From contig NZ_VAJL01000001.1 in the NCBI RefSeq assembly GCF_006175945.1, positions 682,001 to 746,000 of the forward strand: a stretch of 64,000 nt of DNA, given 5' to 3'. Position numbers and translations under genes: made by a program. Below are positions 1-64,000 of the stretch, piece by piece. Positions within the stretch are counted from its first letter, which is position 1. Every line of letters starts with the position of its first letter. The notes under the pieces were generated by a model. That model saw nothing but the letters and a program-made list of their open reading frames with translations, was not told where the DNA came from and ran no database searches. This stretch comes from Chryseobacterium mulctrae (GTDB taxonomy: Bacteria; Bacteroidota; Bacteroidia; Flavobacteriales; Weeksellaceae).

Positions 1-514
1 AACAATTACAGCAGAACAGGCTTTACAATTAATCGATTCTCAAGTAAGTGAATTCAATTATACTTCAGCAGCCAACCAAATTTCAGCATTATCATTAAAC
101 AATTTCTCAGGAAATGCAACAGGAAACGATTCTTGGAAATTATACAAAGGAAAAGATCTTTCAAGCTGGAGAGGACAGAGCAATCTTTCACAAATTCAGC
201 TTGCCAATAACGATTGGTTTGGATTAAGTTTTGGAGCGAGAATACCATTTACTCCAACTGTTGCCAATGTAACTTTAAGTGTTTCAGATGCTGTGAAACA
301 AAGCTTTAAGATTTATCCAAATCCAGCTACAGATTTTCTGATTATTGAAACTCAGGACAACATTAAAGATATTAATATCTACTCTATTTCAGGACGAAGA
401 GTGATGAATACTCAGAATAAAAAGATTAATATTCAAAGTCTACAGTCGGGTGTTTATTTTATTGAAATTAAAACCAATCAGTCGACAACGACTCATAAAA
501 TCATCAAAAAGTAG
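1..514 (+). CDS. C-terminal part of a T9SS-secreted protein (5' end outside window)
   Basis: The frame is open from base 2 to the stop at 512-514, so the gene starts before the window. The last ~75 residues are a typical T9SS type A sorting domain: a YPNPATDF motif, a central YSISGRRV segment and a GVYFIEI strand, ending in IIKK. Proteins of this type cross the outer membrane through the Por/T9SS machinery and are cut after export, then released or anchored. The preceding ~95 visible residues show no family I recognise; they are rich in N, S and Q, as is usual for secreted Bacteroidota proteins. The catalytic or binding part lies outside the window, so no function can be given. Confidence 0.85.
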   Translation, partial: TITAEQALQLIDSQVSEFNYTSAANQISALSLNNFSGNATGNDSWKLYKGKDLSSWRGQSNLSQIQLANNDWFGLSFGARIPFTPTVANVTLSVSDAVKQSFKIYPNPATDFLIIETQDNIKDINIYSISGRRVMNTQNKKINIQSLQSGVYFIEIKTNQSTTTHKIIKK

Positions 515-530
515 TTTGATTTTTAATAAT

Positions 531-565
531 AAAAAAGTTCGGCGCGCCCTTTGGGCGCGCCGAAC
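531..565 (-). terminator. GC-rich intrinsic terminator of clpP
   Basis: A perfect 13-bp stem (537-549 with 553-565) with a TTT loop is followed, in the minus direction, by a run of six T (531-536). It lies 23 bases past the clpP stop. The stem is almost entirely G/C and carries two GGCGCGCC words, striking in so AT-rich a region. It also sits just after the convergent T9SS gene. Confidence 0.85.
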
Positions 566-587
566 TCATATCATAACTTGAGAAAAA

Positions 588-1274
588 TTATTTCTTCTCT
601 TTAGATCTTTGTAAAACCTCATCTACCATTCCAAAATCTTTAGCTTCGGTAGAAGTCATCCAGTAATCTCTGTCTGAAGCTTTCTCAACCCACTCGTAAG
701 TTTGTCCTGAATGTTCAGAAATAATGTCATACAACTCTTTTTTAAGCTTCAACATTTCTCTTAAATTGATTTCCATATCAGAAGCAACACCTTGAGCTCC
801 ACCAGAAGGTTGGTGAATCATTACTCTTGAGTGTTTCAAAGCAGAACGCTTTCCTTTTTCACCTGCAACCAATAAAACCGCACCCATTGAAGCAGCAATA
901 CCTGTACAGATTGTAGCAACATCCGGCTTGATGATCTGCATCGTGTCATAAATTCCTAAACCTGCATAAACGCTTCCTCCTGGAGAATTGATGTAGATCT
1001 GAATATCTTTTGAAGGATCTGCACTTTCTAAGAATAACAACTGAGCCGTTACAATATTTGCAACCTGATCGTCAATTCCTGTTCCTAAGAAAATAATTCT
1101 ATCCATCATCAAACGAGAGAAAACGTCCATTTGAGCAACGTTTAATCTTCTTTCCTCCATAATGTAAGGAGTAAGATTGGTAGGATTAAACATTCCCATA
1201 TACTGATCGGTTACCAAACCGTTATTTCCCAAGTGTTTTGTAGAGAAATCTCTGAATTCTTTTTTAATGTCCAT
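588..1274 (-). CDS. clpP: ATP-dependent Clp protease proteolytic subunit ClpP
   Basis: The 228-residue product is full length for ClpP, the serine protease chamber that works with ClpX/ClpA-type unfoldases in cytoplasmic protein turnover. The catalytic triad is visible: Ser129 in GIAASMGA, His154 in MIHQPSGG and Asp203 in SDRDYW. The oxyanion-loop segment NSPGGSV (96-102) precedes them. The N-terminus has about 30 residues before the conserved core, consistent with the processed propeptide seen in the family. The gene is single, ends in a strong terminator, and its upstream gap (1275-1457) separates it from dnaG. No TAnnTTTG promoter was obvious to me. Confidence 0.97.
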   Translation of the reverse strand: MDIKKEFRDFSTKHLGNNGLVTDQYMGMFNPTNLTPYIMEERRLNVAQMDVFSRLMMDRIIFLGTGIDDQVANIVTAQLLFLESADPSKDIQIYINSPGGSVYAGLGIYDTMQIIKPDVATICTGIAASMGAVLLVAGEKGKRSALKHSRVMIHQPSGGAQGVASDMEINLREMLKLKKELYDIISEHSGQTYEWVEKASDRDYWMTSTEAKDFGMVDEVLQRSKEKK

Positions 1275-1457
1275 ATTTCTATCGGTATTATTTTTTAATT
1301 TATTTAAACTGTAAATTACAATTTTTATTCCTAAAATTTTATAGGACTTTTTGTCAGTTTAGGTTGTATTTTAGTTTTAAGATTTCAGATTTTTTTATAA
1401 TAAAATGAAGAGCAAATTTTTTAAACCATCAACCGACAACCAAAAACTATCAACTAA

Positions 1458-3443
1458 CTATCGCTTTCTATCAACATAAATTCCTTTAATCGGCGAATAT
1501 TCAATAATATCACTGAGTCTGATAGAAGCCTGTTTTAATAAGGTAATTTTTTTAATCAACTCAAAATATTTCACCTCATCGGTACTGCTGTATTTTTCGA
1601 GTTCAACAATCGTTTCTTTAATTAAATAATCAATGTAGCGGTATTTATGAAGCAAAACGTCACCTTTGATCTGTTCGGCAACTTTATCGCCATAATTGGG
1701 TGGATGAATATTTCGTGAACTCCAGTTTTCCAAATCATCTAAAGGAATCAAGGCATCAACTACTTTTGTGGTAATCTGCTCATCCATAAAACTGACAAAA
1801 AAACTTCCGCTTCGAAGCTCGTCGTTTTGAATACCTTCTTTCACCTGATCAATAATAATTTTGTTTCCTTTTACAAGAAACTGATATTGTTCTTCTTCAA
1901 AATGATGCAGAATTTCTTCGATGACCGTAATTTGATAATCAGTATTGTTGTCATCTTTTCGCTTTAAAACAACATCACCGAACATCAACATATGATCGAC
2001 CAATTTGTTTTCCATAAATAAAACATCGTACAGATAAGGATCTCCTTTTTCTTCATCTAAAGGAACAATCTCCATTTTAACGGGAGCTGCATTTTCCTTT
2101 TGCTGTTGAGCGTTTTGATTATGATTTTGATTAACCTGTCTCTGAACATCAAGTTCATTAAATAAACTCTGCTCAGAAAGACCAAATTTATTGGAAACTT
2201 CTTTCAGGTAAACTTCTCTTTTCAAAGCATTCTGAACAAATCCGACAGATTTTACAATATCCCGGATCGCTTCTGCTTTTTTTATAGGATCATTTCCTAC
2301 TTCTTTTAAAAGAATTTCAGCTTTAAAATCAATAAAATCCAGCGCTTGATTTTCGATGAATTTTTCAACGTATTCCTGCGGATGTTTTCTGGCAAAAGAA
2401 TCGGGGTCGTCACCATCCGGAAAAAGAAGAACTCTGATGTTCATTCCTTCCGTCAAAAGCATATCAATACTTCTGAAACTCGCTTTAATTCCTGCATTAT
2501 CACCATCAAAAAGAATTGTCACATTTTCTGTGAGTCTTTTGATAAGCTTAATTTGTTCAGTTGTTAAAGAAGTTCCTGAACTTGCTACAACATTTTCAAT
2601 TCCGGACATATGCAGCGAAATCACATCCATATAACCTTCCACCAAAAGACAGATGTTTTTTCTGGAAATCGCCTGCTTGCTTTGGTTTAAACCATAAAGA
2701 ACATTCGACTTATGATAAATTTCTGTTTCCGGAGAATTGAGATATTTAGCAGTTTTAATATTATTTCTAAGAATTCTCGCTCCAAAACCTAATACTCTGC
2801 CCGAAAAACTGTGAATCGGGAACATAACCCGCTCACGAAAACGGTCAATTCCGTTCGGAGCATTTTCAGGAAAAATAGAAAGTCCGGATTTTTCTAAAAC
2901 TTCTTTTGTATAGCCTTTTTCAATGGCAAATTCTGTAAAAGCATTTTTCTTTTCAGGCGAAAAACCAAGCTGAAACTTTTTAATGATATCATCTTTCAGC
3001 TCACGCTCTCTGAAATACGAGAGACCGATCGCTCTGCCTTCATCATTTTCCCAAAGCGTATTCTGATAAAAATCATTGGCAACCTCATGAATTTTATACA
3101 ATAAATCTTTTTCAGACTGTGCATTTTTTGCTTCCTCAGAAAATTCACGCTGGTCTTCTTCAATTTCGATTCCGTATTTTTTGGCAGCGTGACGAAGAGC
3201 TTCAGGATAGGTAAAGTTTTCGATTTCCATTAAAAAAGAAATCGCAGTTCCTCCTTTTCCGGTTGAGAAATCTTTCCAAATTTGCTTACTTGGAGAAACT
3301 ACCAAACTGGGCGATTTTTCTTCATGAAACGGACTCAGACCTTTAAAATTTGATCCCGCTCTTTTCAGCTGCACATATTCGCCAACAATCTCCTCAACAC
3401 GAATTGTCGAGAAAATCTTGTCTATAGTTTGTTTGGAAATCAT
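1458..3443 (-). CDS. dnaG: DNA primase DnaG with degenerate zinc-binding domain
   Basis: The 661-residue protein makes RNA primers at the replication fork. The RNA polymerase/TOPRIM core is intact: LLVEGYMDV with the catalytic Glu, then ILFDGDNAG and DGDDPDSF acidic motifs (about residues 260-345). The N-terminal CHC2-type zinc domain is recognisable by position (GLSPFHEEKSPS, IWKDFSTGKGG) but the three cysteines of the usual CPFH and CFGCG motifs are Ser37, Asp58 and Thr61; only His40 remains. The fold may therefore be metal-free here. The C-terminal helicase-binding region is poorly conserved, as usual. A TACTTTTG -7 element ends 5 bases before the ATG, so the transcript is probably nearly leaderless. 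Confidence 0.95.
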   Translation of the reverse strand: MISKQTIDKIFSTIRVEEIVGEYVQLKRAGSNFKGLSPFHEEKSPSLVVSPSKQIWKDFSTGKGGTAISFLMEIENFTYPEALRHAAKKYGIEIEEDQREFSEEAKNAQSEKDLLYKIHEVANDFYQNTLWENDEGRAIGLSYFRERELKDDIIKKFQLGFSPEKKNAFTEFAIEKGYTKEVLEKSGLSIFPENAPNGIDRFRERVMFPIHSFSGRVLGFGARILRNNIKTAKYLNSPETEIYHKSNVLYGLNQSKQAISRKNICLLVEGYMDVISLHMSGIENVVASSGTSLTTEQIKLIKRLTENVTILFDGDNAGIKASFRSIDMLLTEGMNIRVLLFPDGDDPDSFARKHPQEYVEKFIENQALDFIDFKAEILLKEVGNDPIKKAEAIRDIVKSVGFVQNALKREVYLKEVSNKFGLSEQSLFNELDVQRQVNQNHNQNAQQQKENAAPVKMEIVPLDEEKGDPYLYDVLFMENKLVDHMLMFGDVVLKRKDDNNTDYQITVIEEILHHFEEEQYQFLVKGNKIIIDQVKEGIQNDELRSGSFFVSFMDEQITTKVVDALIPLDDLENWSSRNIHPPNYGDKVAEQIKGDVLLHKYRYIDYLIKETIVELEKYSSTDEVKYFELIKKITLLKQASIRLSDIIEYSPIKGIYVDRKR

Positions 3444-3448
3444 AATTG

Positions 3449-3456
3449 CAAAAGTA
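3449..3456 (-). promoter_or_regulatory. -7 element of the dnaG promoter
   Basis: On the minus strand this reads TACTTTTG, matching the Bacteroidota -7 consensus TAnnTTTG. It lies 5 bases from the dnaG ATG, which predicts a very short or absent leader. No clear -33 TTG was found. Confidence 0.6.
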
Positions 3457-3462
3457 CAAATT

Positions 3463-3828
3463 TCAGTATTGGTTCGGGCTAATTTTGTAATGTTCTAAAA
3501 TTTTCTTTTTTGAAAACCCACTAAGTTTTACAGCAAGACCCATGTCTCTATATTTCCAAAATTCTAATCTATCATCTGCAAATAATGTATCTTTCTCATT
3601 AATAAACGCAAATGAATAATTACCATCATCAAAATCTAAAACTTGATTTTTAGTAATAATCTTATTTCTAATATTTGACAATTCTTCTTTTAAAATTTTT
3701 CATTTAATTGGAACTTTTGTTATTTTTTCATCTTTTTCAAAAAAAAACTGTAGAGAAGAAGACCAAGTATTATTTTTATCTGAATTTAAGCCATTGTAAT
3801 AATGCAAAACAACTTCATATTACGACAT
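3463..3828 (-). pseudogene. decayed hypothetical gene with two in-frame stops
   Basis: Reading the minus strand from an ATG at 3826-3828, one frame encodes a plausible continuous protein of about 120 residues interrupted by TAA at 3820-3822 and TGA at 3700-3702. The coding character continues on both sides: YEVVLHYYNGLNSDKNN before the TGA and VLDFDDGNYSFAFINEKDTL after it. The last 72 codons remain open and could be read from a TTG at 3679-3681, but that is probably not a functional start. I do not recognise the family. An alternative is a short real gene using the TTG; loss by point mutation fits better. Confidence 0.6.
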
Positions 3829-4129
3829 GATGCAAAAATTATAAATACAAGAATTGAATATTTCAATTTCATTTTATATAAACTTAAAATATTTTACTAA
3901 TGTTATTCCTATTTCTCTAAAGCAAAAAAACTTAAAATACAGATTTAATAAAAAAAAATCAAAAATGATTATTATAAATAAATCTAAACTCATATCATTT
4001 TTCATTTCTAAAATTTTTAGAATAATCGTTATCATATTATAAATTCCCATTTTTCAGTATTGATTTAAATCATGATTTTTATTTTAATTAATTCTAAATA
4101 AAAATAATAAGTTTACAGCTCGAAAATTT
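3829..4129. other. AT-rich intergenic region
   Basis: This gap is about 300 bases and extremely AT-rich. Open frames in it are short, low-complexity (I, K, F, N) and unlike any protein. The only signal I see is the word AATTCTAAATAA at 4090-4101, 29 bases before the T9SS gene start. The same word occurs at the heme locus (32171-32182). Confidence 0.5.
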
Positions 4130-7100
4130 ATGTATGATGACAAATCGATTTTTAAGCTGTTGAAAAAAACAGTTACGAAAACAAAACTCAGCTTATTTGG
4201 AGCTTTAGTTTTGTCAACTTGGCAAGTTAATGCCCAAACAGTTTCCCTTTATTCTTTTTCACAAAGTGCGGGAACTTACACAGTTTTAACAAATCCTACC
4301 AATATTGCTGTTGCTACAGCGAGTTCGGGAGCCGGTTTCTTAGATGAGAATGTTTATACGCTTGACAATGTTATTCCGTTTCAGTTTTCATTTAATGGCA
4401 GTTCTTATAATTCTGTAAAGGTTCATGCGAACGGATTTATCAGTTTTGGAGCCACAACTTCCAATTCTACAGATCCTATTTCTTCAGGATTGGCTTATTC
4501 AGGCGTAATCTCTCCTTTAGGAGCAGATTTAGCTTCGATGTTTAATATTAATAATTTAACAAGTTCAATTGATCATTCTGTGGTAGGAACTGCTCCCAAT
4601 CGTGAATTTGTAGTTCAGTGGAGTCATTTCAGACCATACTCTTCAAACCCGACTGCAAACTCTTATCATGACTGGAATTTTCAGGCTAGATTGCATGAAA
4701 ATGGAACCATAAAATATGTTTACAACCTAAGTTCTCAGGGAGCGCCAAGCGCAACAAATGCCAAAGTTGGTTTAAGAGGAACCGCAAGCAATGATTATGT
4801 GAATAGAACTGCTTCAGGAAATACTTCAAGTAATTGGAATAATTCTACAGCAGGAACGAATTCTTCTTCAGGAATTGCTACCAATTATAATTTTTTACCT
4901 TCTCAAGGATTGACTTTCAATTGGACTCCGCCTTCAACTTGCGTTGCACCTACTTCACAGCCGACGAATTTAACTTTAAGCAATACTGGAATTATCATCA
5001 ATGGTAGTTTTACAGGAAGTTCACCTTCAGCAGATAAGTATTTAATTTTAAGAAATTTAGCGGGAACAGTTCCCAATACTCCGGTAAACGGAACAGTTTA
5101 CACAACCGGAAATAATACTTCTTTGAACAGTTATGTTGCTTATTACGGAACAAACACTACTTTTGAGAATAATTATAATCATGGAATCAAAGGAAACAAT
5201 CAGTATACTTACAGAATTTATTCTGTAAGCTCAAACTGTTCTAATGGGCCGTTGTATAATGTTCAGAATCCTTTAACAGCAAATATCACAAACTGCCCAA
5301 TCAGTGTAAGCGGAATTACGACATCAAGTGCTGCTACCAATTCATTCAACATTAATTGGTCTGTTTCAGAAAACGGAACAGCGAATGCGATTAATACCGT
5401 TTTAGAGGTTGCAACAGACAGTAATTTTACCAATATGATCGCAGGTTCTCCGTTTACTTTATCTGCAACAACAGTTTCACAGCCTGTAAATGGTTTACAA
5501 CCCAACACTCAATATTATATTCGAGGGAAAAATGTAAGTACACAATGTGAAAGTTCATATTCTAGTACTTCAACTGTTCATACAACTTGTCTTGCCACTT
5601 CTATGTTGAACGAAAATTTCGATTCGGTTACAGGAACAAATAATCTTCCGAACTGCTGGAGTAAAATTTTAACATCAAACAACAGCTCTACTCCAACCAT
5701 CAGTTTAACGACCACAGATAATTTTTCGGCACCAAACAATATCAGTTTCTATGGAAACGGAGCAACCACTACTGATGCTGCAACAAAAATTATTTTGGTA
5801 AGCCCGGAACTGAACAATATCAACAGCGGAACACACAGACTGCGTTTCAAAGCGAGAAGAACTGCTGCAGATACAAAAGTGCAGATCGTAGCTTTAACAG
5901 GAAATACAGCTTCTGCAAATGTAGAAATTATTCAGACCTTACCTTTAACAACAAATTATGAGGAATATATAGTTTACATCAATAACTACAGTGGTTCAGC
6001 AAACTATCTTGGAATCAGAAGATTTGACGGTGGAACATGGTCTTATATGTATGTAGATGATGTGATTTGGGAGCCTATTCCGACTTGTCCGGAATTAGCA
6101 ACCATTACTTTAAACAGTACAACACCAGTTGGAGCCAATATTTCTTGGACAAATGTTAACGATCAACAACCAGCAAACGGTTACGAATATATTGTTACAA
6201 CAACGAATACAACTCCGGCTAATAACTCTGCAGTTACAACAATAGCATCAGGAACAAATACTATCAATCTTTCGTCACTTTCAAACGGAACTTATTATTT
6301 CTGGATAAGAAGACTTTGTTCAGCAACAGAAAAAAGTCCTTGGAAATCTATTTCATTTATAACAGTTCCTACCGCTCCGGCACCTTGGAAAGAAGAATTT
6401 TTAACATCAAATTTCCCTAATGGATGGACTGGATGGACAAACGGAACGAGCCCACAATCATTCACTTTAGGTACAGTAAGAGGAGCCACAGGAAATGGTG
6501 TATCTGCAAACAATTTATATAAAAACATGTTTAATAATGCGGCATCAGGAACTTTCAACACCATTGCAGTTGGACCTTTGAATGCGACAGATTATACTTT
6601 TAGTTTTGATTACAAACAATCAAATTACAATAGCCCTCATGCATCATTAACAGATTGGGGAAATTTTGAAGTGCAGATCTCTACAGATTTCGGAACAACA
6701 TGGGCAACGCTAGGAACCGTGGATAACGAAGCTGGAACAGGAAGCTATATTACAAAAACATATTCTTTAGCAAATTATCTGAATCAATACATAAAAATCA
6801 GAATCAATGCGAACAGAACTGCTGGAGATTATGACCTTTCTTTTGATAATTTTGAAATAAAATCTCCCGGAAATGTAAATCCGTTCTGTTTACCAACTTA
6901 TCAGTACAATTCGAATGGAAATATGATTACAAAAGTAACATTTAACACCATTGATAATAGTTCGCCTGCTACATCTGGAACTACTCCATCGTATGAAGAT
7001 TTCACAAATATTTCTACAGATATTAGTCAGGGAAATACGTACCAAATTTCTGTAAAAGGACCTTCAAGTACTTTCCCGAGTGACGTGATGGCTTATATAG

Positions 7101-7627
7101 ATTTTAACCACAATGGTATTTTTGATGATACCGGAGAAAGTTTTTATATTGGACAACTTGCTGACGCAAACCCTGCAAATGCAAATACCATTACATCCAA
7201 TATTACCATTCCTTCAACCGCTGTTTTAGGAAATACCAAAATGCGTATTGTGAAAAATACCAATGTTGCTGCTTATTCAAATCCATCTGCACCAAACTCT
7301 ATTTCCGGTCCTTGTGCAACAGATTTAAGAGCAGGCCAGGTTGAAGATTATGCCGTAAATATTGTGGCTGGAAGCTTATCAACAACTGAAAACAATATTT
7401 CAAAAGGCACAATTAGAATTTATCCAAACCCTACAACATCAATCATTAAAATTGATCCTAAGGAAAAGATTAGATCTTTCGAACTGTACAATATCTCCGG
7501 ACAATTAATTAAAAAAGGAGGTAAAGTAGAAGAAATATCTTTAGAAAACAATGCTTCAGGAGTTTATATCATTAAAATTACTTTGGAGAACAATGAAACG
7601 AGTGTTTCAAAAGTAATAAAAAAATAA
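4130..7627 (+). CDS. large T9SS-secreted adhesin-like protein with fibronectin-type repeats and GEVED-like domain
   Basis: The 1165-residue protein begins with a signal peptide (basic start, hydrophobic LSLFGALVLSTW, cleavage near VNAQ, about residue 35). A beta-rich N-terminal domain follows. Then come fibronectin-III-like segments starting near CVAPTSQPTNL, ITTSSAATN and CPELATITL, alternating with jelly-roll/MAM-like segments typical of choice-of-anchor or cleaved-adhesin domains (LPNCWSKIL, FPNGWTGW). A GEVED-type domain (AYIDFNHNGIFDD ... AGQVEDYAV) precedes the T9SS type A sorting domain (IYPNPTTS ... GVYIIKI ... VIKK). No catalytic motif was seen. It is probably an exported surface or adhesive protein; the ligand is unknown. 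A hairpin terminator follows, so it is monocistronic. Confidence 0.85.
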   Translation: MYDDKSIFKLLKKTVTKTKLSLFGALVLSTWQVNAQTVSLYSFSQSAGTYTVLTNPTNIAVATASSGAGFLDENVYTLDNVIPFQFSFNGSSYNSVKVHANGFISFGATTSNSTDPISSGLAYSGVISPLGADLASMFNINNLTSSIDHSVVGTAPNREFVVQWSHFRPYSSNPTANSYHDWNFQARLHENGTIKYVYNLSSQGAPSATNAKVGLRGTASNDYVNRTASGNTSSNWNNSTAGTNSSSGIATNYNFLPSQGLTFNWTPPSTCVAPTSQPTNLTLSNTGIIINGSFTGSSPSADKYLILRNLAGTVPNTPVNGTVYTTGNNTSLNSYVAYYGTNTTFENNYNHGIKGNNQYTYRIYSVSSNCSNGPLYNVQNPLTANITNCPISVSGITTSSAATNSFNINWSVSENGTANAINTVLEVATDSNFTNMIAGSPFTLSATTVSQPVNGLQPNTQYYIRGKNVSTQCESSYSSTSTVHTTCLATSMLNENFDSVTGTNNLPNCWSKILTSNNSSTPTISLTTTDNFSAPNNISFYGNGATTTDAATKIILVSPELNNINSGTHRLRFKARRTAADTKVQIVALTGNTASANVEIIQTLPLTTNYEEYIVYINNYSGSANYLGIRRFDGGTWSYMYVDDVIWEPIPTCPELATITLNSTTPVGANISWTNVNDQQPANGYEYIVTTTNTTPANNSAVTTIASGTNTINLSSLSNGTYYFWIRRLCSATEKSPWKSISFITVPTAPAPWKEEFLTSNFPNGWTGWTNGTSPQSFTLGTVRGATGNGVSANNLYKNMFNNAASGTFNTIAVGPLNATDYTFSFDYKQSNYNSPHASLTDWGNFEVQISTDFGTTWATLGTVDNEAGTGSYITKTYSLANYLNQYIKIRINANRTAGDYDLSFDNFEIKSPGNVNPFCLPTYQYNSNGNMITKVTFNTIDNSSPATSGTTPSYEDFTNISTDISQGNTYQISVKGPSSTFPSDVMAYIDFNHNGIFDDTGESFYIGQLADANPANANTITSNITIPSTAVLGNTKMRIVKNTNVAAYSNPSAPNSISGPCATDLRAGQVEDYAVNIVAGSLSTTENNISKGTIRIYPNPTTSIIKIDPKEKIRSFELYNISGQLIKKGGKVEEISLENNASGVYIIKITLENNETSVSKVIKK

Positions 7628-7655
7628 AACCAAATATCTTATTATAACAACAAAG

Positions 7656-7684
7656 CTGGCTGAATTTTATTCAGTCAGTTTTAT
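7656..7684 (+). terminator. intrinsic terminator after the large T9SS gene
   Basis: Stem CTGGCTGAAT (7656-7665) pairs with ATTCAGTCAG (7669-7678) with one G-U pair, followed by TTTTATTTT. Confidence 0.75.
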
Positions 7685-7717
7685 TTTGAGCATCACTTAA
7701 AATTTAGCTTAAATAAT

Positions 7718-7725
7718 TATCTTTG
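7718..7725 (+). promoter_or_regulatory. -7 element of the tsaE promoter
   Basis: TATCTTTG matches TAnnTTTG and ends 3 bases before the ATG at 7729. A longer frame that starts at a TTG inside this element is therefore not the likely start. Confidence 0.6.
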
Positions 7726-7728
7726 CTT

Positions 7729-8136
7729 ATGCAATTTACTATTCATGAGATTGGCGACTGGCAAAAAGTCGTAGATTCTATTTTACCGGAAATTAAACAC
7801 AATATTCTGCTTTTAAAAGGAAATTTGGGAGCAGGTAAAACTACTTTCACTCAGTTTCTGCTTAAAAATTTAGACAATGAAGATGAAGTAAACTCTCCTA
7901 CTTATTCGATTGTAAATGAATACAGTTCGCCAAAAGGAAAAATCTACCATTTCGATCTGTACCGTTTAAAAAATATTGAAGAAGTATATGATATTGGTAT
8001 TGAAGAATATCTTGATAATGCATTTTTGTGTATTATAGAATGGCCGGAAGTGTACGAAGAGGAACTTTACGGGTTAAATTATCACTCGATGAGCATCAAT
8101 AATACCGGTGAAAACAGAGAAATTACATTCGATTAA
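7729..8136 (+). CDS. tsaE: tRNA threonylcarbamoyladenosine biosynthesis ATPase TsaE
   Basis: The product (135 residues from ATG 7729) is the small P-loop ATPase that works with TsaB and TsaD to place t6A at position 37 of ANN-decoding tRNAs. Visible motifs are Walker A GNLGAGKTTF (about residues 32-41), SPTYSIVNEY, the YHFDLYRL segment and IIEWPE, all in family order; the length is standard. The start was chosen at ATG 7729 rather than TTG 7723 because the TTG lies in the -7 promoter element. It sits between the T9SS gene and ald, both with their own signals. Confidence 0.95.
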   Translation: MQFTIHEIGDWQKVVDSILPEIKHNILLLKGNLGAGKTTFTQFLLKNLDNEDEVNSPTYSIVNEYSSPKGKIYHFDLYRLKNIEEVYDIGIEEYLDNAFLCIIEWPEVYEEELYGLNYHSMSINNTGENREITFD

Positions 8137-8142
8137 ATATTA

Positions 8143-8150
8143 TATCTTTG
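8143..8150 (+). promoter_or_regulatory. -7 element of the ald promoter
   Basis: TATCTTTG lies just after the tsaE stop and about 54 bases before the ald ATG, giving a leader of roughly 45 bases. Confidence 0.55.
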
Positions 8151-8203
8151 CTTATAGAAATCGATTGTAATAAAAAAAATCTGTAAGTCATAATTAAACA
8201 AAA

Positions 8204-9397
8204 ATGAGTACTACAAATATTTTTACTCCTTTTTCAGAGGAAGAATTAATTCCGAAGGAAGAGAAGCTGGAAGTTATTAAAAAAGGAAAACAGTTTAGCA
8301 TAGGAATCCCTAAAGAAACCTGTCTCAACGAAAGAAGAACGTGCATAACGCCCGATGCAGTACAGGTTTTGGTAGAAAACGGTCACGAAATCATCATTGA
8401 ATCTGGTGCAGGACAAGGCTCATTTTTCACAGATTTACAGTACTCAGAATCAGGAGCAAGAATTACTCAGGATGCTAAAGAAGCATTTTCTCAGGATCTG
8501 GTTTTAAAAATTAATCCACCTACAGAAGAAGAAATTGATTATTTCAAGCCTAATACTTACTTAGTTTCTGCGCTTCAGATCAATTTAAGAGATAAAGATT
8601 ATTTCACAAAAATTGCTGAGAAAAAAATCAATGCTATTGCATTTGAATTTATTGCAGATGAATACAAGCAACTTGCTTTAGTAAGATTGATCGGGGAAAT
8701 TGCAGGTTCAGTTTCTATTTTATACGCTTCAGAATTATTAGCCTTATCAAACGGATTAATGCTCGGCGGAATTACCGGAGTAAGACCTACAGAAGTTGTG
8801 GTTTTAGGAGCCGGAATCGTTGGAGAATTTGCCACAAAAGCAGCTATCGGTTTAGGAGCAAGTGTAAAAGTTTTTGACAACTCACTCTCAAAACTAAGAA
8901 GACTTCATACTTTGGTCGACAGCAGAGTTCCTACATCGATCATCGATCCTAAAGAATTAAGCAAAAGTTTAAGAAGAGCTGACGTTGTAATCGGCGCTTT
9001 ACCAAGACTCAATATGCAGCCTATCGTTACCGAAGACATGGTAATGAAAATGAAAAAAGGCAGCGTCATCATCGACATTGTTATTGACAACGGAAAAGCC
9101 ATCGAAACTTCCGAGTTGACAACAATGGATGATCCTTACATCATCAAACACGGCGTTATTCACTGCGGATTACCGAATCTTACGTCAAAAATGCCGAGAA
9201 CAACTACAAAAGCAATCTCTAATTTCTTTCTTTCATATATTTTGAACTACGATCTTGAAGGTGGTTTTGAAAACATGCTGATCCGCAAAAACGAAATGAA
9301 GCAGAGCTTGTACATGTACAAAGGCAGACATACCAAAAAAGTGATCTGCGACCGTTTCGGACTTACGTATCACGACATCAATCTTTTAATATTCTAA
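8204..9397 (+). CDS. ald: alanine dehydrogenase
   Basis: The 397-residue protein has the AlaDH/PNT N-terminal domain (IGIPKETCLNERRTCITP) followed by the NAD-binding Rossmann core (VVVLGAGIVGEFATKAAIGLGA, with the following acidic VFD), then a long C-terminal tail. Alanine dehydrogenase interconverts L-alanine and pyruvate plus ammonia using NAD. It is longer than the ~370-residue Bacillus enzyme by an N-terminal segment of about 30 residues and the C-terminal tail, as is common in Flavobacteriia. A transhydrogenase alpha subunit is the other member of this fold, but no partner beta gene is present. Monocistronic by context. Confidence 0.88.
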   Translation: MSTTNIFTPFSEEELIPKEEKLEVIKKGKQFSIGIPKETCLNERRTCITPDAVQVLVENGHEIIIESGAGQGSFFTDLQYSESGARITQDAKEAFSQDLVLKINPPTEEEIDYFKPNTYLVSALQINLRDKDYFTKIAEKKINAIAFEFIADEYKQLALVRLIGEIAGSVSILYASELLALSNGLMLGGITGVRPTEVVVLGAGIVGEFATKAAIGLGASVKVFDNSLSKLRRLHTLVDSRVPTSIIDPKELSKSLRRADVVIGALPRLNMQPIVTEDMVMKMKKGSVIIDIVIDNGKAIETSELTTMDDPYIIKHGVIHCGLPNLTSKMPRTTTKAISNFFLSYILNYDLEGGFENMLIRKNEMKQSLYMYKGRHTKKVICDRFGLTYHDINLLIF

Positions 9398-9473
9398 TAA
9401 ATTTTTCGCAAACAAAGAATCGATCATGATTTATCAATGATCATTCATCAATTATAGATCGTAAACTCTACGT

Positions 9474-9845
9474 ATGAAGAAAATAAAATTCTTTCTCATC
9501 GGGCTTATTCCCGGACTTATCATCGTATTTTTTGTACTTAATGCTAAAGGCGCAAGCTGTAGCGGTTATTTACCAAACAGCCGTGTCATTGCAGAAACCC
9601 TTTCAAAAGACTTCCAATATTCTGAAAACTTCAAAAATGAAATGAAAGCTTTAAAAGTTGACGAAAAGTTTTTAAAAGATAGTATTATTACCTTAGGAAA
9701 AATAGATTTTGAAAGAAGTCACGCTCAGAAAAAACCTTGCCCGGATTATGTGATTACTTATCCTGAGAAAAATCCCGTGTACGAAATTACTTTCGAAAAG
9801 TGTGAGGAAAAAGCAGTTCTTAATTCTTTGAAAAAGCTTAAATAA
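9474..9845 (+). CDS. small membrane-anchored or secreted hypothetical protein
   Basis: The 123-residue protein starts with MKKIKFFLIGLIPGLIIVFF, a single hydrophobic segment that could be an anchor or signal peptide, followed by GASCSGY. The remainder is soluble, charged and holds three further or paired cysteines (PCPDY, EKCEE), suggesting an oxidised periplasmic domain. I do not recognise a family. It lies between ald and the two-component pair, with an inverted repeat after it, so it is probably a separate transcription unit. Confidence 0.6.
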   Translation: MKKIKFFLIGLIPGLIIVFFVLNAKGASCSGYLPNSRVIAETLSKDFQYSENFKNEMKALKVDEKFLKDSIITLGKIDFERSHAQKKPCPDYVITYPEKNPVYEITFEKCEEKAVLNSLKKLK

Positions 9846-9856
9846 AATATTTTTTA

Positions 9857-9904
9857 GCCACGAATGCACAAATTCTTATTGATAATTATTCGTGCATTCG
9901 TGGC
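9857..9904. repeat. REP-like inverted repeat (GCCACGAATGCAC)
   Basis: Arms GCCACGAATGCAC (9857-9869) and GTGCATTCGTGGC (9892-9904) are perfectly complementary over 13 bases with a 22-base AT-rich spacer. No T run follows directly, so it looks like a dispersed palindromic element rather than a terminator, although it could still stop transcription from 9474-9845. Confidence 0.7.
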
Positions 9905-9931
9905 AAATAAAATCTAAATATTTCTCTAAAA

Positions 9932-10702
9932 ATGGATGGCAATTACTACATGATTCATGATTATCTGATCTTCTTTGGAGTTTTTGCTATTTTCTTTTTT
10001 CTTACGGTGAGTATTTATCTTTTCAGTCAAAATCAGCGATTAAAAAAGAGAAACGTAAAACTTTCTGAAAGCAATAAACTCATTGAGCATAAACTGAATG
10101 AGTTTCAGCTGGAACATATAGGAACCAAGCTTAATCCACATTTATTTAAAAATATTCTCAATTCTGTACAGTCGCATGCTTACCAAACGTATATGTCGCT
10201 TGACAAACTTGCCAATGTTCTCGACTATATTCTGTACGAAAGCAACAACAAATTTGTAAGTCCAAAAGAAGAATTAAGTTTTGCTTTAAGCCTTATTGAA
10301 ATTAATAAAATTAAGATCAATCCGCTTTTTGATTTTAGAATTAAATCTAAAATTGACAAATCTGATGCTGTTTTTGAAGAAAAAATATTTGCCCCGCTGC
10401 TTTCTGTTGACTTAATTGAAAATGCTTTTAAACATACTGATTTTCTGGCTTCAGATTCTTTTATTTCCATTGTATTGGAACTTGAAGGCGGCATTTTTTC
10501 TATGAAAGTGAGTAACAAAGCTTCGCTTAAAAATGTACTGCACAAAGATCACAGTGGTTTTGGAAGTCAGTCTTTAGATCAAAGATTAAAAATGATCTAT
10601 ACCAATTTTTATTCACTTCAAAAAAGTTCAAAAAACGGTATCTTCACCGCAGAATTAACAATCAATTTAGGAGAATTCTATGATAAAATGCGTTATTCTT
10701 GA
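9932..10702 (+). CDS. LytS/YpdA-type sensor histidine kinase
   Basis: The 256-residue protein has one N-terminal membrane segment (about residues 11-32), a short coiled linker and a His_kinase domain of the LytS type around His70 (KLNPHLFKNILNSV). An ATPase domain follows, with N-box LIENAFKH and G-box GFGSQSLDQRL. There is no extracellular sensor domain. Such kinases phosphorylate a LytTR response regulator. The downstream regulator starts inside this gene (23-base overlap), so the two are translationally coupled. The signal sensed cannot be inferred. Confidence 0.9.
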   Translation: MDGNYYMIHDYLIFFGVFAIFFFLTVSIYLFSQNQRLKKRNVKLSESNKLIEHKLNEFQLEHIGTKLNPHLFKNILNSVQSHAYQTYMSLDKLANVLDYILYESNNKFVSPKEELSFALSLIEINKIKINPLFDFRIKSKIDKSDAVFEEKIFAPLLSVDLIENAFKHTDFLASDSFISIVLELEGGIFSMKVSNKASLKNVLHKDHSGFGSQSLDQRLKMIYTNFYSLQKSSKNGIFTAELTINLGEFYDKMRYS

Positions 10703-11390
10703 TGATGAATTGTTGGCGATAAGCTACCTGAAACTTTTATGCGAACAGATTGAAAATGTAGAAGTTGTAAAAGCTTTCAACGATCCTAAAATTTTCCTCA
10801 ACGAAATAAAAAATATAGACTGCAATCTCTGTATCTTAGATATAGAAATGCCGGGAATGACCGGTCTGCAGGTTGCTGAATTGATTTCCGATTCAAAAAA
10901 AATCATTTTTACAACGGCTTACAAAGAATATGCTGCAGAAGCTTTTGATCTGAATGTGGTAGATTATGTAAGAAAACCGATCAAAAAAGAAAGACTGATT
11001 CAGGCGTTTGAAAAAGCAGCAGATCTTTTAAACAACAGTCAGAAAAAAGAGTTCATCGAATGGAATACCAACATTGGTAAATCCACGATTTTCACTGAAC
11101 AGATTGCCTATATTAAAACCTCTGAAATCGACAGTCGTGATAAAGACATTATTCTGAAAGACGGAACGACGATTGTTCTGAAAAATCTCAATTTCAAATC
11201 TCTTCTGGAAATGCTTCCTTCAAAAGATTTTGCACAGGTAAATAAGAAAGAAATTATTGCTTTATCATCTGTAAAAGTTTTGTCAACCAACGAAATAATC
11301 ACAACGATTTCCAATGAATCTGACCAGTTTTTAAAACTTCAGATTGGTGATACTTATAAAAATTCTTTAATGGAAATGTTCGGAAAGTAG
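10680..11390 (+). CDS. LytTR-family response regulator
   Basis: The 236-residue protein has a receiver domain (residues 1-120) with acidic pocket Asp8/Asp9, phospho-acceptor Asp54 (CILDIEMPG), Thr/Ser switch at FTTAY and Lys99 (RKP). A C-terminal LytTR DNA-binding domain follows (IAYIKTSEIDSRDKDIILKD ... FAQVNKKEIIALSSV). LytTR regulators bind direct repeats upstream of target promoters. It overlaps and is presumably phosphorylated by the preceding kinase. The next gene (11501) is secreted and could be a target, but only position supports this. Confidence 0.93.
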   Translation: MIKCVILDDELLAISYLKLLCEQIENVEVVKAFNDPKIFLNEIKNIDCNLCILDIEMPGMTGLQVAELISDSKKIIFTTAYKEYAAEAFDLNVVDYVRKPIKKERLIQAFEKAADLLNNSQKKEFIEWNTNIGKSTIFTEQIAYIKTSEIDSRDKDIILKDGTTIVLKNLNFKSLLEMLPSKDFAQVNKKEIIALSSVKVLSTNEIITTISNESDQFLKLQIGDTYKNSLMEMFGK

Positions 11391-11470
11391 AGATATTTCA
11401 AACCTTTTTATTTTCACTGCAAAATCTCACCGCTTTATTACATCGATCCTAAAAAAGCATTTAGTCAGGC

Positions 11471-11478
11471 TAATTTTG
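11471..11478 (+). promoter_or_regulatory. -7 element before the 11501 gene
   Basis: TAATTTTG matches TAnnTTTG, 22 bases before the ATG at 11501. Confidence 0.5.
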
Positions 11479-11500
11479 TGCTTTGATTAAATGATTTATC

Positions 11501-11890
11501 ATGAAAAAACTTTTTTACGGATGTGGAATTCTCATCTCCGGTCTTTATTTTTCTCAGGAGAAAGATTCAAAATTAAATGTTTCTTTTTTCGACGGAATTG
11601 CAGTTGCAGGATATGTTGATCACGGCGCTTTTCTAAACTTTACTGGTCCAAACATAAATTTCACACATAAAAACACCAAACTGATGATAGGAATGCTTCC
11701 TTCTCTGAGAATAAAACAAGATCAGTCTTCCGGAACCAAAAACAGTACAATAATGCCGACTTTAGGAATTGGTTTTGCGGTAATCTATAAAAAAATTGTA
11801 TTACAAATCCCTTTCTATTACAATACCAAAACTTCAACTGATAACGGAAGCTGGAAACCAGGCATCGGACTAGGATACAAATTCAAATAA
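11501..11890 (+). CDS. small secreted beta-rich hypothetical protein
   Basis: The 129-residue protein has a signal peptide (MKKLFYGCGILISGLYFSQ). The mature part alternates hydrophobic and polar residues with frequent G, N and aromatic residues and ends in GLGYKFK, the pattern of a small outer membrane beta-barrel. No family was recognised. It has its own -7 element and an intrinsic terminator (11933-11968), so it is a single-gene unit beside the LytTR system. Confidence 0.6.
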   Translation: MKKLFYGCGILISGLYFSQEKDSKLNVSFFDGIAVAGYVDHGAFLNFTGPNINFTHKNTKLMIGMLPSLRIKQDQSSGTKNSTIMPTLGIGFAVIYKKIVLQIPFYYNTKTSTDNGSWKPGIGLGYKFK

Positions 11891-11932
11891 GTAAATTATT
11901 TTGAGTTTAAAATTGTAAAAAATCTTAAATTG

Positions 11933-11968
11933 CAAATCCCTTTTATTGTCTAAAAGGGATTTGTTTTT
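11933..11968 (+). terminator. intrinsic terminator after the 11501 gene
   Basis: Perfect 13-bp stem CAAATCCCTTTTA (11933-11945) with TAAAAGGGATTTG (11951-11963), 5-base loop, then TTTTT. It insulates the beta-lactamase gene that starts at 11981. Confidence 0.9.
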
Positions 11969-11980
11969 AACCAAAATATT

Positions 11981-12853
11981 ATGAAAAAAACAGCACTCCT
12001 TTTTCTATTGATTTCAGCATTTACTTTTGCTCAGAAATCTGTTTTAGCACACAAGGTTGATTCAATTGTTAAAGATAAAAAAGCGACTGTCGGAGTTTCT
12101 GTTTTAGGTTTTGAAGATGGTTTTAAATACAATAAAAATGCAACTACAAAACTTCCAATGCTTAGTGTTTTTAAGTTTCATATTGCAGCTGCAGTTCTCG
12201 ATTTAGTAGATAAGGGAAAACTTTCATTAGACCAGAAAATTTTAATTAAAAAAAGCGATTTGCTTGAAAATACATGGTCGCCGATTCGGGAAAAATACCC
12301 TAACGGAAATATGGAACTTCCTTTAAGTGAAATCATTAATTATACCGTTGCATGGAGTGATAACAATGGTTGTGATGTATTATTAAGATTGATCGGAGGT
12401 ACGCAAGTTGTTCAAAAATTCATGGATTCTAAAGGAGTGAAAGATTTCCAGATTAAACATAATGAAGAGCAAATGCACAAAGGAGCAAAATATTTGTATG
12501 AAAATTATACCACAACCAATTCTTTGAGCCAGCTTTATAAAAAATTCTACGATGGTAAAATTTTGTCTGAAAAATCTACAAAGTTTTTATACGACATCAT
12601 GCTGAATACCTCTACCGGAGGAAATAAATTAAAAGAACAGCTACCTAAACAATCTATAGCCCACAAAACGGGTTCTTCAGGGAAAGATGGAGACTTAACT
12701 ATCGCTGAAAATGACTCTGGAATTGTTACCTTACCAAATGGCAAGCATTATGCAATAGTAGTATTTATTAGCAATTCTACCGAAACAGATGACGTGAATT
12801 GTAAGATGATTTCAGACATTTCAAAAGCAGTTTGGGATCATTTTAATAAGTAA
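11981..12853 (+). CDS. bla: class A beta-lactamase (subclass A2, CIA/CGA-like)
   Basis: The 290-residue protein has a signal peptide cleaved near FAQ (residue 18) and all class A motifs: Ser62-x-x-Lys65 (SVFK), Ser126-Asp127-Asn128 (SDN), the omega-loop Glu in NEEQMH (about 162) and Lys229-Thr-Gly (KTG). The omega loop with E-x-Q-M-H and the long insert following it resemble the PER/VEB/CGA/CIA branch (subclass A2) found on Chryseobacterium chromosomes. It hydrolyses beta-lactams in the periplasm. No ampR-like regulator or mobile element flanks it, so it looks intrinsic. The substrate range cannot be read from sequence alone. Confidence 0.92.
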   Translation: MKKTALLFLLISAFTFAQKSVLAHKVDSIVKDKKATVGVSVLGFEDGFKYNKNATTKLPMLSVFKFHIAAAVLDLVDKGKLSLDQKILIKKSDLLENTWSPIREKYPNGNMELPLSEIINYTVAWSDNNGCDVLLRLIGGTQVVQKFMDSKGVKDFQIKHNEEQMHKGAKYLYENYTTTNSLSQLYKKFYDGKILSEKSTKFLYDIMLNTSTGGNKLKEQLPKQSIAHKTGSSGKDGDLTIAENDSGIVTLPNGKHYAIVVFISNSTETDDVNCKMISDISKAVWDHFNK

Positions 12854-12883
12854 AATTTAAAGCTTAATTTTAAAACCATTAAA

Positions 12884-13300
12884 ATGAAAAAAATAATTTT
12901 AACAATAGCAGTATTCAGTTGTGCATTTTTCTTTGCTCAGAAAAGTGAAAATTACATTGAAATAGGCTACAACAGCATTTGTTGCGGAACGCCTTCAAGC
13001 GCTCCCGTAATGAATTACATTAACAGTTTTCAAGGTAAAAAAAACACGCTGGAGATATACCGACAGTCACGTTTGGGAAGAGAAGGTGAATATAAATTGT
13101 TCATCGGAATTGATGCACTCTCAAAAAGCAAAAAAGCAAAGTTTATAAAAGGACTTGAAGCGACGATAAATTCTCAGAATAAATCCCGAAATGAAAACAG
13201 TGACGGAATTGTAGATTTTAACAGTCGGACAATAATTAAAAAGGAAAAACTAAGTACATTAAATAATCTAACTATATATAAAAAAGAAAATTTAAAATGA
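12884..13300 (+). CDS. secreted hypothetical protein
   Basis: The 138-residue protein starts with a signal peptide (MKKIILTIAVFSCAFFFAQ). The mature part contains a CC pair (NSICCGTPSS) and is otherwise basic and polar; no family was recognised. It follows bla by 30 bases and its stop overlaps the start of the 3-hydroxyacyl-CoA dehydrogenase gene by 4 bases (ATGA), so co-transcription is likely although the functions appear unrelated. Confidence 0.65.
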   Translation: MKKIILTIAVFSCAFFFAQKSENYIEIGYNSICCGTPSSAPVMNYINSFQGKKNTLEIYRQSRLGREGEYKLFIGIDALSKSKKAKFIKGLEATINSQNKSRNENSDGIVDFNSRTIIKKEKLSTLNNLTIYKKENLK

Positions 13301-14190
13301 TCAAAAACATTGTCGTTATCGGAGCGGGAACCATGGGAAATGGTATTGCACATACATTCGCACAAAGCGGTTTTAGTGTAAATTTAGTAGACGTTTCTCA
13401 GGAAGCTTTAGACAAAGGATTGAAAACTATTACTACAAACCTTAACAGAATCATTGCAAAGGGAAACCTTACAGAAGAACAAAAAGCAGAAACTTTAGGA
13501 AACATCACCACTTTCACTCAGCTAAAAGATGCGGTAACCAACGCAGATTTGGTAGTGGAAGCTGCAACTGAAAATCAGGATTTAAAGCTAAAGATTTTCG
13601 CTCAGATGGATGAGTTTGCTCCGGAAAACTGCATTTTATCTACCAATACTTCATCTATTTCTATTACTAAAATTGCTGCAGCTACCAAAAGAGCAGACAA
13701 AGTAATCGGAATGCACTTTATGAACCCGGTTCCAATTATGAAACTGGTAGAAATCATCAAAGGCTACTCTACTTCAAAAGAAACTTTTGACTCTATTTAC
13801 GAAATGAGCAAAACGTTAGGAAAAGTTCCTGTAGAAGTAAATGATTACCCTGGTTTTGTTGCCAACAGAATTTTGATGCCGATGATTAACGAATCTATCG
13901 AAACTTTATACAACGGTGTTGCAGGAGTTGAAGAAATTGACACTGTAATGAAATTAGGGATGGCTCATCCAATGGGACCACTTCAGTTGGCAGATTTTAT
14001 CGGTCTTGATGTTTGTCTGGCAATCTTAAACGTAATGTACGATGGTTTCAAAAATCCTAAATATGCACCAAACCCATTATTGGTAAACATGGTAACGGCA
14101 GGAAAATTAGGAGTAAAATCAGGAGAAGGTTTCTATGATTATTCTGAAAGTAAAAAAGCGGAGAAAGTAGCAAAAATGTTTGCAAAATAA
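13297..14190 (+). CDS. 3-hydroxybutyryl-CoA dehydrogenase
   Basis: The 297-residue protein has an N-terminal NAD-binding domain (VVIGAGTMGNGIAHTFAQSG) with the acceptor acidic residue in VDVS, the catalytic His in GMHFMNPVPIMKLVEI, and the C-terminal domain (DYPGFVANRILMPMINES, LGMAHPMGPLQLADFIGLD). It oxidises (S)-3-hydroxyacyl-CoA to the 3-keto form in short-chain fatty acid or butyrate metabolism. The length is that of the monofunctional Hbd/PaaH type. No thiolase or enoyl-CoA hydratase is adjacent, so the pathway is unspecified. Confidence 0.93.
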   Translation: MIKNIVVIGAGTMGNGIAHTFAQSGFSVNLVDVSQEALDKGLKTITTNLNRIIAKGNLTEEQKAETLGNITTFTQLKDAVTNADLVVEAATENQDLKLKIFAQMDEFAPENCILSTNTSSISITKIAAATKRADKVIGMHFMNPVPIMKLVEIIKGYSTSKETFDSIYEMSKTLGKVPVEVNDYPGFVANRILMPMINESIETLYNGVAGVEEIDTVMKLGMAHPMGPLQLADFIGLDVCLAILNVMYDGFKNPKYAPNPLLVNMVTAGKLGVKSGEGFYDYSESKKAEKVAKMFAK

Positions 14191-14313
14191 TAACGCAAAC
14201 AGTCCATCGTTAGTAGTAATTTTTCTTTTATTATGAATATATTGATTGAAGATTTATAAACTGACTTTAACAAAAAATTAAATATCAAAGAGAACAAATA
14301 CCAATAATTTTAT

Positions 14314-14321
14314 TATCTTTG
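14314..14321 (+). promoter_or_regulatory. -7 element before the acidic small protein gene
   Basis: TATCTTTG, 24 bases before the ATG at 14346. Confidence 0.6.
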
Positions 14322-14345
14322 ATTCAAAGTTAAAACATTAAAAAA

Positions 14346-14585
14346 ATGAAATTACCAAAGTTTTTATTAGCAGATAATTCGGAATTTCCTGAAGATTTAT
14401 TCGTAGTACATACAGAATATCCAAGATTCATCTTAAACGTTGAAGAGGAAGAAGTAGAATGGCTTGATGATTTGGAAGGTGACGATGAAGAAACTATGGC
14501 AGACGAGGCTACTAAAGTAGTTGAAGCAGCGTTCAAATGGTGCGACGAAGAGTTGGCTAAGTACGACGAAGAAGAGGAAGATTAA
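14346..14585 (+). CDS. small highly acidic conserved-type protein
   Basis: The 79-residue protein is strongly acidic (runs EEEEVEW, EGDDEE and a DEEEED tail) with a hydrophobic N-terminal segment of sheet-like pattern (FVVHTEYPRFIL). There is no signal peptide, so it is cytoplasmic. It has its own promoter element and a bidirectional terminator, and its codon use resembles its neighbours, so it is a real gene. I recall similar short acidic proteins in Flavobacteriia but no assigned function. Confidence 0.75.
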   Translation: MKLPKFLLADNSEFPEDLFVVHTEYPRFILNVEEEEVEWLDDLEGDDEETMADEATKVVEAAFKWCDEELAKYDEEEED

Positions 14586-14600
14586 CAAAAACCACTTATA

Positions 14601-14633
14601 AAAAAAGGAACTCAAAATTTGAGTTCCTTTTTT
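14601..14633. terminator. bidirectional terminator
   Basis: Stem GGAACTCAAA/TTTGAGTTCC lies between an A run (14601-14606) and a T run (14628-14633). It serves both the acidic protein gene (+) and the convergent META-domain gene (-). Confidence 0.85.
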
Positions 14634-14637
14634 ATTT

Positions 14638-15048
14638 TTATTCAGATTTGTTGAATTTTAACAGCAACAAATTATCCTGATACAATTCTAAAGTAGTTCC
14701 TGAAACTACATATTTATTAGCTTTATTAAGCATATCCAGGAAGTTTTGCTCAACACTCATATTAGCACAAGCCATTTTTGTAGACCCCATTTGTGAAGCT
14801 TCAAATTTCCCTGATGCTGTTTCCATAGTTATACCACCAAAATATCTGTTACATCCGGCATTTCCGTTAATCTTTGAACCTTCTATTACCAATGTAGGAA
14901 CCTGTCCTTTCACGTTATCCGCTAAAGTCCATTTTGTATTGGCGATTGATGGTTGCGCTTTTCCAACTTTTGATGAAGATGCGTTTTTCATTGTTCCGCA
15001 AGATGCCAAAACAGCAACTGTGCATATACTTAAAAAAAGATTTTTCAT
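14638..15048 (-). CDS. META (HslJ-like) domain lipoprotein
   Basis: The 136-residue protein has a lipoprotein signal with lipobox LASC (Cys17). The mature part is a META/HslJ domain: NTKWTL near the start, GNAGCNRYFGG, then MGSTKMACANMSVEQNFL and a C-terminal LLLLKF strand. In E. coli HslJ contributes to heat-shock and novobiocin tolerance, but the molecular function of the domain is not established. A -7 element lies upstream at 15068-15075. Confidence 0.9.
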   Translation of the reverse strand: MKNLFLSICTVAVLASCGTMKNASSSKVGKAQPSIANTKWTLADNVKGQVPTLVIEGSKINGNAGCNRYFGGITMETASGKFEASQMGSTKMACANMSVEQNFLDMLNKANKYVVSGTTLELYQDNLLLLKFNKSE

Positions 15049-15067
15049 TTTACTTTTTGATTTAATT

Positions 15068-15075
15068 CAAATTTA
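15068..15075 (-). promoter_or_regulatory. -7 element of the META-domain gene
   Basis: TAAATTTG on the minus strand, 19 bases from the ATG at 15048; AT-rich context makes this only moderately secure. Confidence 0.45.
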
Positions 15076-15133
15076 CGGAAATTATTAATACTTTATTTCT
15101 AAAAAACAGATTTATGTTAAATGTATTTTTAAG

Positions 15134-16213
15134 TTATTTAATTTTAATAAAATGTTTTTTAAGATTTTCGGCATCTTCATCTTTCTGAAAATTCATCCCG
15201 ATAAGATTGGCATGTCCCATTTTATATTCTTTATTCGTCAATAGAAAAACTTTTTTTCTCAAACTCTGATCTAAAGTACTCATTCCTAAACTCTTTCGTC
15301 TTCTGTCGATATCTTTCACCAAAGCATTTCCTTTTTCTCCTCTTTTTTCAGGATAAAACCATTGATGTACATAGCAACAATCTGCTTTTTCAAACATTTC
15401 TTCTGCTTTATCATGAGGTCGGTCAGGATTACCTTCATTTTTAAAAATTTGAACTATATCGAAATGCCCACTAGAATAATTCTGGGTTCCGTTGTTTAAA
15501 TCTAAAAGAAAAGCTGCGTTTTCAGGAGTAATCTTTCCTTTGTTTAATGCTTTTATAATTTCGTCTGAAAAATTGACAACTTGCGGACTGTAAAGATTAG
15601 TTGCCAATTGATGCCAAATAATAAAATAAAAATTTTGAAAAAAAACTAGATTGGCGGAGCTTAAACCTAAATCATATTCATTCGGAAATCCTTTTTTCTG
15701 AATCAAACTTAAAAGTTTCGTACTCGCAATGCTGTCATTCTTGGTAATTTCCTTTTTAAATTTTGCATAATTTCCACCGGAAAGTTTTCTGTAATGCTGA
15801 TCAATCATAAATAAAGAATCAAGCTCTTTTCGGTAATTATTATCAAATTTATTTTTACATTTTAGCTTTTTGTATTGTTCAATATTGGGAAAATGAGATG
15901 AAAGAAAGGTTTCTTCAAATTTATATTTCATACAATCTAAAGACTGAAAATGTTTAAAAGCATTTTCGTAATCCTTCTTGTTTAGAAGAACTTTCATATG
16001 ATTATACAAATCATTTGCATGAGGTTCTTTAAAAGTTTTAAACGCCTTCTGATAGTAAAAATTTGCACTGTCTAACTCATTAGTCACAATCTTATCTTCT
16101 GCAGAATTTACGGCTTCATAATAGCTGATTAATTTCTTATTGGTCAGTTCATTATTTTGACAATGAAAAGAGGTGTAAACAAGCAGAAAAACAAGAGCTA
16201 TAAATGATTTCAT
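15134..16213 (-). CDS. secreted hypothetical protein with DUF6624-like region
   Basis: The 359-residue protein has a signal peptide (MKSFIALVFLLVYTSFHC). The first ~110 residues look like a TPR-type helical region (AEDKIVTNELDSANFYYQKA). From about residue 140 it has the DUF6624 pattern: D-x-x-x-R near DQHYRK, KNDSIASTKLLSLIQKKGFP, a hydrophobic segment around FYFIIWHQ, and KGKITPENAAFLLD. That family is known mainly by sequence and its function is unclear. It is followed by an AT-rich gap and preceded by the pheT terminator, so it is transcribed alone. Confidence 0.65.
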   Translation of the reverse strand: MKSFIALVFLLVYTSFHCQNNELTNKKLISYYEAVNSAEDKIVTNELDSANFYYQKAFKTFKEPHANDLYNHMKVLLNKKDYENAFKHFQSLDCMKYKFEETFLSSHFPNIEQYKKLKCKNKFDNNYRKELDSLFMIDQHYRKLSGGNYAKFKKEITKNDSIASTKLLSLIQKKGFPNEYDLGLSSANLVFFQNFYFIIWHQLATNLYSPQVVNFSDEIIKALNKGKITPENAAFLLDLNNGTQNYSSGHFDIVQIFKNEGNPDRPHDKAEEMFEKADCCYVHQWFYPEKRGEKGNALVKDIDRRRKSLGMSTLDQSLRKKVFLLTNKEYKMGHANLIGMNFQKDEDAENLKKHFIKIK

Positions 16214-16235
16214 ATTAATGTAGTATTATCTTTAA

Positions 16236-16263
16236 AATAAAAAAAGCGGACAAATGTCCGCTT
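16236..16263 (-). terminator. intrinsic terminator of pheT
   Basis: Stem AAGCGGACA/TGTCCGCTT (16244-16263) with a 2-base loop; on the minus strand it is followed by a long T run. It lies 20 bases past the pheT stop. Confidence 0.85.
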
Positions 16264-16283
16264 CCAATATATGATATTTTCTT

Positions 16284-18686
16284 TTATGATCTCAATTCTG
16301 CATTAAATTCTTTCTGGAAAGATTTAATTAAAGAATCCATTACGTGAGAAATTTCTTTTTCTTCCAGAGTTTTTTCTTCGTTTAATAATTCAAAACTCAT
16401 TGCGTAAGACTTCTTACCTTCAGGAAGATTTTTCCCTTCATAAACATCAAAAAGATTAATGTTTTTAATGAATGGAGATTTATTCCTTTTAGCCGTTTGA
16501 TACAAGTCCTGATAAGAAATATTCTTGTCAATCAGTAAAGCTAAATCTCTTCTGATCTTATTAAATTTAGGAATATCTTTAAACTTCAATTCGTTTTTAG
16601 AACGCAATTCCTGAGCAAATTCAAGCTCGATTTCTACGTAGAAACATTCTTGGTCTACATCAAAATCTTTCAACATTTGAGGCGCTACTTTTCCGATTCT
16701 TACCAAAGTTTTATCTTCAGACTTGTATTCAATTGCATCTGAAAATCTTTCGTCAGACAAAGCAACTTCTTTATAATCGATCGCTAATCTTTCCAGCAAA
16801 ACTTTCACATAAGCTTTCAGATTGTAAAAATCTGTAGTAGATTTTGGCTGTAACCAGTTTTCAGCAACATTTCTTCCCGAAACCAAAATAGCCAACTGTT
16901 TTCTTTCTTCGTACTTCTCTCTTTTGTGGTAGATTTTTCCGAATTCGAAAAATTTGATATCCTGATTTTTTCTGTTAATATTGTAAACCGCATTCTGCAA
17001 AAGTCCTTCCAATAAAGACTTTCTCATAAATGCTAAATCTCCGCTTAAAGGATTTAGTAATTTCACAGCATCATTTTCATCTTTTACAGAAGTTAATGAA
17101 TTGTTCATTACTTCGTTGAAACCTAAACTCTGTAAAGTTCTTGCCCAAGAGTTTTCCAATTCATCCTGATCGTTTGCACTTAATTTTACCGGAGTAAATG
17201 AAATTTTCTGTGGAGCATCGATTTTATTGTAACCGTAGATTCTTAAAATCTCTTCAATAACGTCGATTTCTCTCGTTACATCGGCTCTGTATGCAGGAAC
17301 AGAGATTTCAAAACCATTTTGGATATCATTTAAAACCTGAATTTCCAGTGCTTTTAAAATTTCTTTTACTTTTTCTCTGTGAATTTTTGTTCCTAAAATC
17401 TGTTCGATTTTTGAAAATCTGATGATGATATAATTATCCTCAATTTTCTTAGAATATTCTTCCAACAAATCTCCCGTCAACTTTCCTTCAGCCAATTCTT
17501 CGATCAATTTGATGGCATGAGTAATCGCAGTTCTTGTAATATTAGGATCTACTCCTCTTTCAAATCTAAAAGAAGCATCGGTATTCAAGCCATGGAATTT
17601 AGCTCCTTTTCTTACCGCAACCGGATTGAAATAAGCACTTTCCAGGAAAATAGTTTTTGTCTCGCTAGAAACTCCCGAATTGGCACCGCCAAAAACTCCG
17701 GCAATACACATCGGATTATCTTGTCCGTCTTTAATGATGATCTCAGAACCGTTCAATGTTCTTTCAACACCATCCAAAGTCGTAAATTTTGTTCCTTCTG
17801 CAACAGTTCCTACTTTTACTTTTTTGTCTGCAATTTTATCTGCATCAAAAGCGTGAAGCGGCTGACCGAAACCGTGAAGAATATAATTGGTAATATCTAC
17901 AATATTGTTAATTGGGCTTAAACCGATAGCTTTTAATCTGTCTTTTAACCAAGCCGGAGAATCTGCAACTTTTACGTTTTCGATCACTGCACCAATGTAT
18001 CTTGGTGTTAATTCAGTATCTTCAACTTCAAGGGTAAAACTGTGCAAACCTTCGTTGTTTAAGGCAACAGAAGATACTTTTTCAAACTCAGATTTTTGCT
18101 GGTTTGTTGAAAGGAATGCATGAAGATCTCTAGCAACCCCATAATGAGACATTGCATCGGTTCTGTTTGGTGTTAAACCAATTTCAAGAACCTCGTCATT
18201 CGTTAATTCGAAATATTCGGCAAAGTTTTTTCCTACTTCATATTTGGTTTCGTCTAAAACCATAATTCCGCCGTGATCGTCGCTCAAACCTAATTCGTCT
18301 TCTGCGCAGATCATTCCCTGAGAAACCTCACCTCTGATTTTTGCTTCTTTAATTTCGAAAAAGCTTCCGTCTTTAGCATAAATTTTAGTTCCCACTACTG
18401 CAACAGGAACAGTTTGTCCCTCTGCAACATTCGGAGCCCCACAAACGATATTTAAAACTTTTCCGTTTCCTACATCTACCGTTGTTTTGTTTAATTTATC
18501 AGCATTAGGATGTTTCTCACAAGTCAAAACTTTTCCTACAACGATGCCTTCAAGACTTCCCTTTACACTTTCAAACTTATAGATTCCCTCTACTTCAAGA
18601 CCAATATCGGTAAGAAATTCACCGATTCTTTCGGTTTTCAGTTCTGTTTTGATGTAGTCTTTCAGCCAGTTGCTTGATATTTTCAT
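16284..18686 (-). CDS. pheT: phenylalanine--tRNA ligase beta subunit
   Basis: The 800-residue protein is full length. In order it has the N-terminal lead, the tRNA-binding OB-fold (about 40-150: GKVLTCEKHPNADKLNKT ... NIVCGAPNV), B3/B4 editing (HAFDADKI, GVFGGANSGVS), B5 (ADVTREIDVIEEILRIYGY), the catalytic-like core and the C-terminal ferredoxin-fold anticodon-binding domain (KFNKIRRDLALLID). With PheS it forms the alpha2-beta2 enzyme that charges tRNA-Phe. pheS is not adjacent, as often in Bacteroidota. No T-box or attenuator was recognised upstream. Confidence 0.97.
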   Translation of the reverse strand: MKISSNWLKDYIKTELKTERIGEFLTDIGLEVEGIYKFESVKGSLEGIVVGKVLTCEKHPNADKLNKTTVDVGNGKVLNIVCGAPNVAEGQTVPVAVVGTKIYAKDGSFFEIKEAKIRGEVSQGMICAEDELGLSDDHGGIMVLDETKYEVGKNFAEYFELTNDEVLEIGLTPNRTDAMSHYGVARDLHAFLSTNQQKSEFEKVSSVALNNEGLHSFTLEVEDTELTPRYIGAVIENVKVADSPAWLKDRLKAIGLSPINNIVDITNYILHGFGQPLHAFDADKIADKKVKVGTVAEGTKFTTLDGVERTLNGSEIIIKDGQDNPMCIAGVFGGANSGVSSETKTIFLESAYFNPVAVRKGAKFHGLNTDASFRFERGVDPNITRTAITHAIKLIEELAEGKLTGDLLEEYSKKIEDNYIIIRFSKIEQILGTKIHREKVKEILKALEIQVLNDIQNGFEISVPAYRADVTREIDVIEEILRIYGYNKIDAPQKISFTPVKLSANDQDELENSWARTLQSLGFNEVMNNSLTSVKDENDAVKLLNPLSGDLAFMRKSLLEGLLQNAVYNINRKNQDIKFFEFGKIYHKREKYEERKQLAILVSGRNVAENWLQPKSTTDFYNLKAYVKVLLERLAIDYKEVALSDERFSDAIEYKSEDKTLVRIGKVAPQMLKDFDVDQECFYVEIELEFAQELRSKNELKFKDIPKFNKIRRDLALLIDKNISYQDLYQTAKRNKSPFIKNINLFDVYEGKNLPEGKKSYAMSFELLNEEKTLEEKEISHVMDSLIKSFQKEFNAELRS

Positions 18687-18916
18687 TAGTAGAATTTTAA
18701 ATATTTAATCTTCAGGTTTTGTATTCATCATTTTTAACAACCATGAAACACCTCTGAATTTTGCGTCTACAAATGTCGTGTTTTTTTAAGAAATACCGAA
18801 ATTCAAAAAGGTTAAAAAAATCATATTAATGGTTATTGATGGATTAAAAACAGATTTAAGTAGGGATTAAGATTTAGTTAATAGATTTCACCTAAAATAC
18901 ATTTCTCAAAATTAAA

Positions 18917-18947
18917 TTGCGCACAATTTAATTTTACCATACCTTTG
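18917..18947 (+). promoter_or_regulatory. promoter of the nitroreductase-ohrR-ohr operon
   Basis: TTG at 18917-18919 and TACCTTTG at 18940-18947 are separated by 20 bases, a good match to the Bacteroidota -33/-7 arrangement. The ATG lies 25 bases downstream. Short inverted words around TTGCGCACAA (18917-18926) could be an OhrR operator overlapping the -33 element; this is inference. Confidence 0.65.
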
Positions 18948-18972
18948 TCCTATAATTTTAAAACAAAGAAAA

Positions 18973-19605
18973 ATGTCATTAATAGAAAATTTAAACTGGA
19001 GACACGCAGTAAAAGCTTACAATCCGGAAAAAAAAGTTTCTCAGGAAGATTTAAATAAAATTTTAGAAGCAGCAAGATTAGCGCCTACTTCTTCAGGGTT
19101 ACAGCCTTTCAGAGTAATCGTTGTAGAAAATCAGGATTTAAAAAATAAAATGGTAGAAGGAGCGCTTAATCCGGAAGTAATGAGAGATTCTTCTCATGTA
19201 TTGGTTTTTGCAGCTTGGGATAGCTATTCTAACGAAAAAATTGATAAAGTATATGATTATACTACAGATGAAAGAGATTTGCCGAGAGGTCGCTTTGGAA
19301 GTTATACCGATAAGATAAAAACCATGTACAACGCACAAACTCCAGAACAACATTTTGCACATACAGCGCGCCAAACTTATATTGCATTAGGTTTAGCGAT
19401 GGCTCAAGCGGCAGAGCTTAAAATAGATTCTACTCCTGCGGAAGGTTTTAGTAATGAAGTTGTAGATGAAATTTTAGGGCTTAAAGAATTAGGTTTGAAA
19501 AGTGTAAGTTTGCTGTATCTTGGTTACAGAGACCAGGATAACGACTGGATGGCTTCGATGAAAAAAGTCAGAATTCCTATGGAGGAATTTATCATCAAAA
19601 AATAA
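18973..19605 (+). CDS. NAD(P)H-dependent nitroreductase family protein
   Basis: The 210-residue protein has the nitroreductase FMN-binding pattern: an N-terminal WRHAVKAYNPEKK, ARLAPTSSGLQPFRVIVVE, a central region, ARQTYIALGLAMAQAAEL, and a C-terminal SLLYLGYRDQDNDW. Members are FMN flavoproteins of the NfsB type that reduce nitro groups, quinones or flavin, in the cytoplasm. It is first in an operon with ohrR and ohr, which suggests a role in electrophile or peroxide stress. The physiological substrate is unknown. Confidence 0.9.
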   Translation: MSLIENLNWRHAVKAYNPEKKVSQEDLNKILEAARLAPTSSGLQPFRVIVVENQDLKNKMVEGALNPEVMRDSSHVLVFAAWDSYSNEKIDKVYDYTTDERDLPRGRFGSYTDKIKTMYNAQTPEQHFAHTARQTYIALGLAMAQAAELKIDSTPAEGFSNEVVDEILGLKELGLKSVSLLYLGYRDQDNDWMASMKKVRIPMEEFIIKK

Positions 19606-19632
19606 CAATTCGTCAACTTCACTTTCGCACTT

Positions 19633-20070
19633 ATGGAAAATTCAGAATCTTTAAAATTAGAAAATCAAATTTGCTTTCCGCTATACGTGATCGCAAAACA
19701 GATCACAGGTCTTTACCGTCCTTTTCTTGATGAGCTGGATATTACCTATCCACAATATCTTGTGATGATGACTTTGTGGGAAAATGATGGTCTTGCTGTA
19801 AACAATATTGGTGAAAAGCTTTATTTAGACAGCGGAACTCTAACTCCTCTTTTAAAAAGGCTGGAAGCAAAAGGATTTATCATGAGAAAGCGGAAAAAAG
19901 AAGATGAAAGAGTTGTTCAGGTTTTTATATCAGAATCCGGAAAAGCTCTGCAGCAAAAAGCTTGTGAAATCCCTGCTAAAATGCATCAAAAAGTTGGAGT
20001 TTCTAAAGAAGACTGGACAGAACTCAGCAACAGCGTAAAAAAAATATTAAACAAAATAGACAATCAATGA
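19633..20070 (+). CDS. ohrR: MarR/OhrR-type organic peroxide sensor repressor
   Basis: The 145-residue protein is a MarR winged helix regulator: recognition region LDSGTLTPLLKRLEAKGFI and wing RKKEDERVVQVFIS. Near the N-terminus it carries Cys14 in ENQICFPLY, the position of the peroxide-sensing cysteine of OhrR. OhrR proteins repress ohr until organic hydroperoxides oxidise that cysteine. Its stop overlaps the ohr start (ATGA), which strongly supports the assignment. Probably autoregulated together with the nitroreductase. Confidence 0.9.
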   Translation: MENSESLKLENQICFPLYVIAKQITGLYRPFLDELDITYPQYLVMMTLWENDGLAVNNIGEKLYLDSGTLTPLLKRLEAKGFIMRKRKKEDERVVQVFISESGKALQQKACEIPAKMHQKVGVSKEDWTELSNSVKKILNKIDNQ

Positions 20071-20489
20071 AAACATTATACACCACAAAAGTTACCGCAA
20101 AAGGCGGAAGAAACGGACAAGTAAAAAGCGAAAACGGAATTCTTGATCTTGAGGTAAGAATGCCAAAAGCTTTAGGCGGAGCCAATGACGACTTCACAAA
20201 CCCTGAAATGCTTTTTGCAGCCGGATATTCTGCATGCTTCGACAGTGCTTTAAATTTAGTAATCAATAAATCTAAAATAAAAACCGGCGAAACTACGGTA
20301 ACAGCTGATGTAAGTATTGGTCAGATAGAAAATGGCGGATTTGGATTAGCCGTAGAATTAGAAGTTAATATTCCTGAAGTTTCTATTGAAGAAGCTCATG
20401 AATTGACTGAAAAAGCTCATCAGATTTGTCCTTATTCTAATGCAACAAGAAATAATATCGAGGTAAAACTTACGGTTACCAATAATTAA
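20067..20489 (+). CDS. ohr: organic hydroperoxide resistance protein Ohr
   Basis: The 140-residue protein has the two redox cysteines of Ohr: Cys57 in AAGYSACFDSAL and Cys121 in ICPYSNATR, plus the GG-containing N-terminal region (PKALGGANDDFTNPEMLF). Ohr reduces fatty-acid and other organic hydroperoxides using lipoyl thiols. It lies directly after ohrR in the same operon and is followed by a terminator. Confidence 0.96.
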   Translation: MKTLYTTKVTAKGGRNGQVKSENGILDLEVRMPKALGGANDDFTNPEMLFAAGYSACFDSALNLVINKSKIKTGETTVTADVSIGQIENGGFGLAVELEVNIPEVSIEEAHELTEKAHQICPYSNATRNNIEVKLTVTNN

Positions 20490-20511
20490 AATTTGATATA
20501 AATTTGATATA

Positions 20512-20544
20512 AAATCTGTTTCGAAATAGGAAGCAGATTTTTTT
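20512..20544 (+). terminator. intrinsic terminator of the ohr operon
   Basis: AAATCTGTTTC (20512-20522) pairs with GAAGCAGATTT (20530-20540), one G-U pair, followed by TTTT. Confidence 0.8.
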
Positions 20545-20631
20545 GTTTATAAAAATGTAATTTTAAGAATTTCGACAGAAATATTTTTTATTGAACTAGT
20601 ACTAATTCACTTAACAAAAGAATTATTTTCT

Positions 20632-20639
20632 TATTTTTG
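20632..20639 (+). promoter_or_regulatory. -7 element before the 20668 gene
   Basis: TATTTTTG, 28 bases before the ATG. Confidence 0.45.
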
Positions 20640-20667
20640 ACTCTGAAATTTTCAAAACATTAAAATA

Positions 20668-21294
20668 ATGAAATATATTTTAAGTTTAGGCTTACTTTTG
20701 TCTGCGCTTTTCTCTTACGGACAAAACTATCCATTTGCTACAGAATTTGTTAACGGTAAAGTAATTCTTAAAGATTTATCTGAACTGAATGGACAAATAA
20801 AATGGTATCCCAGCCAAAATGATAAATTACATTTCAGATCAGATGAAAAAGCAAAACCCGCAAAATATGCACCCAATGATATAACCAGCTTTTCTGCTGA
20901 AAATTTGAAGTTTGTTCCTTTGTATAATTTCAAAGCTTACGCTGACAATTATGCACTAGTTGGAACCCCAACAAAAATTACAGAGACATTTGGAGAATTT
21001 GTTTCAGAAGGAAAATTCAATATTTATTTTACGTCAATCAGGGGATATAATGCAATTGCAAGAACGTTAGAAGATTATCCTAATTTTGTATTTCAGGATG
21101 CTAATGATGCTGACAAAAAACTCTACGCTTATCCTTTCAGAATCAGAATGAAAGAAAAGAAATACGAAAAAGCAAAAGAAGACCTTTATGTTCTTTTTAA
21201 AGATTATCCAGAAATTGTTGACAAAATAAAAGCTTTCAAAAAAGAAAACGATTTTTTAGAAATCATCAAAATGATTGAAGATATCAACAAATAA
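20668..21294 (+). CDS. secreted hypothetical protein
   Basis: The 208-residue protein has a signal peptide (MKYILSLGLLLSALFSYGQ). The first half after cleavage is beta-rich (GKVILKDLSELNGQIKWYPSQ ... DITSFSAENLKFVPLYNF) and resembles proteins that describe stored surface or periplasmic domains without a known role. The C-terminal third is helical and lysine-rich. No catalytic motif was seen and no family recognised. It stands alone between the ohr terminator and a convergent deformylase-like gene. Confidence 0.65.
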   Translation: MKYILSLGLLLSALFSYGQNYPFATEFVNGKVILKDLSELNGQIKWYPSQNDKLHFRSDEKAKPAKYAPNDITSFSAENLKFVPLYNFKAYADNYALVGTPTKITETFGEFVSEGKFNIYFTSIRGYNAIARTLEDYPNFVFQDANDADKKLYAYPFRIRMKEKKYEKAKEDLYVLFKDYPEIVDKIKAFKKENDFLEIIKMIEDINK

Positions 21295-21301
21295 AAGCAG
21301 T

Positions 21302-21931
21302 TTACCTTCTCACAGAATCACTTTTCTTAAAAGCATCTACTTTTAGATAAGAATCATTTTCCTCTTTTTTCTTTTTATCTGAAATTAAAATTCCGAAAAG
21401 ATGATCAATTTCGTGCTGGAAAATCACGGCGGTAAAACCTTCTACCATTTCTGAGAATTTCTGACCTTTTAAATCAACATATTCCAGTTGAATGACTTTA
21501 CTTCTGTAAAACTGATCTCTAAAATCGGGAATAGATAAATCGCCTTCCGAGCCGAGATTCTGCAACTCTGACCTCCAGGTAATCACCGGATTAATGAAAT
21601 ATTCCAAAGGTTCTCCTGCTTTGTCAAAACGTTGTACCCAAATTATTTTTCTGTTGATCCCAACTTGCGGAGCGGCAATTCCTACTCCACCGTCAGTTGA
21701 AAGAAGTGATTTCTCCATTCTTTTCACCAAAGTTGCCGTGTTTTTGTCAAGCGGATCAATTTCTGTTGAAAGGTTTAGTAAAGTTTTATGTTGATGAACA
21801 TCGGTAGTCTGATAGATCGGCAAAGCTGAATTAATATCGCCTTGATTGATCAATGAAATTTCACTGGACGTCAATTTCTGAGCATTGATAAAATTGATAA
21901 AAAGTATGAAGAGTATGGAGATTTTTTTCAT
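21302..21931 (-). CDS. exported peptide deformylase-like protein with Cys-to-Asp change at a metal ligand
   Basis: From ATG 21931 the 209-residue protein begins with a signal peptide (MKKISILFILFINFINAQ), unlike cytoplasmic Def. The deformylase motifs follow: GIAAPQVG (84-91), EGDLSIP (129-135) and HEIDH (173-177). The second motif normally reads EGCLS, where the cysteine binds the active-site metal; here it is Asp131, while both HExxH histidines are kept. Activity on formyl-methionine is therefore uncertain. The start was chosen because a TATCTTTG promoter element lies at 21950-21957, inside the longer frame that extends to 22057. Confidence 0.8.
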   Translation of the reverse strand: MKKISILFILFINFINAQKLTSSEISLINQGDINSALPIYQTTDVHQHKTLLNLSTEIDPLDKNTATLVKRMEKSLLSTDGGVGIAAPQVGINRKIIWVQRFDKAGEPLEYFINPVITWRSELQNLGSEGDLSIPDFRDQFYRSKVIQLEYVDLKGQKFSEMVEGFTAVIFQHEIDHLFGILISDKKKKEENDSYLKVDAFKKSDSVRR

Positions 21932-21949
21932 TTTTAAAAGAATGTTAAA

Positions 21950-21957
21950 CAAAGATA
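21950..21957 (-). promoter_or_regulatory. -7 element of the deformylase-like gene
   Basis: TATCTTTG on the minus strand, 18 bases from ATG 21931. It decides the start codon. Confidence 0.6.
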
Positions 21958-22246
21958 GAAATGTTTTTAGGTTTTGGCTAAAGCCAATGGAAATATTTGC
22001 ATTAAAAAACGGGCTAAAGCCCGTTCCTATTGATTTATTTTGTTTAATTTTTCTCACGCAGATTTAGCAAATTCAGTAGATAAAAATTTGTGACAATCTG
22101 TTTAATCTGTGGGATATTTTTTAACACATTATTCACTTTAGAATTTTAATTTTAAAATGTATAAAAGAATACATTAGTCTTAAAAATCAAAGATCTTCTT
22201 TGGACACCAACTTGACTCTTTTACCTTTTTACTTGTTTCTTTAAGC
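21958..22246. repeat. intergenic region with REP-like palindrome and CGCAGATTTAGCA-type repeat
   Basis: No gene is seen. A palindrome AACGGGCTAAAGCCCGTT (22009-22026) and a nearby partial copy TTGGCTAAAGCCAA (21974-21987) form small hairpins. Downstream, TCACGCAGATTTAGCAAATT (22056-22075) and AATCTGTTTAATCTGTGGGA (22096-22115) are words that recur near 43590 and 60365. These look like dispersed Flavobacteriia intergenic repeats. Confidence 0.6.
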
Positions 22247-23119
22247 CTAATAAGTCTTGGTCATATCCGCGGGAATAATCAGATTAAAATCTGTCGGGAT
22301 ATACACTTTCTCAGGGATTTTTAATTCATCATCTTCAGATTCAAAAACAGAGATCACCGCCATTTTCAGATTCGGGTTTTTCTGTTTGATGTACCAGTAA
22401 ATTCCGCCAAATTCTTTACTGTGAAAGTTTCCATTGTAATGAATAAATGTTTTTCCTGGCTGCAGATTATTTAGAATAGATTCTGCCATTGTAGCATCTT
22501 TTGTCGCCTGAGCTGAAATAAAATTCATCACTTTGGTTCCTTCTGCATGATCGCCCATCATTTTTTTCATTTCAGGATAACCCGGCGTGTCTAAAGTTAC
22601 GTTAATCGGCAATTGAGCAATATAAGACTTTTCTTTTTCAGTCAATTTATTTAATGACTCCAAGCCTTCTTTTGCTGTTTGAGACGCATATTTTCTTGGA
22701 ATATTAGTTGCAATAAAGTTCAGATTTTTATCTTTTGCAAAATCAACCAAAGGTTTGTAATCAGTCGTATAATTATTCCACAAACGAACAGAATCTTTTA
22801 AACTTTTAGCTTCAATTTTACCGGCAAGATATTTATTAAGCTGTGGCTGATTATCTCTTTCAAACATTTCGGCACCCAAAGTAATCTGCTTATTTTTTTG
22901 ATCATACAACCCTTCTGTTACTTTTAACTGAAGCCAGTGCACAATTGAATTATTGTGAAGTTCCCCAAAGAAAACAACATCATAATCAGCAAGCTGTTTA
23001 ACCATTTTTTCAGCTTTAATGGCTTTTCCTTTTTTATTATAGAATTGATACGATTTAAAATTCTGCGCTTTGAATGCAGAAAATCCTAAAACCAATATGG
23101 CGATAAAAATATTTTTCAT
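22247..23119 (-). CDS. ChaN-family heme/iron-regulated protein
   Basis: From ATG 23119 the 290-residue protein has a signal peptide (MKNIFIAILVLGFSAFKAQ) and the ChaN/Haem_bd_uptake pattern: VVFFGELHNNSIVHWLQL, LGAEMFERDNQP, LWNNYTTDYKPLVDFA, and IHYNGNFHSKEFGG near the end. ChaN of Campylobacter binds heme between two monomers. There is no lipobox, so it is probably periplasmic or surface. It is the last gene on this strand of the heme locus but is separated from hmuS by a terminator and inverted repeat, so it is expressed separately or by read-through. The start was set at the Met preceding the signal peptide. Confidence 0.85.
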   Translation of the reverse strand: MKNIFIAILVLGFSAFKAQNFKSYQFYNKKGKAIKAEKMVKQLADYDVVFFGELHNNSIVHWLQLKVTEGLYDQKNKQITLGAEMFERDNQPQLNKYLAGKIEAKSLKDSVRLWNNYTTDYKPLVDFAKDKNLNFIATNIPRKYASQTAKEGLESLNKLTEKEKSYIAQLPINVTLDTPGYPEMKKMMGDHAEGTKVMNFISAQATKDATMAESILNNLQPGKTFIHYNGNFHSKEFGGIYWYIKQKNPNLKMAVISVFESEDDELKIPEKVYIPTDFNLIIPADMTKTY

Positions 23120-23140
23120 TTTATATTTTTTGATTTTTTT

Positions 23141-23245
23141 AAACACAAATGGAACAAATGACTTCACAAATATCACAAATAATTATTGATTATAAATTTA
23201 CAAATTAGTGCTATTCGTGAAAAAAAAATTGTGAAATTTGTGTTT
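23141..23245. repeat. imperfect long inverted repeat (AAACACAAAT ... ATTTGTGTTT)
   Basis: Arms near 23141-23172 (AAACACAAAT, CTTCACAAAT) and 23228-23246 (TTGTGAA, ATTTGTGTTT) can pair with mismatches. The element fills the gap between chaN and the hmuS terminator and has the composition of a dispersed intergenic repeat. Confidence 0.5.
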
Positions 23246-23254
23246 AAGTTCAAC

Positions 23255-23292
23255 AAAAAAGACCGTTTTGAATCTTCAAACAAAACGGTCTT
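23255..23292 (-). terminator. intrinsic terminator of the hmu operon (after hmuS)
   Basis: Perfect 12-bp stem AAGACCGTTTTG (23259-23270) with CAAAACGGTCTT (23281-23292), 10-base loop; T run on the minus strand. It marks the end of the hmuR-to-hmuS unit. Confidence 0.9.
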
Positions 23293-23311
23293 CATCCAAT
23301 CATCTAATTAT

Positions 23312-24340
23312 TTATTTTTCAAGATCTGCTACCAAATCTTTCCATTCTTGTAGTTCAGGGATTCCCGGCTTTCTTTTTCCGAAGAATTGTACGATAAACT
23401 CGCCTTCGCTGTTGAATACTTCGATTGCCGTAACTTCACCATCTTCAGTTGGTTTTTTCACGATCCAAGCTTCAGCGATCTTTGTAACATCTAAATGTAA
23501 ATTGAAATCAGGATCCATTACATTAAACCATTGTTGGTGCCACATTGTTTTTTTCACTTCTCCGGTGTGAATCTGAATAATTCCTCTGTTTCCAACGAAA
23601 ACCATGATCGGAAGTCTCTTTTCAGAAGCATCTTCCAAAACGTTTACTACTTTTGAAGGATCAATTTTTTTAGCATAACCTTCCGGAGCCAATCTCAAAG
23701 CCTGAGTTCTAGAAACACCGAATTTTCTGGTCATCATAAAGAAATCGTGTGTATCTTTAAGTTCTGTCCAAGCTTTTTTGAAACCTTCAGCATCGATTTC
23801 TGAATCTTCTTTTTCAGGAGCTTTTGGAGCAACTGCTTCAAATTCGAAAACTTCATTCTGATCTTCAGCTTTAAACTGAGCAACGATAGGTTCGAAAGCT
23901 TCAACATTGCTGTCTTTCGTTAAATAAATTTTGTGAAGTGCTAAACCATCTTTTCCGAAGAATTGAAGACTCTTTTTGTCACCTTCAACCACAGCAAAAG
24001 CAAATTTCCAGTGATTTTGGAAGATTCTCAAATCGATATCTTCGCCTACAAAAAGCTGTGCATGAGGACTGCTGAAATCACCGTTTAAGTAAGTTCCTTT
24101 TCTTTCGTGAACGCACTCGTCGTTTCTTGTTAGAGCCATTACTTTTCCTAATTTTTCAACTTCTGTTAAGATGTTTGCAAATTCAGGTTTCAAAACGGTT
24201 ACTTCTTCTCCTACGTTAGTTAATAATAATTCTGCTTCGCTTACACCTAATTCTGCAGCGGCATTTCTTATTCTCATATGTGGATTTTCTGCTTTCAGAG
24301 CTTCCCATTTTTCTTTCAAATCGTTAACTATTGTATTCAT
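23312..24340 (-). CDS. hmuS: hemin-degrading factor HemS/HmuS
   Basis: The 342-residue cytoplasmic protein has the duplicated HemS/ChuX fold of this family. The first half shows RIRNAAAELGVSEAELL and MALTRNDECVHERKGTY, whose His is in the position of the heme ligand; the second half repeats the pattern with FGVSRTQALRLAPEGYA and VFVGNRGIIQIHTGEV. Family members hold or degrade heme delivered by HmuTUV. It follows the methyltransferase gene by 5 bases and ends at a strong terminator. Confidence 0.94.
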   Translation of the reverse strand: MNTIVNDLKEKWEALKAENPHMRIRNAAAELGVSEAELLLTNVGEEVTVLKPEFANILTEVEKLGKVMALTRNDECVHERKGTYLNGDFSSPHAQLFVGEDIDLRIFQNHWKFAFAVVEGDKKSLQFFGKDGLALHKIYLTKDSNVEAFEPIVAQFKAEDQNEVFEFEAVAPKAPEKEDSEIDAEGFKKAWTELKDTHDFFMMTRKFGVSRTQALRLAPEGYAKKIDPSKVVNVLEDASEKRLPIMVFVGNRGIIQIHTGEVKKTMWHQQWFNVMDPDFNLHLDVTKIAEAWIVKKPTEDGEVTAIEVFNSEGEFIVQFFGKRKPGIPELQEWKDLVADLEK

Positions 24341-24345
24341 TTTAT

Positions 24346-24996
24346 TTATTTTTTTATGGTTAAAACTGTGTAAATTCTTTTGATTAATTCGTCTACGGTT
24401 TTGCTTTTTATTTCTTCTTCTTTTTCAGAAATTTTCATTCTTTTAAAAAGACTTTTAGAAACCGTTTCTTCCATTTCATCAGAATTGTAAAGGGTAAAAT
24501 CAAATTGAGTAAAAGGTAGAGTTTCCATGAAATCTCTCTGCCCGAAAGTAAGAACAAATGTTCCGTTCTTTTTTAAAACCCTGTAGATTTCATTTAAATA
24601 TTCTACCGGATCTTCCCAGAAGTAAACGGTGTTTACGGTAAATATTTTATCAAAGGTCTTATCTTCAAAAGGCAGTTTCGTTCCCTCATACAAAACAAAT
24701 TCTGCCTGATTTTTAAATGTTTCATTTAATCTTTTAGCTTCAAGATGCATCGTTTCAGAAATATCAATTCCTGTGTATTTTATGTTTTGAGCTAAACTTA
24801 AAAGACTTTTTACGTGAGCTGCATTTCCGTGACCAATTTCAAGAATGTGCTCATCATCTTCAATTAAAAGAGTTTTGATGCTTTCCAACGTCATTCCGAT
24901 GTTGGTTTCATTCATCATTTCTCCAATCTGAATACCTTTTTCGCCTTGCGGATTGGCAAGGTTTTGTGCTAATATTTTTAAATCTTTTTGTTCCAT
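24346..24996 (-). CDS. class I SAM-dependent methyltransferase in the heme operon
   Basis: The 216-residue protein has a Rossmann methyltransferase core: motif I ILEIGHGNAAH, acidic IDISETM, FDKIFTVNTVYFWEDP and VLKKNGTFVLTFGQRD (Methyltransf_11 type). Its substrate is not evident. It is embedded between hmuV and hmuS with gaps of 1 and 5 bases, so it is certainly co-transcribed with heme uptake genes. Possible roles are modification of a heme breakdown product or of a siderophore-like compound; both are inference. Confidence 0.85.
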   Translation of the reverse strand: MEQKDLKILAQNLANPQGEKGIQIGEMMNETNIGMTLESIKTLLIEDDEHILEIGHGNAAHVKSLLSLAQNIKYTGIDISETMHLEAKRLNETFKNQAEFVLYEGTKLPFEDKTFDKIFTVNTVYFWEDPVEYLNEIYRVLKKNGTFVLTFGQRDFMETLPFTQFDFTLYNSDEMEETVSKSLFKRMKISEKEEEIKSKTVDELIKRIYTVLTIKK

Positions 24997-24997
24997 A

Positions 24998-25768
24998 TTA
25001 TCCGAAAATGATCATTGGGTTTTTAGTAATCGGATGATCGCAAATAGTACATGGAAAATTGTAAGCTTCGCTGATATTTTCAGCCGTAAAAACTTCTTCC
25101 GGCGTACCGTATGCTGCAACCTGTCCTGATTTCATCAATAAAATTTTATCTGCGTACTGAGCGGCCAAATTTAAATCGTGCAACACAACCACTGCAGAAT
25201 TTTCATGCTTTGTGAAATTTTTAATGATCTCTAAAGCTTTATACTGATGTTTTATATCTAAATTATTCAGAGGCTCATCCAAAAAAACCAGTTTTTGAGT
25301 GATCTCATTATCCAATTGAGCTAAAACTCTCGATAAATGCACCCTTTGTTTTTCTCCACCCGACAAAGTATTGTATTCTCTGTCTTTCAAATGATAAACA
25401 TCGGTTTCATACATCATTTTGTTCATCGCTTCATGATCTTCCTTTTTGGGTTGAGCATCAAAATACGGGTAACGTCCCATCATCACGACATCTTTTACTT
25501 CCAAAGGAATATCGTTGGAGTTGTGCTGAGAAAATTTAGCCTTATGTTTTGAAAGTTCGGCAACTTTCCAGTCTCTGATGTTTTTATCTTTAAATAAAAT
25601 CTGATGATTGGTTTTCACTTCATTTGCCAAAACACTCAGTAGACTTGATTTCCCCGCTCCGTTGGGACCAACGATCGCTAAAAATTCGCCAAAGCCTAAA
25701 GAAACATCCACATCATTTAGAATATGAAATTCTTTATGTTTATAACTGATTTGCTGAGCTTTTATCAT
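24998..25768 (-). CDS. hmuV: heme ABC transporter ATP-binding protein
   Basis: The 256-residue ATPase has Walker A GPNGAGKSSL, Q-loop KFSQHN, signature LSGGEKQRVHLSRVLAQL, Walker B LVFLDEPLNNLD and the switch VLHDLNLAAQYAD. It belongs to the FecE/HmuV group that powers heme or siderophore import. Its first base overlaps the last base of hmuU, so the two are translationally coupled. With HmuT and HmuU it forms the inner membrane heme importer. Confidence 0.93.
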   Translation of the reverse strand: MIKAQQISYKHKEFHILNDVDVSLGFGEFLAIVGPNGAGKSSLLSVLANEVKTNHQILFKDKNIRDWKVAELSKHKAKFSQHNSNDIPLEVKDVVMMGRYPYFDAQPKKEDHEAMNKMMYETDVYHLKDREYNTLSGGEKQRVHLSRVLAQLDNEITQKLVFLDEPLNNLDIKHQYKALEIIKNFTKHENSAVVVLHDLNLAAQYADKILLMKSGQVAAYGTPEEVFTAENISEAYNFPCTICDHPITKNPMIIFG

Positions 25769-26808
25769 TATACTGACTTTTTAAATTTCAACAAAATAGC
25801 AATGAAAATAGGTGCTCCCATCATTGCCGTTAAAATTCCGATGGGCAATTCTGATGGTTCTACTACACTCCTGCTCACTGTATCTGCTGTAAGTAATAAA
25901 ACACTACCAAAAATGGCAGATAATGGCAAGATAAAACTGTAATTAGATTTGAATAAAAGCCTTAAAATATAAGGTACAATTAATCCTACAAAACCAATTG
26001 TTCCGGAAAAAGCCACACAACTTCCCACCATTAATGAAACGATGATAACAATTTGTTTTTTTAATCTTTCTACATTAATTCCTAAATGCTGTGCGTCTTT
26101 TTCCCCTAACATCATCGCATTTAAAGCCTTTCCTTTAGGGAGAAGAATAGTGTAAGAAATAATCAAGATCACCGCTAAAATAATATTCTTCGTCCACGTT
26201 GCTGCGGCTAAACTTCCCATATTCCAGAAGGTTAGATCTCGCAATTGCTCATCTTTTGAAATATAAATCAGAAACCCTGTGATAGAAAAACCGATTGCAG
26301 AAATGGCAACGCCCGATAAAAGCATCATGACCACATTGGTTTTCCCTCCGCTTGTAGAGATCTTGTAAACCAGCAACATTGCAAGAAGAGAACCTATAAA
26401 AGCCGCAATCCCGACAAGGGAAAATTGTACTGCCTCAGGAAGATATTCTCTGAAATGCCCTCCTAAAACAATTGTAATTGCCGCCATTAATGTAGCTCCT
26501 GCCGTCAATCCTATTAAATCTCCGGTTGCTAAAGGATTCCTGAATAACCCCTGCAAACTGGTTCCTGAAACCGAAAGCATACTTCCGATAATGATTGTCA
26601 TCACGATTCTAGATGCTCTCACATCCCAAACAATATATTTATCACTTAAAGACAAGTCAGACTCTCCTACAATTACTTTCCATAAAACTTCAAACGCAGA
26701 TCTATCACCGAAATCATAAACCCCTGTATTCAAAGACCATACTGCTATAAAAACGAGCAGTATGGTACTTAATATCATGTAAAAGTATAATTTACTTTGT
26801 GCTTTCAA
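25768..26808 (-). CDS. hmuU: FecCD-family heme ABC transporter permease
   Basis: The 346-residue protein has about ten hydrophobic segments and the FecCD signatures: RASRIVMTIIIGSMLSVSG, LFRNPLATGDLIG, and the cytoplasmic coupling region GFVGLIVPYILRLL. It is the membrane channel of the HmuTUV heme importer. Its start overlaps the end of hmuT by 17 bases, indicating tight coupling. Confidence 0.94.
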   Translation of the reverse strand: MKAQSKLYFYMILSTILLVFIAVWSLNTGVYDFGDRSAFEVLWKVIVGESDLSLSDKYIVWDVRASRIVMTIIIGSMLSVSGTSLQGLFRNPLATGDLIGLTAGATLMAAITIVLGGHFREYLPEAVQFSLVGIAAFIGSLLAMLLVYKISTSGGKTNVVMMLLSGVAISAIGFSITGFLIYISKDEQLRDLTFWNMGSLAAATWTKNIILAVILIISYTILLPKGKALNAMMLGEKDAQHLGINVERLKKQIVIIVSLMVGSCVAFSGTIGFVGLIVPYILRLLFKSNYSFILPLSAIFGSVLLLTADTVSRSVVEPSELPIGILTAMMGAPIFIAILLKFKKSV

Positions 26809-27670
26809 CTAAAAGTTTATTTAATGAAACTGCAGCCTCACCTAGTCTAGGACCGAAACCTGAAACTAAACCACCATCCATTGCGATAATTTTTTTGTTT
26901 TTACCCGCATTGGTTTGAGAAACACCCGGCATTTTTAAAGCACCCTCGTTTCCACCTGAACTCTGTAATCCGCTTGAAAAGAAGAACAATACATCAGGAT
27001 TTGCTTTTACCACCGCTTCCGGAGTTAAAGGTTTGAAATCTTCAAAATCATTCACAGCATTTTCTCCTCCTGCCAAATTAATTAAGGCCGCCATTGGTGT
27101 ATTTTTACCAGCAACCATCATCATATTTCCTCTTGCGTAGATGAATAATACTTTTGGTTTTTTAGCAATTGGCTGAATTTGTTTTAAATCGGCATCAATT
27201 TTATCATTTAATTTCTGATAATCTGTGTTTCCTATTGCTTTTGCAACATCAGCAATTAATTTTTTAGTTCCTTCTACTGTATACTCCTGCTTGAAAGTTT
27301 CAGTTTTAATTCCTGAAGCTTTTATTTTACCCATCAATTCTGGGTTGATATCTTTATCTGATCCTAAAATCAATGTAGGCGAAACCGCCATGATTGGCTC
27401 AATCGTAATTGATCTTACATGACCTAAATTTTCTGAAGATTTCTTTAAAGATTCAGGATATGTACTGGTAACATCTGTTGCTACAATTTCTTTTTCGTGA
27501 CCTAAAGCGGCAACAATTTCAGTAATTCCACCGTTTAAAGTTACAATTTTATTGTTTGATTTTGGAGCTTCTGCAACAAGTTCATTTCCGTTTTCTGTAG
27601 GCTTTTGTACTTCTTTTTTGCAAGAATATATTGCCATAAGAACAGAAGCGGCAAGGATGAATTTTTTCAT
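26792..27670 (-). CDS. hmuT: heme ABC transporter substrate-binding lipoprotein
   Basis: The 292-residue protein has a lipoprotein signal with Cys17 (AIYSCKK) and a class III periplasmic binding protein fold: IVTLNGGITEIVAALG, VSPTLILGSDKD, FIYARGNMMMVAGKN and SGFGPRLGEAAVSL. The Tyr in FIYARG is where HmuT-type proteins carry a heme-ligand tyrosine. It would pick up heme in the periplasm and deliver it to HmuUV. The gap to hmuY is 24 bases. Confidence 0.92.
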   Translation of the reverse strand: MKKFILAASVLMAIYSCKKEVQKPTENGNELVAEAPKSNNKIVTLNGGITEIVAALGHEKEIVATDVTSTYPESLKKSSENLGHVRSITIEPIMAVSPTLILGSDKDINPELMGKIKASGIKTETFKQEYTVEGTKKLIADVAKAIGNTDYQKLNDKIDADLKQIQPIAKKPKVLFIYARGNMMMVAGKNTPMAALINLAGGENAVNDFEDFKPLTPEAVVKANPDVLFFFSSGLQSSGGNEGALKMPGVSQTNAGKNKKIIAMDGGLVSGFGPRLGEAAVSLNKLLVESTK

Positions 27671-27694
27671 TTTATACTGATTATTATTTGATTA

Positions 27695-28804
27695 TTAATA
27701 CAATGGTTTATATTCGAACTGAGCAAAACCTCTTTCACCAGCCTGACCGTTGTGATCTGTGGTAGCTTTTGTAAGTCTTGTGAATCTCAATTTAAAATAA
27801 TTTCCATCGGGATCTTTAATTACATAAAAACGATCACCATATACTTCAAGACCATTGGTTCCTACAGGATTTCTCCAGTTTGCTCCAATTACTCGTTGAT
27901 TATTATAGATGAATTTAGCTGGATCAATATCTGAAATTTTGAAATTTGTATACGCTTCAACTCCTGAAGCCGGCGAAGGAATTACAACCTCATATGCTCC
28001 CGCTCCACCCACATTATTAGTGGTTACAAAGTCTCCGTAAATATAACTTCCTGCTCCTGTAATTGTATTGGTAAATACAGTAAAACACAAATCCCATTTC
28101 TTTTTTTCGGGCTGAATGAAAAGCTCTTTATTATCTTTCAGACTTACAAAGTTGAAGTTGTAAGCTGTATTTTTTGTAACAGTAATTTCTTTATGTTCCG
28201 CTTTATTAAGTTCGGCATATTTTATCTTATAGCCTGTTCCTGATCTTACAATCTGTACTTTCATCCAGCCACGATTATCACCTCCGGTTGTAATTGAACC
28301 AATAGCTGTCACTCCTTTAAAGATATCTTTTCCTAAGTTTACAAGATAAACAGCATTTTCAGAATCATTGGCTTTGATTTCTTCAATTGCAGTGGCTCCT
28401 GAAGGAAAATCTCCGTTAACATCGTCAATATATTCAACGTTTGCAGGATTGAAGTTTGCTACCTGTACCTGATCTTTCAAAGTAGATACACTTGCTTCGG
28501 TAACTAAATCTATATTGGTAGCACCAGCAATTTTTCCCGCTGCCATCATGATTGATGAATTTAAAACTACTTTAAATTCATTTCCTGAATATAGAGCTAA
28601 ATCCCAATCGGTCCTTTTTGTATAAGTTTTAGTATCAGTTCCCAAATCTATCCACACCTGATTTGGCTGTGCAGCACCTCCAACGTTAGCGTCTACCACA
28701 TTACCATCGGTTTTTGAAACCGGAACAGGATCTTCGTTATCATTAATACAAGACTGAGAAATAAAAGAAGCTCCTATTAATAATCCAAATAGTATTTTTT
28801 TCAT
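27695..28804 (-). CDS. hmuY: HmuY-family heme-binding lipoprotein
   Basis: The 369-residue protein has a lipoprotein signal with lipobox QSC (Cys19). It is longer than Porphyromonas HmuY (~216) and shows the family signature in the middle: KKWDLCFTVFTNTI followed by a beta-rich stretch ending in EYKPLY. An N-terminal half with WDLALYSGNEFKVVLN repeats the same W-D-L pattern, suggesting a duplication. HmuY captures heme from host proteins at the cell surface and passes it to HmuR. It lies 10 bases after hmuR in the same operon. Confidence 0.88.
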   Translation of the reverse strand: MKKILFGLLIGASFISQSCINDNEDPVPVSKTDGNVVDANVGGAAQPNQVWIDLGTDTKTYTKRTDWDLALYSGNEFKVVLNSSIMMAAGKIAGATNIDLVTEASVSTLKDQVQVANFNPANVEYIDDVNGDFPSGATAIEEIKANDSENAVYLVNLGKDIFKGVTAIGSITTGGDNRGWMKVQIVRSGTGYKIKYAELNKAEHKEITVTKNTAYNFNFVSLKDNKELFIQPEKKKWDLCFTVFTNTITGAGSYIYGDFVTTNNVGGAGAYEVVIPSPASGVEAYTNFKISDIDPAKFIYNNQRVIGANWRNPVGTNGLEVYGDRFYVIKDPDGNYFKLRFTRLTKATTDHNGQAGERGFAQFEYKPLY

Positions 28805-28814
28805 TTTAATTTAT

Positions 28815-30935
28815 TTAAAAATTATAATTTAATCTGGCGAAATAACTTCTGCCATAGAAAAGATTAGCTGCAGAATCGGCTGCATTATGAGCTGTTCCGC
28901 TTACTGTAGTATCTCTTACTGATGAAACATCAAAAATATTTTTTACTCCTAGACTCAGTTCAAAATGATTATTATAGAATGGTTGAGACACTATAAAATT
29001 CATCATGCTGAAATCTTTTCTTTCGCCAATTACAAAATAAGATGATGTAAGATCTGAAACTAAAACAGGAATCTGAGTTTTTCCTGTATACTTATAGTAT
29101 AAAGATAAAATAGTATTGATTTTTGGAATGGTATAATTTGCAGATAGATTAGCTTCCAAAGTATAGAAGAATTCGTCTGGTGAAGTAGCTCCACCTGCTC
29201 TTAATACTCTGGAAATACCATAGTAAGAAGCATTTGCACCGACAACAAAATTATTTTTCTGAGCTCTGAAATTTGCTTCTACCAAGTAGGATTCAAATTT
29301 ATCAATGTTGATATATTTATATTGTAATGGCGATTGATTAATAAGAGCTAATTCAATTCTATTTTTCAGATTAAGATAAGTACCACTTGTGCCGACTCTT
29401 AGATTCCAGCCAGAACTTGTGCTTATTTTCTTTTCTCCATTTAATGAAACTGTCATTCCTTCTTCAGGTTTAAGATCTGGGTTACCCTGTATATCGTGAT
29501 TACTATCAACCATATAGGTATAAAGTTCATCAAAATTTGGGAATCTGTTTGCGCTACCTACAACCAATCTTATATTATCATTGTCGGTAATTTTTGCTCT
29601 TGCAGTAACAGAGTAATTGTGTTGAGTATCAAATTTATCACTTAAAGCTAAACGATATCCCGGACGAACAGATAACCAACTATTGGCATTCCATTCTACC
29701 GTCATGAAATTAGCATAATTGAAAATTTTTCTCTTTACGTCATTCGCTCCTTGAAAAACTCCCGCCGCATTTCCCGCAAAACCTGAAGTATGATCGAGTT
29801 CGTATCCTAACTGGAAATCAATTTTGTCATTGTTTAAGAAATTACTAAAAACTCCTCTAGAATAAATAACATCTGCTTTATTGTAAGATTTATATTCATT
29901 TTTTTCTGCAGCCTTTCTGTTTGGAACATCATAATCGAAGTCTCTAAATTTTCTGTCTTGTGTTTGATAAGAAAAATCTCCGGTATAATTTATTGCTCCC
30001 AATTTTGTTTGTACATTCAGCTGATTAAGGTATCTCGTGGTAAGATAATCTCTGTCTGTAGCAACATAAGTCCTATTTCCTTCTCCCAAATAAAGTTCAT
30101 TAAGAATAGGATTATAGAAGTTTAATTTTTCGTTTAGATAACCAAACTTATAAAAGATTGATGTTTTATTTTTGCTATATTTTATAATTCCATCAACATT
30201 CAATACATCTTTAGGTTGCCAATCATACCCTCTTTTTCCGTCATTGGTTTCGCTAAAATATTTATAACCTTCACGATCTCCTCTAAAGCCCTGAAAATCA
30301 TTATGATTTATATTTGCTCCTACATACCAGTTTTCATTGATGTTATAACCTACGTTTAAATTCTGAATATGTCTCCCTTCACCTTTCTTATACCAATCGT
30401 ACTCTTTTCCTACGGTTTCTTCCTGTAATGAAGCTGATAAATTTAGTTTTTTATGGCTATTTTTCTTAGTAATAATATTGATAACACCTGCGACAGCATT
30501 AGAACCGTAATCAACTCCCATTGAACCTCTTACGAGCTCAATTCTTTCGATATTATTTACATTAAGTTTAGTTAAATCAATATTATTTCCTAAACCGATA
30601 TCACCAACAACCGGAATATTGTCAATTAGAATTTTAGTGTATTCACCGCCCAATCCCATTAGACTTGCTGTAGAATTTCCAGAATTACGATCTGGTACAA
30701 TTAGAACATTTAAACTTTGATTAAGAACTTCCGCAACATTCGTCACAGCCATATTTTTAATTTGCTGCGCATCGATCACCTCAACTTTATAAATTGATTT
30801 GTTGATTGATTGCTGCATATATTGTCCCGTAATAACAACTTCTTCTATTTTTTTCTGATTTAGAGAATCTTTTTCCTGTGCATTTATCAAAAAAATTGCA
30901 GATAACGACACCACTGAAAACACCTTCTTCTTCAT
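28815..30935 (-). CDS. hmuR: TonB-dependent heme receptor
   Basis: The 706-residue protein has a signal peptide, a TonB-box-like IEEVVITGQY (about residue 30), a plug domain (VLNQSLNVLIVPDRNSG ... ERIELVRGSMGVDYGSNAVAGVINIIT) and a 22-strand barrel ending in FARLNYNF. The heme-receptor NPDL motif is visible (QGNPDLKPEEG) in the position expected after a FRAP-like NRFPNFDELY. It imports heme across the outer membrane with TonB energy. It is first in the hmu operon; the -7 element and a candidate operator lie just upstream. Confidence 0.92.
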   Translation of the reverse strand: MKKKVFSVVSLSAIFLINAQEKDSLNQKKIEEVVITGQYMQQSINKSIYKVEVIDAQQIKNMAVTNVAEVLNQSLNVLIVPDRNSGNSTASLMGLGGEYTKILIDNIPVVGDIGLGNNIDLTKLNVNNIERIELVRGSMGVDYGSNAVAGVINIITKKNSHKKLNLSASLQEETVGKEYDWYKKGEGRHIQNLNVGYNINENWYVGANINHNDFQGFRGDREGYKYFSETNDGKRGYDWQPKDVLNVDGIIKYSKNKTSIFYKFGYLNEKLNFYNPILNELYLGEGNRTYVATDRDYLTTRYLNQLNVQTKLGAINYTGDFSYQTQDRKFRDFDYDVPNRKAAEKNEYKSYNKADVIYSRGVFSNFLNNDKIDFQLGYELDHTSGFAGNAAGVFQGANDVKRKIFNYANFMTVEWNANSWLSVRPGYRLALSDKFDTQHNYSVTARAKITDNDNIRLVVGSANRFPNFDELYTYMVDSNHDIQGNPDLKPEEGMTVSLNGEKKISTSSGWNLRVGTSGTYLNLKNRIELALINQSPLQYKYINIDKFESYLVEANFRAQKNNFVVGANASYYGISRVLRAGGATSPDEFFYTLEANLSANYTIPKINTILSLYYKYTGKTQIPVLVSDLTSSYFVIGERKDFSMMNFIVSQPFYNNHFELSLGVKNIFDVSSVRDTTVSGTAHNAADSAANLFYGRSYFARLNYNF

Positions 30936-30952
30936 AAACTCAAAATTTTCGA

Positions 30953-30978
30953 CAAATATAGTGCTTTATTTAGAATAA
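30953..30978 (-). promoter_or_regulatory. hmuR promoter with candidate metalloregulator site
   Basis: On the minus strand the -7 element TATATTTG (30953-30960) is immediately preceded by TTATTCTAAATAAA (30965-30978). That places a repressor-type site between -7 and -33. The same word recurs upstream of the two divergent T9SS genes. Regulation by iron (Fur- or DtxR-type) is inferred. Confidence 0.55.
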
Positions 30979-31103
30979 GTAAAAATAATTGAAATTTTGT
31001 TAAGATGATATTTTTTAGCATAATTATGATAACAAAACTTTGATAATGATAACTAATGTTAAAAAACCTTTTTGCAAAGTTTTAAAACCCAACTGAAAAC
31101 TAA

Positions 31104-31178
31104 AAACAAGATAAATATCATGCTTTATTTAGAATAATTAAAACTAATCATTGATTTTGCATCATATTTAGAATAATA
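31104..31178 (+). promoter_or_regulatory. duplicated upstream region with ATTTAGAATAA words (decayed T9SS gene side)
   Basis: TTTATTTAGAATAA at 31124-31137 and ATTTAGAATAA at 31167-31177. The stretch 31104-31143 is nearly identical to 32107-32147 before the intact T9SS gene (shared AAACAAGATAAATATCATG then TTTATTTAGAAT). Confidence 0.55.
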
Positions 31179-31998
31179 GGAAAAATTAAATTACTTTTTG
31201 CGGGATTAGTTTTTTCAGCTTTTGCAGTAAATGCTCAAGTGCAAACTATTAACGAAAATTTTAACAACCTTACAACAGGAAATGCAACGTTTCCTCAGAA
31301 TGGTTGGTCTGTTGTACTTCCTCCTATGAATACTCCACCGAGTCCACCACACCAATGATGATTGTTGATGCAGAAGCAGGTGATGCTACAAACAGATATG
31401 TATCATCATATTCTGGAGGTAATAAAGATACTTCGCAATATTTTAGTTGCTCTACAAATTGTTGCTCCGACAGGAAATAAAACTCTTTTATTCAAAGCAA
31501 GAAGGAATTCACAAAATAGCTACAGTAGTTGTTCAAGTCGGATTGGCATCAAATCCTACAGACATGACAACCATCGTTGCGGTAGGCACCAGTTACACTT
31601 TCTGCAAATACTTATCAGACTATCACAAGAGCGATTCCAAGTTCATCTTCTACTCATATTGTTTTTTAAAACGGTAAATGAAATTGCTCTTACACAGCAT
31701 ACAGCAGCTGATTTTGACGATGTTGTTTACGATTTAACCGCTAACTTAGCTGTTTCTGATAATGAAAAGAACAATAGCAATATTCAATTTGCTGTAAATT
31801 CAGAAAATACGGCTTTAGAATTTGTTGCTAAAGGAGAAATTAAAAATACCGATGCTTATTTGGCTTCAGGACAAAAAGTAGCTTCTGGAAAAGCCAACAA
31901 CAATCGTTTTGAAATTAATACATTACAACCGAGGTTTATTATGTTTTAGCTGAATTAAAAATGGCAACGCTATTAAATCAAAATTCATCAAAAAATAA
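31176..31998 (+). pseudogene. decayed T9SS-secreted choice-of-anchor/cleaved-adhesin protein
   Basis: Coding similarity moves among all three frames. It begins with a signal peptide lacking an ATG (KIKLLFAGLVFSAFAVNAQ), followed by NENFNNLTTGNATFPQNGW, typical of a choice-of-anchor J or cleaved-adhesin jelly roll. The pieces MMIVDAEAGDATNRY, IVAPTGNKTLLFKARR, VVVQVGLASNPTDMTTIV, and a C-terminal ADFDDVVYDL followed by a sorting-type tail ending in KSKFIKK come next. At least six frame changes and a lost start codon are present, so it is a decayed gene rather than one sequencing error. Its terminator and upstream motif remain. Cleaved-adhesin domains in Porphyromonas take part in hemoglobin binding, which fits this locus. 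Confidence 0.8.
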
Positions 31999-32017
31999 TT
32001 GAGTAAATATCTTTTTT

Positions 32018-32050
32018 AAAAAGTTGGTTGCATCACGCAGCCAACTTTTT
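32018..32050 (+). terminator. intrinsic terminator after the decayed gene
   Basis: AAAAAGTTGGTTG (32018-32030) pairs with CAGCCAACTTTTT (32038-32050) apart from one G-U pair. Confidence 0.8.
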
Positions 32051-32106
32051 ATTTTAAATCAATGAAATACAATACATTATATGTAAATAATAATTTAAAA
32101 AATTTA

Positions 32107-32182
32107 AAACAAGATAAATATCATGTTTTTATTTAGAATTATTAAAAATAAATATATAGTTTTGTATAACAATTCTAAATAA
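32107..32182 (+). promoter_or_regulatory. promoter and paired candidate operators of the T9SS HmuY-like gene
   Basis: TTTATTTAGAATTATTA (32128-32144), -7 element TAGTTTTG (32157-32164) and AATTCTAAATAA (32171-32182). The two words are inverted and bracket the -7 element, an arrangement suited to repression. Confidence 0.55.
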
Positions 32183-32193
32183 GGAATAAGGTT

Positions 32194-33489
32194 ATGAAAA
32201 CAAAACTATTTTTGGCATCACTTTTTGCTATATCAGTTCAGCAAACTGTATTGGCTCAAACAGATGCAAACGGATACACTACAGTAAATATGACAATGGG
32301 TGGAGCATATGCTAATCGAGTATTTTTTGATCTTTCCGCAAACAGTACTGTTTCGCAGGTAGGAGATAATTGGGATATTGCTTTTTATAGAAATAATGCA
32401 ATGGATAAAGGTGTCAGAATAAATGACGCTAAAACTGTTACAGTTTATCAGGCTTCAGGTATTCCATCAGAATTTGATTCTGTAAATCCATCACAACTAT
32501 CAACTTGGGGGGCTCCTTTATACAATCCTGATCAAACAACTCGTTTACAAGATGGGGCTTTCGATACCGCTACAAAAGCTACCGCTGGACCTTGGAATTA
32601 TGGATGGGGAACTTATAATGTGGGGACACATGTTGTAAACGGAGAAGTAACGTTTGTTTTAGACTACGGTAGCAATAACTATATTAAATTTTTTATTACC
32701 TCATTTGCTAGCGGTTATACATTTAAATATGCTATATGGAATGGTACTTCTTGGGGAGCTACTCAAACCAAAACAATTGCTAATGGAACGGATGATGCTT
32801 ATTTCAATTACTTTTCTTTCACCACAGGAGAAAAAGTTCCGAACTTAGAACCGGCAAAAGCAAATTGGGATATCATGTTTACGAGATATTATACTGACTA
32901 TGTTTATCCAGGAGGATCTATGATGTATAAAATGTCGGGTGTATTACAAAGTCCTACAATTAGCGTAGCGAAGATACAGCCGGAAACTCAGGAGACCCCT
33001 TCAGCAACTTTACCTGCTACAACTGCATTTTCAAGTAATATCTCAGCAATTGGTCATTCATGGAAACCAACAAGCGGTGTCTATACAGATGTAGTATATT
33101 ACATTAAACAAGGTTCAGACTATTATAGATTGTACTTCATTTCAAATGGTGGTACCAATAATGGAAATATGTACTTCAAATACAAAAATATCACTTCAAC
33201 TTTAGGTATTACAGAAGTTAGCAAAAAAGCTTCTTTCGGTATTTATCCAAACCCTACAACGGCTGACAAAAAAGTAACGGTTTTATTTGATGTAAAAGAA
33301 AAAGATAACAACAAAGGAAACGTTGAAGTTTATGATCTTACCGGTAAAAGAGTTTACAATGCAGAACTAAGCAATCAAGCTGGTTTCTACAAGCAAGATC
33401 TTAATTTATCTCATCTTGCATCCGGAAATTACCTCGTAAAAATTACTTACGGTGGAAAAACGGAAACAAAAAAACTTATTGTAAAATAA
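32194..33489 (+). CDS. T9SS-secreted HmuY-like protein (candidate secreted hemophore)
   Basis: The 431-residue protein has a signal peptide (MKTKLFLASLFAISVQQTVLAQ). Two HmuY-like units follow, each with the W-D-I/L signature: DNWDIAFYRNNA (about residue 60) and ANWDIMFTRYYTD (about 225), the latter followed by GGSMMYKMSGVL, closely like KKWDLCFTVFTNT and GSYIYGDFV in the neighbouring HmuY lipoprotein. The C-terminus is a T9SS type A sorting domain (IYPNPTTADKK ... GNYLVKI ... LIVK). It lies divergent from the hmu operon with the same upstream words. I infer a heme-binding protein that is exported by T9SS instead of being lipid-anchored. Direct heme binding is not shown. Confidence 0.75.
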   Translation: MKTKLFLASLFAISVQQTVLAQTDANGYTTVNMTMGGAYANRVFFDLSANSTVSQVGDNWDIAFYRNNAMDKGVRINDAKTVTVYQASGIPSEFDSVNPSQLSTWGAPLYNPDQTTRLQDGAFDTATKATAGPWNYGWGTYNVGTHVVNGEVTFVLDYGSNNYIKFFITSFASGYTFKYAIWNGTSWGATQTKTIANGTDDAYFNYFSFTTGEKVPNLEPAKANWDIMFTRYYTDYVYPGGSMMYKMSGVLQSPTISVAKIQPETQETPSATLPATTAFSSNISAIGHSWKPTSGVYTDVVYYIKQGSDYYRLYFISNGGTNNGNMYFKYKNITSTLGITEVSKKASFGIYPNPTTADKKVTVLFDVKEKDNNKGNVEVYDLTGKRVYNAELSNQAGFYKQDLNLSHLASGNYLVKITYGGKTETKKLIVK

Positions 33490-33504
33490 GAGGAGTGAAA
33501 AAGT

Positions 33505-33585
33505 GAATTTGCTTCGCAGTGAATTGTCAATAGTCAATTTTAAATTTACCATTGACAGCGAAGCTAATTGACAATTCACCACAAA
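33505..33585. repeat. inverted repeat GTGAATTGTCAAT
   Basis: Perfect 13-bp arms at 33519-33531 and 33567-33579; a second pair GCTTCGC (33511-33517)/GCGAAGC (33558-33564) interleaves with the first. It resembles other dispersed intergenic elements of the window (compare 48975-49005). Confidence 0.65.
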
Positions 33586-33610
33586 ATTAATACTTTCTAT
33601 TTTTTCTAAT

Positions 33611-33646
33611 AAAAAGGCAGTTTCAAGAATGATGAAACTGCCTTTT
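33611..33646. terminator. bidirectional terminator
   Basis: AAAAGGCAGTTTCA (33612-33625) pairs perfectly with TGAAACTGCCTTTT (33633-33646). It separates the T9SS gene (+) from the monooxygenase gene (-). Confidence 0.85.
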
Positions 33647-33653
33647 GACTTTT

Positions 33654-33721
33654 CTAGCTTCTAGCTTCTAGCTTCTAGCTTCTAGCTTCTAGCTTCTAGC
33701 TTCTAGCTTCTAGCTTCTAGC
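33654..33721. repeat. tandem heptamer array (CTAGCTT) x ~9.7
   Basis: Sixty-eight consecutive bases are an uninterrupted repeat of CTAGCTT. It starts 8 bases after the terminator and ends 5 bases before the stop codon of the convergent gene 33726-34016. Perfect 7-base unit identity suggests recent slippage. Confidence 0.95.
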
Positions 33722-33725
33722 AAAA

Positions 33726-34016
33726 TTAATAAATCTTAAAACCTTTATAAACCTGTGCTGTTTCTTCCAGTATTTTAGATGCGTTTTTTCTGAAATCCAA
33801 CAGGTGATCTGCTCCGTTGTGTTGGTTATGATGCTCTACACTTTCCCATAATTCAATCAGAAAAAAAATACCTTTATTATCTTTATCTTCAATTAGGTCA
33901 TATTGCAGGCATCCATCTTCTTTTCTGGTTTCTCTCACCAAGGTCTGAAATAATTCTACAGCTTCCATCAAATTATTTTCTTTAAATCTGAAAAGAGCAA
34001 CGATATGTAAATTCAT
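33726..34016 (-). CDS. antibiotic biosynthesis monooxygenase (ABM) domain protein, putative quinol monooxygenase
   Basis: The 96-residue protein is a single ABM ferredoxin-like domain: HIVALFRFKE, TRKEDGCLQYDLIEDKDN, FFLIELWES and HHNQHNGADHLLDF. The length and the E-D-G-C-L-x-Y motif are those of YgiN-type quinol monooxygenases; heme-degrading IsdG-type enzymes share the fold. Given the adjacent heme locus an IsdG-like role is possible, but the sequence looks more like the YgiN group. The stop codon is immediately followed by the heptamer array. Confidence 0.85.
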   Translation of the reverse strand: MNLHIVALFRFKENNLMEAVELFQTLVRETRKEDGCLQYDLIEDKDNKGIFFLIELWESVEHHNQHNGADHLLDFRKNASKILEETAQVYKGFKIY

Positions 34017-34096
34017 GTATTATTTTTAGGCTGTAAATGTAAATTATTTTTGATTTTAATTGAATTCAAATTCTGCTAAATTTTTCACAAAAAAAT

Positions 34097-34981
34097 CTAA
34101 AAAACAGATTTGTAGATCGTGATCGAGCTCATTACAATCACCAAAGTTCCGATGATGATAAACATATTTTTTACAGGAAGTTTTGCGGTGAGCATTGCAG
34201 AAAATGGCGCAGTAATAATTCCACCAATTAAAAGACCTAAAATAATATTCCAGTGTTGAATTCCTAAGGTTAAAAAGAAAGTCACTGCAGCAGTTACCGT
34301 CAGAATAAATTTTGCAACCGTAGAACTTCCCACTGCAAATCTAGGTGTAAAAGCATTCTTAATTAATGTTCCCGTCACCAAAGGTCCCCATCCTCCACCA
34401 GCGAAAGAATCGATAAAACCACCGATAATTCCCAATCGGGTAAGGTTTGTTTTTTTCTTTAAAGCTTTATTCTGTTTAGGTTTAAAAGCATTTGATAAGA
34501 TTTGAATTCCAAGATACAAAGTGTAGAAAGAAATCACCGTTTTTGTAATTTTCGAATAATATTCACCCAGATAAGTCAGAGAAATGGCTCCGATAATTGC
34601 TCCGATAATTGCAGGAATAGCGAGTTTTTTTACCAGACTTTTGCTTACATTTTTTAGTTTAATGTGACTGATACTTCCGGCCGCTGTTGTAAAACTTTCG
34701 GCAGAATGAATACTTGCACTCACTGCATGTGGAGGAATTCCAAGAAATAAAAGTGTTGTTGTACAAATCACACCATACCCCATTCCCATTGATCCGGCGA
34801 CAACTTCAGCAAAAACTCCTACCAAAAGCATCCAATAAAATATATAGTTGTCTTTGGCAAGAATAATTTCAAGTTCATCTAAATATCCTAAACTGTACAG
34901 TGACAGAAATATGATTGCCAAAACTGCAACCGTAATAAAAAGTACATTGAGCCTGAACTGAATTTTTTGTGAAATTACCAT
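34097..34981 (-). CDS. TSUP (TauE/SafE) family membrane transporter
   Basis: The 294-residue protein has about eight hydrophobic segments and two TSUP half-repeats: GVFAEVVAGSMGMGYGVICTT and GIIGGFIDSFAGGGWGPLVTGTL, each with the G-rich pore motif. TSUP proteins move sulfite, sulfate, sulfonates or related anions. It is last in the cys operon, 26 bases after cysN, so it is a good candidate for the sulfate importer of this organism, taking the place of CysTWA or SulP. The direction of transport is inferred from context. Confidence 0.87.
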   Translation of the reverse strand: MVISQKIQFRLNVLFITVAVLAIIFLSLYSLGYLDELEIILAKDNYIFYWMLLVGVFAEVVAGSMGMGYGVICTTTLLFLGIPPHAVSASIHSAESFTTAAGSISHIKLKNVSKSLVKKLAIPAIIGAIIGAISLTYLGEYYSKITKTVISFYTLYLGIQILSNAFKPKQNKALKKKTNLTRLGIIGGFIDSFAGGGWGPLVTGTLIKNAFTPRFAVGSSTVAKFILTVTAAVTFFLTLGIQHWNIILGLLIGGIITAPFSAMLTAKLPVKNMFIIIGTLVIVMSSITIYKSVF

Positions 34982-35007
34982 ATCATCAATTGGTTTTAAA
35001 TCAAGAA

Positions 35008-36249
35008 TTATAAAATCATTACCGCTCCAACGGTAGAATTGCTTGTCTCATCAATAAGAATCGCATTTCCGGTTGATTTGCTGTCTTCAAAACTGTCAAA
35101 AACCAAAGGCGAAGCCGTTTTCAATCTTACTTTTACCACTTCATTTAGCTTTATACTTTCAGTAATTGGAGTTTGCTCTAAAGTATTAACATCAATTTTA
35201 TATTCAATTTCTTTGATAATCGCTTTCAGAGTCTTGCTTTTATGCTGAATGAAATACTTATTTCCTTCATTCAGTTCTTTTTTGTCGAGCCAGCAAACTA
35301 CAGCTTCCAATTCATTTTCAACTTTCGGCTGCTGATTGGTTTTCACCAAAAAATCACCACGACTGATGTCGATATCATCTTCAATATGAATTACGGCAGG
35401 CTGATTGGTAAATACAAAATCTACTTCTTTTCCTCCGGTTTCAATTTTTGAAATTTTGGTCTGAATATTTTGTGGAAGTACCGTAATTTCATCTCCTTTC
35501 TGATAAATTCCTGAAATCATTTCACCTGCATAACCTCTGTAATCATGCAGTTCATCAGTTTGCGGACGAATAACATACTGTACCTGAAATCTTGGATTTT
35601 CATTTTCTTGGTTTTCATTAATTTCTACATTTTCTAAGAAATCTAAAAGCGTAGAACCTTGATACCAATCCGTTTTCTCAGATCTTGAAACAATATTATC
35701 GCCGTTAAAAGCCGAAATCGGAAAATAATTGACGTTTTCCAGCTTCAGTTTTTTAGCAACCAATTCGTATTGAGCTTTAATATCATTGAAAACTTCTTCG
35801 GAATAATCTACCAAATCCATTTTATTAATCGCAACCACTACATTCTTCATTTTTAATAATGAAGCGATGATGGAATGTCTTCTGGTTTGCTCAATTACCC
35901 CTTGTCTTGCATCAATCAAAATGACGATCAACTTAGAGTTTGAAGCTCCCGTAATCATATTTCTGGTGTACTGAATATGTCCCGGTGCATCGGCAATAAT
36001 GAATTTCCTTTTTGGAGTCGAAAAATATCGGTACGCCACATCAATGGTAATTCCTTGTTCTCTTTCGGCTCTCAAACCGTCTGTCAAGATTGCAAGGTCT
36101 ACTCCATTTTCGTTTTTATTTTTTGATTGTTTTTCCAATGCTTCAAGTTGGTCGATCAATATATTTTTGCTGTCGTATAGAAGTCTTCCGATCAGCGTGC
36201 TTTTGCCGTCATCTACACTTCCTGCTGTTATAAATCTTAATATGTCCAC
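35008..36249 (-). CDS. cysN: sulfate adenylyltransferase subunit 1 (GTPase)
   Basis: The 413-residue protein is an EF-Tu-like GTPase: G1 GSVDDGKSTLIGRLLYD, G3 DAPGHIQYTRNM, G4 NKMDLV, then two beta-barrel domains. GTP hydrolysis by CysN drives synthesis of APS by CysD. It is shorter than the ~475-residue E. coli subunit and lacks a fused APS kinase, in line with a pathway that reduces APS directly. It sits between cysD and the TSUP gene. Confidence 0.94.
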   Translation of the reverse strand: MDILRFITAGSVDDGKSTLIGRLLYDSKNILIDQLEALEKQSKNKNENGVDLAILTDGLRAEREQGITIDVAYRYFSTPKRKFIIADAPGHIQYTRNMITGASNSKLIVILIDARQGVIEQTRRHSIIASLLKMKNVVVAINKMDLVDYSEEVFNDIKAQYELVAKKLKLENVNYFPISAFNGDNIVSRSEKTDWYQGSTLLDFLENVEINENQENENPRFQVQYVIRPQTDELHDYRGYAGEMISGIYQKGDEITVLPQNIQTKISKIETGGKEVDFVFTNQPAVIHIEDDIDISRGDFLVKTNQQPKVENELEAVVCWLDKKELNEGNKYFIQHKSKTLKAIIKEIEYKIDVNTLEQTPITESIKLNEVVKVRLKTASPLVFDSFEDSKSTGNAILIDETSNSTVGAVMIL

Positions 36250-36262
36250 GTTTATTTTATTA

Positions 36263-36380
36263 GTAATGAGTAATTGGTAATGAGCAATTTTTCAAACCGT
36301 TCATTTTTTTTTAATTTAACTTTAGCATGAGTAAAATATGCAGTATAATTTGAATTACTTATTACTCATTGCGAATTACC
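36263..36380. repeat. inverted repeat of GTAATGAG/TAATTGG words between cysN and cysD
   Basis: The left arm 36263-36289 and right arm 36352-36380 are complementary with a few mismatches (TAATGAG, AATTGGTAATGAG against TTACTTATTACTCATTG). It lies within the operon without stopping it being co-directional; it could act as an mRNA hairpin. Confidence 0.65.
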
Positions 36381-36383
36381 TAT

Positions 36384-37292
36384 CTAAAAGTATCCTCCTT
36401 TTTTTCTGTCTTCCATTGCGGCTTCGGTCACTTTATCGTCAATTCTGGTTTCACCACGTTCGGAAATTCGGGAAGCGGTAATTTCATTCACAACCTGATC
36501 CAAAGTTTCAGCTGAACTTTCCACTGCAGCAGTACAGGTCATATCTCCAACCGTTCTGTAACGTACTTTTTTATTTTGAATCTGATCATTTTCATCGATT
36601 TGAATAAAATCTGAAACGGTAATTAATTGTCCGTCATATTCAATCACATCACGATTGTGCGCAAAATAAATTGATGGAAGCTGAATATTTTCTTTTTTGA
36701 TATAATTCCAGACATCAAGTTCCGTCCAGTTTGAAATCGGGAAAACTCTTACATTTTCGCCTTTGTTGATTCTTCCATTGTAGATATTCCACAATTCAGG
36801 ACGCTGTAATTTCGGATCCCATTGTCCGAATTCATCACGGACAGAGAAAAATCTCTCCTTTGCTCTTGCTTTTTCCTCATCTCTTCTCGCTCCGCCAATA
36901 CAGGCATCAAATTGAAATTCTTCAATCGTATCTAATAAAGTATGGGTTTGTAACCAGTTTCTGGAAGCAAATTTTCCTTTTGGTTCGGTTAAATTTTTAG
37001 CTTTGATCGTGTCTTCTACTTTTCTGACAATCAATTCTGCACCAAGGCTTTCAGCAAAATAATCTCTGAATTGCAATGCTTCCGGAAAATTGTGTCCCGT
37101 ATCGATATGTACGAAAGGAAAAGGAATTTTCATCGGAGCAAAAGCCTTTTTCGCCAGATGAACCAATGTAATTGAATCTTTTCCGCCACTGAAAAGCAAA
37201 GCAGGTTTTTCAAACTGAGCAGCAATTTCACGCATGATGTAAATGCTTTCAGCTTCCAATTGTTCGAGATAATTTAGTTTGTAGTCACTCAT
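36384..37292 (-). CDS. cysD: sulfate adenylyltransferase subunit 2
   Basis: The 302-residue protein has the PP-loop LFSGGKDSITLVHLA (about residues 33-47), HIDTGHNFPE, GGARRDEEKARAKER and the C-terminal SERGETRIDDK segment. It forms adenosine 5'-phosphosulfate from ATP and sulfate with CysN. The length is that of the E. coli enzyme. It is 24 bases downstream of cysH. Confidence 0.96.
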   Translation of the reverse strand: MSDYKLNYLEQLEAESIYIMREIAAQFEKPALLFSGGKDSITLVHLAKKAFAPMKIPFPFVHIDTGHNFPEALQFRDYFAESLGAELIVRKVEDTIKAKNLTEPKGKFASRNWLQTHTLLDTIEEFQFDACIGGARRDEEKARAKERFFSVRDEFGQWDPKLQRPELWNIYNGRINKGENVRVFPISNWTELDVWNYIKKENIQLPSIYFAHNRDVIEYDGQLITVSDFIQIDENDQIQNKKVRYRTVGDMTCTAAVESSAETLDQVVNEITASRISERGETRIDDKVTEAAMEDRKKGGYF

Positions 37293-37316
37293 TATTATTT
37301 GAAGATTAAATTAAAA

Positions 37317-38009
37317 TTAATGTGAATGCAGACCGCATTCTTTTTGTGAAGTTTCCCACCACCATCTTCCGGCTCTCGGATTTTCACCTTCTTCGATGGC
37401 TCTTGTACAGGGTTGACAACCTACACTGATGAAACCTTTTTTATGTAAAGACAACTCCTGAACTTTATTTTGTTCTAAATAATCCAGAACATCCTGATAA
37501 TTCCAGTTGATCAATGGATTGTATTTGTATAGTTTTCTGTCTTCATCCCACTCCAAAATTGGCATATTTTCACGGTTTTCAGATTGTTCGGAGCGCAAAC
37601 CGGTAATCCATACTTTGGCATTTTCCAAGGCACGATTCAAGGGTTTTACCTTTCGGATAAAGCAACACTCTTTTCTGTTTTCAACGGAATGATAAAAACC
37701 GTTTACTCCTTTTTCCGTCAAATATTTTTCAACATCAGAAGCTTCGGGAAAGTAAACTTCAGTTTTCTTTTGATAGCGCGAATTATTTTTTGAAAGCAAA
37801 TCGTAATGCTCATAGAAAAGTCTTCCTGTATCTAAGGTGAAAACTTTTATCGGTAAATTATTTTTGAAAATAGCATCTGTAATAACCTGATCTTCCTGAC
37901 CAAGCGAGGTTGAGAAAACAACCCCTTCTGAAAATTTAGAGGAAATAAACTGTAATCCTTCCTCCAATGTAAGCTGCTGCAAAGTATCTATATCCTCTTT
38001 TGAAAACAT
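37317..38009 (-). CDS. cysH: assimilatory adenylylsulfate (APS) reductase, CysH family
   Basis: The 230-residue protein has the PP-loop-like core (VFSTSLGQEDQVI), the LDTGRLFYE motif, the CC...CxxC cluster ligands Cys115-Cys116 and Cys198-x-x-Cys201, and the C-terminal ECGLH with catalytic Cys225. The four iron-sulfur ligands mark the APS-reducing branch, which fits the absence of an APS kinase here. It converts APS to sulfite using thioredoxin. Confidence 0.94.
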   Translation of the reverse strand: MFSKEDIDTLQQLTLEEGLQFISSKFSEGVVFSTSLGQEDQVITDAIFKNNLPIKVFTLDTGRLFYEHYDLLSKNNSRYQKKTEVYFPEASDVEKYLTEKGVNGFYHSVENRKECCFIRKVKPLNRALENAKVWITGLRSEQSENRENMPILEWDEDRKLYKYNPLINWNYQDVLDYLEQNKVQELSLHKKGFISVGCQPCTRAIEEGENPRAGRWWWETSQKECGLHSH

Positions 38010-38095
38010 AATTTTATGTTTGATACCAGCAAATATCGAACAAAAATATTATCCTACCAAATAAGTAGACTTATAAAATTGAAATTATGATTTAA

Positions 38096-38503
38096 TTAAT
38101 CTATTAAATCTAAAAGAGTTTTTTTCTCTAAAATTTTAAGTGAAGCATCTCTTACTTCAATTAAAACATCATGTAAACTGCAGTGATCTTCGTTACAATC
38201 AGCACATTTTTCATAAAAATTAAGACTTACACAAGGAAGCATAGCAATAGGACCATTCACCAAACGAATGATTTTCGCCAAATTTACATTTTGAGGATTT
38301 TCTTTAAAAAAATATCCGCCTCCTTTTCCCTTTTTACTATCGAGGATGTCCGCTTTTTTTAGTTCAAGCAAAATGTTTTCAAGAAATTTCAACGGAATTT
38401 TCTTGTTTTCTGCAATTTCAGAAATAAGAATCGGGCCTTCATTTCTCTTTTCTACAAGATATGAAAGCGCCTTAAAAGCATATTGAGATTTTTTTGACAG
38501 CAT
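38096..38503 (-). CDS. Rrf2-family regulator heading the cys operon
   Basis: From ATG 38503 the 135-residue protein is a typical Rrf2: MLSKKSQYAFKAL, winged helix with IPLKFLENILLELKKADIL, and KGKGGGYFF. A cysteine cluster is present (Cys91, Cys100, Cys103, Cys108) in the region where IscR/NsrR bind a cluster, while CymR lacks it. Position upstream of cysHDN suggests control of sulfate assimilation by cysteine or iron-sulfur status. The start follows from a -7 element 6 bases upstream; the longer frame to 38599 runs into repeat DNA. Confidence 0.87.
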   Translation of the reverse strand: MLSKKSQYAFKALSYLVEKRNEGPILISEIAENKKIPLKFLENILLELKKADILDSKKGKGGGYFFKENPQNVNLAKIIRLVNGPIAMLPCVSLNFYEKCADCNEDHCSLHDVLIEVRDASLKILEKKTLLDLID

Positions 38504-38508
38504 TACAG

Positions 38509-38516
38509 CAAAAATA
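38509..38516 (-). promoter_or_regulatory. -7 element of the Rrf2-cys operon
   Basis: TATTTTTG on the minus strand, 5 bases from ATG 38503, predicting a nearly leaderless transcript. Confidence 0.5.
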
Positions 38517-38519
38517 GGA

Positions 38520-38645
38520 AAAAGTTTGGATATTGAAGTTGGAAGTTTGATGATGGAAGCTGGAGGTTTAAAAAATTGGATTAATGACAAATTGCACAAG
38601 CCTTAACCACACTAGCTTCCAGCTTCTGACACCTAACTTCCAGCC
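38520..38645. repeat. intergenic repeat built of GGAAGCTGGAGG / CTTCCAGCTTC words
   Basis: The left side has GAAGTTGGAAGTTTGATGAT and GGAAGCTGGAGG (38535-38566); the right side has AGCTTCCAGCTTC and AACTTCCAGCC (38614-38644). The sides are complementary and recur in similar form at 53155-53285. It lies between divergent promoters. Confidence 0.7.
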
Positions 38646-38655
38646 AAAAAAAACT

Positions 38656-38663
38656 TATCTTTG
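38656..38663 (+). promoter_or_regulatory. -7 element of the DUF4268 gene
   Basis: TATCTTTG, 4 bases before ATG 38668; it decides the start. Confidence 0.6.
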
Positions 38664-38667
38664 CCTC

Positions 38668-39096
38668 ATGTTCAGTAAAGAAGAAGCACAGCAATTAAAA
38701 AAAGAATTTTGGACGGCTTTCGGAAAATCGTTTCCGAGAAAATGGCTTTTGTATAATACCAAAATCAAGGATTTTTCATTTAAATTTTATGCAGATAAGA
38801 AGAAAGCGGAAGTTTCTTTGGATATCGAAATGAAAGATGAAGTTTTCAGAGATGCGTATTACAATAAAATCTGGTCGTTGGAAGATATTCTTAAAGATTT
38901 TGTTGGTGATTTTCATAAAGAAGAATTTTATACTTTAGAAAACGGAAAAGTTATCAGCAGAATCTGGGTTGAAAAAGAAGGAATTTCTGTTTTCAATAAA
39001 AATTCATGGCGAGAAGCTTTTGAGTTTTTTGTTGAAAAAATGGATGGCTTTGAGAGGTTTTATTACGAGTATGAAGATTTTATAAAGGATGTTTAA
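38668..39096 (+). CDS. DUF4268 domain protein
   Basis: From ATG 38668 the 142-residue protein covers a whole DUF4268 domain: FSKEEAQQLKKEFWTAFGKSF, KIKDFSFKFYADKKKAEVSLDIE and SRIWVEKEGISVFNKNSW. The domain is found alone in Flavobacteriia and attached to predicted nucleases or restriction proteins elsewhere, which gives only a weak hint to nucleic acid metabolism. Codons upstream of 38668 belong to repeat DNA. It is followed 2 bases later by a second small gene. Confidence 0.8.
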   Translation: MFSKEEAQQLKKEFWTAFGKSFPRKWLLYNTKIKDFSFKFYADKKKAEVSLDIEMKDEVFRDAYYNKIWSLEDILKDFVGDFHKEEFYTLENGKVISRIWVEKEGISVFNKNSWREAFEFFVEKMDGFERFYYEYEDFIKDV

Positions 39097-39098
39097 TT

Positions 39099-39443
39099 AT
39101 GAAAATGTCTAAAAAATATGGTATTACTTTTAAGAAAATCATTCTAAAAAACTACAGTGGTTTTAAGTGTGAATATTCGACAATTCCAGGATCGTACTGT
39201 GCTGCAGATTTACTTGAAACATTTAGAGTTGAAGCTCCTTATTTATTGGAAGAAATTGATACAGTATTAAAAGGTGAATATTATGATGAAATTTTTCTGC
39301 CTGATTTTGGATTCAGTGAATTACGATTTGATCCGCCAAATGCAATTTTTAATAATGATTTTACGATTCCACTCACTGAGTTGAAAATTCTTTTGGAAGA
39401 ATGGATTGAATTCATGAAAAAGGAAAAATTCAATATGAAATAA
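39099..39443 (+). CDS. hypothetical protein
   Basis: The 114-residue protein has no signal peptide or membrane segment. It has a beta-rich start (GITFKKIILKNYSGFKCEYS) and an acidic helical end (LTELKILLEEWIEFMKKEKF). It starts 2 bases after the DUF4268 gene, so the two are co-transcribed. No family was recognised. Confidence 0.65.
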   Translation: MKMSKKYGITFKKIILKNYSGFKCEYSTIPGSYCAADLLETFRVEAPYLLEEIDTVLKGEYYDEIFLPDFGFSELRFDPPNAIFNNDFTIPLTELKILLEEWIEFMKKEKFNMK

Positions 39444-39479
39444 AAAACTTTAGTATATTAACAACACAAAAAACACATC

Positions 39480-39569
39480 ATGAAAAAAATTATCTTATTA
39501 CTAATTTTATTGGTATTTCCTTTAGCATCTGCACAAAATGTTTTTAAATCACAAAAACAAATCTTCTAA
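39480..39569 (+). pseudogene. orphan signal peptide, remnant of a secreted protein gene
   Basis: A 29-codon frame encodes a perfect signal peptide (MKKIILLLILLVFPLASAQ) followed by only ten residues and TAA. The rest of the gap to 39749 has no continuing coding frame. It is probably the 5' end of a secreted protein gene whose body was lost. A short secreted peptide is the alternative. Confidence 0.5.
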
Positions 39570-39749
39570 AAGATCTGGAAAATTTATAACTGTTAAATTT
39601 CTTTAAACATGAGATAATTTAAACTCTTGTTTAAATATTTTCCGTATTTTAGTTACACCAAATATATCATTACATATTTATTCATCGGCTTTTTGGCAGA
39701 ATATATAATGATATTTTTTAAAATTAAATCACAAAATTTTTAAAATACA

Positions 39750-40568
39750 ATGGAAAATAATTCGTTTATTTTTACGGACGGAAGAGACCCCAAAATGATT
39801 GAAGCGTATAAAAAAGCGCAGGAAACTTTTAAATATTTCTGGCGAGAGCAATCTTGGGAATACAGAAGAATCATTCCTGGATTAAATCTTGCCTGTGTAA
39901 AAGCTTCTTTCTCTGAAGTAAATTCTGATGGAGACAAAATCGTAGAACATATGTGGATGAATGACATCAACTTTGATGGCGACACAGTTAGCGGATATCT
40001 CATCAACGAACCCAATGATTTGACCACAATACAACCCGGAGATTATTTTGAAATCCCGTTAAACGAAATCAGTGACTGGCTTTTTGCCATTACTCCGATG
40101 CAGAAAAAAGCTAAAGGACTTTCAAAATTATTTTCTTCATCTTCAGAGCCTATTCCTAAAGCTTATGGTGGATTTACCATTCAGAAAATGCGTGGAGATA
40201 TGTCTGAATCTGAAAGAAGAGATCATGATGATGCGTGGCAACTTGATTTTGGAGATTTTAATGAGATTGAAGTCGTTAATGAGCAAAAAGAAAAGCCTGA
40301 AAACCTCATCGAACATCCGATGAGCAAAAATATGAAAGAAGATTTTGTAAAATTTCTTAAAGAATATCCAAACGAACTGACCCATATTGATGAAAACGGG
40401 TTTACACTCCTTCATCGAGAAACGATTGCCGGAAATTTAAGTTCTGTAGAAGTACTGCTCGAAGCCGGAGCAGATAAAAATCTAAAAACAAATAAAGGAA
40501 AATCTGCTTTAGATTATGCAAAACAACTAAATTGGGAGCATTTAATTCCTATTTTTGAAAAAAACTAA
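39750..40568 (+). CDS. DUF2314 and ankyrin-repeat protein
   Basis: The 272-residue protein lacks a signal peptide. Residues ~20-120 match the DUF2314 pattern (LACVKASFSEV, EHMWMNDINFDGDTVSGYLINEP, GDYFEIPLNEISDW). Residues ~200-270 form ankyrin-type repeats (DENGFTLLHRETIAGNLSSVEVLLEAGADKNLKTNKGKSALDYAKQ). DUF2314 and ankyrin proteins are common in polymorphic toxin-immunity loci, and this gene neighbours a YwqG protein of similar association. No toxin gene is present in the window. Confidence 0.82.
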   Translation: MENNSFIFTDGRDPKMIEAYKKAQETFKYFWREQSWEYRRIIPGLNLACVKASFSEVNSDGDKIVEHMWMNDINFDGDTVSGYLINEPNDLTTIQPGDYFEIPLNEISDWLFAITPMQKKAKGLSKLFSSSSEPIPKAYGGFTIQKMRGDMSESERRDHDDAWQLDFGDFNEIEVVNEQKEKPENLIEHPMSKNMKEDFVKFLKEYPNELTHIDENGFTLLHRETIAGNLSSVEVLLEAGADKNLKTNKGKSALDYAKQLNWEHLIPIFEKN

Positions 40569-40590
40569 TAACTTCTTAAACTAATACCAA

Positions 40591-41343
40591 ATGATACCAG
40601 AGTTCCTCAATGAGTTTAAAACTCAGCTTGAAAAATACAAGCTTGAAACAATAAAAATTTCTGCCACACCTCTTGAAAACGGAGAATCTCTTCAAATTTC
40701 TGACAGTAAGTTTTTAGGAAAACCTTATTTACCAAAAGAGATGGAATACCCTAAAGACAAAGAAAACAAACCAATGGTTCTTTGGACGCAAATCAATTTT
40801 GCGGATGTTCCGGTTCTTGATGGTTATACTGATCAGGGAATATTGCAATTTTTTGTATCTGCCGAATGGTTTGATATGGATGATTACAAAGTTGTTTTTC
40901 ATGACAATATCACTGAAGAGTTTCAAACTGATTTTTCTTTTTTAACAGAAGAAATGTATGAAGAGTCACCAATTTATCGTGAACATAAACTCGATTTCAG
41001 TAAAGAAATTGAATATGGAAGTTCTGAAGATTTTCGATTTGATATGAGGTTTAATGATAAAGATTATTGGGATTTTCAAGAAACGCTTACAAAAAACCAA
41101 ACAGAAGAAATAGAAAAAATTATTGATGGAACGGGGCACAAAATAGGAGGTTATGCCTATTTTACTCAGGCAGACATTAGAGATTGCAACAAAAATCTTA
41201 AGCAAGATTTGCTCTTATTACAGATTGATACTGATGATGAAATCATGTTTGGAGATTCTGGTGTTGCCAATTTTTTCATCAATCCGGAAGACTTAAAAAA
41301 CAAACGTTTTGAAAAAGCTTGGTTTAATTGGGATTGTTGCTAA
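40591..41343 (+). CDS. YwqG family (DUF1963) protein
   Basis: The 250-residue cytoplasmic protein has the DUF1963 pattern: SKFLGKPYLPKEMEYPKD, LWTQINFADVP, QGILQFFVS, GHKIGGYAYFTQADIR, LLLLQIDTDDEIMFGDSGVANFFI. YwqG proteins have no settled function; they are repeatedly found beside immunity proteins. It is 22 bases after the DUF2314-ankyrin gene and is followed by a terminator, so the pair forms an operon. Confidence 0.88.
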   Translation: MIPEFLNEFKTQLEKYKLETIKISATPLENGESLQISDSKFLGKPYLPKEMEYPKDKENKPMVLWTQINFADVPVLDGYTDQGILQFFVSAEWFDMDDYKVVFHDNITEEFQTDFSFLTEEMYEESPIYREHKLDFSKEIEYGSSEDFRFDMRFNDKDYWDFQETLTKNQTEEIEKIIDGTGHKIGGYAYFTQADIRDCNKNLKQDLLLLQIDTDDEIMFGDSGVANFFINPEDLKNKRFEKAWFNWDCC

Positions 41344-41358
41344 GAAAAAATTAATTTT

Positions 41359-41386
41359 AAAAGAGAAACTTTCGGGTTTCTCTTTT
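41359..41386 (+). terminator. intrinsic terminator after the ywqG gene
   Basis: AAAAGAGAAAC (41359-41369) pairs with GTTTCTCTTTT (41376-41386), 6-base loop, further T follows. Confidence 0.85.
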
Positions 41387-41518
41387 TCATTGAGTTTCAA
41401 ATTATCCTTATTTAGTGATATTTAAAATTGATTTTTATATCTTTGAAACCTTGTAAAATGGTTTGGATAGTTGGTTTGTTTAAACGATTCAAACTAATTC
41501 AATGCTAAAATAATTTCA

Positions 41519-42430
41519 TTGTACAAAATTTATCAACATTTTCAGTTTAGATTTAATCAGAGTTTTAGGATTTTTAATTTCAATCCCAAAGTCAGTTTAC
41601 CTGTTATTTTGGTTTTTGGCGCATTGATGATTGTCAAGTTTCCACAAACTGTTTTTTATCCGCTCCTCTATTTTTCAATGGTTTTGGTTTTTCATATCAA
41701 CAGAAAAGATATTCCTTTTTTGAAAAAAACATTTATCAGTAATTGGAGATTGATTATTTTTCTGGAATCTGCGTTTATTTACATGCTTTTTCTAATGGCA
41801 AATATCAATTATAAGATTGAAAAATTTGGTTTACTGGCGTTTGTAGCAATCATTTCATTATGTTTTTTACAGCCTAAATCTAAACCATTCCCTACTCTGC
41901 AATGGAATTTTATATCAAATGATCTTTTTGAATGGAAAAGCTACATGCGAAAAAACACATGGATGTTTATTCTTACCTACATCATCGTTGTTGCTTCGGC
42001 TTATCATCAAGCAAGTTTAATTTTATGCGGAATCTTTCTTCTTGATTACCTTTCCCACGTTTATGAAAATAATGAGAACAAAGAAATGCTTGAAGTTTAT
42101 TTTAAAAAGATGAATTTTAAAGACAAAATCTATAAAAATGTAGTTTTTTTCAATGCGCTACTTTCGCCTACATACATCGGGTTTTTAATTTTTAATTTTA
42201 ATGAAAGCTTATATCTTCTGTATTATATTTTCTTTATGAATTGCTATTTTTTATTAATTCTCACCAGAAAATACAAACTTTATCATCATCACGAAAAAGC
42301 CAATTACTTCAGCATCGCAGTGTTTATAGAATATTTTGCATACAGCATAACCATTATTCCTGCGTTGATTATGATCCGTTTAAACAATAAAGAAGCAAAG
42401 CAAAATATCAGCAAATATGTTGGAAATTAA
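41519..42430 (+). CDS. ABC exporter membrane subunit
   Basis: The 303-residue protein has about eight hydrophobic segments and no ABC motifs. The only plausible start is TTG at 41519-41521, since an in-frame stop lies at 41495-41497 and the next ATG would delete a membrane segment. It overlaps the following ATPase gene by 14 bases, so the two form one transporter, probably an exporter with the membrane part split from the ATPase. The substrate is unknown. Confidence 0.75.
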   Translation: MYKIYQHFQFRFNQSFRIFNFNPKVSLPVILVFGALMIVKFPQTVFYPLLYFSMVLVFHINRKDIPFLKKTFISNWRLIIFLESAFIYMLFLMANINYKIEKFGLLAFVAIISLCFLQPKSKPFPTLQWNFISNDLFEWKSYMRKNTWMFILTYIIVVASAYHQASLILCGIFLLDYLSHVYENNENKEMLEVYFKKMNFKDKIYKNVVFFNALLSPTYIGFLIFNFNESLYLLYYIFFMNCYFLLILTRKYKLYHHHEKANYFSIAVFIEYFAYSITIIPALIMIRLNNKEAKQNISKYVGN

Positions 42431-43055
42431 AAATATATCGGTCAGTTTTAAAGATAAAAATGTTCTTCAAAATTTAAATTTAGAAATTGAAGAAGGTATT
42501 ATTTTAGGCATTCTCGGGAAAAACGGAGCTGGAAAAACGACACTGTTTGAATCTTTATATCAAAGTCAGAAATACAATGGTGAAATTTTGTGGCAAAACC
42601 AGAAACTTTTCCGTCAAAATATCTCTTACTTGGAAACGGAAAATTATTTCTATCCTTACATTACAGGAAGGGAATATCTTTCTTATTTCGCAAAAGATAA
42701 ACTTCCGAAAACTATAGAATTGGCTGAAAAATTTCAACTTCCGTTAGATAAATATGTTCAATATTATTCGAGTGGAATGAAAAAAAAACTGGCTTTAATC
42801 GGAATGTTGATGCTCGATAAACCTATTAATATTTTAGACGAACCGTTTAACGGAGTCGATTTTGAAGGTGTTCATTTATTGTATGACATCATCCGTGAAT
42901 TGAAGCAAAGTAATAAAATGGTGATTATAAGTTCGCATATTATCGAAACACTTTTCCATACTTGTGACCGAATCGTTACTTTAGAAAATGGATTCATCAG
43001 CAATATTTTTGAAAAATCTGATTTTGAAAAACTGAATCATTTTAAATTTGTTTAA
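42417..43055 (+). CDS. ABC transporter ATP-binding protein
   Basis: The 212-residue ATPase has Walker A GKNGAGKTTL, a signature YYSSGMKKKLALIG, Walker B NILDEPFNGVD and a switch ISSHIIETL. It is of the drug or bacteriocin-type exporter class (SSGMKKK signature). It is coupled to the membrane gene by a 14-base overlap; the downstream ClbS/DfsB-like gene follows by 19 bases. Confidence 0.9.
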   Translation: MLEIKNISVSFKDKNVLQNLNLEIEEGIILGILGKNGAGKTTLFESLYQSQKYNGEILWQNQKLFRQNISYLETENYFYPYITGREYLSYFAKDKLPKTIELAEKFQLPLDKYVQYYSSGMKKKLALIGMLMLDKPINILDEPFNGVDFEGVHLLYDIIRELKQSNKMVIISSHIIETLFHTCDRIVTLENGFISNIFEKSDFEKLNHFKFV

Positions 43056-43074
43056 ATATTAATAATTTCAACAA

Positions 43075-43587
43075 ATGGCAATTCCGTCCAACAAAGAAGA
43101 ATTAATCATTGCGATTGAATCGAATTATAAAAAGCTGAAGGCAGAAATCGATTCGGTTCCTAAAGACTTGAGTGATGTAAAAACTTTGGAAGGTCATTCA
43201 AAAGGAACCGAAATGTCAGTGAAAAATCTTCTTTCTTATCTGATTGGTTGGGGCGAATTGGTTTTAAAATGGAATTCAAAAAAAGAATTGAATGAAATAG
43301 TAGATCTTCCCGAAACAGGATACAAATGGAATGAACTAGGAAAACTTGCAAAGAAATTCTATCAAGATTACGAAAATGAAGATTTCTGTGAATTGAAATT
43401 AAAACTTGATTCTACTGTAGAAAAAATTTTAGTTCTCATCAATTCAAAATCGAATGTCCAACTTTATGGAATCAATTGGTATGAAAAATATACTTTAGGA
43501 AGAATGATTCAGTTTAATACCTCTTCGCCTTATGCTAATGCAAGATTGAGATTGAGGAAATGGAAAAAAGAACAAGGTTTTGAGTAA
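43075..43587 (+). CDS. ClbS/DfsB-family four-helix bundle protein
   Basis: The 170-residue protein has the ClbS/DfsB pattern: IPSNKEELIIAIESNYKKL, MSVKNLLSYLIGWGELVLKW, DLPETGYKWNELGKLAKKFY and RMIQFNTSSPYANARLRLRKW. ClbS protects E. coli from colibactin; relatives without colibactin genes have unknown roles. It follows an ABC exporter pair, so a self-protection or detoxification group is possible, by context only. Confidence 0.85.
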   Translation: MAIPSNKEELIIAIESNYKKLKAEIDSVPKDLSDVKTLEGHSKGTEMSVKNLLSYLIGWGELVLKWNSKKELNEIVDLPETGYKWNELGKLAKKFYQDYENEDFCELKLKLDSTVEKILVLINSKSNVQLYGINWYEKYTLGRMIQFNTSSPYANARLRLRKWKKEQGFE

Positions 43588-43800
43588 TTCTCTCGCAGAT
43601 TTTGGGGATTTAGCAGATTTTAAAGATATCGGTAAATTCAAAAATCAAAAAAAGCGTAAAGCCTAGATAAATTAAACGTCAGTTCGAGTGAAATTCTGAA
43701 AGAATTTTTATCGAGAACTTTTGAATTCTTAACTAACGTTCTCGATACATTTTTCCTTCTCTTCGATTCGGAAAAACACTCGAACTGACGACAGAATTTT
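43588..43800. repeat. multi-arm REP-like inverted repeat (CGTCAGTTCGAGTG)
   Basis: The outer arms CGTCAGTTCGAGTG (43677-43690) and CACTCGAACTGACG (43777-43790) are perfectly complementary; nested arms TATCGAGAAC (43709-43718)/GTTCTCGATA (43738-43747) give a cruciform. Just upstream, TCTCGCAGATTT and TTTAGCAGATTT words (43591-43621) match the repeat type near 22060 and 60365. Confidence 0.85.
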
Positions 43801-43805
43801 ATTAA

Positions 43806-43848
43806 ACAAAAAAGACATCTGCATTTCTACAGATGTCTTTATCTTTTT
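43806..43848. terminator. bidirectional terminator
   Basis: AAAGACATCTG (43811-43821) pairs with CAGATGTCTTT (43830-43840), with an A run before and a T run after; it serves the ClbS-like gene and the convergent yceI gene. Confidence 0.85.
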
Positions 43849-43860
43849 TGGTGTTCAGAA

Positions 43861-44535
43861 TTATTTTTGAGCAGCTTTTACATCGATACCGATTTCGATA
43901 TCTTTGCTGATCATCCATTCAGCTGGATCAGTTTCGTCAGTTCCGAATTTGATTCCCCAGTCAGCACGGTTTACAGTGAATTGAGCTTTCAAAGTAGCAG
44001 ATTTATCTACGATTTCTACTTTTGCAGGGAAAGTTACATTCATTGTTTTACCTAATAAAGTTAGGTTTCCGCTTACCGTTTTGTTAGCACCTTCTACAGC
44101 GTTTTGAGCACCTGCAGCAAGATCTTCAACTTTAGTGATTTTGAAATCAGCAGTCGGGTGTTTTTCTACGTCGAAGAAGTCAGCATTTTTAAGGTGACCT
44201 TCAAGATCTGTATATTTTTTGTCTTTCTCAGTTACAGAAGCAGGATCTACTTTGATCGACTTCATATCGATTACAAATTCACCAGATGCCAATTGATTAT
44301 CCGCAACAGATAATTCTCCCGTAGAAATTGCTAAAGTTCCCCAACGTGGAGCAAAACCTCCTTTGTGGAAAGCTTTCCAGTTTACTTTAGATGCAGCCGC
44401 ATCAACAGTGAAAACATCACCTTGCTTTTCAGCTACTGTTTGTTCCTGACCTGCAGTTGCAGCTTCTTTTTTATCACCACACGATGCAAGAAGTAAACCT
44501 AAACTTGCCAAAGCGATTACGCCAATTTTCTTCAT
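43861..44535 (-). CDS. YceI-family lipoprotein
   Basis: The 224-residue protein has a lipoprotein signal with lipobox LASC (Cys19) and the YceI beta-barrel: SKVNWKAFHKGGFAPRWGTL, FVIDMKSIKVDPASV, LEGHLKNADFFDVEKHPTADFKIT, GNLTLLGKTMNVTFPA and NRADWGIKFG. YceI proteins bind isoprenoid quinone or lipids in a central cavity; in this form it would be anchored in a membrane. It has a long AT-rich upstream gap and is transcribed alone. Confidence 0.93.
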   Translation of the reverse strand: MKKIGVIALASLGLLLASCGDKKEAATAGQEQTVAEKQGDVFTVDAAASKVNWKAFHKGGFAPRWGTLAISTGELSVADNQLASGEFVIDMKSIKVDPASVTEKDKKYTDLEGHLKNADFFDVEKHPTADFKITKVEDLAAGAQNAVEGANKTVSGNLTLLGKTMNVTFPAKVEIVDKSATLKAQFTVNRADWGIKFGTDETDPAEWMISKDIEIGIDVKAAQK

Positions 44536-44860
44536 TTTTTTAATGTATTTAATATTAATATTGTTTGTTGTCTCAATAAAACCTCAAAACTTTTATTTTA
44601 TTGTTTTGACTCTGCAAACCTCCGAAAAATTGAAGGCTTAATGATTAACATAGGATAAGAAAAGACTAAAATTATAAAAAACTTTTGGAAATTGAAGTTT
44701 AATAATCGTTAAATCCTAGAAATTGTACTGAATATTAAATCATATTGGTAGAATTAATAAAGCTTCCAAGATTATGATTTTTCTTTTGTAAAGTGATTTT
44801 AATTGGGATTTGTTTTATATTTGGTTGGCTTAAAAGGTCTCTATAAATTATTTTGAGTTT
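44536..44860. other. intergenic region between divergent genes
   Basis: No coding frame is convincing. A -7 element TATATTTG for the plus gene at 44861 lies at 44816-44823. A minus promoter for yceI must lie in 44540-44640 but I could not place it. Confidence 0.5.
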
Positions 44861-45988
44861 ATGAAAAAAAATATTCTGTTCTTTCTTATTTATACAACAT
44901 CCTACTTTAATTCGCAAACATACACCGCAAACTTCAATATAAATATTGAAAATAAAGATGTAAAAACGATTGTAGATCTTTGGCAGTCTTATTTGAAAAC
45001 AAATTCTAAAGAATACTGGAATATTGCTGAAACCAAAAATTTAAAAAACTTCAATACTCTTAATATCGAAGGGGTTATCAATCCGTCATTAATGAATTGG
45101 AATTTTTCTAATCATATTTTAAGTGTAAATCCTCTTTCGGAAGATTCTTATCTTATTAAATCTATTTTTGAAGGAGAAAACAAATCGGTTTTTGCGATTG
45201 CCAATGTTTTAGCTAAAAGAGAAAATGGAAATTACAAACTGTCTAATTATCTTTTCGACTACACAAAAAGCTGGAAATCTCATTCATCAGGCAACATTAC
45301 TTATTTCTACAGACCAGATTATATTTTAAACCAAGAAGAGGTTTCACAAGCAGAGAAATTTTATTCTGAATTGTGTAAAACTTTCAATCTCAAACCTGAA
45401 AAACTTACATATTTTATTGCAAAAGACTGTGACAACATTTATGATATTTTAGGTTATGAATATATTTTCAGCAAAGGAATGTCTAAAGAATGTGGTTATT
45501 ATGAAATTCAAAATAATTTTATTTTTGCAACAGAAAATGCAGGAGCCAATCATTATCACGAAATTACTCACTTCATTAATAAATTTTATCCCAACGCCAA
45601 TTATTTACTTTTGACAGGAATTTCAGCTTACTTATCAGGTGAAAAGGCACATTTCGGAAAATCTCTGGTTTATCACACCAAAAGGGTACACGAATATTTA
45701 GAAAAAAATAAAGAAATCAATTTATCAAATCTATTTGAATTTTACAAACTAGACGAAAACACAAATCCACAATACGTGATTGGTGGTTTGCTTTGTGACC
45801 TCATCATCGAAAGAAAAGGAAAAAATGGATTGATTGAAGCGTTCAGCAATACAAAATCTGATGAAGATCTTTTAAAGTTTTTGCAAATGAAAATTTTAAA
45901 GAAAAATGAAAACCTTAATGATGTTTTGAGAAAAAAAATTAAAGAGATTTCGAAAACAGATGAATTTCCAAATAGACTTAAAAATTAA
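44861..45988 (+). CDS. secreted HExxH protein (metallopeptidase-like)
   Basis: The 375-residue protein has a signal peptide (MKKNILFFLIYTTSYFNSQ). The central part has no recognised domain. His233-Glu-Ile-Thr-His237 (HYHEITHF) is a zinc-binding HExxH, followed by LLTGISAYLSG in the position where gluzincins carry an E in E-G-x-x-x-Y/F; here the residue is Thr252. The third ligand is therefore missing or differently placed. It may be an exported peptidase-fold protein with altered activity. Confidence 0.6.
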   Translation: MKKNILFFLIYTTSYFNSQTYTANFNINIENKDVKTIVDLWQSYLKTNSKEYWNIAETKNLKNFNTLNIEGVINPSLMNWNFSNHILSVNPLSEDSYLIKSIFEGENKSVFAIANVLAKRENGNYKLSNYLFDYTKSWKSHSSGNITYFYRPDYILNQEEVSQAEKFYSELCKTFNLKPEKLTYFIAKDCDNIYDILGYEYIFSKGMSKECGYYEIQNNFIFATENAGANHYHEITHFINKFYPNANYLLLTGISAYLSGEKAHFGKSLVYHTKRVHEYLEKNKEINLSNLFEFYKLDENTNPQYVIGGLLCDLIIERKGKNGLIEAFSNTKSDEDLLKFLQMKILKKNENLNDVLRKKIKEISKTDEFPNRLKN

Positions 45989-46048
45989 TTATCAAACTAT
46001 TCTTTAAGAGATAATCTTTGAAAAAATAATATTTATAATAAAACATCA

Positions 46049-46348
46049 GTGGAAATAAAATATAACATTAAACTTTTTACGATTATCTCCTATACTATTT
46101 TGTTAGTTGCTTTTATATTGCCAAAAATAATCGTTACTAACTCTTATCGATATGGAGAATTACATAACTTATGGGTATTTTCAGTATTGGTTGTCTTCGC
46201 ATTTCATGGCATTTCAATTTTCTTAACTGTTTTAAATATTGCTTTTATCATTTTAAGAATAAGAGAGAATAAAAAAAAATGTTACATTTTATTATTGACC
46301 AACATTCCAATAATATTATTTGAGCTTTGGTTTTTTATAACCATTTGA
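46049..46348 (+). CDS. small membrane protein
   Basis: The 99-residue protein is mostly hydrophobic with three membrane segments (TIISYTILLVAFILP, WVFSVLVVFAFHGISIFL, CYILLLTNIPIILFELWFF). The start is GTG at 46049 since no ATG is available. There is no family assignment. It lies 60 bases after the HExxH gene and ends before a bidirectional terminator. Confidence 0.55.
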   Translation: MEIKYNIKLFTIISYTILLVAFILPKIIVTNSYRYGELHNLWVFSVLVVFAFHGISIFLTVLNIAFIILRIRENKKKCYILLLTNIPIILFELWFFITI

Positions 46349-46480
46349 TTAAAATTATGAAATATGATTTTCCTTTTGGATCACAGCAAAAAATAAAATG
46401 ACAAAATAGATTGAAGATGAACATAATAAATTGAAATTGTAAAACTTAAAAAATGATTTTATTCTTTCCCGTAAAAAACA

Positions 46481-46512
46481 AAAAAAGAGAAACCTCACTG
46501 TTTCTCTTTTTT
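46481..46512. terminator. bidirectional terminator
   Basis: AAAAAAGAGAAAC (46481-46493) pairs with GTTTCTCTTTTTT (46500-46512). It separates the small membrane gene from gldG. Confidence 0.9.
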
Positions 46513-46520
46513 ATATCATT

Positions 46521-48188
46521 CTATCCAAATTTCTTTTTTCTTAACCAGAAGAACAACCCTCCTAAAAGTCCGATTATTGCTAATGGCAAAAATAAATTAA
46601 GGTATTGCCAGTTTGTTCTTTCATCAGCGATTCTGTGACGATCGAGAAGACGTTCTTCGATGTTTCTATTTCTCAATTCCATCAGATTGCTGTCATCGAG
46701 AAGATAATCTAATGCATTTCTAAGGAATTGTTCGTTACCAAATTGTTCGTCAGTCAGCATATCAACTCCCAAAGGTAAAGCTTGACCTTTAATGATTTTA
46801 TTTCTTCCGACATCACCATCTGCAATCACGATCATTTTATTTTCCGGACTTGTTGCTTTAAAGCCAGGATAAGATTTTCTTTCAATTCTTGAAGCATAAG
46901 CAGAATTAAATTTTCCTTCCAGAGCAACAGCAAAAATTTTCGGTGTGCTTGGTTTTTCCATTTGTCCGAGACTGTCTACGCTGGAAATTTCTTTTAGCTC
47001 AACATAATTCGGAACCTGCTTCAGTAAAGTTCTTTCACTCGATTCAAATAAAACATGAGTTTTAAATTTTCTTCCGCCCAAAGTATCGATTGATGTAGGA
47101 AATTCAAGTTTTACAGGATTGATATTTTTTGTGATAGGATGATCGTGTTCTGCAATTCCCAAAGGAAAATATGGCCATGGAAGACTTGTATATTGTGCAT
47201 TCCCTCCTACTTCACCGGTAACCAGTTTTAAAAGCGCATACTTTTTTACATCTTTTACCAAAGCCGGATTGATTCTTAAACCATAATTAAAAAAGAAATC
47301 AGTCATATTAATATCAACCGGGAAAGGCATTACTTTTTTAGATCTCGTTAAAGTATCCATTTCAGCGTTTACCGCATCGATCATCCAAAGTGTTTTTCCG
47401 CCGTTCATGATGTACTGATCCAGAATAACTTTTTCACCGTCTGTAAAAGCTTTTCTTGGCTTTGCAATTACCAAAGCGCTCATTTGTTTCAGTAAAGGAA
47501 CGTCTGCCTGAGTAATTTCTACATTATTTTTAGGAACAATCGGCCCTGCATCATAACTTTCTAAGGCAAGATTCATAAATCCTTCAAATTCACGAGGATT
47601 CAGCTCATCCTGATTCACAAGAATTCCTATTTTTTTTCTTTTATCTGAAGCAACTGCTTTGATGTTTGAAACTAAATTATATTCTAAATTTTCAATCGAT
47701 TTTCTCAATTGCTCTTCCGCATTGATATTAGATTGCTGTACAACTAACGGAATAGAAACTCCTCTTTGGTTATACTTTACAACAGCATAAGGAAATAGAG
47801 TAATCTGCGAAACTTTTCCGTCTTTAATATCCGGAAGTATTGAAGGCTGCATTCCCATTGCCATCAAAGTGTCTTGCGACATTTTTGTTTTGATGGGATC
47901 GATGAATTTAAAATCTATTTTTGGATTGATTTTTCTGAATTCTTCAAGCATAAACTTGGTTTCGCTCTGAAGCTGTTTAAAGCTTGCCGGGAAATCTCCT
48001 TCTAAGTAAACATCTACCGTTAAAGGTTTTTTAACCGATTCTAAAACTTTTATTGTACTATCTGAAAGTGTATATCTTTTTTCTTTCGTTAAATCTAATC
48101 TGATGCCTGAAAATGCAAGAATTAATGCGACTGCAAAAGTTCCAATCAATAAAATGGCAAACGGAGATTTTAGGTTGATCTTCTTCAT
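46521..48188 (-). CDS. gldG: gliding-motility ABC transporter auxiliary component GldG
   Basis: The 555-residue protein has one N-terminal and one C-terminal membrane helix with a large periplasmic part of the ABC-type uncharacterised transport family (VLESVKKPLTVDVYLEGDFPASFKQL, FKFIDPIK, QKDxK-type segments, GGKTLWMIDAVN). GldA, GldF and GldG form a transporter needed for gliding or T9SS function in Flavobacterium johnsoniae. gldF is 4 bases upstream; gldA is not in the window. Confidence 0.93.
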   Translation of the reverse strand: MKKINLKSPFAILLIGTFAVALILAFSGIRLDLTKEKRYTLSDSTIKVLESVKKPLTVDVYLEGDFPASFKQLQSETKFMLEEFRKINPKIDFKFIDPIKTKMSQDTLMAMGMQPSILPDIKDGKVSQITLFPYAVVKYNQRGVSIPLVVQQSNINAEEQLRKSIENLEYNLVSNIKAVASDKRKKIGILVNQDELNPREFEGFMNLALESYDAGPIVPKNNVEITQADVPLLKQMSALVIAKPRKAFTDGEKVILDQYIMNGGKTLWMIDAVNAEMDTLTRSKKVMPFPVDINMTDFFFNYGLRINPALVKDVKKYALLKLVTGEVGGNAQYTSLPWPYFPLGIAEHDHPITKNINPVKLEFPTSIDTLGGRKFKTHVLFESSERTLLKQVPNYVELKEISSVDSLGQMEKPSTPKIFAVALEGKFNSAYASRIERKSYPGFKATSPENKMIVIADGDVGRNKIIKGQALPLGVDMLTDEQFGNEQFLRNALDYLLDDSNLMELRNRNIEERLLDRHRIADERTNWQYLNLFLPLAIIGLLGGLFFWLRKKKFG

Positions 48189-48192
48189 GTTT

Positions 48193-48921
48193 TTACTTCT
48201 TTTTATTGATAAAATGATTAGACAATGTTAAGGTAAGACCAATGATGAAAACAAAATAGGCAACATCTTTAAAATCGATAAGACCTCTTGTAAAGCCTAA
48301 GAAATGTTGATAAAAACCAATATTTTGTAAAATAAAATCAGCTCCGCCCAACAATTTATAACTTGCCAATTGTTCGATTCCGAAATACATGATGAAACAC
48401 ATGAAAACTCCCAAAAGGTAAGCCATGATCTGGTTTTGAGAAAGCGATGAAGCTAAAATTCCAACTCCCGAAAAAGCAGCAATCAAAATAATTAAACCGA
48501 AATAGCTTCCGAAAGTCATTCCCATATCAATATTTCCTTCAGGAACTCCCAAAACGTAAACCGTATAAAAATAAATTACCGAAGGAATTAGACATAAAAT
48601 TCCGACCACCCAAACTGAAAGAAACTTTCCTGAAACCAAATCTGAAACTTTCAGAGGCTGAGAAAACAACCAGTTTAAAGTTCCCGTTTGTAGTTCTTCT
48701 GCAAAAGTTTTCATCGACAACGCCGGAATAATAAACATCAGTAACCAAGGTACTAAAACGAAATAGCTCTGTAAAGATGCCATTCCGATGTCAAAAATAT
48801 TAGAATCATTTTCGAAGAAAAACAGAAACAAAGTCGTTATCAGACTGAATGCTGCGATGATGATCCACGCGCTCCAGTTCCCAAAATAACTCCAAAGTTC
48901 TTTTTTTAAAATTGCAAACAT
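48193..48921 (-). CDS. gldF: gliding-motility ABC transporter permease GldF
   Basis: The 242-residue protein has six hydrophobic segments of the ABC-2 type (IIAAFSLITTLFLFFF, MFIIPALSMKTFAEE, LNWLFSQPLKVSDLVSGKF). It is the membrane partner of GldA/GldG. The pair gldF-gldG is in its usual order. The gap upstream contains repeat words TTAGGTTTTAG. Confidence 0.93.
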   Translation of the reverse strand: MFAILKKELWSYFGNWSAWIIIAAFSLITTLFLFFFENDSNIFDIGMASLQSYFVLVPWLLMFIIPALSMKTFAEELQTGTLNWLFSQPLKVSDLVSGKFLSVWVVGILCLIPSVIYFYTVYVLGVPEGNIDMGMTFGSYFGLIILIAAFSGVGILASSLSQNQIMAYLLGVFMCFIMYFGIEQLASYKLLGGADFILQNIGFYQHFLGFTRGLIDFKDVAYFVFIIGLTLTLSNHFINKKK

Positions 48922-49030
48922 GTTTTATTTAGGTTTTAGGTTATAGGAATTAGGTTTTAGATAATTGGCGTTACATTAACTCACAATTGACCATTCACTA
49001 TTAACTTTATTAATTTTTACTTGGCTCTTT
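48922..49030. repeat. intergenic repeat words (AGGTTTTAGGTT; CAATTGACCATTCACTATTAAC)
   Basis: AGGTTTTAGGTTATAGGAATT (48931-48951) holds tandem words of the TAGGTTT type, and ACAATTGACCATTCACTATT (48982-49001) resembles the words at 33519-33579. No gene. Confidence 0.5.
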
Positions 49031-49585
49031 TTACTTTTTACTTTTCCCTTTCTTATTCACCAGCTTCACCGTCATCATGATTAAAAATACCAGAACGAAA
49101 AATCCTGTAATTAATTGCCACCAATATTCAATAACCTGATATTTTAAAATAACGGTAAAAACGACCAAAAATAAAATAAATGTGGCAATTTCGTTCGCTT
49201 GCCTTAGTTTTAAATTGGCTGTTTCTAAAGTATTTCCGTTGAGCTCGACTAATTTTTTTACTTTTTTCCAACACCAGTAATGGTAAATGGCCAATCCAAT
49301 TAGGAAAGTAAGCTTCAGATGAAACCACGGCATTTTCATTAATCCCGAATTCAAAAAGATCATAATCAAACCACAAACGGTCATGATAACTCCTGCAGGA
49401 ACGGTGATAATGTTCCATAATCTTCGAGCCATAAAGGTGTATTGCTCTCTCAAAATGGTCTTTTTTTCGTCAGAAAAAGCATCAGTATCTTTATAGTACA
49501 CGAAAATCCTCACGAGATAAAAAATTCCCGCAAAATAACTGACCATGAAAATAATGTGTAACGCCTTGATGATGGTATAAAGCAT
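49031..49585 (-). CDS. hemJ: protoporphyrinogen oxidase HemJ
   Basis: The 184-residue protein has four to five membrane helices and the HemJ pattern: His10 in IIKALHIIFMVSYFAG with FYLVRIFVYY, PWFHLKLTFLIGLAIYHYW with the key Lys, and RQANEIATFILFLVVFTVIL near the end. HemJ oxidises protoporphyrinogen IX in heme synthesis. A TATCTTTG element lies 16 bases upstream (49602-49609). Confidence 0.92.
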   Translation of the reverse strand: MLYTIIKALHIIFMVSYFAGIFYLVRIFVYYKDTDAFSDEKKTILREQYTFMARRLWNIITVPAGVIMTVCGLIMIFLNSGLMKMPWFHLKLTFLIGLAIYHYWCWKKVKKLVELNGNTLETANLKLRQANEIATFILFLVVFTVILKYQVIEYWWQLITGFFVLVFLIMMTVKLVNKKGKSKK

Positions 49586-49601
49586 CGTAAAAATTTGTGT
49601 G

Positions 49602-49609
49602 CAAAGATA
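49602..49609 (-). promoter_or_regulatory. -7 element of hemJ
   Basis: TATCTTTG on the minus strand, 16 bases from the ATG. Confidence 0.6.
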
Positions 49610-49677
49610 GTTTATTTCAGAAAAAAAGTGAATTTTATATGAGAAAATGATGATTAAAGAAGATTAATTGAATTATT

Positions 49678-50328
49678 TTAAAATTTAAAAATAATTTTGA
49701 TATCAATATTAAAATTAAAACCAAGTTTAGAACCTTCCTTATTTAGCAAAAATTGAAATGGCAATCCATCGGTCGGCTCATATTTTTCTTCCCGATTTAT
49801 CACATTACTGTAAGAAATATCACTCTGTCTGATTCCGAAACCAATTTTAGGCATAAATCCGAACCAAGACGATTCTTTGTGAAGCATGATGCTGTAATTG
49901 ATATTTAATCCTGCTTTAGTTCTTTTGTAATCTGCAGAACTGAATGAATAATAATTATCATTTTCATCATAATAATTTCCATTCACATTATCACCTTTAT
50001 GATTTAGGTAAAAAACTTCTGCCGAAATCAAATGCTTTAATCTTGAATCAGGGTTTAAACTATAAAAAACTTCAGGCCGAATTTCAAACATATTAAATTT
50101 CCCCTTGAAGTCATTATGGTTAAAAGGCGTAATTCCTTCCGAACCATATCCTAGTTCGGCACCAATCCACCATCTTTCAGACAATTTGTGCATATAACCA
50201 ACATTGTATCGCTGATCCCGAAACGGTGAAAAAGTACTGACCGTAATAATTGATTTAAAATCCTCAGACTGCGCAGAAAGCTGAATTGATAAAACAAAAA
50301 TAAAAAGCAGAAGTAGATCTTTTTTCAT
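49678..50328 (-). CDS. outer membrane beta-barrel-like hypothetical protein
   Basis: The 216-residue protein has a signal peptide (MKKDLLLLFIFVLSIQLSAQ), alternating beta-strand patterns (YMHKLSERWWIGAELGYG, FNMFEIRPEVFYSL, GFMPKIGFGIRQ) and a terminal aromatic residue (IIFKF), as in outer membrane barrels. It may serve as a small porin or structural protein; no family is assigned. Confidence 0.7.
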   Translation of the reverse strand: MKKDLLLLFIFVLSIQLSAQSEDFKSIITVSTFSPFRDQRYNVGYMHKLSERWWIGAELGYGSEGITPFNHNDFKGKFNMFEIRPEVFYSLNPDSRLKHLISAEVFYLNHKGDNVNGNYYDENDNYYSFSSADYKRTKAGLNINYSIMLHKESSWFGFMPKIGFGIRQSDISYSNVINREEKYEPTDGLPFQFLLNKEGSKLGFNFNIDIKIIFKF

Positions 50329-50411
50329 CGAAGATTCTTAGAATATTAATCTGCTAAAAATAAAACAATTCTATATTCGACAACAAAATAATTTATATTT
50401 ATAAACAATAA

Positions 50412-50852
50412 TTATTTATTAAAAGAAGTACTGTCTATTTTTTTACCATCGGCGTATTTTTTTATGTATTTCAATTTTCCATTTTCATCATAAAATTTCC
50501 AGTCTCCGAAATAATACCAATGGCGCTCGTTTTCAGAAATATCAAGCTTTGATTGTCCGCGTTCCATAATATTTCCGTTTCGATAATAAACGAACATTTT
50601 AATTTTTTTTCTTCCTATTTTTTCTTTTTGGTAAAGCTGGTTATCTAAAGTTGTTTTCCAGACTCCTACCTTTTCACCTTTCTTATATTTTCCAACTGTA
50701 ATTAATGTTCCTTCTTCGGTAGGATATTTTTCTATCCATTTTCCGTGCCGTTTCTGAACTTTATCAGAAATCTTAATGTATTGATTCGTTTTAGTTTGGC
50801 AAGAAGCCAAAACAAAAATTGACAGCAGGGTTAGTAAGATATTTTTAAGCAT
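50412..50852 (-). CDS. lipoprotein with MORN-like repeats
   Basis: The 146-residue protein has a lipoprotein signal with lipobox LASC (Cys18). The mature part repeats a MORN-type pattern (HGKWIEKY, KVGVWKTTLDNQ, YRNGNIMERG, YYFGDWKFYDENGKLKYIKKYADGK), as in the YwqK group. The function is unknown. It lies downstream of the kbl terminator, on the same strand. Confidence 0.72.
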   Translation of the reverse strand: MLKNILLTLLSIFVLASCQTKTNQYIKISDKVQKRHGKWIEKYPTEEGTLITVGKYKKGEKVGVWKTTLDNQLYQKEKIGRKKIKMFVYYRNGNIMERGQSKLDISENERHWYYFGDWKFYDENGKLKYIKKYADGKKIDSTSFNK

Positions 50853-50892
50853 AAAAAAACAGAATTTCCGTAAATATAGAAATTCTGTTTTT
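50853..50892 (-). terminator. intrinsic terminator of kbl
   Basis: AAAAACAGAATTTC (50855-50868) pairs perfectly with GAAATTCTGTTTTT (50879-50892), followed on the minus strand by further T. It lies 28 bases after the kbl stop and overlaps the 5' region of the MORN-like lipoprotein gene. Confidence 0.85.
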
Positions 50893-50920
50893 ATTCTACA
50901 AATGTAGAAGGGTTTATTTT

Positions 50921-52117
50921 TTAAGAAATTACTCCTAATTCTTTTCCTACTTTTTCAAAAGCAGCAATTGCTTTATCCAAATGTTCTCTCGTGTGAGCTG
51001 CAGAAAGCTGTACTCTGATTCTCGCTTTTTCTTTCGGAACAACCGGATAGAAGAAACCAATTACATAAATTCCTTCATCCATCAGTTTTTCAGCCATTTG
51101 CTGGGATAATTTAGCATCGTATAACATTACAGGAACGATTGCGGCATCTCCATCAGGAATATCAAAACCTTTTGCTTTCATTTCCGTTCTGAAATATTCT
51201 GCGTTTTCCATCACCGTATCACGAAGTGAAGTATCATCAGAGATCATTTCTAAAACTTTTAAAGCTGCACCTACAATTCCCGGAGCCAAAGAGTTTGAGA
51301 ATAAATAAGGTCTGGAGCGTTGTCTCAACATATCGATGATCTCTTTTTTACCGGAAGTAAATCCGCCCAAAGCTCCACCCAAAGCTTTTCCTAAAGTAGA
51401 AGTAATGATATCTACTCTACCCATTACTTCGTTAGCTTCATGCGTTCCACGACCTGTTTTTCCGATGAAACCTGTTGCGTGAGAATCATCAACCATTACC
51501 AAAGCATCGTATTTATCGGCAAGATCACAAACTCCTTTCAGGTCTGCAACAATTCCGTCCATTGAGAAAACTCCGTCTGTAACGATGATTTTAAATCTGT
51601 GATTTTTTTCGGAAGCAGCAATCAACTGAGCTTCCAAATCTGCCATATTATTGTTTTTGTAACGGTATCTCGCCGCTTTACAAAGACGAACTCCGTCAAT
51701 AATTGAAGCGTGATTTAATTCATCTGAAATAATTGCGTCTTCTTCTGTAAACAAAGGTTCGAAAACTCCACCGTTTGCATCAAAACAAGCTGCATAAAGA
51801 ATGGTGTCTTCAAGGCCTAAAAATTCAGCAATTTTTTCTTCCAACTGTTTGTGAATATCCTGAGTTCCGCAGATAAAACGTACCGATGACATTCCGTAAC
51901 CGTGAGAACCAATCATATCCTGCGAAGCTTTCATTACTTCAGGATGGTTTGATAATCCCAAATAATTGTTGGCACAAAAGTTCAAAAGCTTCTTTCCATT
52001 CGCTTCTATTTCTGCACTTTGCTGAGAATTGATGATTCTTTCTTTTTTAAAAAGACCGTCATTTTCGATGTTTTTCAGCTCGTTCTGTAGATTTTCAAGA
52101 TATTTTCCAGAGATCAT
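50921..52117 (-). CDS. kbl: glycine C-acetyltransferase (2-amino-3-ketobutyrate CoA ligase)
   Basis: The 398-residue PLP enzyme of the alpha-oxoamine synthase family has [42 protein letters not shown] (PLP phosphate/ring binding), and [13 protein letters not shown] with the Schiff-base lysine (about residue 245). It cleaves 2-amino-3-ketobutyrate with CoA to glycine and acetyl-CoA, the second step of threonine breakdown via threonine dehydrogenase. tdh is not adjacent. Serine palmitoyltransferase and AONS share the fold; the motif set favours Kbl. Confidence 0.94.
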
Positions 52118-52255
52118 TATAATTAAATTTAAGTTGCGCTAATTTAATAAAAAGGCATTAAACAAAATACGTTTCGGCACCTTTATTGATTTTTTCGGTC
52201 ATTAATCATTTAAAAATTTAAATTAATTAGTCTACTAATTTTGTAGGATAATTAT

Positions 52256-52263
52256 TATATTTG
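52256..52263 (+). promoter_or_regulatory. -7 element before the JmjC-like gene
   Basis: TATATTTG, 20 bases before ATG 52284. Confidence 0.55.
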
Positions 52264-52283
52264 ACCTTCCTAAATTATTTATA

Positions 52284-53150
52284 ATGAAATTGACACCGGT
52301 AAAAAGCGCAGAAAATATTAGTTCAGAAGCATTTATTTTAAACCATATGAAAGCTTGTAAACCTATTATTTTAAAGGATTTTATAGAACAAAACAGTCCC
52401 GCTTATCAAAAATGGAATTATGAATATTTTAAAGAAATCGCAGGCGAAACCAAAGTAAATGTTTACGGCAGTGAGCTGGAATCTATTGACAGAGTGGCAA
52501 GTAAACCCGTTGCAGAAACTACTTTTTCAGAATATTTAGATTTAATAAGTACAAAAACCACAGAATATCGTCTGTTTTTATTTAATCTTTTAAGCATAAA
52601 ACCTGAGCTTAAAGATGATCTTCATTACAGAGATGTAACAAAAGGAAAAGTTTTAAAATGGCTTCCGTTCATGTTTTTCGGTGGAAAAGGTTCGATTACG
52701 AGAAATCATATTGACATTGATATGTCTCATGTTTTCATCACCCAATTTCAGGGAATAAAAAGAATCTGGCTATTTCCGTGGGAACAATCTGATCTGATGT
52801 ACAAACTTCCTTATAATTTTCACAGCTTGGTCAATCTTCAGGAAGCTGATTACGAAAAATATCCAGCTTTGAAACGTCTTAAGGGTTATGAAGCAGTGAT
52901 AAAACCTGGCGAAACTTTATACATTCCTTCCGGTTGGTGGCATTATATTCAATACGAAACAGAAGGATATTCGGTTTCCGTGCGAGCTTTACCATCAAGT
53001 TTACTTGAAAAATGGAGAGGTTTCAAAAATTTGGTTATCATCAGACATTTTGACAATGCAATGAGAACCGTTTTTAAAGAAAAATGGTTTAAATATAAAG
53101 TTAAAATTGCCAATAAAAGGGCTGAGAAAGCGATGAGTAAAGCTGAATAA
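52284..53150 (+). CDS. cupin-like (JmjC family) dioxygenase-like protein
   Basis: The 288-residue protein begins with a KPIILKDFIEQ segment as in cupin_8/JmjC proteins. The iron ligands are visible: His142-Ile-Asp144 in RNHIDIDMSHVF and His220 in IPSGWWHYIQY, spaced as in Fe(II)/2-oxoglutarate dioxygenases. Such bacterial proteins are hydroxylase candidates acting on protein side chains or small molecules. It is divergent from kbl and has its own promoter element. Confidence 0.87.
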   Translation: MKLTPVKSAENISSEAFILNHMKACKPIILKDFIEQNSPAYQKWNYEYFKEIAGETKVNVYGSELESIDRVASKPVAETTFSEYLDLISTKTTEYRLFLFNLLSIKPELKDDLHYRDVTKGKVLKWLPFMFFGGKGSITRNHIDIDMSHVFITQFQGIKRIWLFPWEQSDLMYKLPYNFHSLVNLQEADYEKYPALKRLKGYEAVIKPGETLYIPSGWWHYIQYETEGYSVSVRALPSSLLEKWRGFKNLVIIRHFDNAMRTVFKEKWFKYKVKIANKRAEKAMSKAE

Positions 53151-53154
53151 TGGA

Positions 53155-53285
53155 TGATGGAAGTTAGATATTTTTGACTGTCCGTGTTTTACATTTTCAC
53201 AAAATCAGGAAAATCCACAATTGATGACAAAAAATAATTTTATCAATTCAGTAACACCCAGCTTCCAACATCTATCTTCCAGCCT
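53155..53285. repeat. intergenic repeat with GGAAGTTAG / CTTCCAGC words
   Basis: GATGGAAGTTAGATA (53155-53169) and AGCTTCCAACATCTATCTTC (53260-53279) are complementary in part; related to 38520-38645. It follows the JmjC-like gene directly. Confidence 0.65.
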
Positions 53286-53293
53286 CGAAAAAA

Positions 53294-53515
53294 CTATTTC
53301 TTAATAAATTTCTTGGTAAACTCTGATGTTGAAGTTTTTACTTTCACCATATAGATTCCTGAAATTAAATCCGAAACATTAATTCTTTTTCCATTGGAAA
53401 TTCCGGTTTCCTGAAAAGTTTTTAATTAAACTTCCTTTTGCATCGAAAATGGTAATCGAATTGATTTTGCTATCTGTTTCAATATTCAATTTCTCTACCG
53501 GCAGATTCAAAAAAC
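53294..53515 (-). pseudogene. frameshifted T9SS sorting domain remnant
   Basis: On the minus strand LPVEKLNIETDSKINSITIF, DAKGSLIKNFS and then, after a one-base frame change, ETGISNGKRINVSDLISGIY, MVKVKTSTSEFTKKFIKK form a sorting domain. The 5' part of the gene is missing. This is the tail of a lost secreted protein. Confidence 0.75.
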
Positions 53516-53713
53516 AATCAATTAATAAACAGAAGTAACAATGTCCTATTTAAATATTTATTTTTAAATTTAATCAATGTCTAAGGTTTATTAAATATAA
53601 TACCAGTATCACCATTGTCTGACAAACATTTTTTTTAAATTAATATCACAACAAAGAGTAACAAAAAAGCTTTCACAAATGAAAGCTTTTTTGTTTATAA
53701 ATAATTTTTACTG
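53516..53713. terminator. intergenic region with bidirectional terminator (53663-53692)
   Basis: The region is AT-rich with no gene. AAAAAAGCTTTC (53663-53674) pairs perfectly with GAAAGCTTTTTT (53681-53692), a terminator working in both directions; it ends the 53714-54121 lipoprotein gene. Confidence 0.8.
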
Positions 53714-54121
53714 CTACTTTTTCACATCCGTTTTTTTATAAACGATTCCCTGTAAAGATTTTATACGAGCAGTACATTCATCAGAAACAAGCGTCATCAC
53801 AAGATTTTCGCCTATAATTTCATACTTATACTTACCTTTTGTTCCTGCATCGCAAGGTGTTCCGCCGGAATTTTTCACCAAATCAATTTCGCCGTTACTC
53901 AAAGTGTAATTCATGGTTTCAATTACTTTATTTCCGAGTAATACATCAATCTTGTCTTTAGAAAATTTAAGAACAATCTCTGCTTCCTGAGGAATTTTCG
54001 CAATACCACTCCACTCTGAATCCAATAAAGGATTGTCGGATTTTTTAGAATCACATGAGGTGAGATTCCAAATTAATAACATGAATAAAAGAATTTTGAA
54101 AAAGAATAAATTTGTTTTCAT
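53714..54121 (-). CDS. small secreted lipoprotein
   Basis: From ATG 54121 the 135-residue protein has a hydrophobic signal with lipobox LTSC, then a beta-rich domain (EWSGIAKIPQEAEIVLKFSKDKI, GKYKYEIIGENLVMTLVSD) with two cysteines (PCDAG, DECTA). It resembles lipocalin-like or META-like small barrels, but no clear match is recognised. The start was chosen because a -7 element lies at 54146-54153, inside the longer frame to 54166. Confidence 0.65.
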   Translation of the reverse strand: MKTNLFFFKILLFMLLIWNLTSCDSKKSDNPLLDSEWSGIAKIPQEAEIVLKFSKDKIDVLLGNKVIETMNYTLSNGEIDLVKNSGGTPCDAGTKGKYKYEIIGENLVMTLVSDECTARIKSLQGIVYKKTDVKK

Positions 54122-54145
54122 GGGTATTAGTTTTTTGTTTACAAA

Positions 54146-54153
54146 CAAATATA
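54146..54153 (-). promoter_or_regulatory. -7 element of the small lipoprotein gene
   Basis: TATATTTG on the minus strand, 24 bases from ATG 54121. Confidence 0.5.
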
Positions 54154-54182
54154 CACTGAAAATCAATACAATAATTTATTTT

Positions 54183-56105
54183 TTATTCTTTTACAAATTT
54201 TAAATTTGAATTTAATATTTTAATGAAGTAAACGCCTTTTTGTAGAAGAGATATCTGAATCTTCTTATCGGATTTTCCTTTTTTCACCAATCTTCCATCT
54301 GCTGTGAAAATTTCATAGTCTGCTTCTTTTTTTAATCCTGAAACAAACAATTCGTCTTTTACAGGGTTTGGATAAATGCTAAATTCATCAGTTTTAAAAT
54401 CTGTCGTGCTCAAAGTATTATACTCAGAAACTGTTGAGTTTTTCTCCAACATTTGATATTCATAATTAAACTGTACACTTGCAATCGGGAAAGTTACTGC
54501 CTCTGTAAAATACTGATTATTTGAAGTATTATTTAAAGCAAAAAATGCATTCTGACCGCCAGTTCCGGTCACTTTTATCGGTAATGGCATTTCAAAAAAA
54601 CTAACCGATGAATGACTTTGAGTTTGTGATGCTTTAAAGGTTACCTGATTTCCAACTTGCTTCCATCTGATGTCATAAGTAGGATATCCTTGTCCGTAAA
54701 TCCAGTCATTAAAAAATTCAGTAAAATCTTTTCCTGTTGAAGTCAATAAAGATGCGTTCAGATCGGCTGTTCTTGCATAACTATAAGCCAAATTTGGTCT
54801 TGCGTGATACTCTTTTAATGCCTGATAAAATGCTGTATCTCCCAAAACCCATTTCATCATTCTTACCACATAACCTCCTTTCGAATAGGATAATCTACCG
54901 CTGAAAATAGAATTGATATTTCCTAAACTACTGTCTGCAACATATACACTTCCACCAGCGGCACTTGTAATGTAATTTTTTTCGCCTAAAAGATAATTAA
55001 GAAAATCAGCATTGCTCATGATCAGTTTTTCGTAAGCAACATGCTCTCCAAAAGTGGCGAAACCTTCATTCAACCAAATGTCATTCCATGCTCCGCAAGT
55101 TACTTTATCACCAAACCACTGATGCGCTAACTCATGAGCAATTAATTGCTTACCCCAAGACCCCATCGAAGACATGGTTTGATGTTCCATACCACCACCG
55201 GCTTCAAATTCCATGTGACCGTACTTTTCATTACGGAAAGGATAAGGCCCGAAATAATTTTCAAAAGTATTCATTACCGTTTTAGTCCACTCGATGTTCG
55301 CCATACTTGTTGCATTTGCATTAGTTGACGGATAAATATAATTTACAAAAGGAAAAGGTGGATTTCCCATTGTATCGTTTAATTTAACAAAATTCGTAAT
55401 CGAAAGTGCAATAAGATAAGCCGCAGTAGGATATTGTGTTCTCCAGAAAGTACGTTTTTGACCGTTTCCTAAAGTCGTTTCAGACATCAACTTTCCATTC
55501 GCAGCTACATTATATTGAGCCGGAGTTGTTATTTTAATATCAAACCTTTCGATTTTATCATTTAAACTTTGTTTTGTCGGAAACCAATCTTGTGCACCAT
55601 AAGGTTCATTTAAGGTTGAAAGAATTGCAGTTCCTCCTTGAGAACCATTAAAAAAAGAATTACCAGCAGGATCTGGAGCCCCGTTATATTGAATCGTAAG
55701 AGAATCTAAAACATTCGCCGCCAAAGAAGCTGTAAAATTTATTTTCAGTTCTTTAGTAGGAAGCTGTTGGAAAGTAAGATTTTGACCATGATAATTTACC
55801 TGAGAAACCGTAAGATTATGATTAAGATCAAAATAAATATTGTTCAACGCCTGTGTCGGTTTGAAATGAGAAGTTACCGATCCCGAAATATTGTAAACAC
55901 CAGGATCAATAGTAACATCCATCCTTTGGTACTGCAAATCGTAGTTTAAAGTATTGGGATTAGTATTTCCTGCAACCATTTTAGCCGCGTAAGACTTCAT
56001 TTCTTTATTTAATAAGCCTTTTTTTTCTACGTTCTCATTTTGGTTTTGAGCCGATAAAGTATGAATCGTAAAGATGCTTATACATAAAATATAAAATTTT
56101 CTCAT
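54183..56105 (-). CDS. M1 family metallopeptidase with T9SS sorting domain
   Basis: From ATG 56105 the 640-residue protein has a signal peptide (MRKFYILCISIFTIHTLSAQ), an N-terminal beta domain, the GGGMEHQT exopeptidase motif (304-310), His324-Glu325-x-x-His328 (HELAHQW) and Glu347 (NEGFAT), giving a complete M1 zinc site. The C-terminus is a T9SS type A sorting domain (IYPNPVKDE ... GVYFIKI). It is an exported aminopeptidase, probably for peptide nutrition. The start at 56105 is preferred as the longer frame runs through the dac terminator. Confidence 0.93.
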   Translation of the reverse strand: MRKFYILCISIFTIHTLSAQNQNENVEKKGLLNKEMKSYAAKMVAGNTNPNTLNYDLQYQRMDVTIDPGVYNISGSVTSHFKPTQALNNIYFDLNHNLTVSQVNYHGQNLTFQQLPTKELKINFTASLAANVLDSLTIQYNGAPDPAGNSFFNGSQGGTAILSTLNEPYGAQDWFPTKQSLNDKIERFDIKITTPAQYNVAANGKLMSETTLGNGQKRTFWRTQYPTAAYLIALSITNFVKLNDTMGNPPFPFVNYIYPSTNANATSMANIEWTKTVMNTFENYFGPYPFRNEKYGHMEFEAGGGMEHQTMSSMGSWGKQLIAHELAHQWFGDKVTCGAWNDIWLNEGFATFGEHVAYEKLIMSNADFLNYLLGEKNYITSAAGGSVYVADSSLGNINSIFSGRLSYSKGGYVVRMMKWVLGDTAFYQALKEYHARPNLAYSYARTADLNASLLTSTGKDFTEFFNDWIYGQGYPTYDIRWKQVGNQVTFKASQTQSHSSVSFFEMPLPIKVTGTGGQNAFFALNNTSNNQYFTEAVTFPIASVQFNYEYQMLEKNSTVSEYNTLSTTDFKTDEFSIYPNPVKDELFVSGLKKEADYEIFTADGRLVKKGKSDKKIQISLLQKGVYFIKILNSNLKFVKE

Positions 56106-56132
56106 TGTCAGATAATTAGGGATTAAAGATAA

Positions 56133-56165
56133 AAAAAACCTTTCAATCAAAGATTAAAAGGTTTA
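56133..56165 (-). terminator. intrinsic terminator of the D-Ala-D-Ala carboxypeptidase gene
   Basis: On the minus strand AAACCTTT (56164-56157) pairs with AAAGGTTT (56143-56136), followed by a T run; it lies 21 bases after the stop of the next gene upstream. Confidence 0.7.
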
Positions 56166-56185
56166 TATATGAAATTAATATTTTA

Positions 56186-57652
56186 TTAAAGATCTAAAGC
56201 CGGTTTAAGAATCGTTTCCATTTTACTTTTCACCTGACCTACTGAGCCTGCATAATTATTCACCATCAAAGAGAAAACCAGCGTTCTTCCTGAGTTGGTT
56301 TTTAAATATCCTGCTAAAGTTTTTACTTTATTTAGAGTACCTGTTTTCGCAAAAACCTGCCCGTTTCCTTCACCAACAAACATTCCTTTAAGTGTTCCCG
56401 ATTGTCCGCCGATTGGCAAAGAGTTGAAATAAGTTTTATAAAATTTCTCATCCATTAAAGAAGTTAAAAACTTCACCTGAGAAATTGGAGTTACATGATT
56501 GCTTCTCGACAAACCACTTCCGTCCATATAATTTAAACCTTCCAAATCGAATTCAATATCTTTTAAATGATCATTAACCACAATTCTACCAGATTCTGAA
56601 GTCTGATCTCCCATTTTCTGAAAACCAACTGTTTTTAATAAAGCTTCTGCTAAAGAGTTATCGCTTCTCTGATTGGTATAATAAATAATATCACCCAAAG
56701 TAGGAGATTTATAAGCTGAAATCATCTTTCTAATTTCCGGAGATGCATCTGTCATTTTAGGAATTACTTTTCCGGTAACTGCTACTCCGCTTTTTACCAG
56801 ACTTGCTCTGAATGAATTGGCAAGGAAAGCCGGAGCATCTGGTAATTTTGTTGTTAAAGTTCCGTTTCCGTCATACTTTTCAGCATACACCATTTTATTT
56901 ACATAAGGCGAAACATAGAAAAACTTCTTATCAGCTGCAGGGTTCATTGATTTTTTTACAATAAGCTTCTCATTGGCAGGATTAATCTCTCTGGTAGTAC
57001 CTACAGGAAGATAGTAGTTATTATTTTCTAGCCAAACAACATTTTCCGGAAGTGCCGAAATGTTACCTTTGAAAAGCGCTGTCTGAATAATAATATCACC
57101 ATTTACCTTTTTAATACCTTCACGAGTCATTCCGCCTGCGAAATCTGAAACGATATCTTTGTAAGACCAAGCTCCTGCTTTATTGGTTCCCAAAGATGGA
57201 TCACCGCTTCCTACAATGTAAAGATTACCGTTTAAAGTTCCATTTTCATCGATTTCTCCCGAATATTCCAGCTGCGTCATCCAACGGTAGTTTTCACCCA
57301 ACATGCTCATTGCAGTTTCGGTAGTCAACAGCTTCGTTGTAGAAGCGGGAACAAGAGGAGTATTTTCGTTATACGAAGAAATTATTTTCTTCGTTTTAGG
57401 GTCGTAGACTACAAATCCCCAAGTTGCGTTTTTCAGCACGGGATCGGTCATCATTGTGTTTACACTGATGTCTACAAGTTCTTTTGGCGACAAAATAGCT
57501 TTTTCCACATACGCAGCAGGCGATGGAAGGTTTAAGTTTGCTTTATTGTCGTAATTTTGAGAGTAAAGAACTGTAGAAACGGTCGATTGTGCAAATAAAA
57601 AACCAGCAGCCAAGACCGTAACACCTGAAATATATTTTCTGAAATTTACCAT
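56186..57652 (-). CDS. dacB: D-alanyl-D-alanine carboxypeptidase/endopeptidase (PBP4, S13 family)
   Basis: The 488-residue periplasmic enzyme has a signal peptide and the three penicillin-binding motifs: Ser104-Thr-Thr-Lys107 (PASTTKLLT), Ser-Asp-Asn in QRSDNSLAEALL, and KTG in FAKTGTLNKVKTLAG. It trims peptidoglycan cross-links or stem peptides. The length agrees with class C PBP4. A possible -7 element (TATGTTTG) lies at 57720-57727. Confidence 0.94.
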   Translation of the reverse strand: MVNFRKYISGVTVLAAGFLFAQSTVSTVLYSQNYDNKANLNLPSPAAYVEKAILSPKELVDISVNTMMTDPVLKNATWGFVVYDPKTKKIISSYNENTPLVPASTTKLLTTETAMSMLGENYRWMTQLEYSGEIDENGTLNGNLYIVGSGDPSLGTNKAGAWSYKDIVSDFAGGMTREGIKKVNGDIIIQTALFKGNISALPENVVWLENNNYYLPVGTTREINPANEKLIVKKSMNPAADKKFFYVSPYVNKMVYAEKYDGNGTLTTKLPDAPAFLANSFRASLVKSGVAVTGKVIPKMTDASPEIRKMISAYKSPTLGDIIYYTNQRSDNSLAEALLKTVGFQKMGDQTSESGRIVVNDHLKDIEFDLEGLNYMDGSGLSRSNHVTPISQVKFLTSLMDEKFYKTYFNSLPIGGQSGTLKGMFVGEGNGQVFAKTGTLNKVKTLAGYLKTNSGRTLVFSLMVNNYAGSVGQVKSKMETILKPALDL

Positions 57653-57811
57653 CTAATTTTTCTTTTGTATATATTTTGGATTGAATAAAAAACGATTAGT
57701 TAAATCATTTATCACATTCCAAACATATAGTCAACGTCCAAATGTAGAAATTATTATGGTATGGTAGTTCAGTAGACTATAATAAAAGGCTATAAAATAT
57801 GTTAAAGTTTG

Positions 57812-60259
57812 TTAAAAATCCACAAAAACATCTTTTTTAATGCTTTGATAAGCAGTGATTTCATCAAATTCCTTTAAACTTAACAAAACTAGACTTTTGA
57901 ATTTCTCATAGTTTTTACCACGTGGAAGTTTAAGCAAAACCTGAAACTGATACAAATTATTCAATCTTGCAATCTGCGCTCTTTCAGGTCCTAAAATACA
58001 GTCTTCAGGAAGATATTTTCTTAAAATTGAACCTAAAAACTGTGAAGCACGATCTACTTTTTCATCTCTTCGATGTTTAAGCTCAATCATAATCAGCTTT
58101 GTGAAAGGCGGATAATTAAATTTCTGACGTTCGGTAAGGAAATATTTATAGATCTTAGAAATATTATTCATTTTAATCAGCTGAAAAACAGAATGATCCG
58201 GATTAAAAGTCTGAATTAAAACTCGACCTTTCCCGGAAACTCTTCCCGCTCTTCCGGAAACCTGAGTAATCAGTTGATACGCTCTTTCTTCAGCTCTGAA
58301 ATCCTGTACATACAGCATAGAATCAGCCTTTGGAATTGCCACCAATTCGATATGATCAAAATCCAGACCTTTTGAAATCATCTGAGTTCCAACAACAATA
58401 TCAGTTTCTCTGTCCTCGATTTTTTCGTATAATTTTTCGTAGGCAAATTTCTTTCGCATCGAATCAACATCCATTCTGTCGACTTCATTATCAGGAAAAA
58501 TTTTTGAAATTTCTTCATGGATCTGCTCTACCCCTACTCCTTTTTCATTAAGGTTTTCAGAATAGCATTTCGGGCAGGTTTTCGGTTTAGAAGCTCTCTG
58601 CCCACAATAATGGCATTTCATTTCGTGAGCAGCTTTGTGATACGTCATCACTACATCACAATTTGAGCAATAATTCACATAACCGCAAGATTCACACTCC
58701 AAAACACTGGCGTAACCACGACGGTTATGAAGAATCATCGTTTGATTTTTTTCTTCTAAAGTCTTTTTAATTTCATCAATCAGTTTTAAAGAAAAATTTC
58801 CGGAAACTTTTTTAGAATCCTGAGCTTCTTTAAAATTAATCAGTTCAAATTCAGGAAGTTTTACATTCCCAAATCTTTCATTTAGAAAAACATATTTCAT
58901 CTTCTCTTTTCGGGCTAAATAATAGCTTTCAACAGAAGGTGTTGCCGAACCTAAAATCACATTAGCTCCATAAAAATTCGCCAAAACCAAAGCCGAATCT
59001 CTTGCATTGAAAAAAGGAGAAACTTCTCTCGGTTTGTACCCCGAATCGTGCTCTTCATCCACCACAATCAATCCTAAATTCTGATAAGGTAAAAACAGAG
59101 CATTCCTCGTTGCAATAAGAATTTTGATGTTGTTATTTTTTATTCTTCTCCAGATTTCTACCTTTTCAAAATCGGTGAGTTTCTGATGATAAAAACCAAG
59201 TTGTCTGCCGTATTTTTTTTCTAATCTTTGAGTAATTTGCTTCGTTAAAGAGATTTCAGGAAGTAAAAACAAAACATTTTTTCCTTCCGAAATACATTCT
59301 TCAATTTTCTCTAAATAAATATGCGTTTTTCCGGATGAAGTTACCCCATGAAGCAAAACATTTCTACCTTCTTCAAAGGCTTCGTCCACTTCGTTTTTTG
59401 CAGCTTTTTGTACTTCCGTAAGTTCTTCGACTTCTTCAATTTCACCTTCATAGCTTTCAATTCGGTCTTTCTGCATGTAATATTCTTCGACAAGATTTTT
59501 ATCTGCCAAAGATTTAAAATGCGAACTAGAAAAATAACCATCTTCAAATAACTCTGATTTTTTAATATGCAAATCAGGGTTTTCTGTCTGTTTTTCTAAA
59601 ATATGCAGGAAAAGATCTTTCTGTTTTTGAGCTCTTTTTAAGCTTAAAAGAATCTCTGTAAGATTGTTATTTTTTAAAACCTCATCATTAATTTTCACAT
59701 AAGCAACTTCTTTTGCTTTGTATTTTTCAGCAATCTTTTCGTCGATTTCAATATACTGTAAATCGATCAAAGAATTGATGGTTTTAATGATATCTTTTTT
59801 TGGAATAAAAGCTTCAATATCCGTTAAATTAATCAGCTGTCGAACTTCTAATGCCTGAATAAGGTACATTTCGTTGACGTCTAAATTTTCAAACTCAATG
59901 GTAATATTGGGTTTTAATTTAAGATAGGTTTCACTTTCCAATTTTAAAGAAGACGGAAAAGCAAACCTGTAAATTTCGCCCAAATTGCAGAGATAATAAT
60001 CTGAAAGCCATTTCCAAAACTTAATTTGTTCTGAAGGCAAAATCGGCTGTTCATCTAAAATACTGATCACTTCTTTTGCCACAAACTGAGTAGGCTCTTC
60101 ATCGTGCAATTCAAAAACAATTCCCGTGTAGATTTTTTTCCCACCAAAAGGAACCAGAACTCTCATTCCAGGTTGAATTGTCGATTGTATTTCTTCCGGA
60201 ACTTTGTAAGTAAAAGTTCCTTTCAGATTGAGCGGTAAAATAATTTGAGCGTATTGCAA
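57812..60259 (-). CDS. priA: primosomal protein N' (PriA helicase)
   Basis: The 815-residue helicase has the N-terminal DNA-binding domain (ILPLNLKGTFTYKVPEE), Walker A HGVTSSGKTHIYL, DEEH in VVDEEHDSGYKP, the zinc-binding cysteine cluster (CESCGYVNYCSNC ... CHYCG ... CPKCYS) and the helicase C-terminal motifs (VGTQMISKGLDFDH, QVSGRAGR). It restarts stalled replication forks. The length and all eight cluster cysteines are normal. Confidence 0.97.
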   Translation of the reverse strand: MQYAQIILPLNLKGTFTYKVPEEIQSTIQPGMRVLVPFGGKKIYTGIVFELHDEEPTQFVAKEVISILDEQPILPSEQIKFWKWLSDYYLCNLGEIYRFAFPSSLKLESETYLKLKPNITIEFENLDVNEMYLIQALEVRQLINLTDIEAFIPKKDIIKTINSLIDLQYIEIDEKIAEKYKAKEVAYVKINDEVLKNNNLTEILLSLKRAQKQKDLFLHILEKQTENPDLHIKKSELFEDGYFSSSHFKSLADKNLVEEYYMQKDRIESYEGEIEEVEELTEVQKAAKNEVDEAFEEGRNVLLHGVTSSGKTHIYLEKIEECISEGKNVLFLLPEISLTKQITQRLEKKYGRQLGFYHQKLTDFEKVEIWRRIKNNNIKILIATRNALFLPYQNLGLIVVDEEHDSGYKPREVSPFFNARDSALVLANFYGANVILGSATPSVESYYLARKEKMKYVFLNERFGNVKLPEFELINFKEAQDSKKVSGNFSLKLIDEIKKTLEEKNQTMILHNRRGYASVLECESCGYVNYCSNCDVVMTYHKAAHEMKCHYCGQRASKPKTCPKCYSENLNEKGVGVEQIHEEISKIFPDNEVDRMDVDSMRKKFAYEKLYEKIEDRETDIVVGTQMISKGLDFDHIELVAIPKADSMLYVQDFRAEERAYQLITQVSGRAGRVSGKGRVLIQTFNPDHSVFQLIKMNNISKIYKYFLTERQKFNYPPFTKLIMIELKHRRDEKVDRASQFLGSILRKYLPEDCILGPERAQIARLNNLYQFQVLLKLPRGKNYEKFKSLVLLSLKEFDEITAYQSIKKDVFVDF

Positions 60260-60467
60260 GGGAATAATTAAAGTGTAAAATTAATTTTTTATTCAGAGAA
60301 CTGCAATTTTGTTTTCTTTAAATCTTTCAAAACATATAATTTCGATTCCATTAATTTAATATATCATGCAGATTGAGCAGATTCAAAAATAAAAATCTGC
60401 GTTATCAGCAAAATCTGCGTGAGTTTAAAAAAATAATTTGAGATTACTTCACTTTGTTCGCAATGAC
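60260..60467. repeat. intergenic repeat with CAGATTGAGCAGATTC / AATCTGCG words
   Basis: ATGCAGATTGAGCAGATTC (60366-60384), AATCTGCGTTATCAGCAAAA (60393-60412) and TCTGCGTGAG (60414-60423), of the same kind as at 22056-22115 and 43591-43621. The region separates priA from the AEC gene; no gene seen. Confidence 0.55.
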
Positions 60468-61376
60468 TTAGAAAATCATTTCAATGATCTGATACCAAAT
60501 CGCTGAAGTAATAAATCCAACAAGAATACTGAATCCGATAATCAAATTCGTCAGTTTTGTATTTAATCGGAATTGTTCGGCAATAATACTTGCCGTAACT
60601 ACAGTCGGCATTGCGGCTTCAAAGACAGAAATTTTCGCAACATCACCTTTAATTCCGAGTAATAAAGCTAAACCTAAAATCATTATCGGAGCTAAAATTA
60701 ATTTGTAAAACATGGAAGCCGAAATCTGTGGCAACAATTTTTTCCAACCATTGAATTTCAACTGTAACCCGACAGAAAATAAAACCAACGGACTTACCGT
60801 TGCAGCCAGTTTATCAAAAAGAGGTTCAGCAAAAGTAAAATCGATGAACCGCGACAAAACCAATGCCGCAATACAGCCTATTAACGGAGGAAAAGTAATT
60901 AGTCTTTTTAAAATAAAAATCGCGCTCACTTTTCCGGATTTGCTTCCGCCTTTCACCGCAGCGATAATTCCCAATGTGGAAAGTGCAAAAAACATCGTCT
61001 GGTCACAGATTATCGCAATACTTAAAAGACTTTCGCCATAAAAAGCAGAGATTAAAGGAAATCCAATGAATGAAGTGTTGCTGTAACCACTTGCCAATTC
61101 TAACGTACTTCTTGATCTTCTAGAATATCCTTTTTGTCTGCTGTAAAACATCATAAAAAAGAAACATCCGATTGCGATCACAAATGTTGAAAGTATCGGA
61201 AAAAGCATTGCTGCAGACCACTGAACCTTTGGTAAATATTTAAAAGAAACCGCAGGAAGTGCTAAATAAAGAATCCATGTATTGATGCCTTTGTGCGCAT
61301 CGGGATGAATGGATTTTGTTTCTTTGAAAATCATTCCTGCCAAAATACAGACTGCGATTAAAACAAAATTCACCAT
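60468..61376 (-). CDS. AEC (auxin efflux carrier) family transporter
   Basis: The 302-residue protein has about ten hydrophobic segments in the AEC/BART arrangement: an N-terminal VLIAVCILAGMIFKE, WILYLALPAVSFKYLP, ELASGYSNTSFIGFPLISAFYG, and a second half with a conserved PxxS-type break (LAATVSPLVLFSVGL). Bacterial members export or import malate, malonate or similar organic acids. The substrate is not evident. A -7 element (TACTTTTG) lies at 61416-61423. Confidence 0.87.
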   Translation of the reverse strand: MVNFVLIAVCILAGMIFKETKSIHPDAHKGINTWILYLALPAVSFKYLPKVQWSAAMLFPILSTFVIAIGCFFFMMFYSRQKGYSRRSRSTLELASGYSNTSFIGFPLISAFYGESLLSIAIICDQTMFFALSTLGIIAAVKGGSKSGKVSAIFILKRLITFPPLIGCIAALVLSRFIDFTFAEPLFDKLAATVSPLVLFSVGLQLKFNGWKKLLPQISASMFYKLILAPIMILGLALLLGIKGDVAKISVFEAAMPTVVTASIIAEQFRLNTKLTNLIIGFSILVGFITSAIWYQIIEMIF

Positions 61377-61399
61377 ATTATTTAGACTTTACTTCTTTA

Positions 61400-61423
61400 T
61401 ACTTTTGTCTTCATACAAAAGTA
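61400..61423. promoter_or_regulatory. inverted pair of TACTTTTG elements upstream of the AEC gene
   Basis: TACTTTTG (61400-61407) and CAAAAGTA (61416-61423) are an inverted repeat with an 8-base spacer. The minus copy is a fitting -7 element for the AEC gene (ATG 61376). The plus copy has no close gene and may merely complete an operator palindrome. Confidence 0.45.
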
Positions 61424-61513
61424 ACAAAAAATCAACACTGGAAACTTCTGTTAAACTCTGCTAAAATTAAAATGCAGTTATTCATAAAATAAATTTCTAA
61501 TTCAAAAAAACTT

Positions 61514-61521
61514 TATCTTTG
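61514..61521 (+). promoter_or_regulatory. -7 element of lptB
   Basis: TATCTTTG, 5 bases before ATG 61527; a nearly leaderless transcript is predicted. Confidence 0.6.
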
Positions 61522-61526
61522 CGACT

Positions 61527-62588
61527 ATGATTTTACGAGGAGAAAACTTAATCAAAGAATACGGTCCCAAAAAAGTTGTAAAAGGTGTTTCTGTACAGGT
61601 TCAGCAGGGAGAAATTGTAGGTTTATTGGGTCCGAACGGAGCCGGGAAAACCACTTCGTTTTATATGATCGTAGGTTTGGTAAAGCCTACTTCAGGAAGA
61701 ATTTTCCTCGATAAACAGGAAATCACGACCGATGCAATGTATCGCCGTGCCCAAAAAGGTATCGGTTATCTTGCTCAGGAAGCTTCGGTTTTCAGAAAAC
61801 TGTCTGTGGAGGATAATATTCTTGGCGTTTTACAGTTGACTAAACTTTCAAAAAGAGAACAGCAAATAAAATGCGACGAACTGATTGAGGAATTTTCTCT
61901 GCAACACGTTCGTAAAAACAGAGGAGATCTTCTTTCCGGAGGGGAAAGACGTAGAACTGAGATTGCAAGATGTTTGGCAACAGACCCTAGTTTCATTCTT
62001 TTGGATGAGCCTTTTGCGGGAGTTGACCCGATTGCTGTGGAAGATATTCAGAAAATTGTAAGAAGTTTGACCGACAAAAACATCGGAATCTTAATTACCG
62101 ATCACAACGTACAGCAGACTTTGGCGATTACCAACAAAACTTATATTATGTTTGAAGGAAAAATCCTGAAAGAAGGTCTTCCTGAAGATTTGGCAAATGA
62201 TCCGCAGGTAAGAGAAGCTTATTTAGGTGAAAACTTCGTTTACCAAAGTATTTTCGACAAACCAAGTAAGAAAAGTTACGCTTACAATATTTGGGCAGGA
62301 AATTTTGATTCTAAATCTCAAATGCAGTCTTTCGTAAATGAAAACTTTGCTCAGTTTGATGATCTGCGATTGATGTATGGTTTTGAAGATATCAGTTTTG
62401 CATCTTTGGGAAATTCAGAAATTGAACATATTTTCAGTGATGTGGTTGATAAAAATGCCAACAATTCTTTTGTATTTCAGAAAAAAGAAATTAATTCAAA
62501 TTATTCTTTGGAACAGGCAGAAGCAGATTCTAAAGCAGCAAGTAAATCTGAGCTGCATTATCTGACGACTTATGTTTTTGAGGGATAA
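61527..62588 (+). CDS. lptB: LPS export ABC ATPase LptB with C-terminal extension
   Basis: Residues 1-~240 are a standard LptB: Walker A GPNGAGKTT (35-43), Q-loop YLAQEASVFRKLSVEDN, signature LLSGGERRRTEIARCLA, Walker B FILLDEPFAGVDPIAV, switch ITDHNVQQ, and YLGENF near the usual end. The protein is 353 residues rather than ~241. The extra ~110 residues begin near SYAYNIWAGNFDSKSQMQSF and look like a small alpha/beta domain, with some resemblance to the Imm22 immunity fold (x-x-I-W-x-G-x-F). LptB drives LPS transport with LptFG. The extension is not explained by that function. Confidence 0.92.
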   Translation: MILRGENLIKEYGPKKVVKGVSVQVQQGEIVGLLGPNGAGKTTSFYMIVGLVKPTSGRIFLDKQEITTDAMYRRAQKGIGYLAQEASVFRKLSVEDNILGVLQLTKLSKREQQIKCDELIEEFSLQHVRKNRGDLLSGGERRRTEIARCLATDPSFILLDEPFAGVDPIAVEDIQKIVRSLTDKNIGILITDHNVQQTLAITNKTYIMFEGKILKEGLPEDLANDPQVREAYLGENFVYQSIFDKPSKKSYAYNIWAGNFDSKSQMQSFVNENFAQFDDLRLMYGFEDISFASLGNSEIEHIFSDVVDKNANNSFVFQKKEINSNYSLEQAEADSKAASKSELHYLTTYVFEG

Positions 62589-62605
62589 ATCTTAATTTAT
62601 TATAA

Positions 62606-63193
62606 ATGTTTTTTAAAAATTTATTCAAAAATAAAACACCTAATGTTTATTCTAAAACAGATAGGTTGCCAAAAATTGAATATTTTGAAAAATATCAGAT
62701 TAAAGAATTATTTACTCTATTGCATCAAGCCGAAGAATTATTGGAGGAAATTTCCATTGAAAATTCAAATAATGATTTATTAAATTTCAAAAAACTTTTT
62801 ATAGAAGAAGTTTATGAATTGGAAAGTGATAATATAGCTGATTTTACAAATATTTGGAATTGGTTTCAAACTAATAAAGAATGGAATCAATTTACAGGTT
62901 TGAAAGGTGAAAAAATTGGTGTTAAGATTTTACATATTACAACCAAATGGAAAATTGATGATGATTTCATTCCAGGATTTAAAATTTCATTAGAAAATGA
63001 ATATGGGGTTATTCTCGAAAAACAAAAAGAAAATAATTTTGGGATCATTAGATGGGACACTCCCAAAGAAGTTGATGAAGAAGATTGGATTGGAATGTTT
63101 GAAATTTTTAAAAAGATGGGAGGAAAAATTATTGATCAAAATCATCAGTTTAAATACATTAATGATGATGGAAGTTTAAAGAATCAAATTTAA
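62606..63193 (+). CDS. hypothetical protein downstream of lptB
   Basis: The 195-residue protein has no signal peptide or membrane segment. The first ~80 residues are helical (LFTLLHQAEELLEEI), the rest beta-rich (GVKILHITTKWKIDDDF, GIIRWDTPKEVDEEDW, FEIFKKMGGKIIDQ). Composition (high N, K, E, I) and small size resemble immunity-type proteins, but no family was recognised. It follows lptB by 17 bases and ends at a terminator, so it is probably co-transcribed. Confidence 0.6.
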   Translation: MFFKNLFKNKTPNVYSKTDRLPKIEYFEKYQIKELFTLLHQAEELLEEISIENSNNDLLNFKKLFIEEVYELESDNIADFTNIWNWFQTNKEWNQFTGLKGEKIGVKILHITTKWKIDDDFIPGFKISLENEYGVILEKQKENNFGIIRWDTPKEVDEEDWIGMFEIFKKMGGKIIDQNHQFKYINDDGSLKNQI

Positions 63194-63224
63194 AACAAAG
63201 AAATTATTTGCTAAAAAATATAAT

Positions 63225-63260
63225 AAAACGTACCTTTTCTCTCAGAAACGGTACGTTTTT
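63225..63260 (+). terminator. intrinsic terminator after the 62606 gene
   Basis: AAAACGTACC (63225-63234) pairs with GGTACGTTTT (63250-63259); inner TTTCT/AGAAA pairs extend the stem, with one mismatch. Confidence 0.85.
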
Positions 63261-63275
63261 CTTTTAAACCAAATC

Positions 63276-64000
63276 ATGGCAAAACCTTTTAACAGAACAG
63301 TGACTTTATTTGGAATTTACAAACAGTTGATTCCATTTATAAAGCCTTACCGACCGATGATTTACGGAACTTTGTTTCTTACATTTCTCGGCGCTTTGGC
63401 AGCCCAGGTGAATCCTTTAGTTTTAAAATATACGGTGGATGAAGTGACAAAACTGACACATCTTCCGCATCCAATGAGTGAAGGAGTTCATATTCTGATT
63501 ATTATTTCTATTATTTTATTGGGAAAGGAATTACTGAATATTTTCATCAATTTCGGCCAAAAATTTTATGGTGAAAAAATCAGGATTAATGTAAGTTCGG
63601 TTTTAGCTCAATCAGCAATCGACAAAATTCTTACGTATAGAGTTGCCTATTTTAATGATGAAAATCACGAATCTGGAAAACTTCAAATCAGAATTGACCG
63701 AGGAATTGAAAGCCTTACAAGACTCGTTCAAAACTTCTTTATCGATATGCTTCCGCTATTTTCAAATGCATTTATTGCTTTGATTATTATGTATTTGCAA
63801 AACGTGTATGTCGGAATAGTTTCTACGATTATTGTTCCTATTTATTTTTATATCAGTTCGCTACAGGCAAAAAAACTGGGTGGAGTAAGACGAACTTTAA
63901 GGAATCAGCGTGAACAGAAAACGTCAGGACTTTTAAATTTGATCAATTCCATTATGGTGATTAAAAGTTTTGTGCGTGAAAAATTTGAAGGTAAAAAGCA
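63276..64000 (+). CDS. MsbA-like ABC exporter, N-terminal part (truncated by window end)
   Basis: The frame is open from ATG 63276 to the window end (241 codons). It has an ABC_membrane domain with hydrophobic segments (MIYGTLFLTFLGALAAQ, ILIIISIILLGKEL, SNAFIALIIMYLQ), the coupling-type segment YRVAYFNDENHESGKLQIRI and VRRTLRNQREQKTSGLLNLINSI, typical of ABC-B half-transporters fused to an ATPase. The ATPase domain lies outside the window. Lipid or drug export is likely but not assignable. Confidence 0.85.
   Translation, partial: MAKPFNRTVTLFGIYKQLIPFIKPYRPMIYGTLFLTFLGALAAQVNPLVLKYTVDEVTKLTHLPHPMSEGVHILIIISIILLGKELLNIFINFGQKFYGEKIRINVSSVLAQSAIDKILTYRVAYFNDENHESGKLQIRIDRGIESLTRLVQNFFIDMLPLFSNAFIALIIMYLQNVYVGIVSTIIVPIYFYISSLQAKKLGGVRRTLRNQREQKTSGLLNLINSIMVIKSFVREKFEGKK

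Follow-up and report, generated by a model that had tools for sequence, protein, structure and literature searches.

A conserved HmuY-like protein with a T9SS sorting domain encoded opposite the heme receptor gene in Chryseobacterium

The solved HmuY structures met in this study, those of Porphyromonas gingivalis HmuY (3H8T) and its kin, come from oral and gut anaerobes and belong to lipoproteins. In Flavobacterium psychrophilum the HmuY-family protein HfpY binds heme, is co-transcribed with its receptor HfpR and is expressed in iron scarcity, an arrangement like that considered here except that the available text of the report gives no T9SS tail for HfpY, unlike the Chryseobacterium protein (PMC9331221). 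A precedent for the pairing of a HmuY domain with a T9SS tail exists in Flavobacterium columnare, whose HmuY (C6N29_01035) carries HmuY_like and Por_Secre_tail domains and is described as a T9SS-secreted, predicted heme binder; deletion of the gene left growth normal in iron-rich and iron-limited medium, and the available part of that report says nothing of growth of the mutant on heme alone as iron source (PMC9618737). The Chryseobacterium protein has the same pair of described domains, but the accessible account of F. columnare names no neighbouring receptor or second HmuY, unlike the Chryseobacterium locus (PMC9618737). In Riemerella anatipestifer the gene beside hmuR is labelled HmuY (PMC5609570), and the hemophore RhuH, which coordinates heme through His96, is encoded opposite a receptor and an outer-membrane heme binder (RhuR-RhuA) on the same plan as in Chryseobacterium, with rhuH and rhuR sharing a promoter of 122 bp that contains a Fur box; RhuH, however, is reported to have a fold unlike that of HmuY and to be secreted in vesicles, with no T9SS tail mentioned in the text available (PMC11967795). 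A literature search, mostly without subscription journals, found neither a T9SS-borne HmuY in Chryseobacterium nor a two-paralog module, and works containing both 'HmuY' and 'Chryseobacterium', as far as their text was available, mentioned HmuY solely in connection with Elizabethkingia or within a reference. This agrees with the remark of an earlier sequence-only reading that it knew of no described example in the genus, though F. columnare has the same domain pair (PMC9618737).

The window studied here, the whole 64,000-nucleotide stretch of Chryseobacterium DNA that was analysed, carries a heme operon on its minus strand (22247-30935) and, divergent from it, the gene of a 431-residue protein (Table 1). 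The heme genes named in the sequence-only reading all lie where it placed them and all match the expected families, although the receptor scores over no cut-off in the NCBIfam profile scan, so that its heme specificity rests on context. Also confirmed is the T9SS sorting domain at the end of the divergent protein, which occupies residues 350-431 (TIGR04183, 59.4 bits against a cut-off of 23; PF18962, 56.4 against 27). The two W-D units that had been pointed out exist as well, WDIAF at residue 60 and WDIMF at residue 225, but to call them closely like those of the neighbouring lipoprotein was too strong, since the two proteins are 25% identical over 360 aligned columns (E 6e-11). The genome search found no HmuY-family proteins besides these two (of three PF14064 matches at E<=0.001, the lipoprotein accounts for two). 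The tailed protein contains no cysteine and hence cannot be a lipoprotein; together with the lack of a lipobox this supports the proposed absence of a lipid anchor, and in an alignment of 81 relatives that counts the window's protein among them, 80 are likewise cysteine-free. Comparison with C. aahli (L004) points to purifying selection on the gene, with 150 synonymous against 31 non-synonymous single-change codons.

Table 1. Features of the heme locus and of the divergent gene, in window positions
Feature	Position	Strand	Basis or remark
ChaN-type heme-binding protein	22247..23176	-	family scan
HmuS / HemS-ChuX	23312..24340	-	family scan
Class I methyltransferase	24346..24996	-	family scan
HmuV heme ABC ATPase	24998..25768	-	NF010068, 285.5 bits vs NCBIfam heme-ABC cut-off 261
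HmuU FecCD permease	25768..26808	-	gene call and family scan
HmuT periplasmic binding protein	26792..27670	-	gene call and family scan
HmuY lipoprotein, two PF14064 stretches (80.9 bits), lipobox Cys19	27695..28804	-	gene call and family scan
TonB-dependent receptor (HmuR)	28815..30935	-	gene call and family scan
Fur-box-like operator upstream of hmuR	30968..30986	-	16/19
Fur-box-like site upstream of broken T9SS cargo gene	31127..31145	+	motif scan
Remnant of a broken T9SS cargo gene, from signal peptide to tail, in all three forward frames	31182..31995	+	profile search
Fur-box-like operator, ATTTAGAATTATTAAAAAT (17/19) at 32131-32149, inverted ATTCTAAAT at 32172-32180	32131..32180	+	upstream of 32194
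T9SS-tailed HmuY-like protein, 431 aa	32194..33489	+	gene call, family scans, fold comparison
Predicted signal peptide, residues 1-21, without lipobox	32194..32256	+	judged by eye
First HmuY-like half, residues 23-190 (WDIAF)	32260..32763	+	PF14064 match and fold
His146 codon, putative axial heme ligand (best candidate)	32629..32631	+	conservation
Second HmuY-like half, residues 191-340 (WDIMF)	32764..33213	+	aligns to C half of the lipoprotein
His288 codon, second candidate ligand	33055..33057	+	conservation limited to near relatives
T9SS type A sorting domain (Por_Secre_tail) and stop	33241..33489	+	TIGR04183, PF18962

Membership of the body in the HmuY family was examined by profiles and by predicted structure. 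In the genome search PF14064 barely exceeds its cut-off (28.4 bits against 27, at 32308-32712), and hmmscan at E<=1 does not list it for the protein; two of the four tailed relatives scanned score 39.8 and 33.0, the other two not being listed, and five of nine order or family relatives score over the cut-off, the best at 53.1 with two stretches. In the order relative L146 the second half matches PF14064 positions 4-154. Comparison with VIA-align predicts a HmuY-type fold, with P. gingivalis HmuY, PinO, Tfo, BVU_2192, BfrB and BfrC as solved counterparts, at an identity of only 12-19% in the first eight rows of the comparison. Foldseek returned nothing for the body at E<=0.001 (PinO at 1.3e-3, TM-scores 0.22-0.50), and the claim of fold therefore leans on VIA-align; the result is in line with the HmuY-like nature supposed at the outset, and the unlike fold that would have spoken against it did not appear. 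Structure 8XJC, the reference for likeness to RhuH hemophores, was absent among the sequence matches to E 10 and the fold-comparison rows, an absence that excludes nothing. With P. gingivalis HmuY and its kin the Chryseobacterium protein shares the predicted body fold, a TonB receptor as partner and the heme setting, but it has a T9SS tail and no lipid anchor, and its body of about 318 residues consists of two HmuY-like halves whereas the solved chains have 176-197 residues.

The tailed protein is matched by 401 proteins at E<=1e-3, and a search with a Flavobacterium relative gave 195 matches, the sorting domain being present in all 120 listed in each case. The closest named relative of the Chryseobacterium protein, from Chryseobacterium sp. 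GP-SGM7, is 85% identical, and the 401 matched proteins, where named, are mostly annotated only as 'T9SS type A sorting domain-containing protein'. Among the best 80 of 114 confirmed loci, which come from Chryseobacterium, Epilithonimonas, Soonwooa and one unassigned Weeksellaceae genome, the tailed gene lies opposite hmuR in all 80 and the lipoprotein gene follows in 79, the contig of the remaining one (L042) ending inside hmuR. We regard the T9SS-tailed HmuY-like protein as a real and conserved observation that is well supported. The gene is nevertheless dispensable, as 24 of 99 genus genomes in the family sample lack a strong match; these counts are of body matches, strong in 75, weak in 11 (in frames of lipoprotein length) and none in 13, and among the 75 the frame is interrupted by stops in G192 and too short for a tail in G261.

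Beyond the genus, 104 of the 395 genomes in the order sample contain a match of any kind, and we followed 20 order and family loci chosen by hand, not at random, among the better non-genus matches (L147 and L148 belong to the window's own family). Tailed HmuY, receptor and lipoprotein HmuY occur together in 14 of these, the three genes running in the same direction rather than divergently in 13, and the lipoproteins of all 14 begin, as judged by eye, with a lipobox-like stretch ending in cysteine. The tail itself was found in 19 of the 20 (16 by a home-made tail profile, 3 by Pfam), the last gene being cut by the end of its contig. In a tree built from 33 tailed HmuYs and 20 lipoproteins (14 from the outgroup, 6 of the 24 rows of set A3), rooted only at its midpoint and with L139 and L146 as long branches, the two kinds stand on opposite sides of one branch with 100/100 support, and the host groups are largely the same on both sides. 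Tailed and lipoprotein HmuYs are for this reason probably old paralogs kept side by side, likely to have parted before the sampled Flavobacteriales families diverged. That a local HmuY copy gained its tail in this lineage only might be imagined because the neighbouring gene is a homolog in the same locus, but recent capture is contradicted by this split, with largely the same host groups each side, and by the tail in the chosen relatives, and we give it almost no credence. With the two kinds as old as the tree implies, it is likely that the cell keeps one HmuY for work at the membrane and exports the other.

Iron control of the locus is suggested by its promoters. The Fur box of Riemerella has been given as ATTTAGAATTATTCTAAAT (PMC5609570), with a variant in PMC10986502, and our operator scores are matches out of 19 to this published consensus. 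A motif of at least 15/19 precedes both the tailed gene and hmuR in 81 of 81 loci (window included), though the relatedness of the loci means that they do not count as so many independent tests; where the genes stand only about 100 bp apart, as in seven loci, one shared Fur-like site serves both counts. Such scores are reached by 3.4% of dinucleotide shuffles and, elsewhere in the same loci, by 5 of 474 promoters whose intergenic sequence is 100 bp or longer, none at 16; the promoters of the tailed gene and hmuR rank first and joint second among 59 in the window. In 19 outgroup and family loci, 15 was reached within the upstream 200 bases in 8, an uncontrolled count, and across the genome the motif is only modestly in excess (50 sites against 28 for the reversed pattern), the flanking genes inspected being mixed. 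Gel shifts with the Riemerella hmuR promoter show binding by Fur, and the ratios listed there for low versus normal iron are 6.7 to 7.9 for hmuY, hmuR and the next gene (PMC5609570). From the operators we infer that Fur would derepress both divergent units in low iron.

Heme ligands in the HmuY family are His/His or Met/Met. In the tailed protein the best candidate is His146, present in 81 of 81 near relatives (window included) and in 32 of 33 sequences across the order, followed by His288, present in 78 of 81 and 15 of 33; the order-wide alignment comprises 14 near rows out of 81, the window's among them, together with 19 of the 20 outgroup loci, L140 having been left out because its gene is cut by a contig end. 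Heme binding with His146 as ligand may accordingly be proposed from conservation; the predicted structure model contains no heme. A protein that keeps the HmuY-like fold but no longer binds heme, and instead has a different ligand or task at the surface, such as other porphyrins or adhesion, would accord with the low identity to solved HmuYs, with the hhalign comparison, in which no histidine of the lipoprotein stands opposite His146 or His288, and with the F. columnare deletion that had no phenotype (PMC9618737). We think this distinctly unlikely, since the gene is strictly linked to hmuR and the heme operon, Fur-like operators precede it and His146 is invariant.

The predicted HmuY shape and the T9SS tail together make export for heme scavenging likely, and the same genome encodes SprA and a PorU-type sortase, both over cut-off, that is, translocon and sortase genes. 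The reading that we favour, with fair confidence, is that the product of the divergent gene is likely exported by T9SS, would capture heme outside the cell and would probably pass it to the lipoprotein HmuY and HmuR. After derepression the sortase would cleave the tail, the exported protein would bind heme extracellularly with His146 as candidate ligand, and the heme would then go to the lipoprotein and TonB receptor encoded opposite, one HmuY acting at the membrane and one outside. T9SS type A cargo can also remain on the cell surface, as in P. gingivalis, and with a type A tail and a PorU-type sortase at hand the protein could be attached to surface polysaccharide as a heme antenna feeding HmuR instead of diffusing; we consider this rather unlikely, F. 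columnare HmuY with the same domain pair being called T9SS-secreted (PMC9618737), though our own observations fit either fate. Hemophore function is likely, as judged from sequence and predicted structure.

If this is true, T9SS serves many environmental and fish-associated bacteria as the exit for a dedicated HmuY, the tailed paralog, which much of Chryseobacterium keeps opposite the heme receptor, forming a separate lineage across the sampled Flavobacteriales. It would give a meaning to the 401 matched proteins, mostly named only by their sorting domain, and heme uptake by these aerobes could be tested through a single gene, its purified domain and a conserved histidine. A wider proposal, which we put forward tentatively, is an ancient Flavobacteriales relay of two HmuYs, with a tandem-HmuY hemophore exported by T9SS, a lipidated paralog at HmuR and a second cargo that helps to hold the heme source; T9SS would then be the order's dedicated route of hemophore export beside the type I, two-partner, Slam, lipoprotein and vesicle routes. 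The analysis adds to the earlier reading a conserved pairing of the two HmuY kinds, the shared operators, a second cargo gene and a histidine whose conservation makes the function testable.

The space between hmuR and the tailed gene measures 1.07 to 2.1 kb in 72 of the 80 named loci and is occupied there by an open frame, 260 to 298 residues long except in three loci (426-431), whose end resembles a T9SS tail in 72 of 72 and scores over the tail cut-off in the three tested. Seven other loci have a shared promoter of about 100 bp, resembling rhuH-rhuR of Riemerella (PMC11967795), and one more has 390 bp. In the window the corresponding gene is broken: when its pieces were searched separately with a profile of intact relatives, six were significant (E 1.9e-36, 4.7e-24, 3.1e-9, 5.4e-8, 2.5e-4 and 4.6e-4, calculated among the region's own reading-frame pieces). 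Its loss beside an intact-looking tailed gene suggests that the tailed HmuY may function without the intervening cargo. The sequence-only reading had overlooked this broken gene. The second T9SS cargo between hmuR and the tailed HmuY in Chryseobacterium is a choice-of-anchor J protein.

The gap between hmuR and the gene for the T9SS-tailed HmuY-like protein holds an open frame in 72 of the 80 named relatives, these being the best 80 of 114 confirmed, and in one of them, Chryseobacterium sp. FH1, two tandem copies of the intervening T9SS cargo gene lie between hmuR and the tailed HmuY gene. Close 3' of the latter gene (32194-33489), the 7-mer TTCTAGC occurs in ten perfect copies at 33652-33721.

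The class I methyltransferase gene of the heme operon is likewise found at 72 of the 80 named loci (again the best 80 of 114), and two of the eight loci that lack it are short contigs. We know of no role for this enzyme in heme use. Two relatives encode a lipoprotein HmuY of about 470 residues, about 100 residues longer than in Chryseobacterium: one belongs to genus g40 of the family sample (L147:6812-8221), the other to a different family of the Flavobacteriales (L130:6976-8379).

Elsewhere in the window, a Fur-box-like site matching the Riemerella consensus at 16 of 19 positions (4081-4099) lies upstream of the gene for another T9SS-tailed protein, which carries a GEVED domain.

Further features of the window
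Feature	Position	Neighbours
T9SS-tailed protein, 1164 residues, GEVED domain	4130-7624	
Class I methyltransferase	24346-24996	hmuV and hmuS
Broken T9SS cargo gene	31182-31995	hmuR and tailed HmuY
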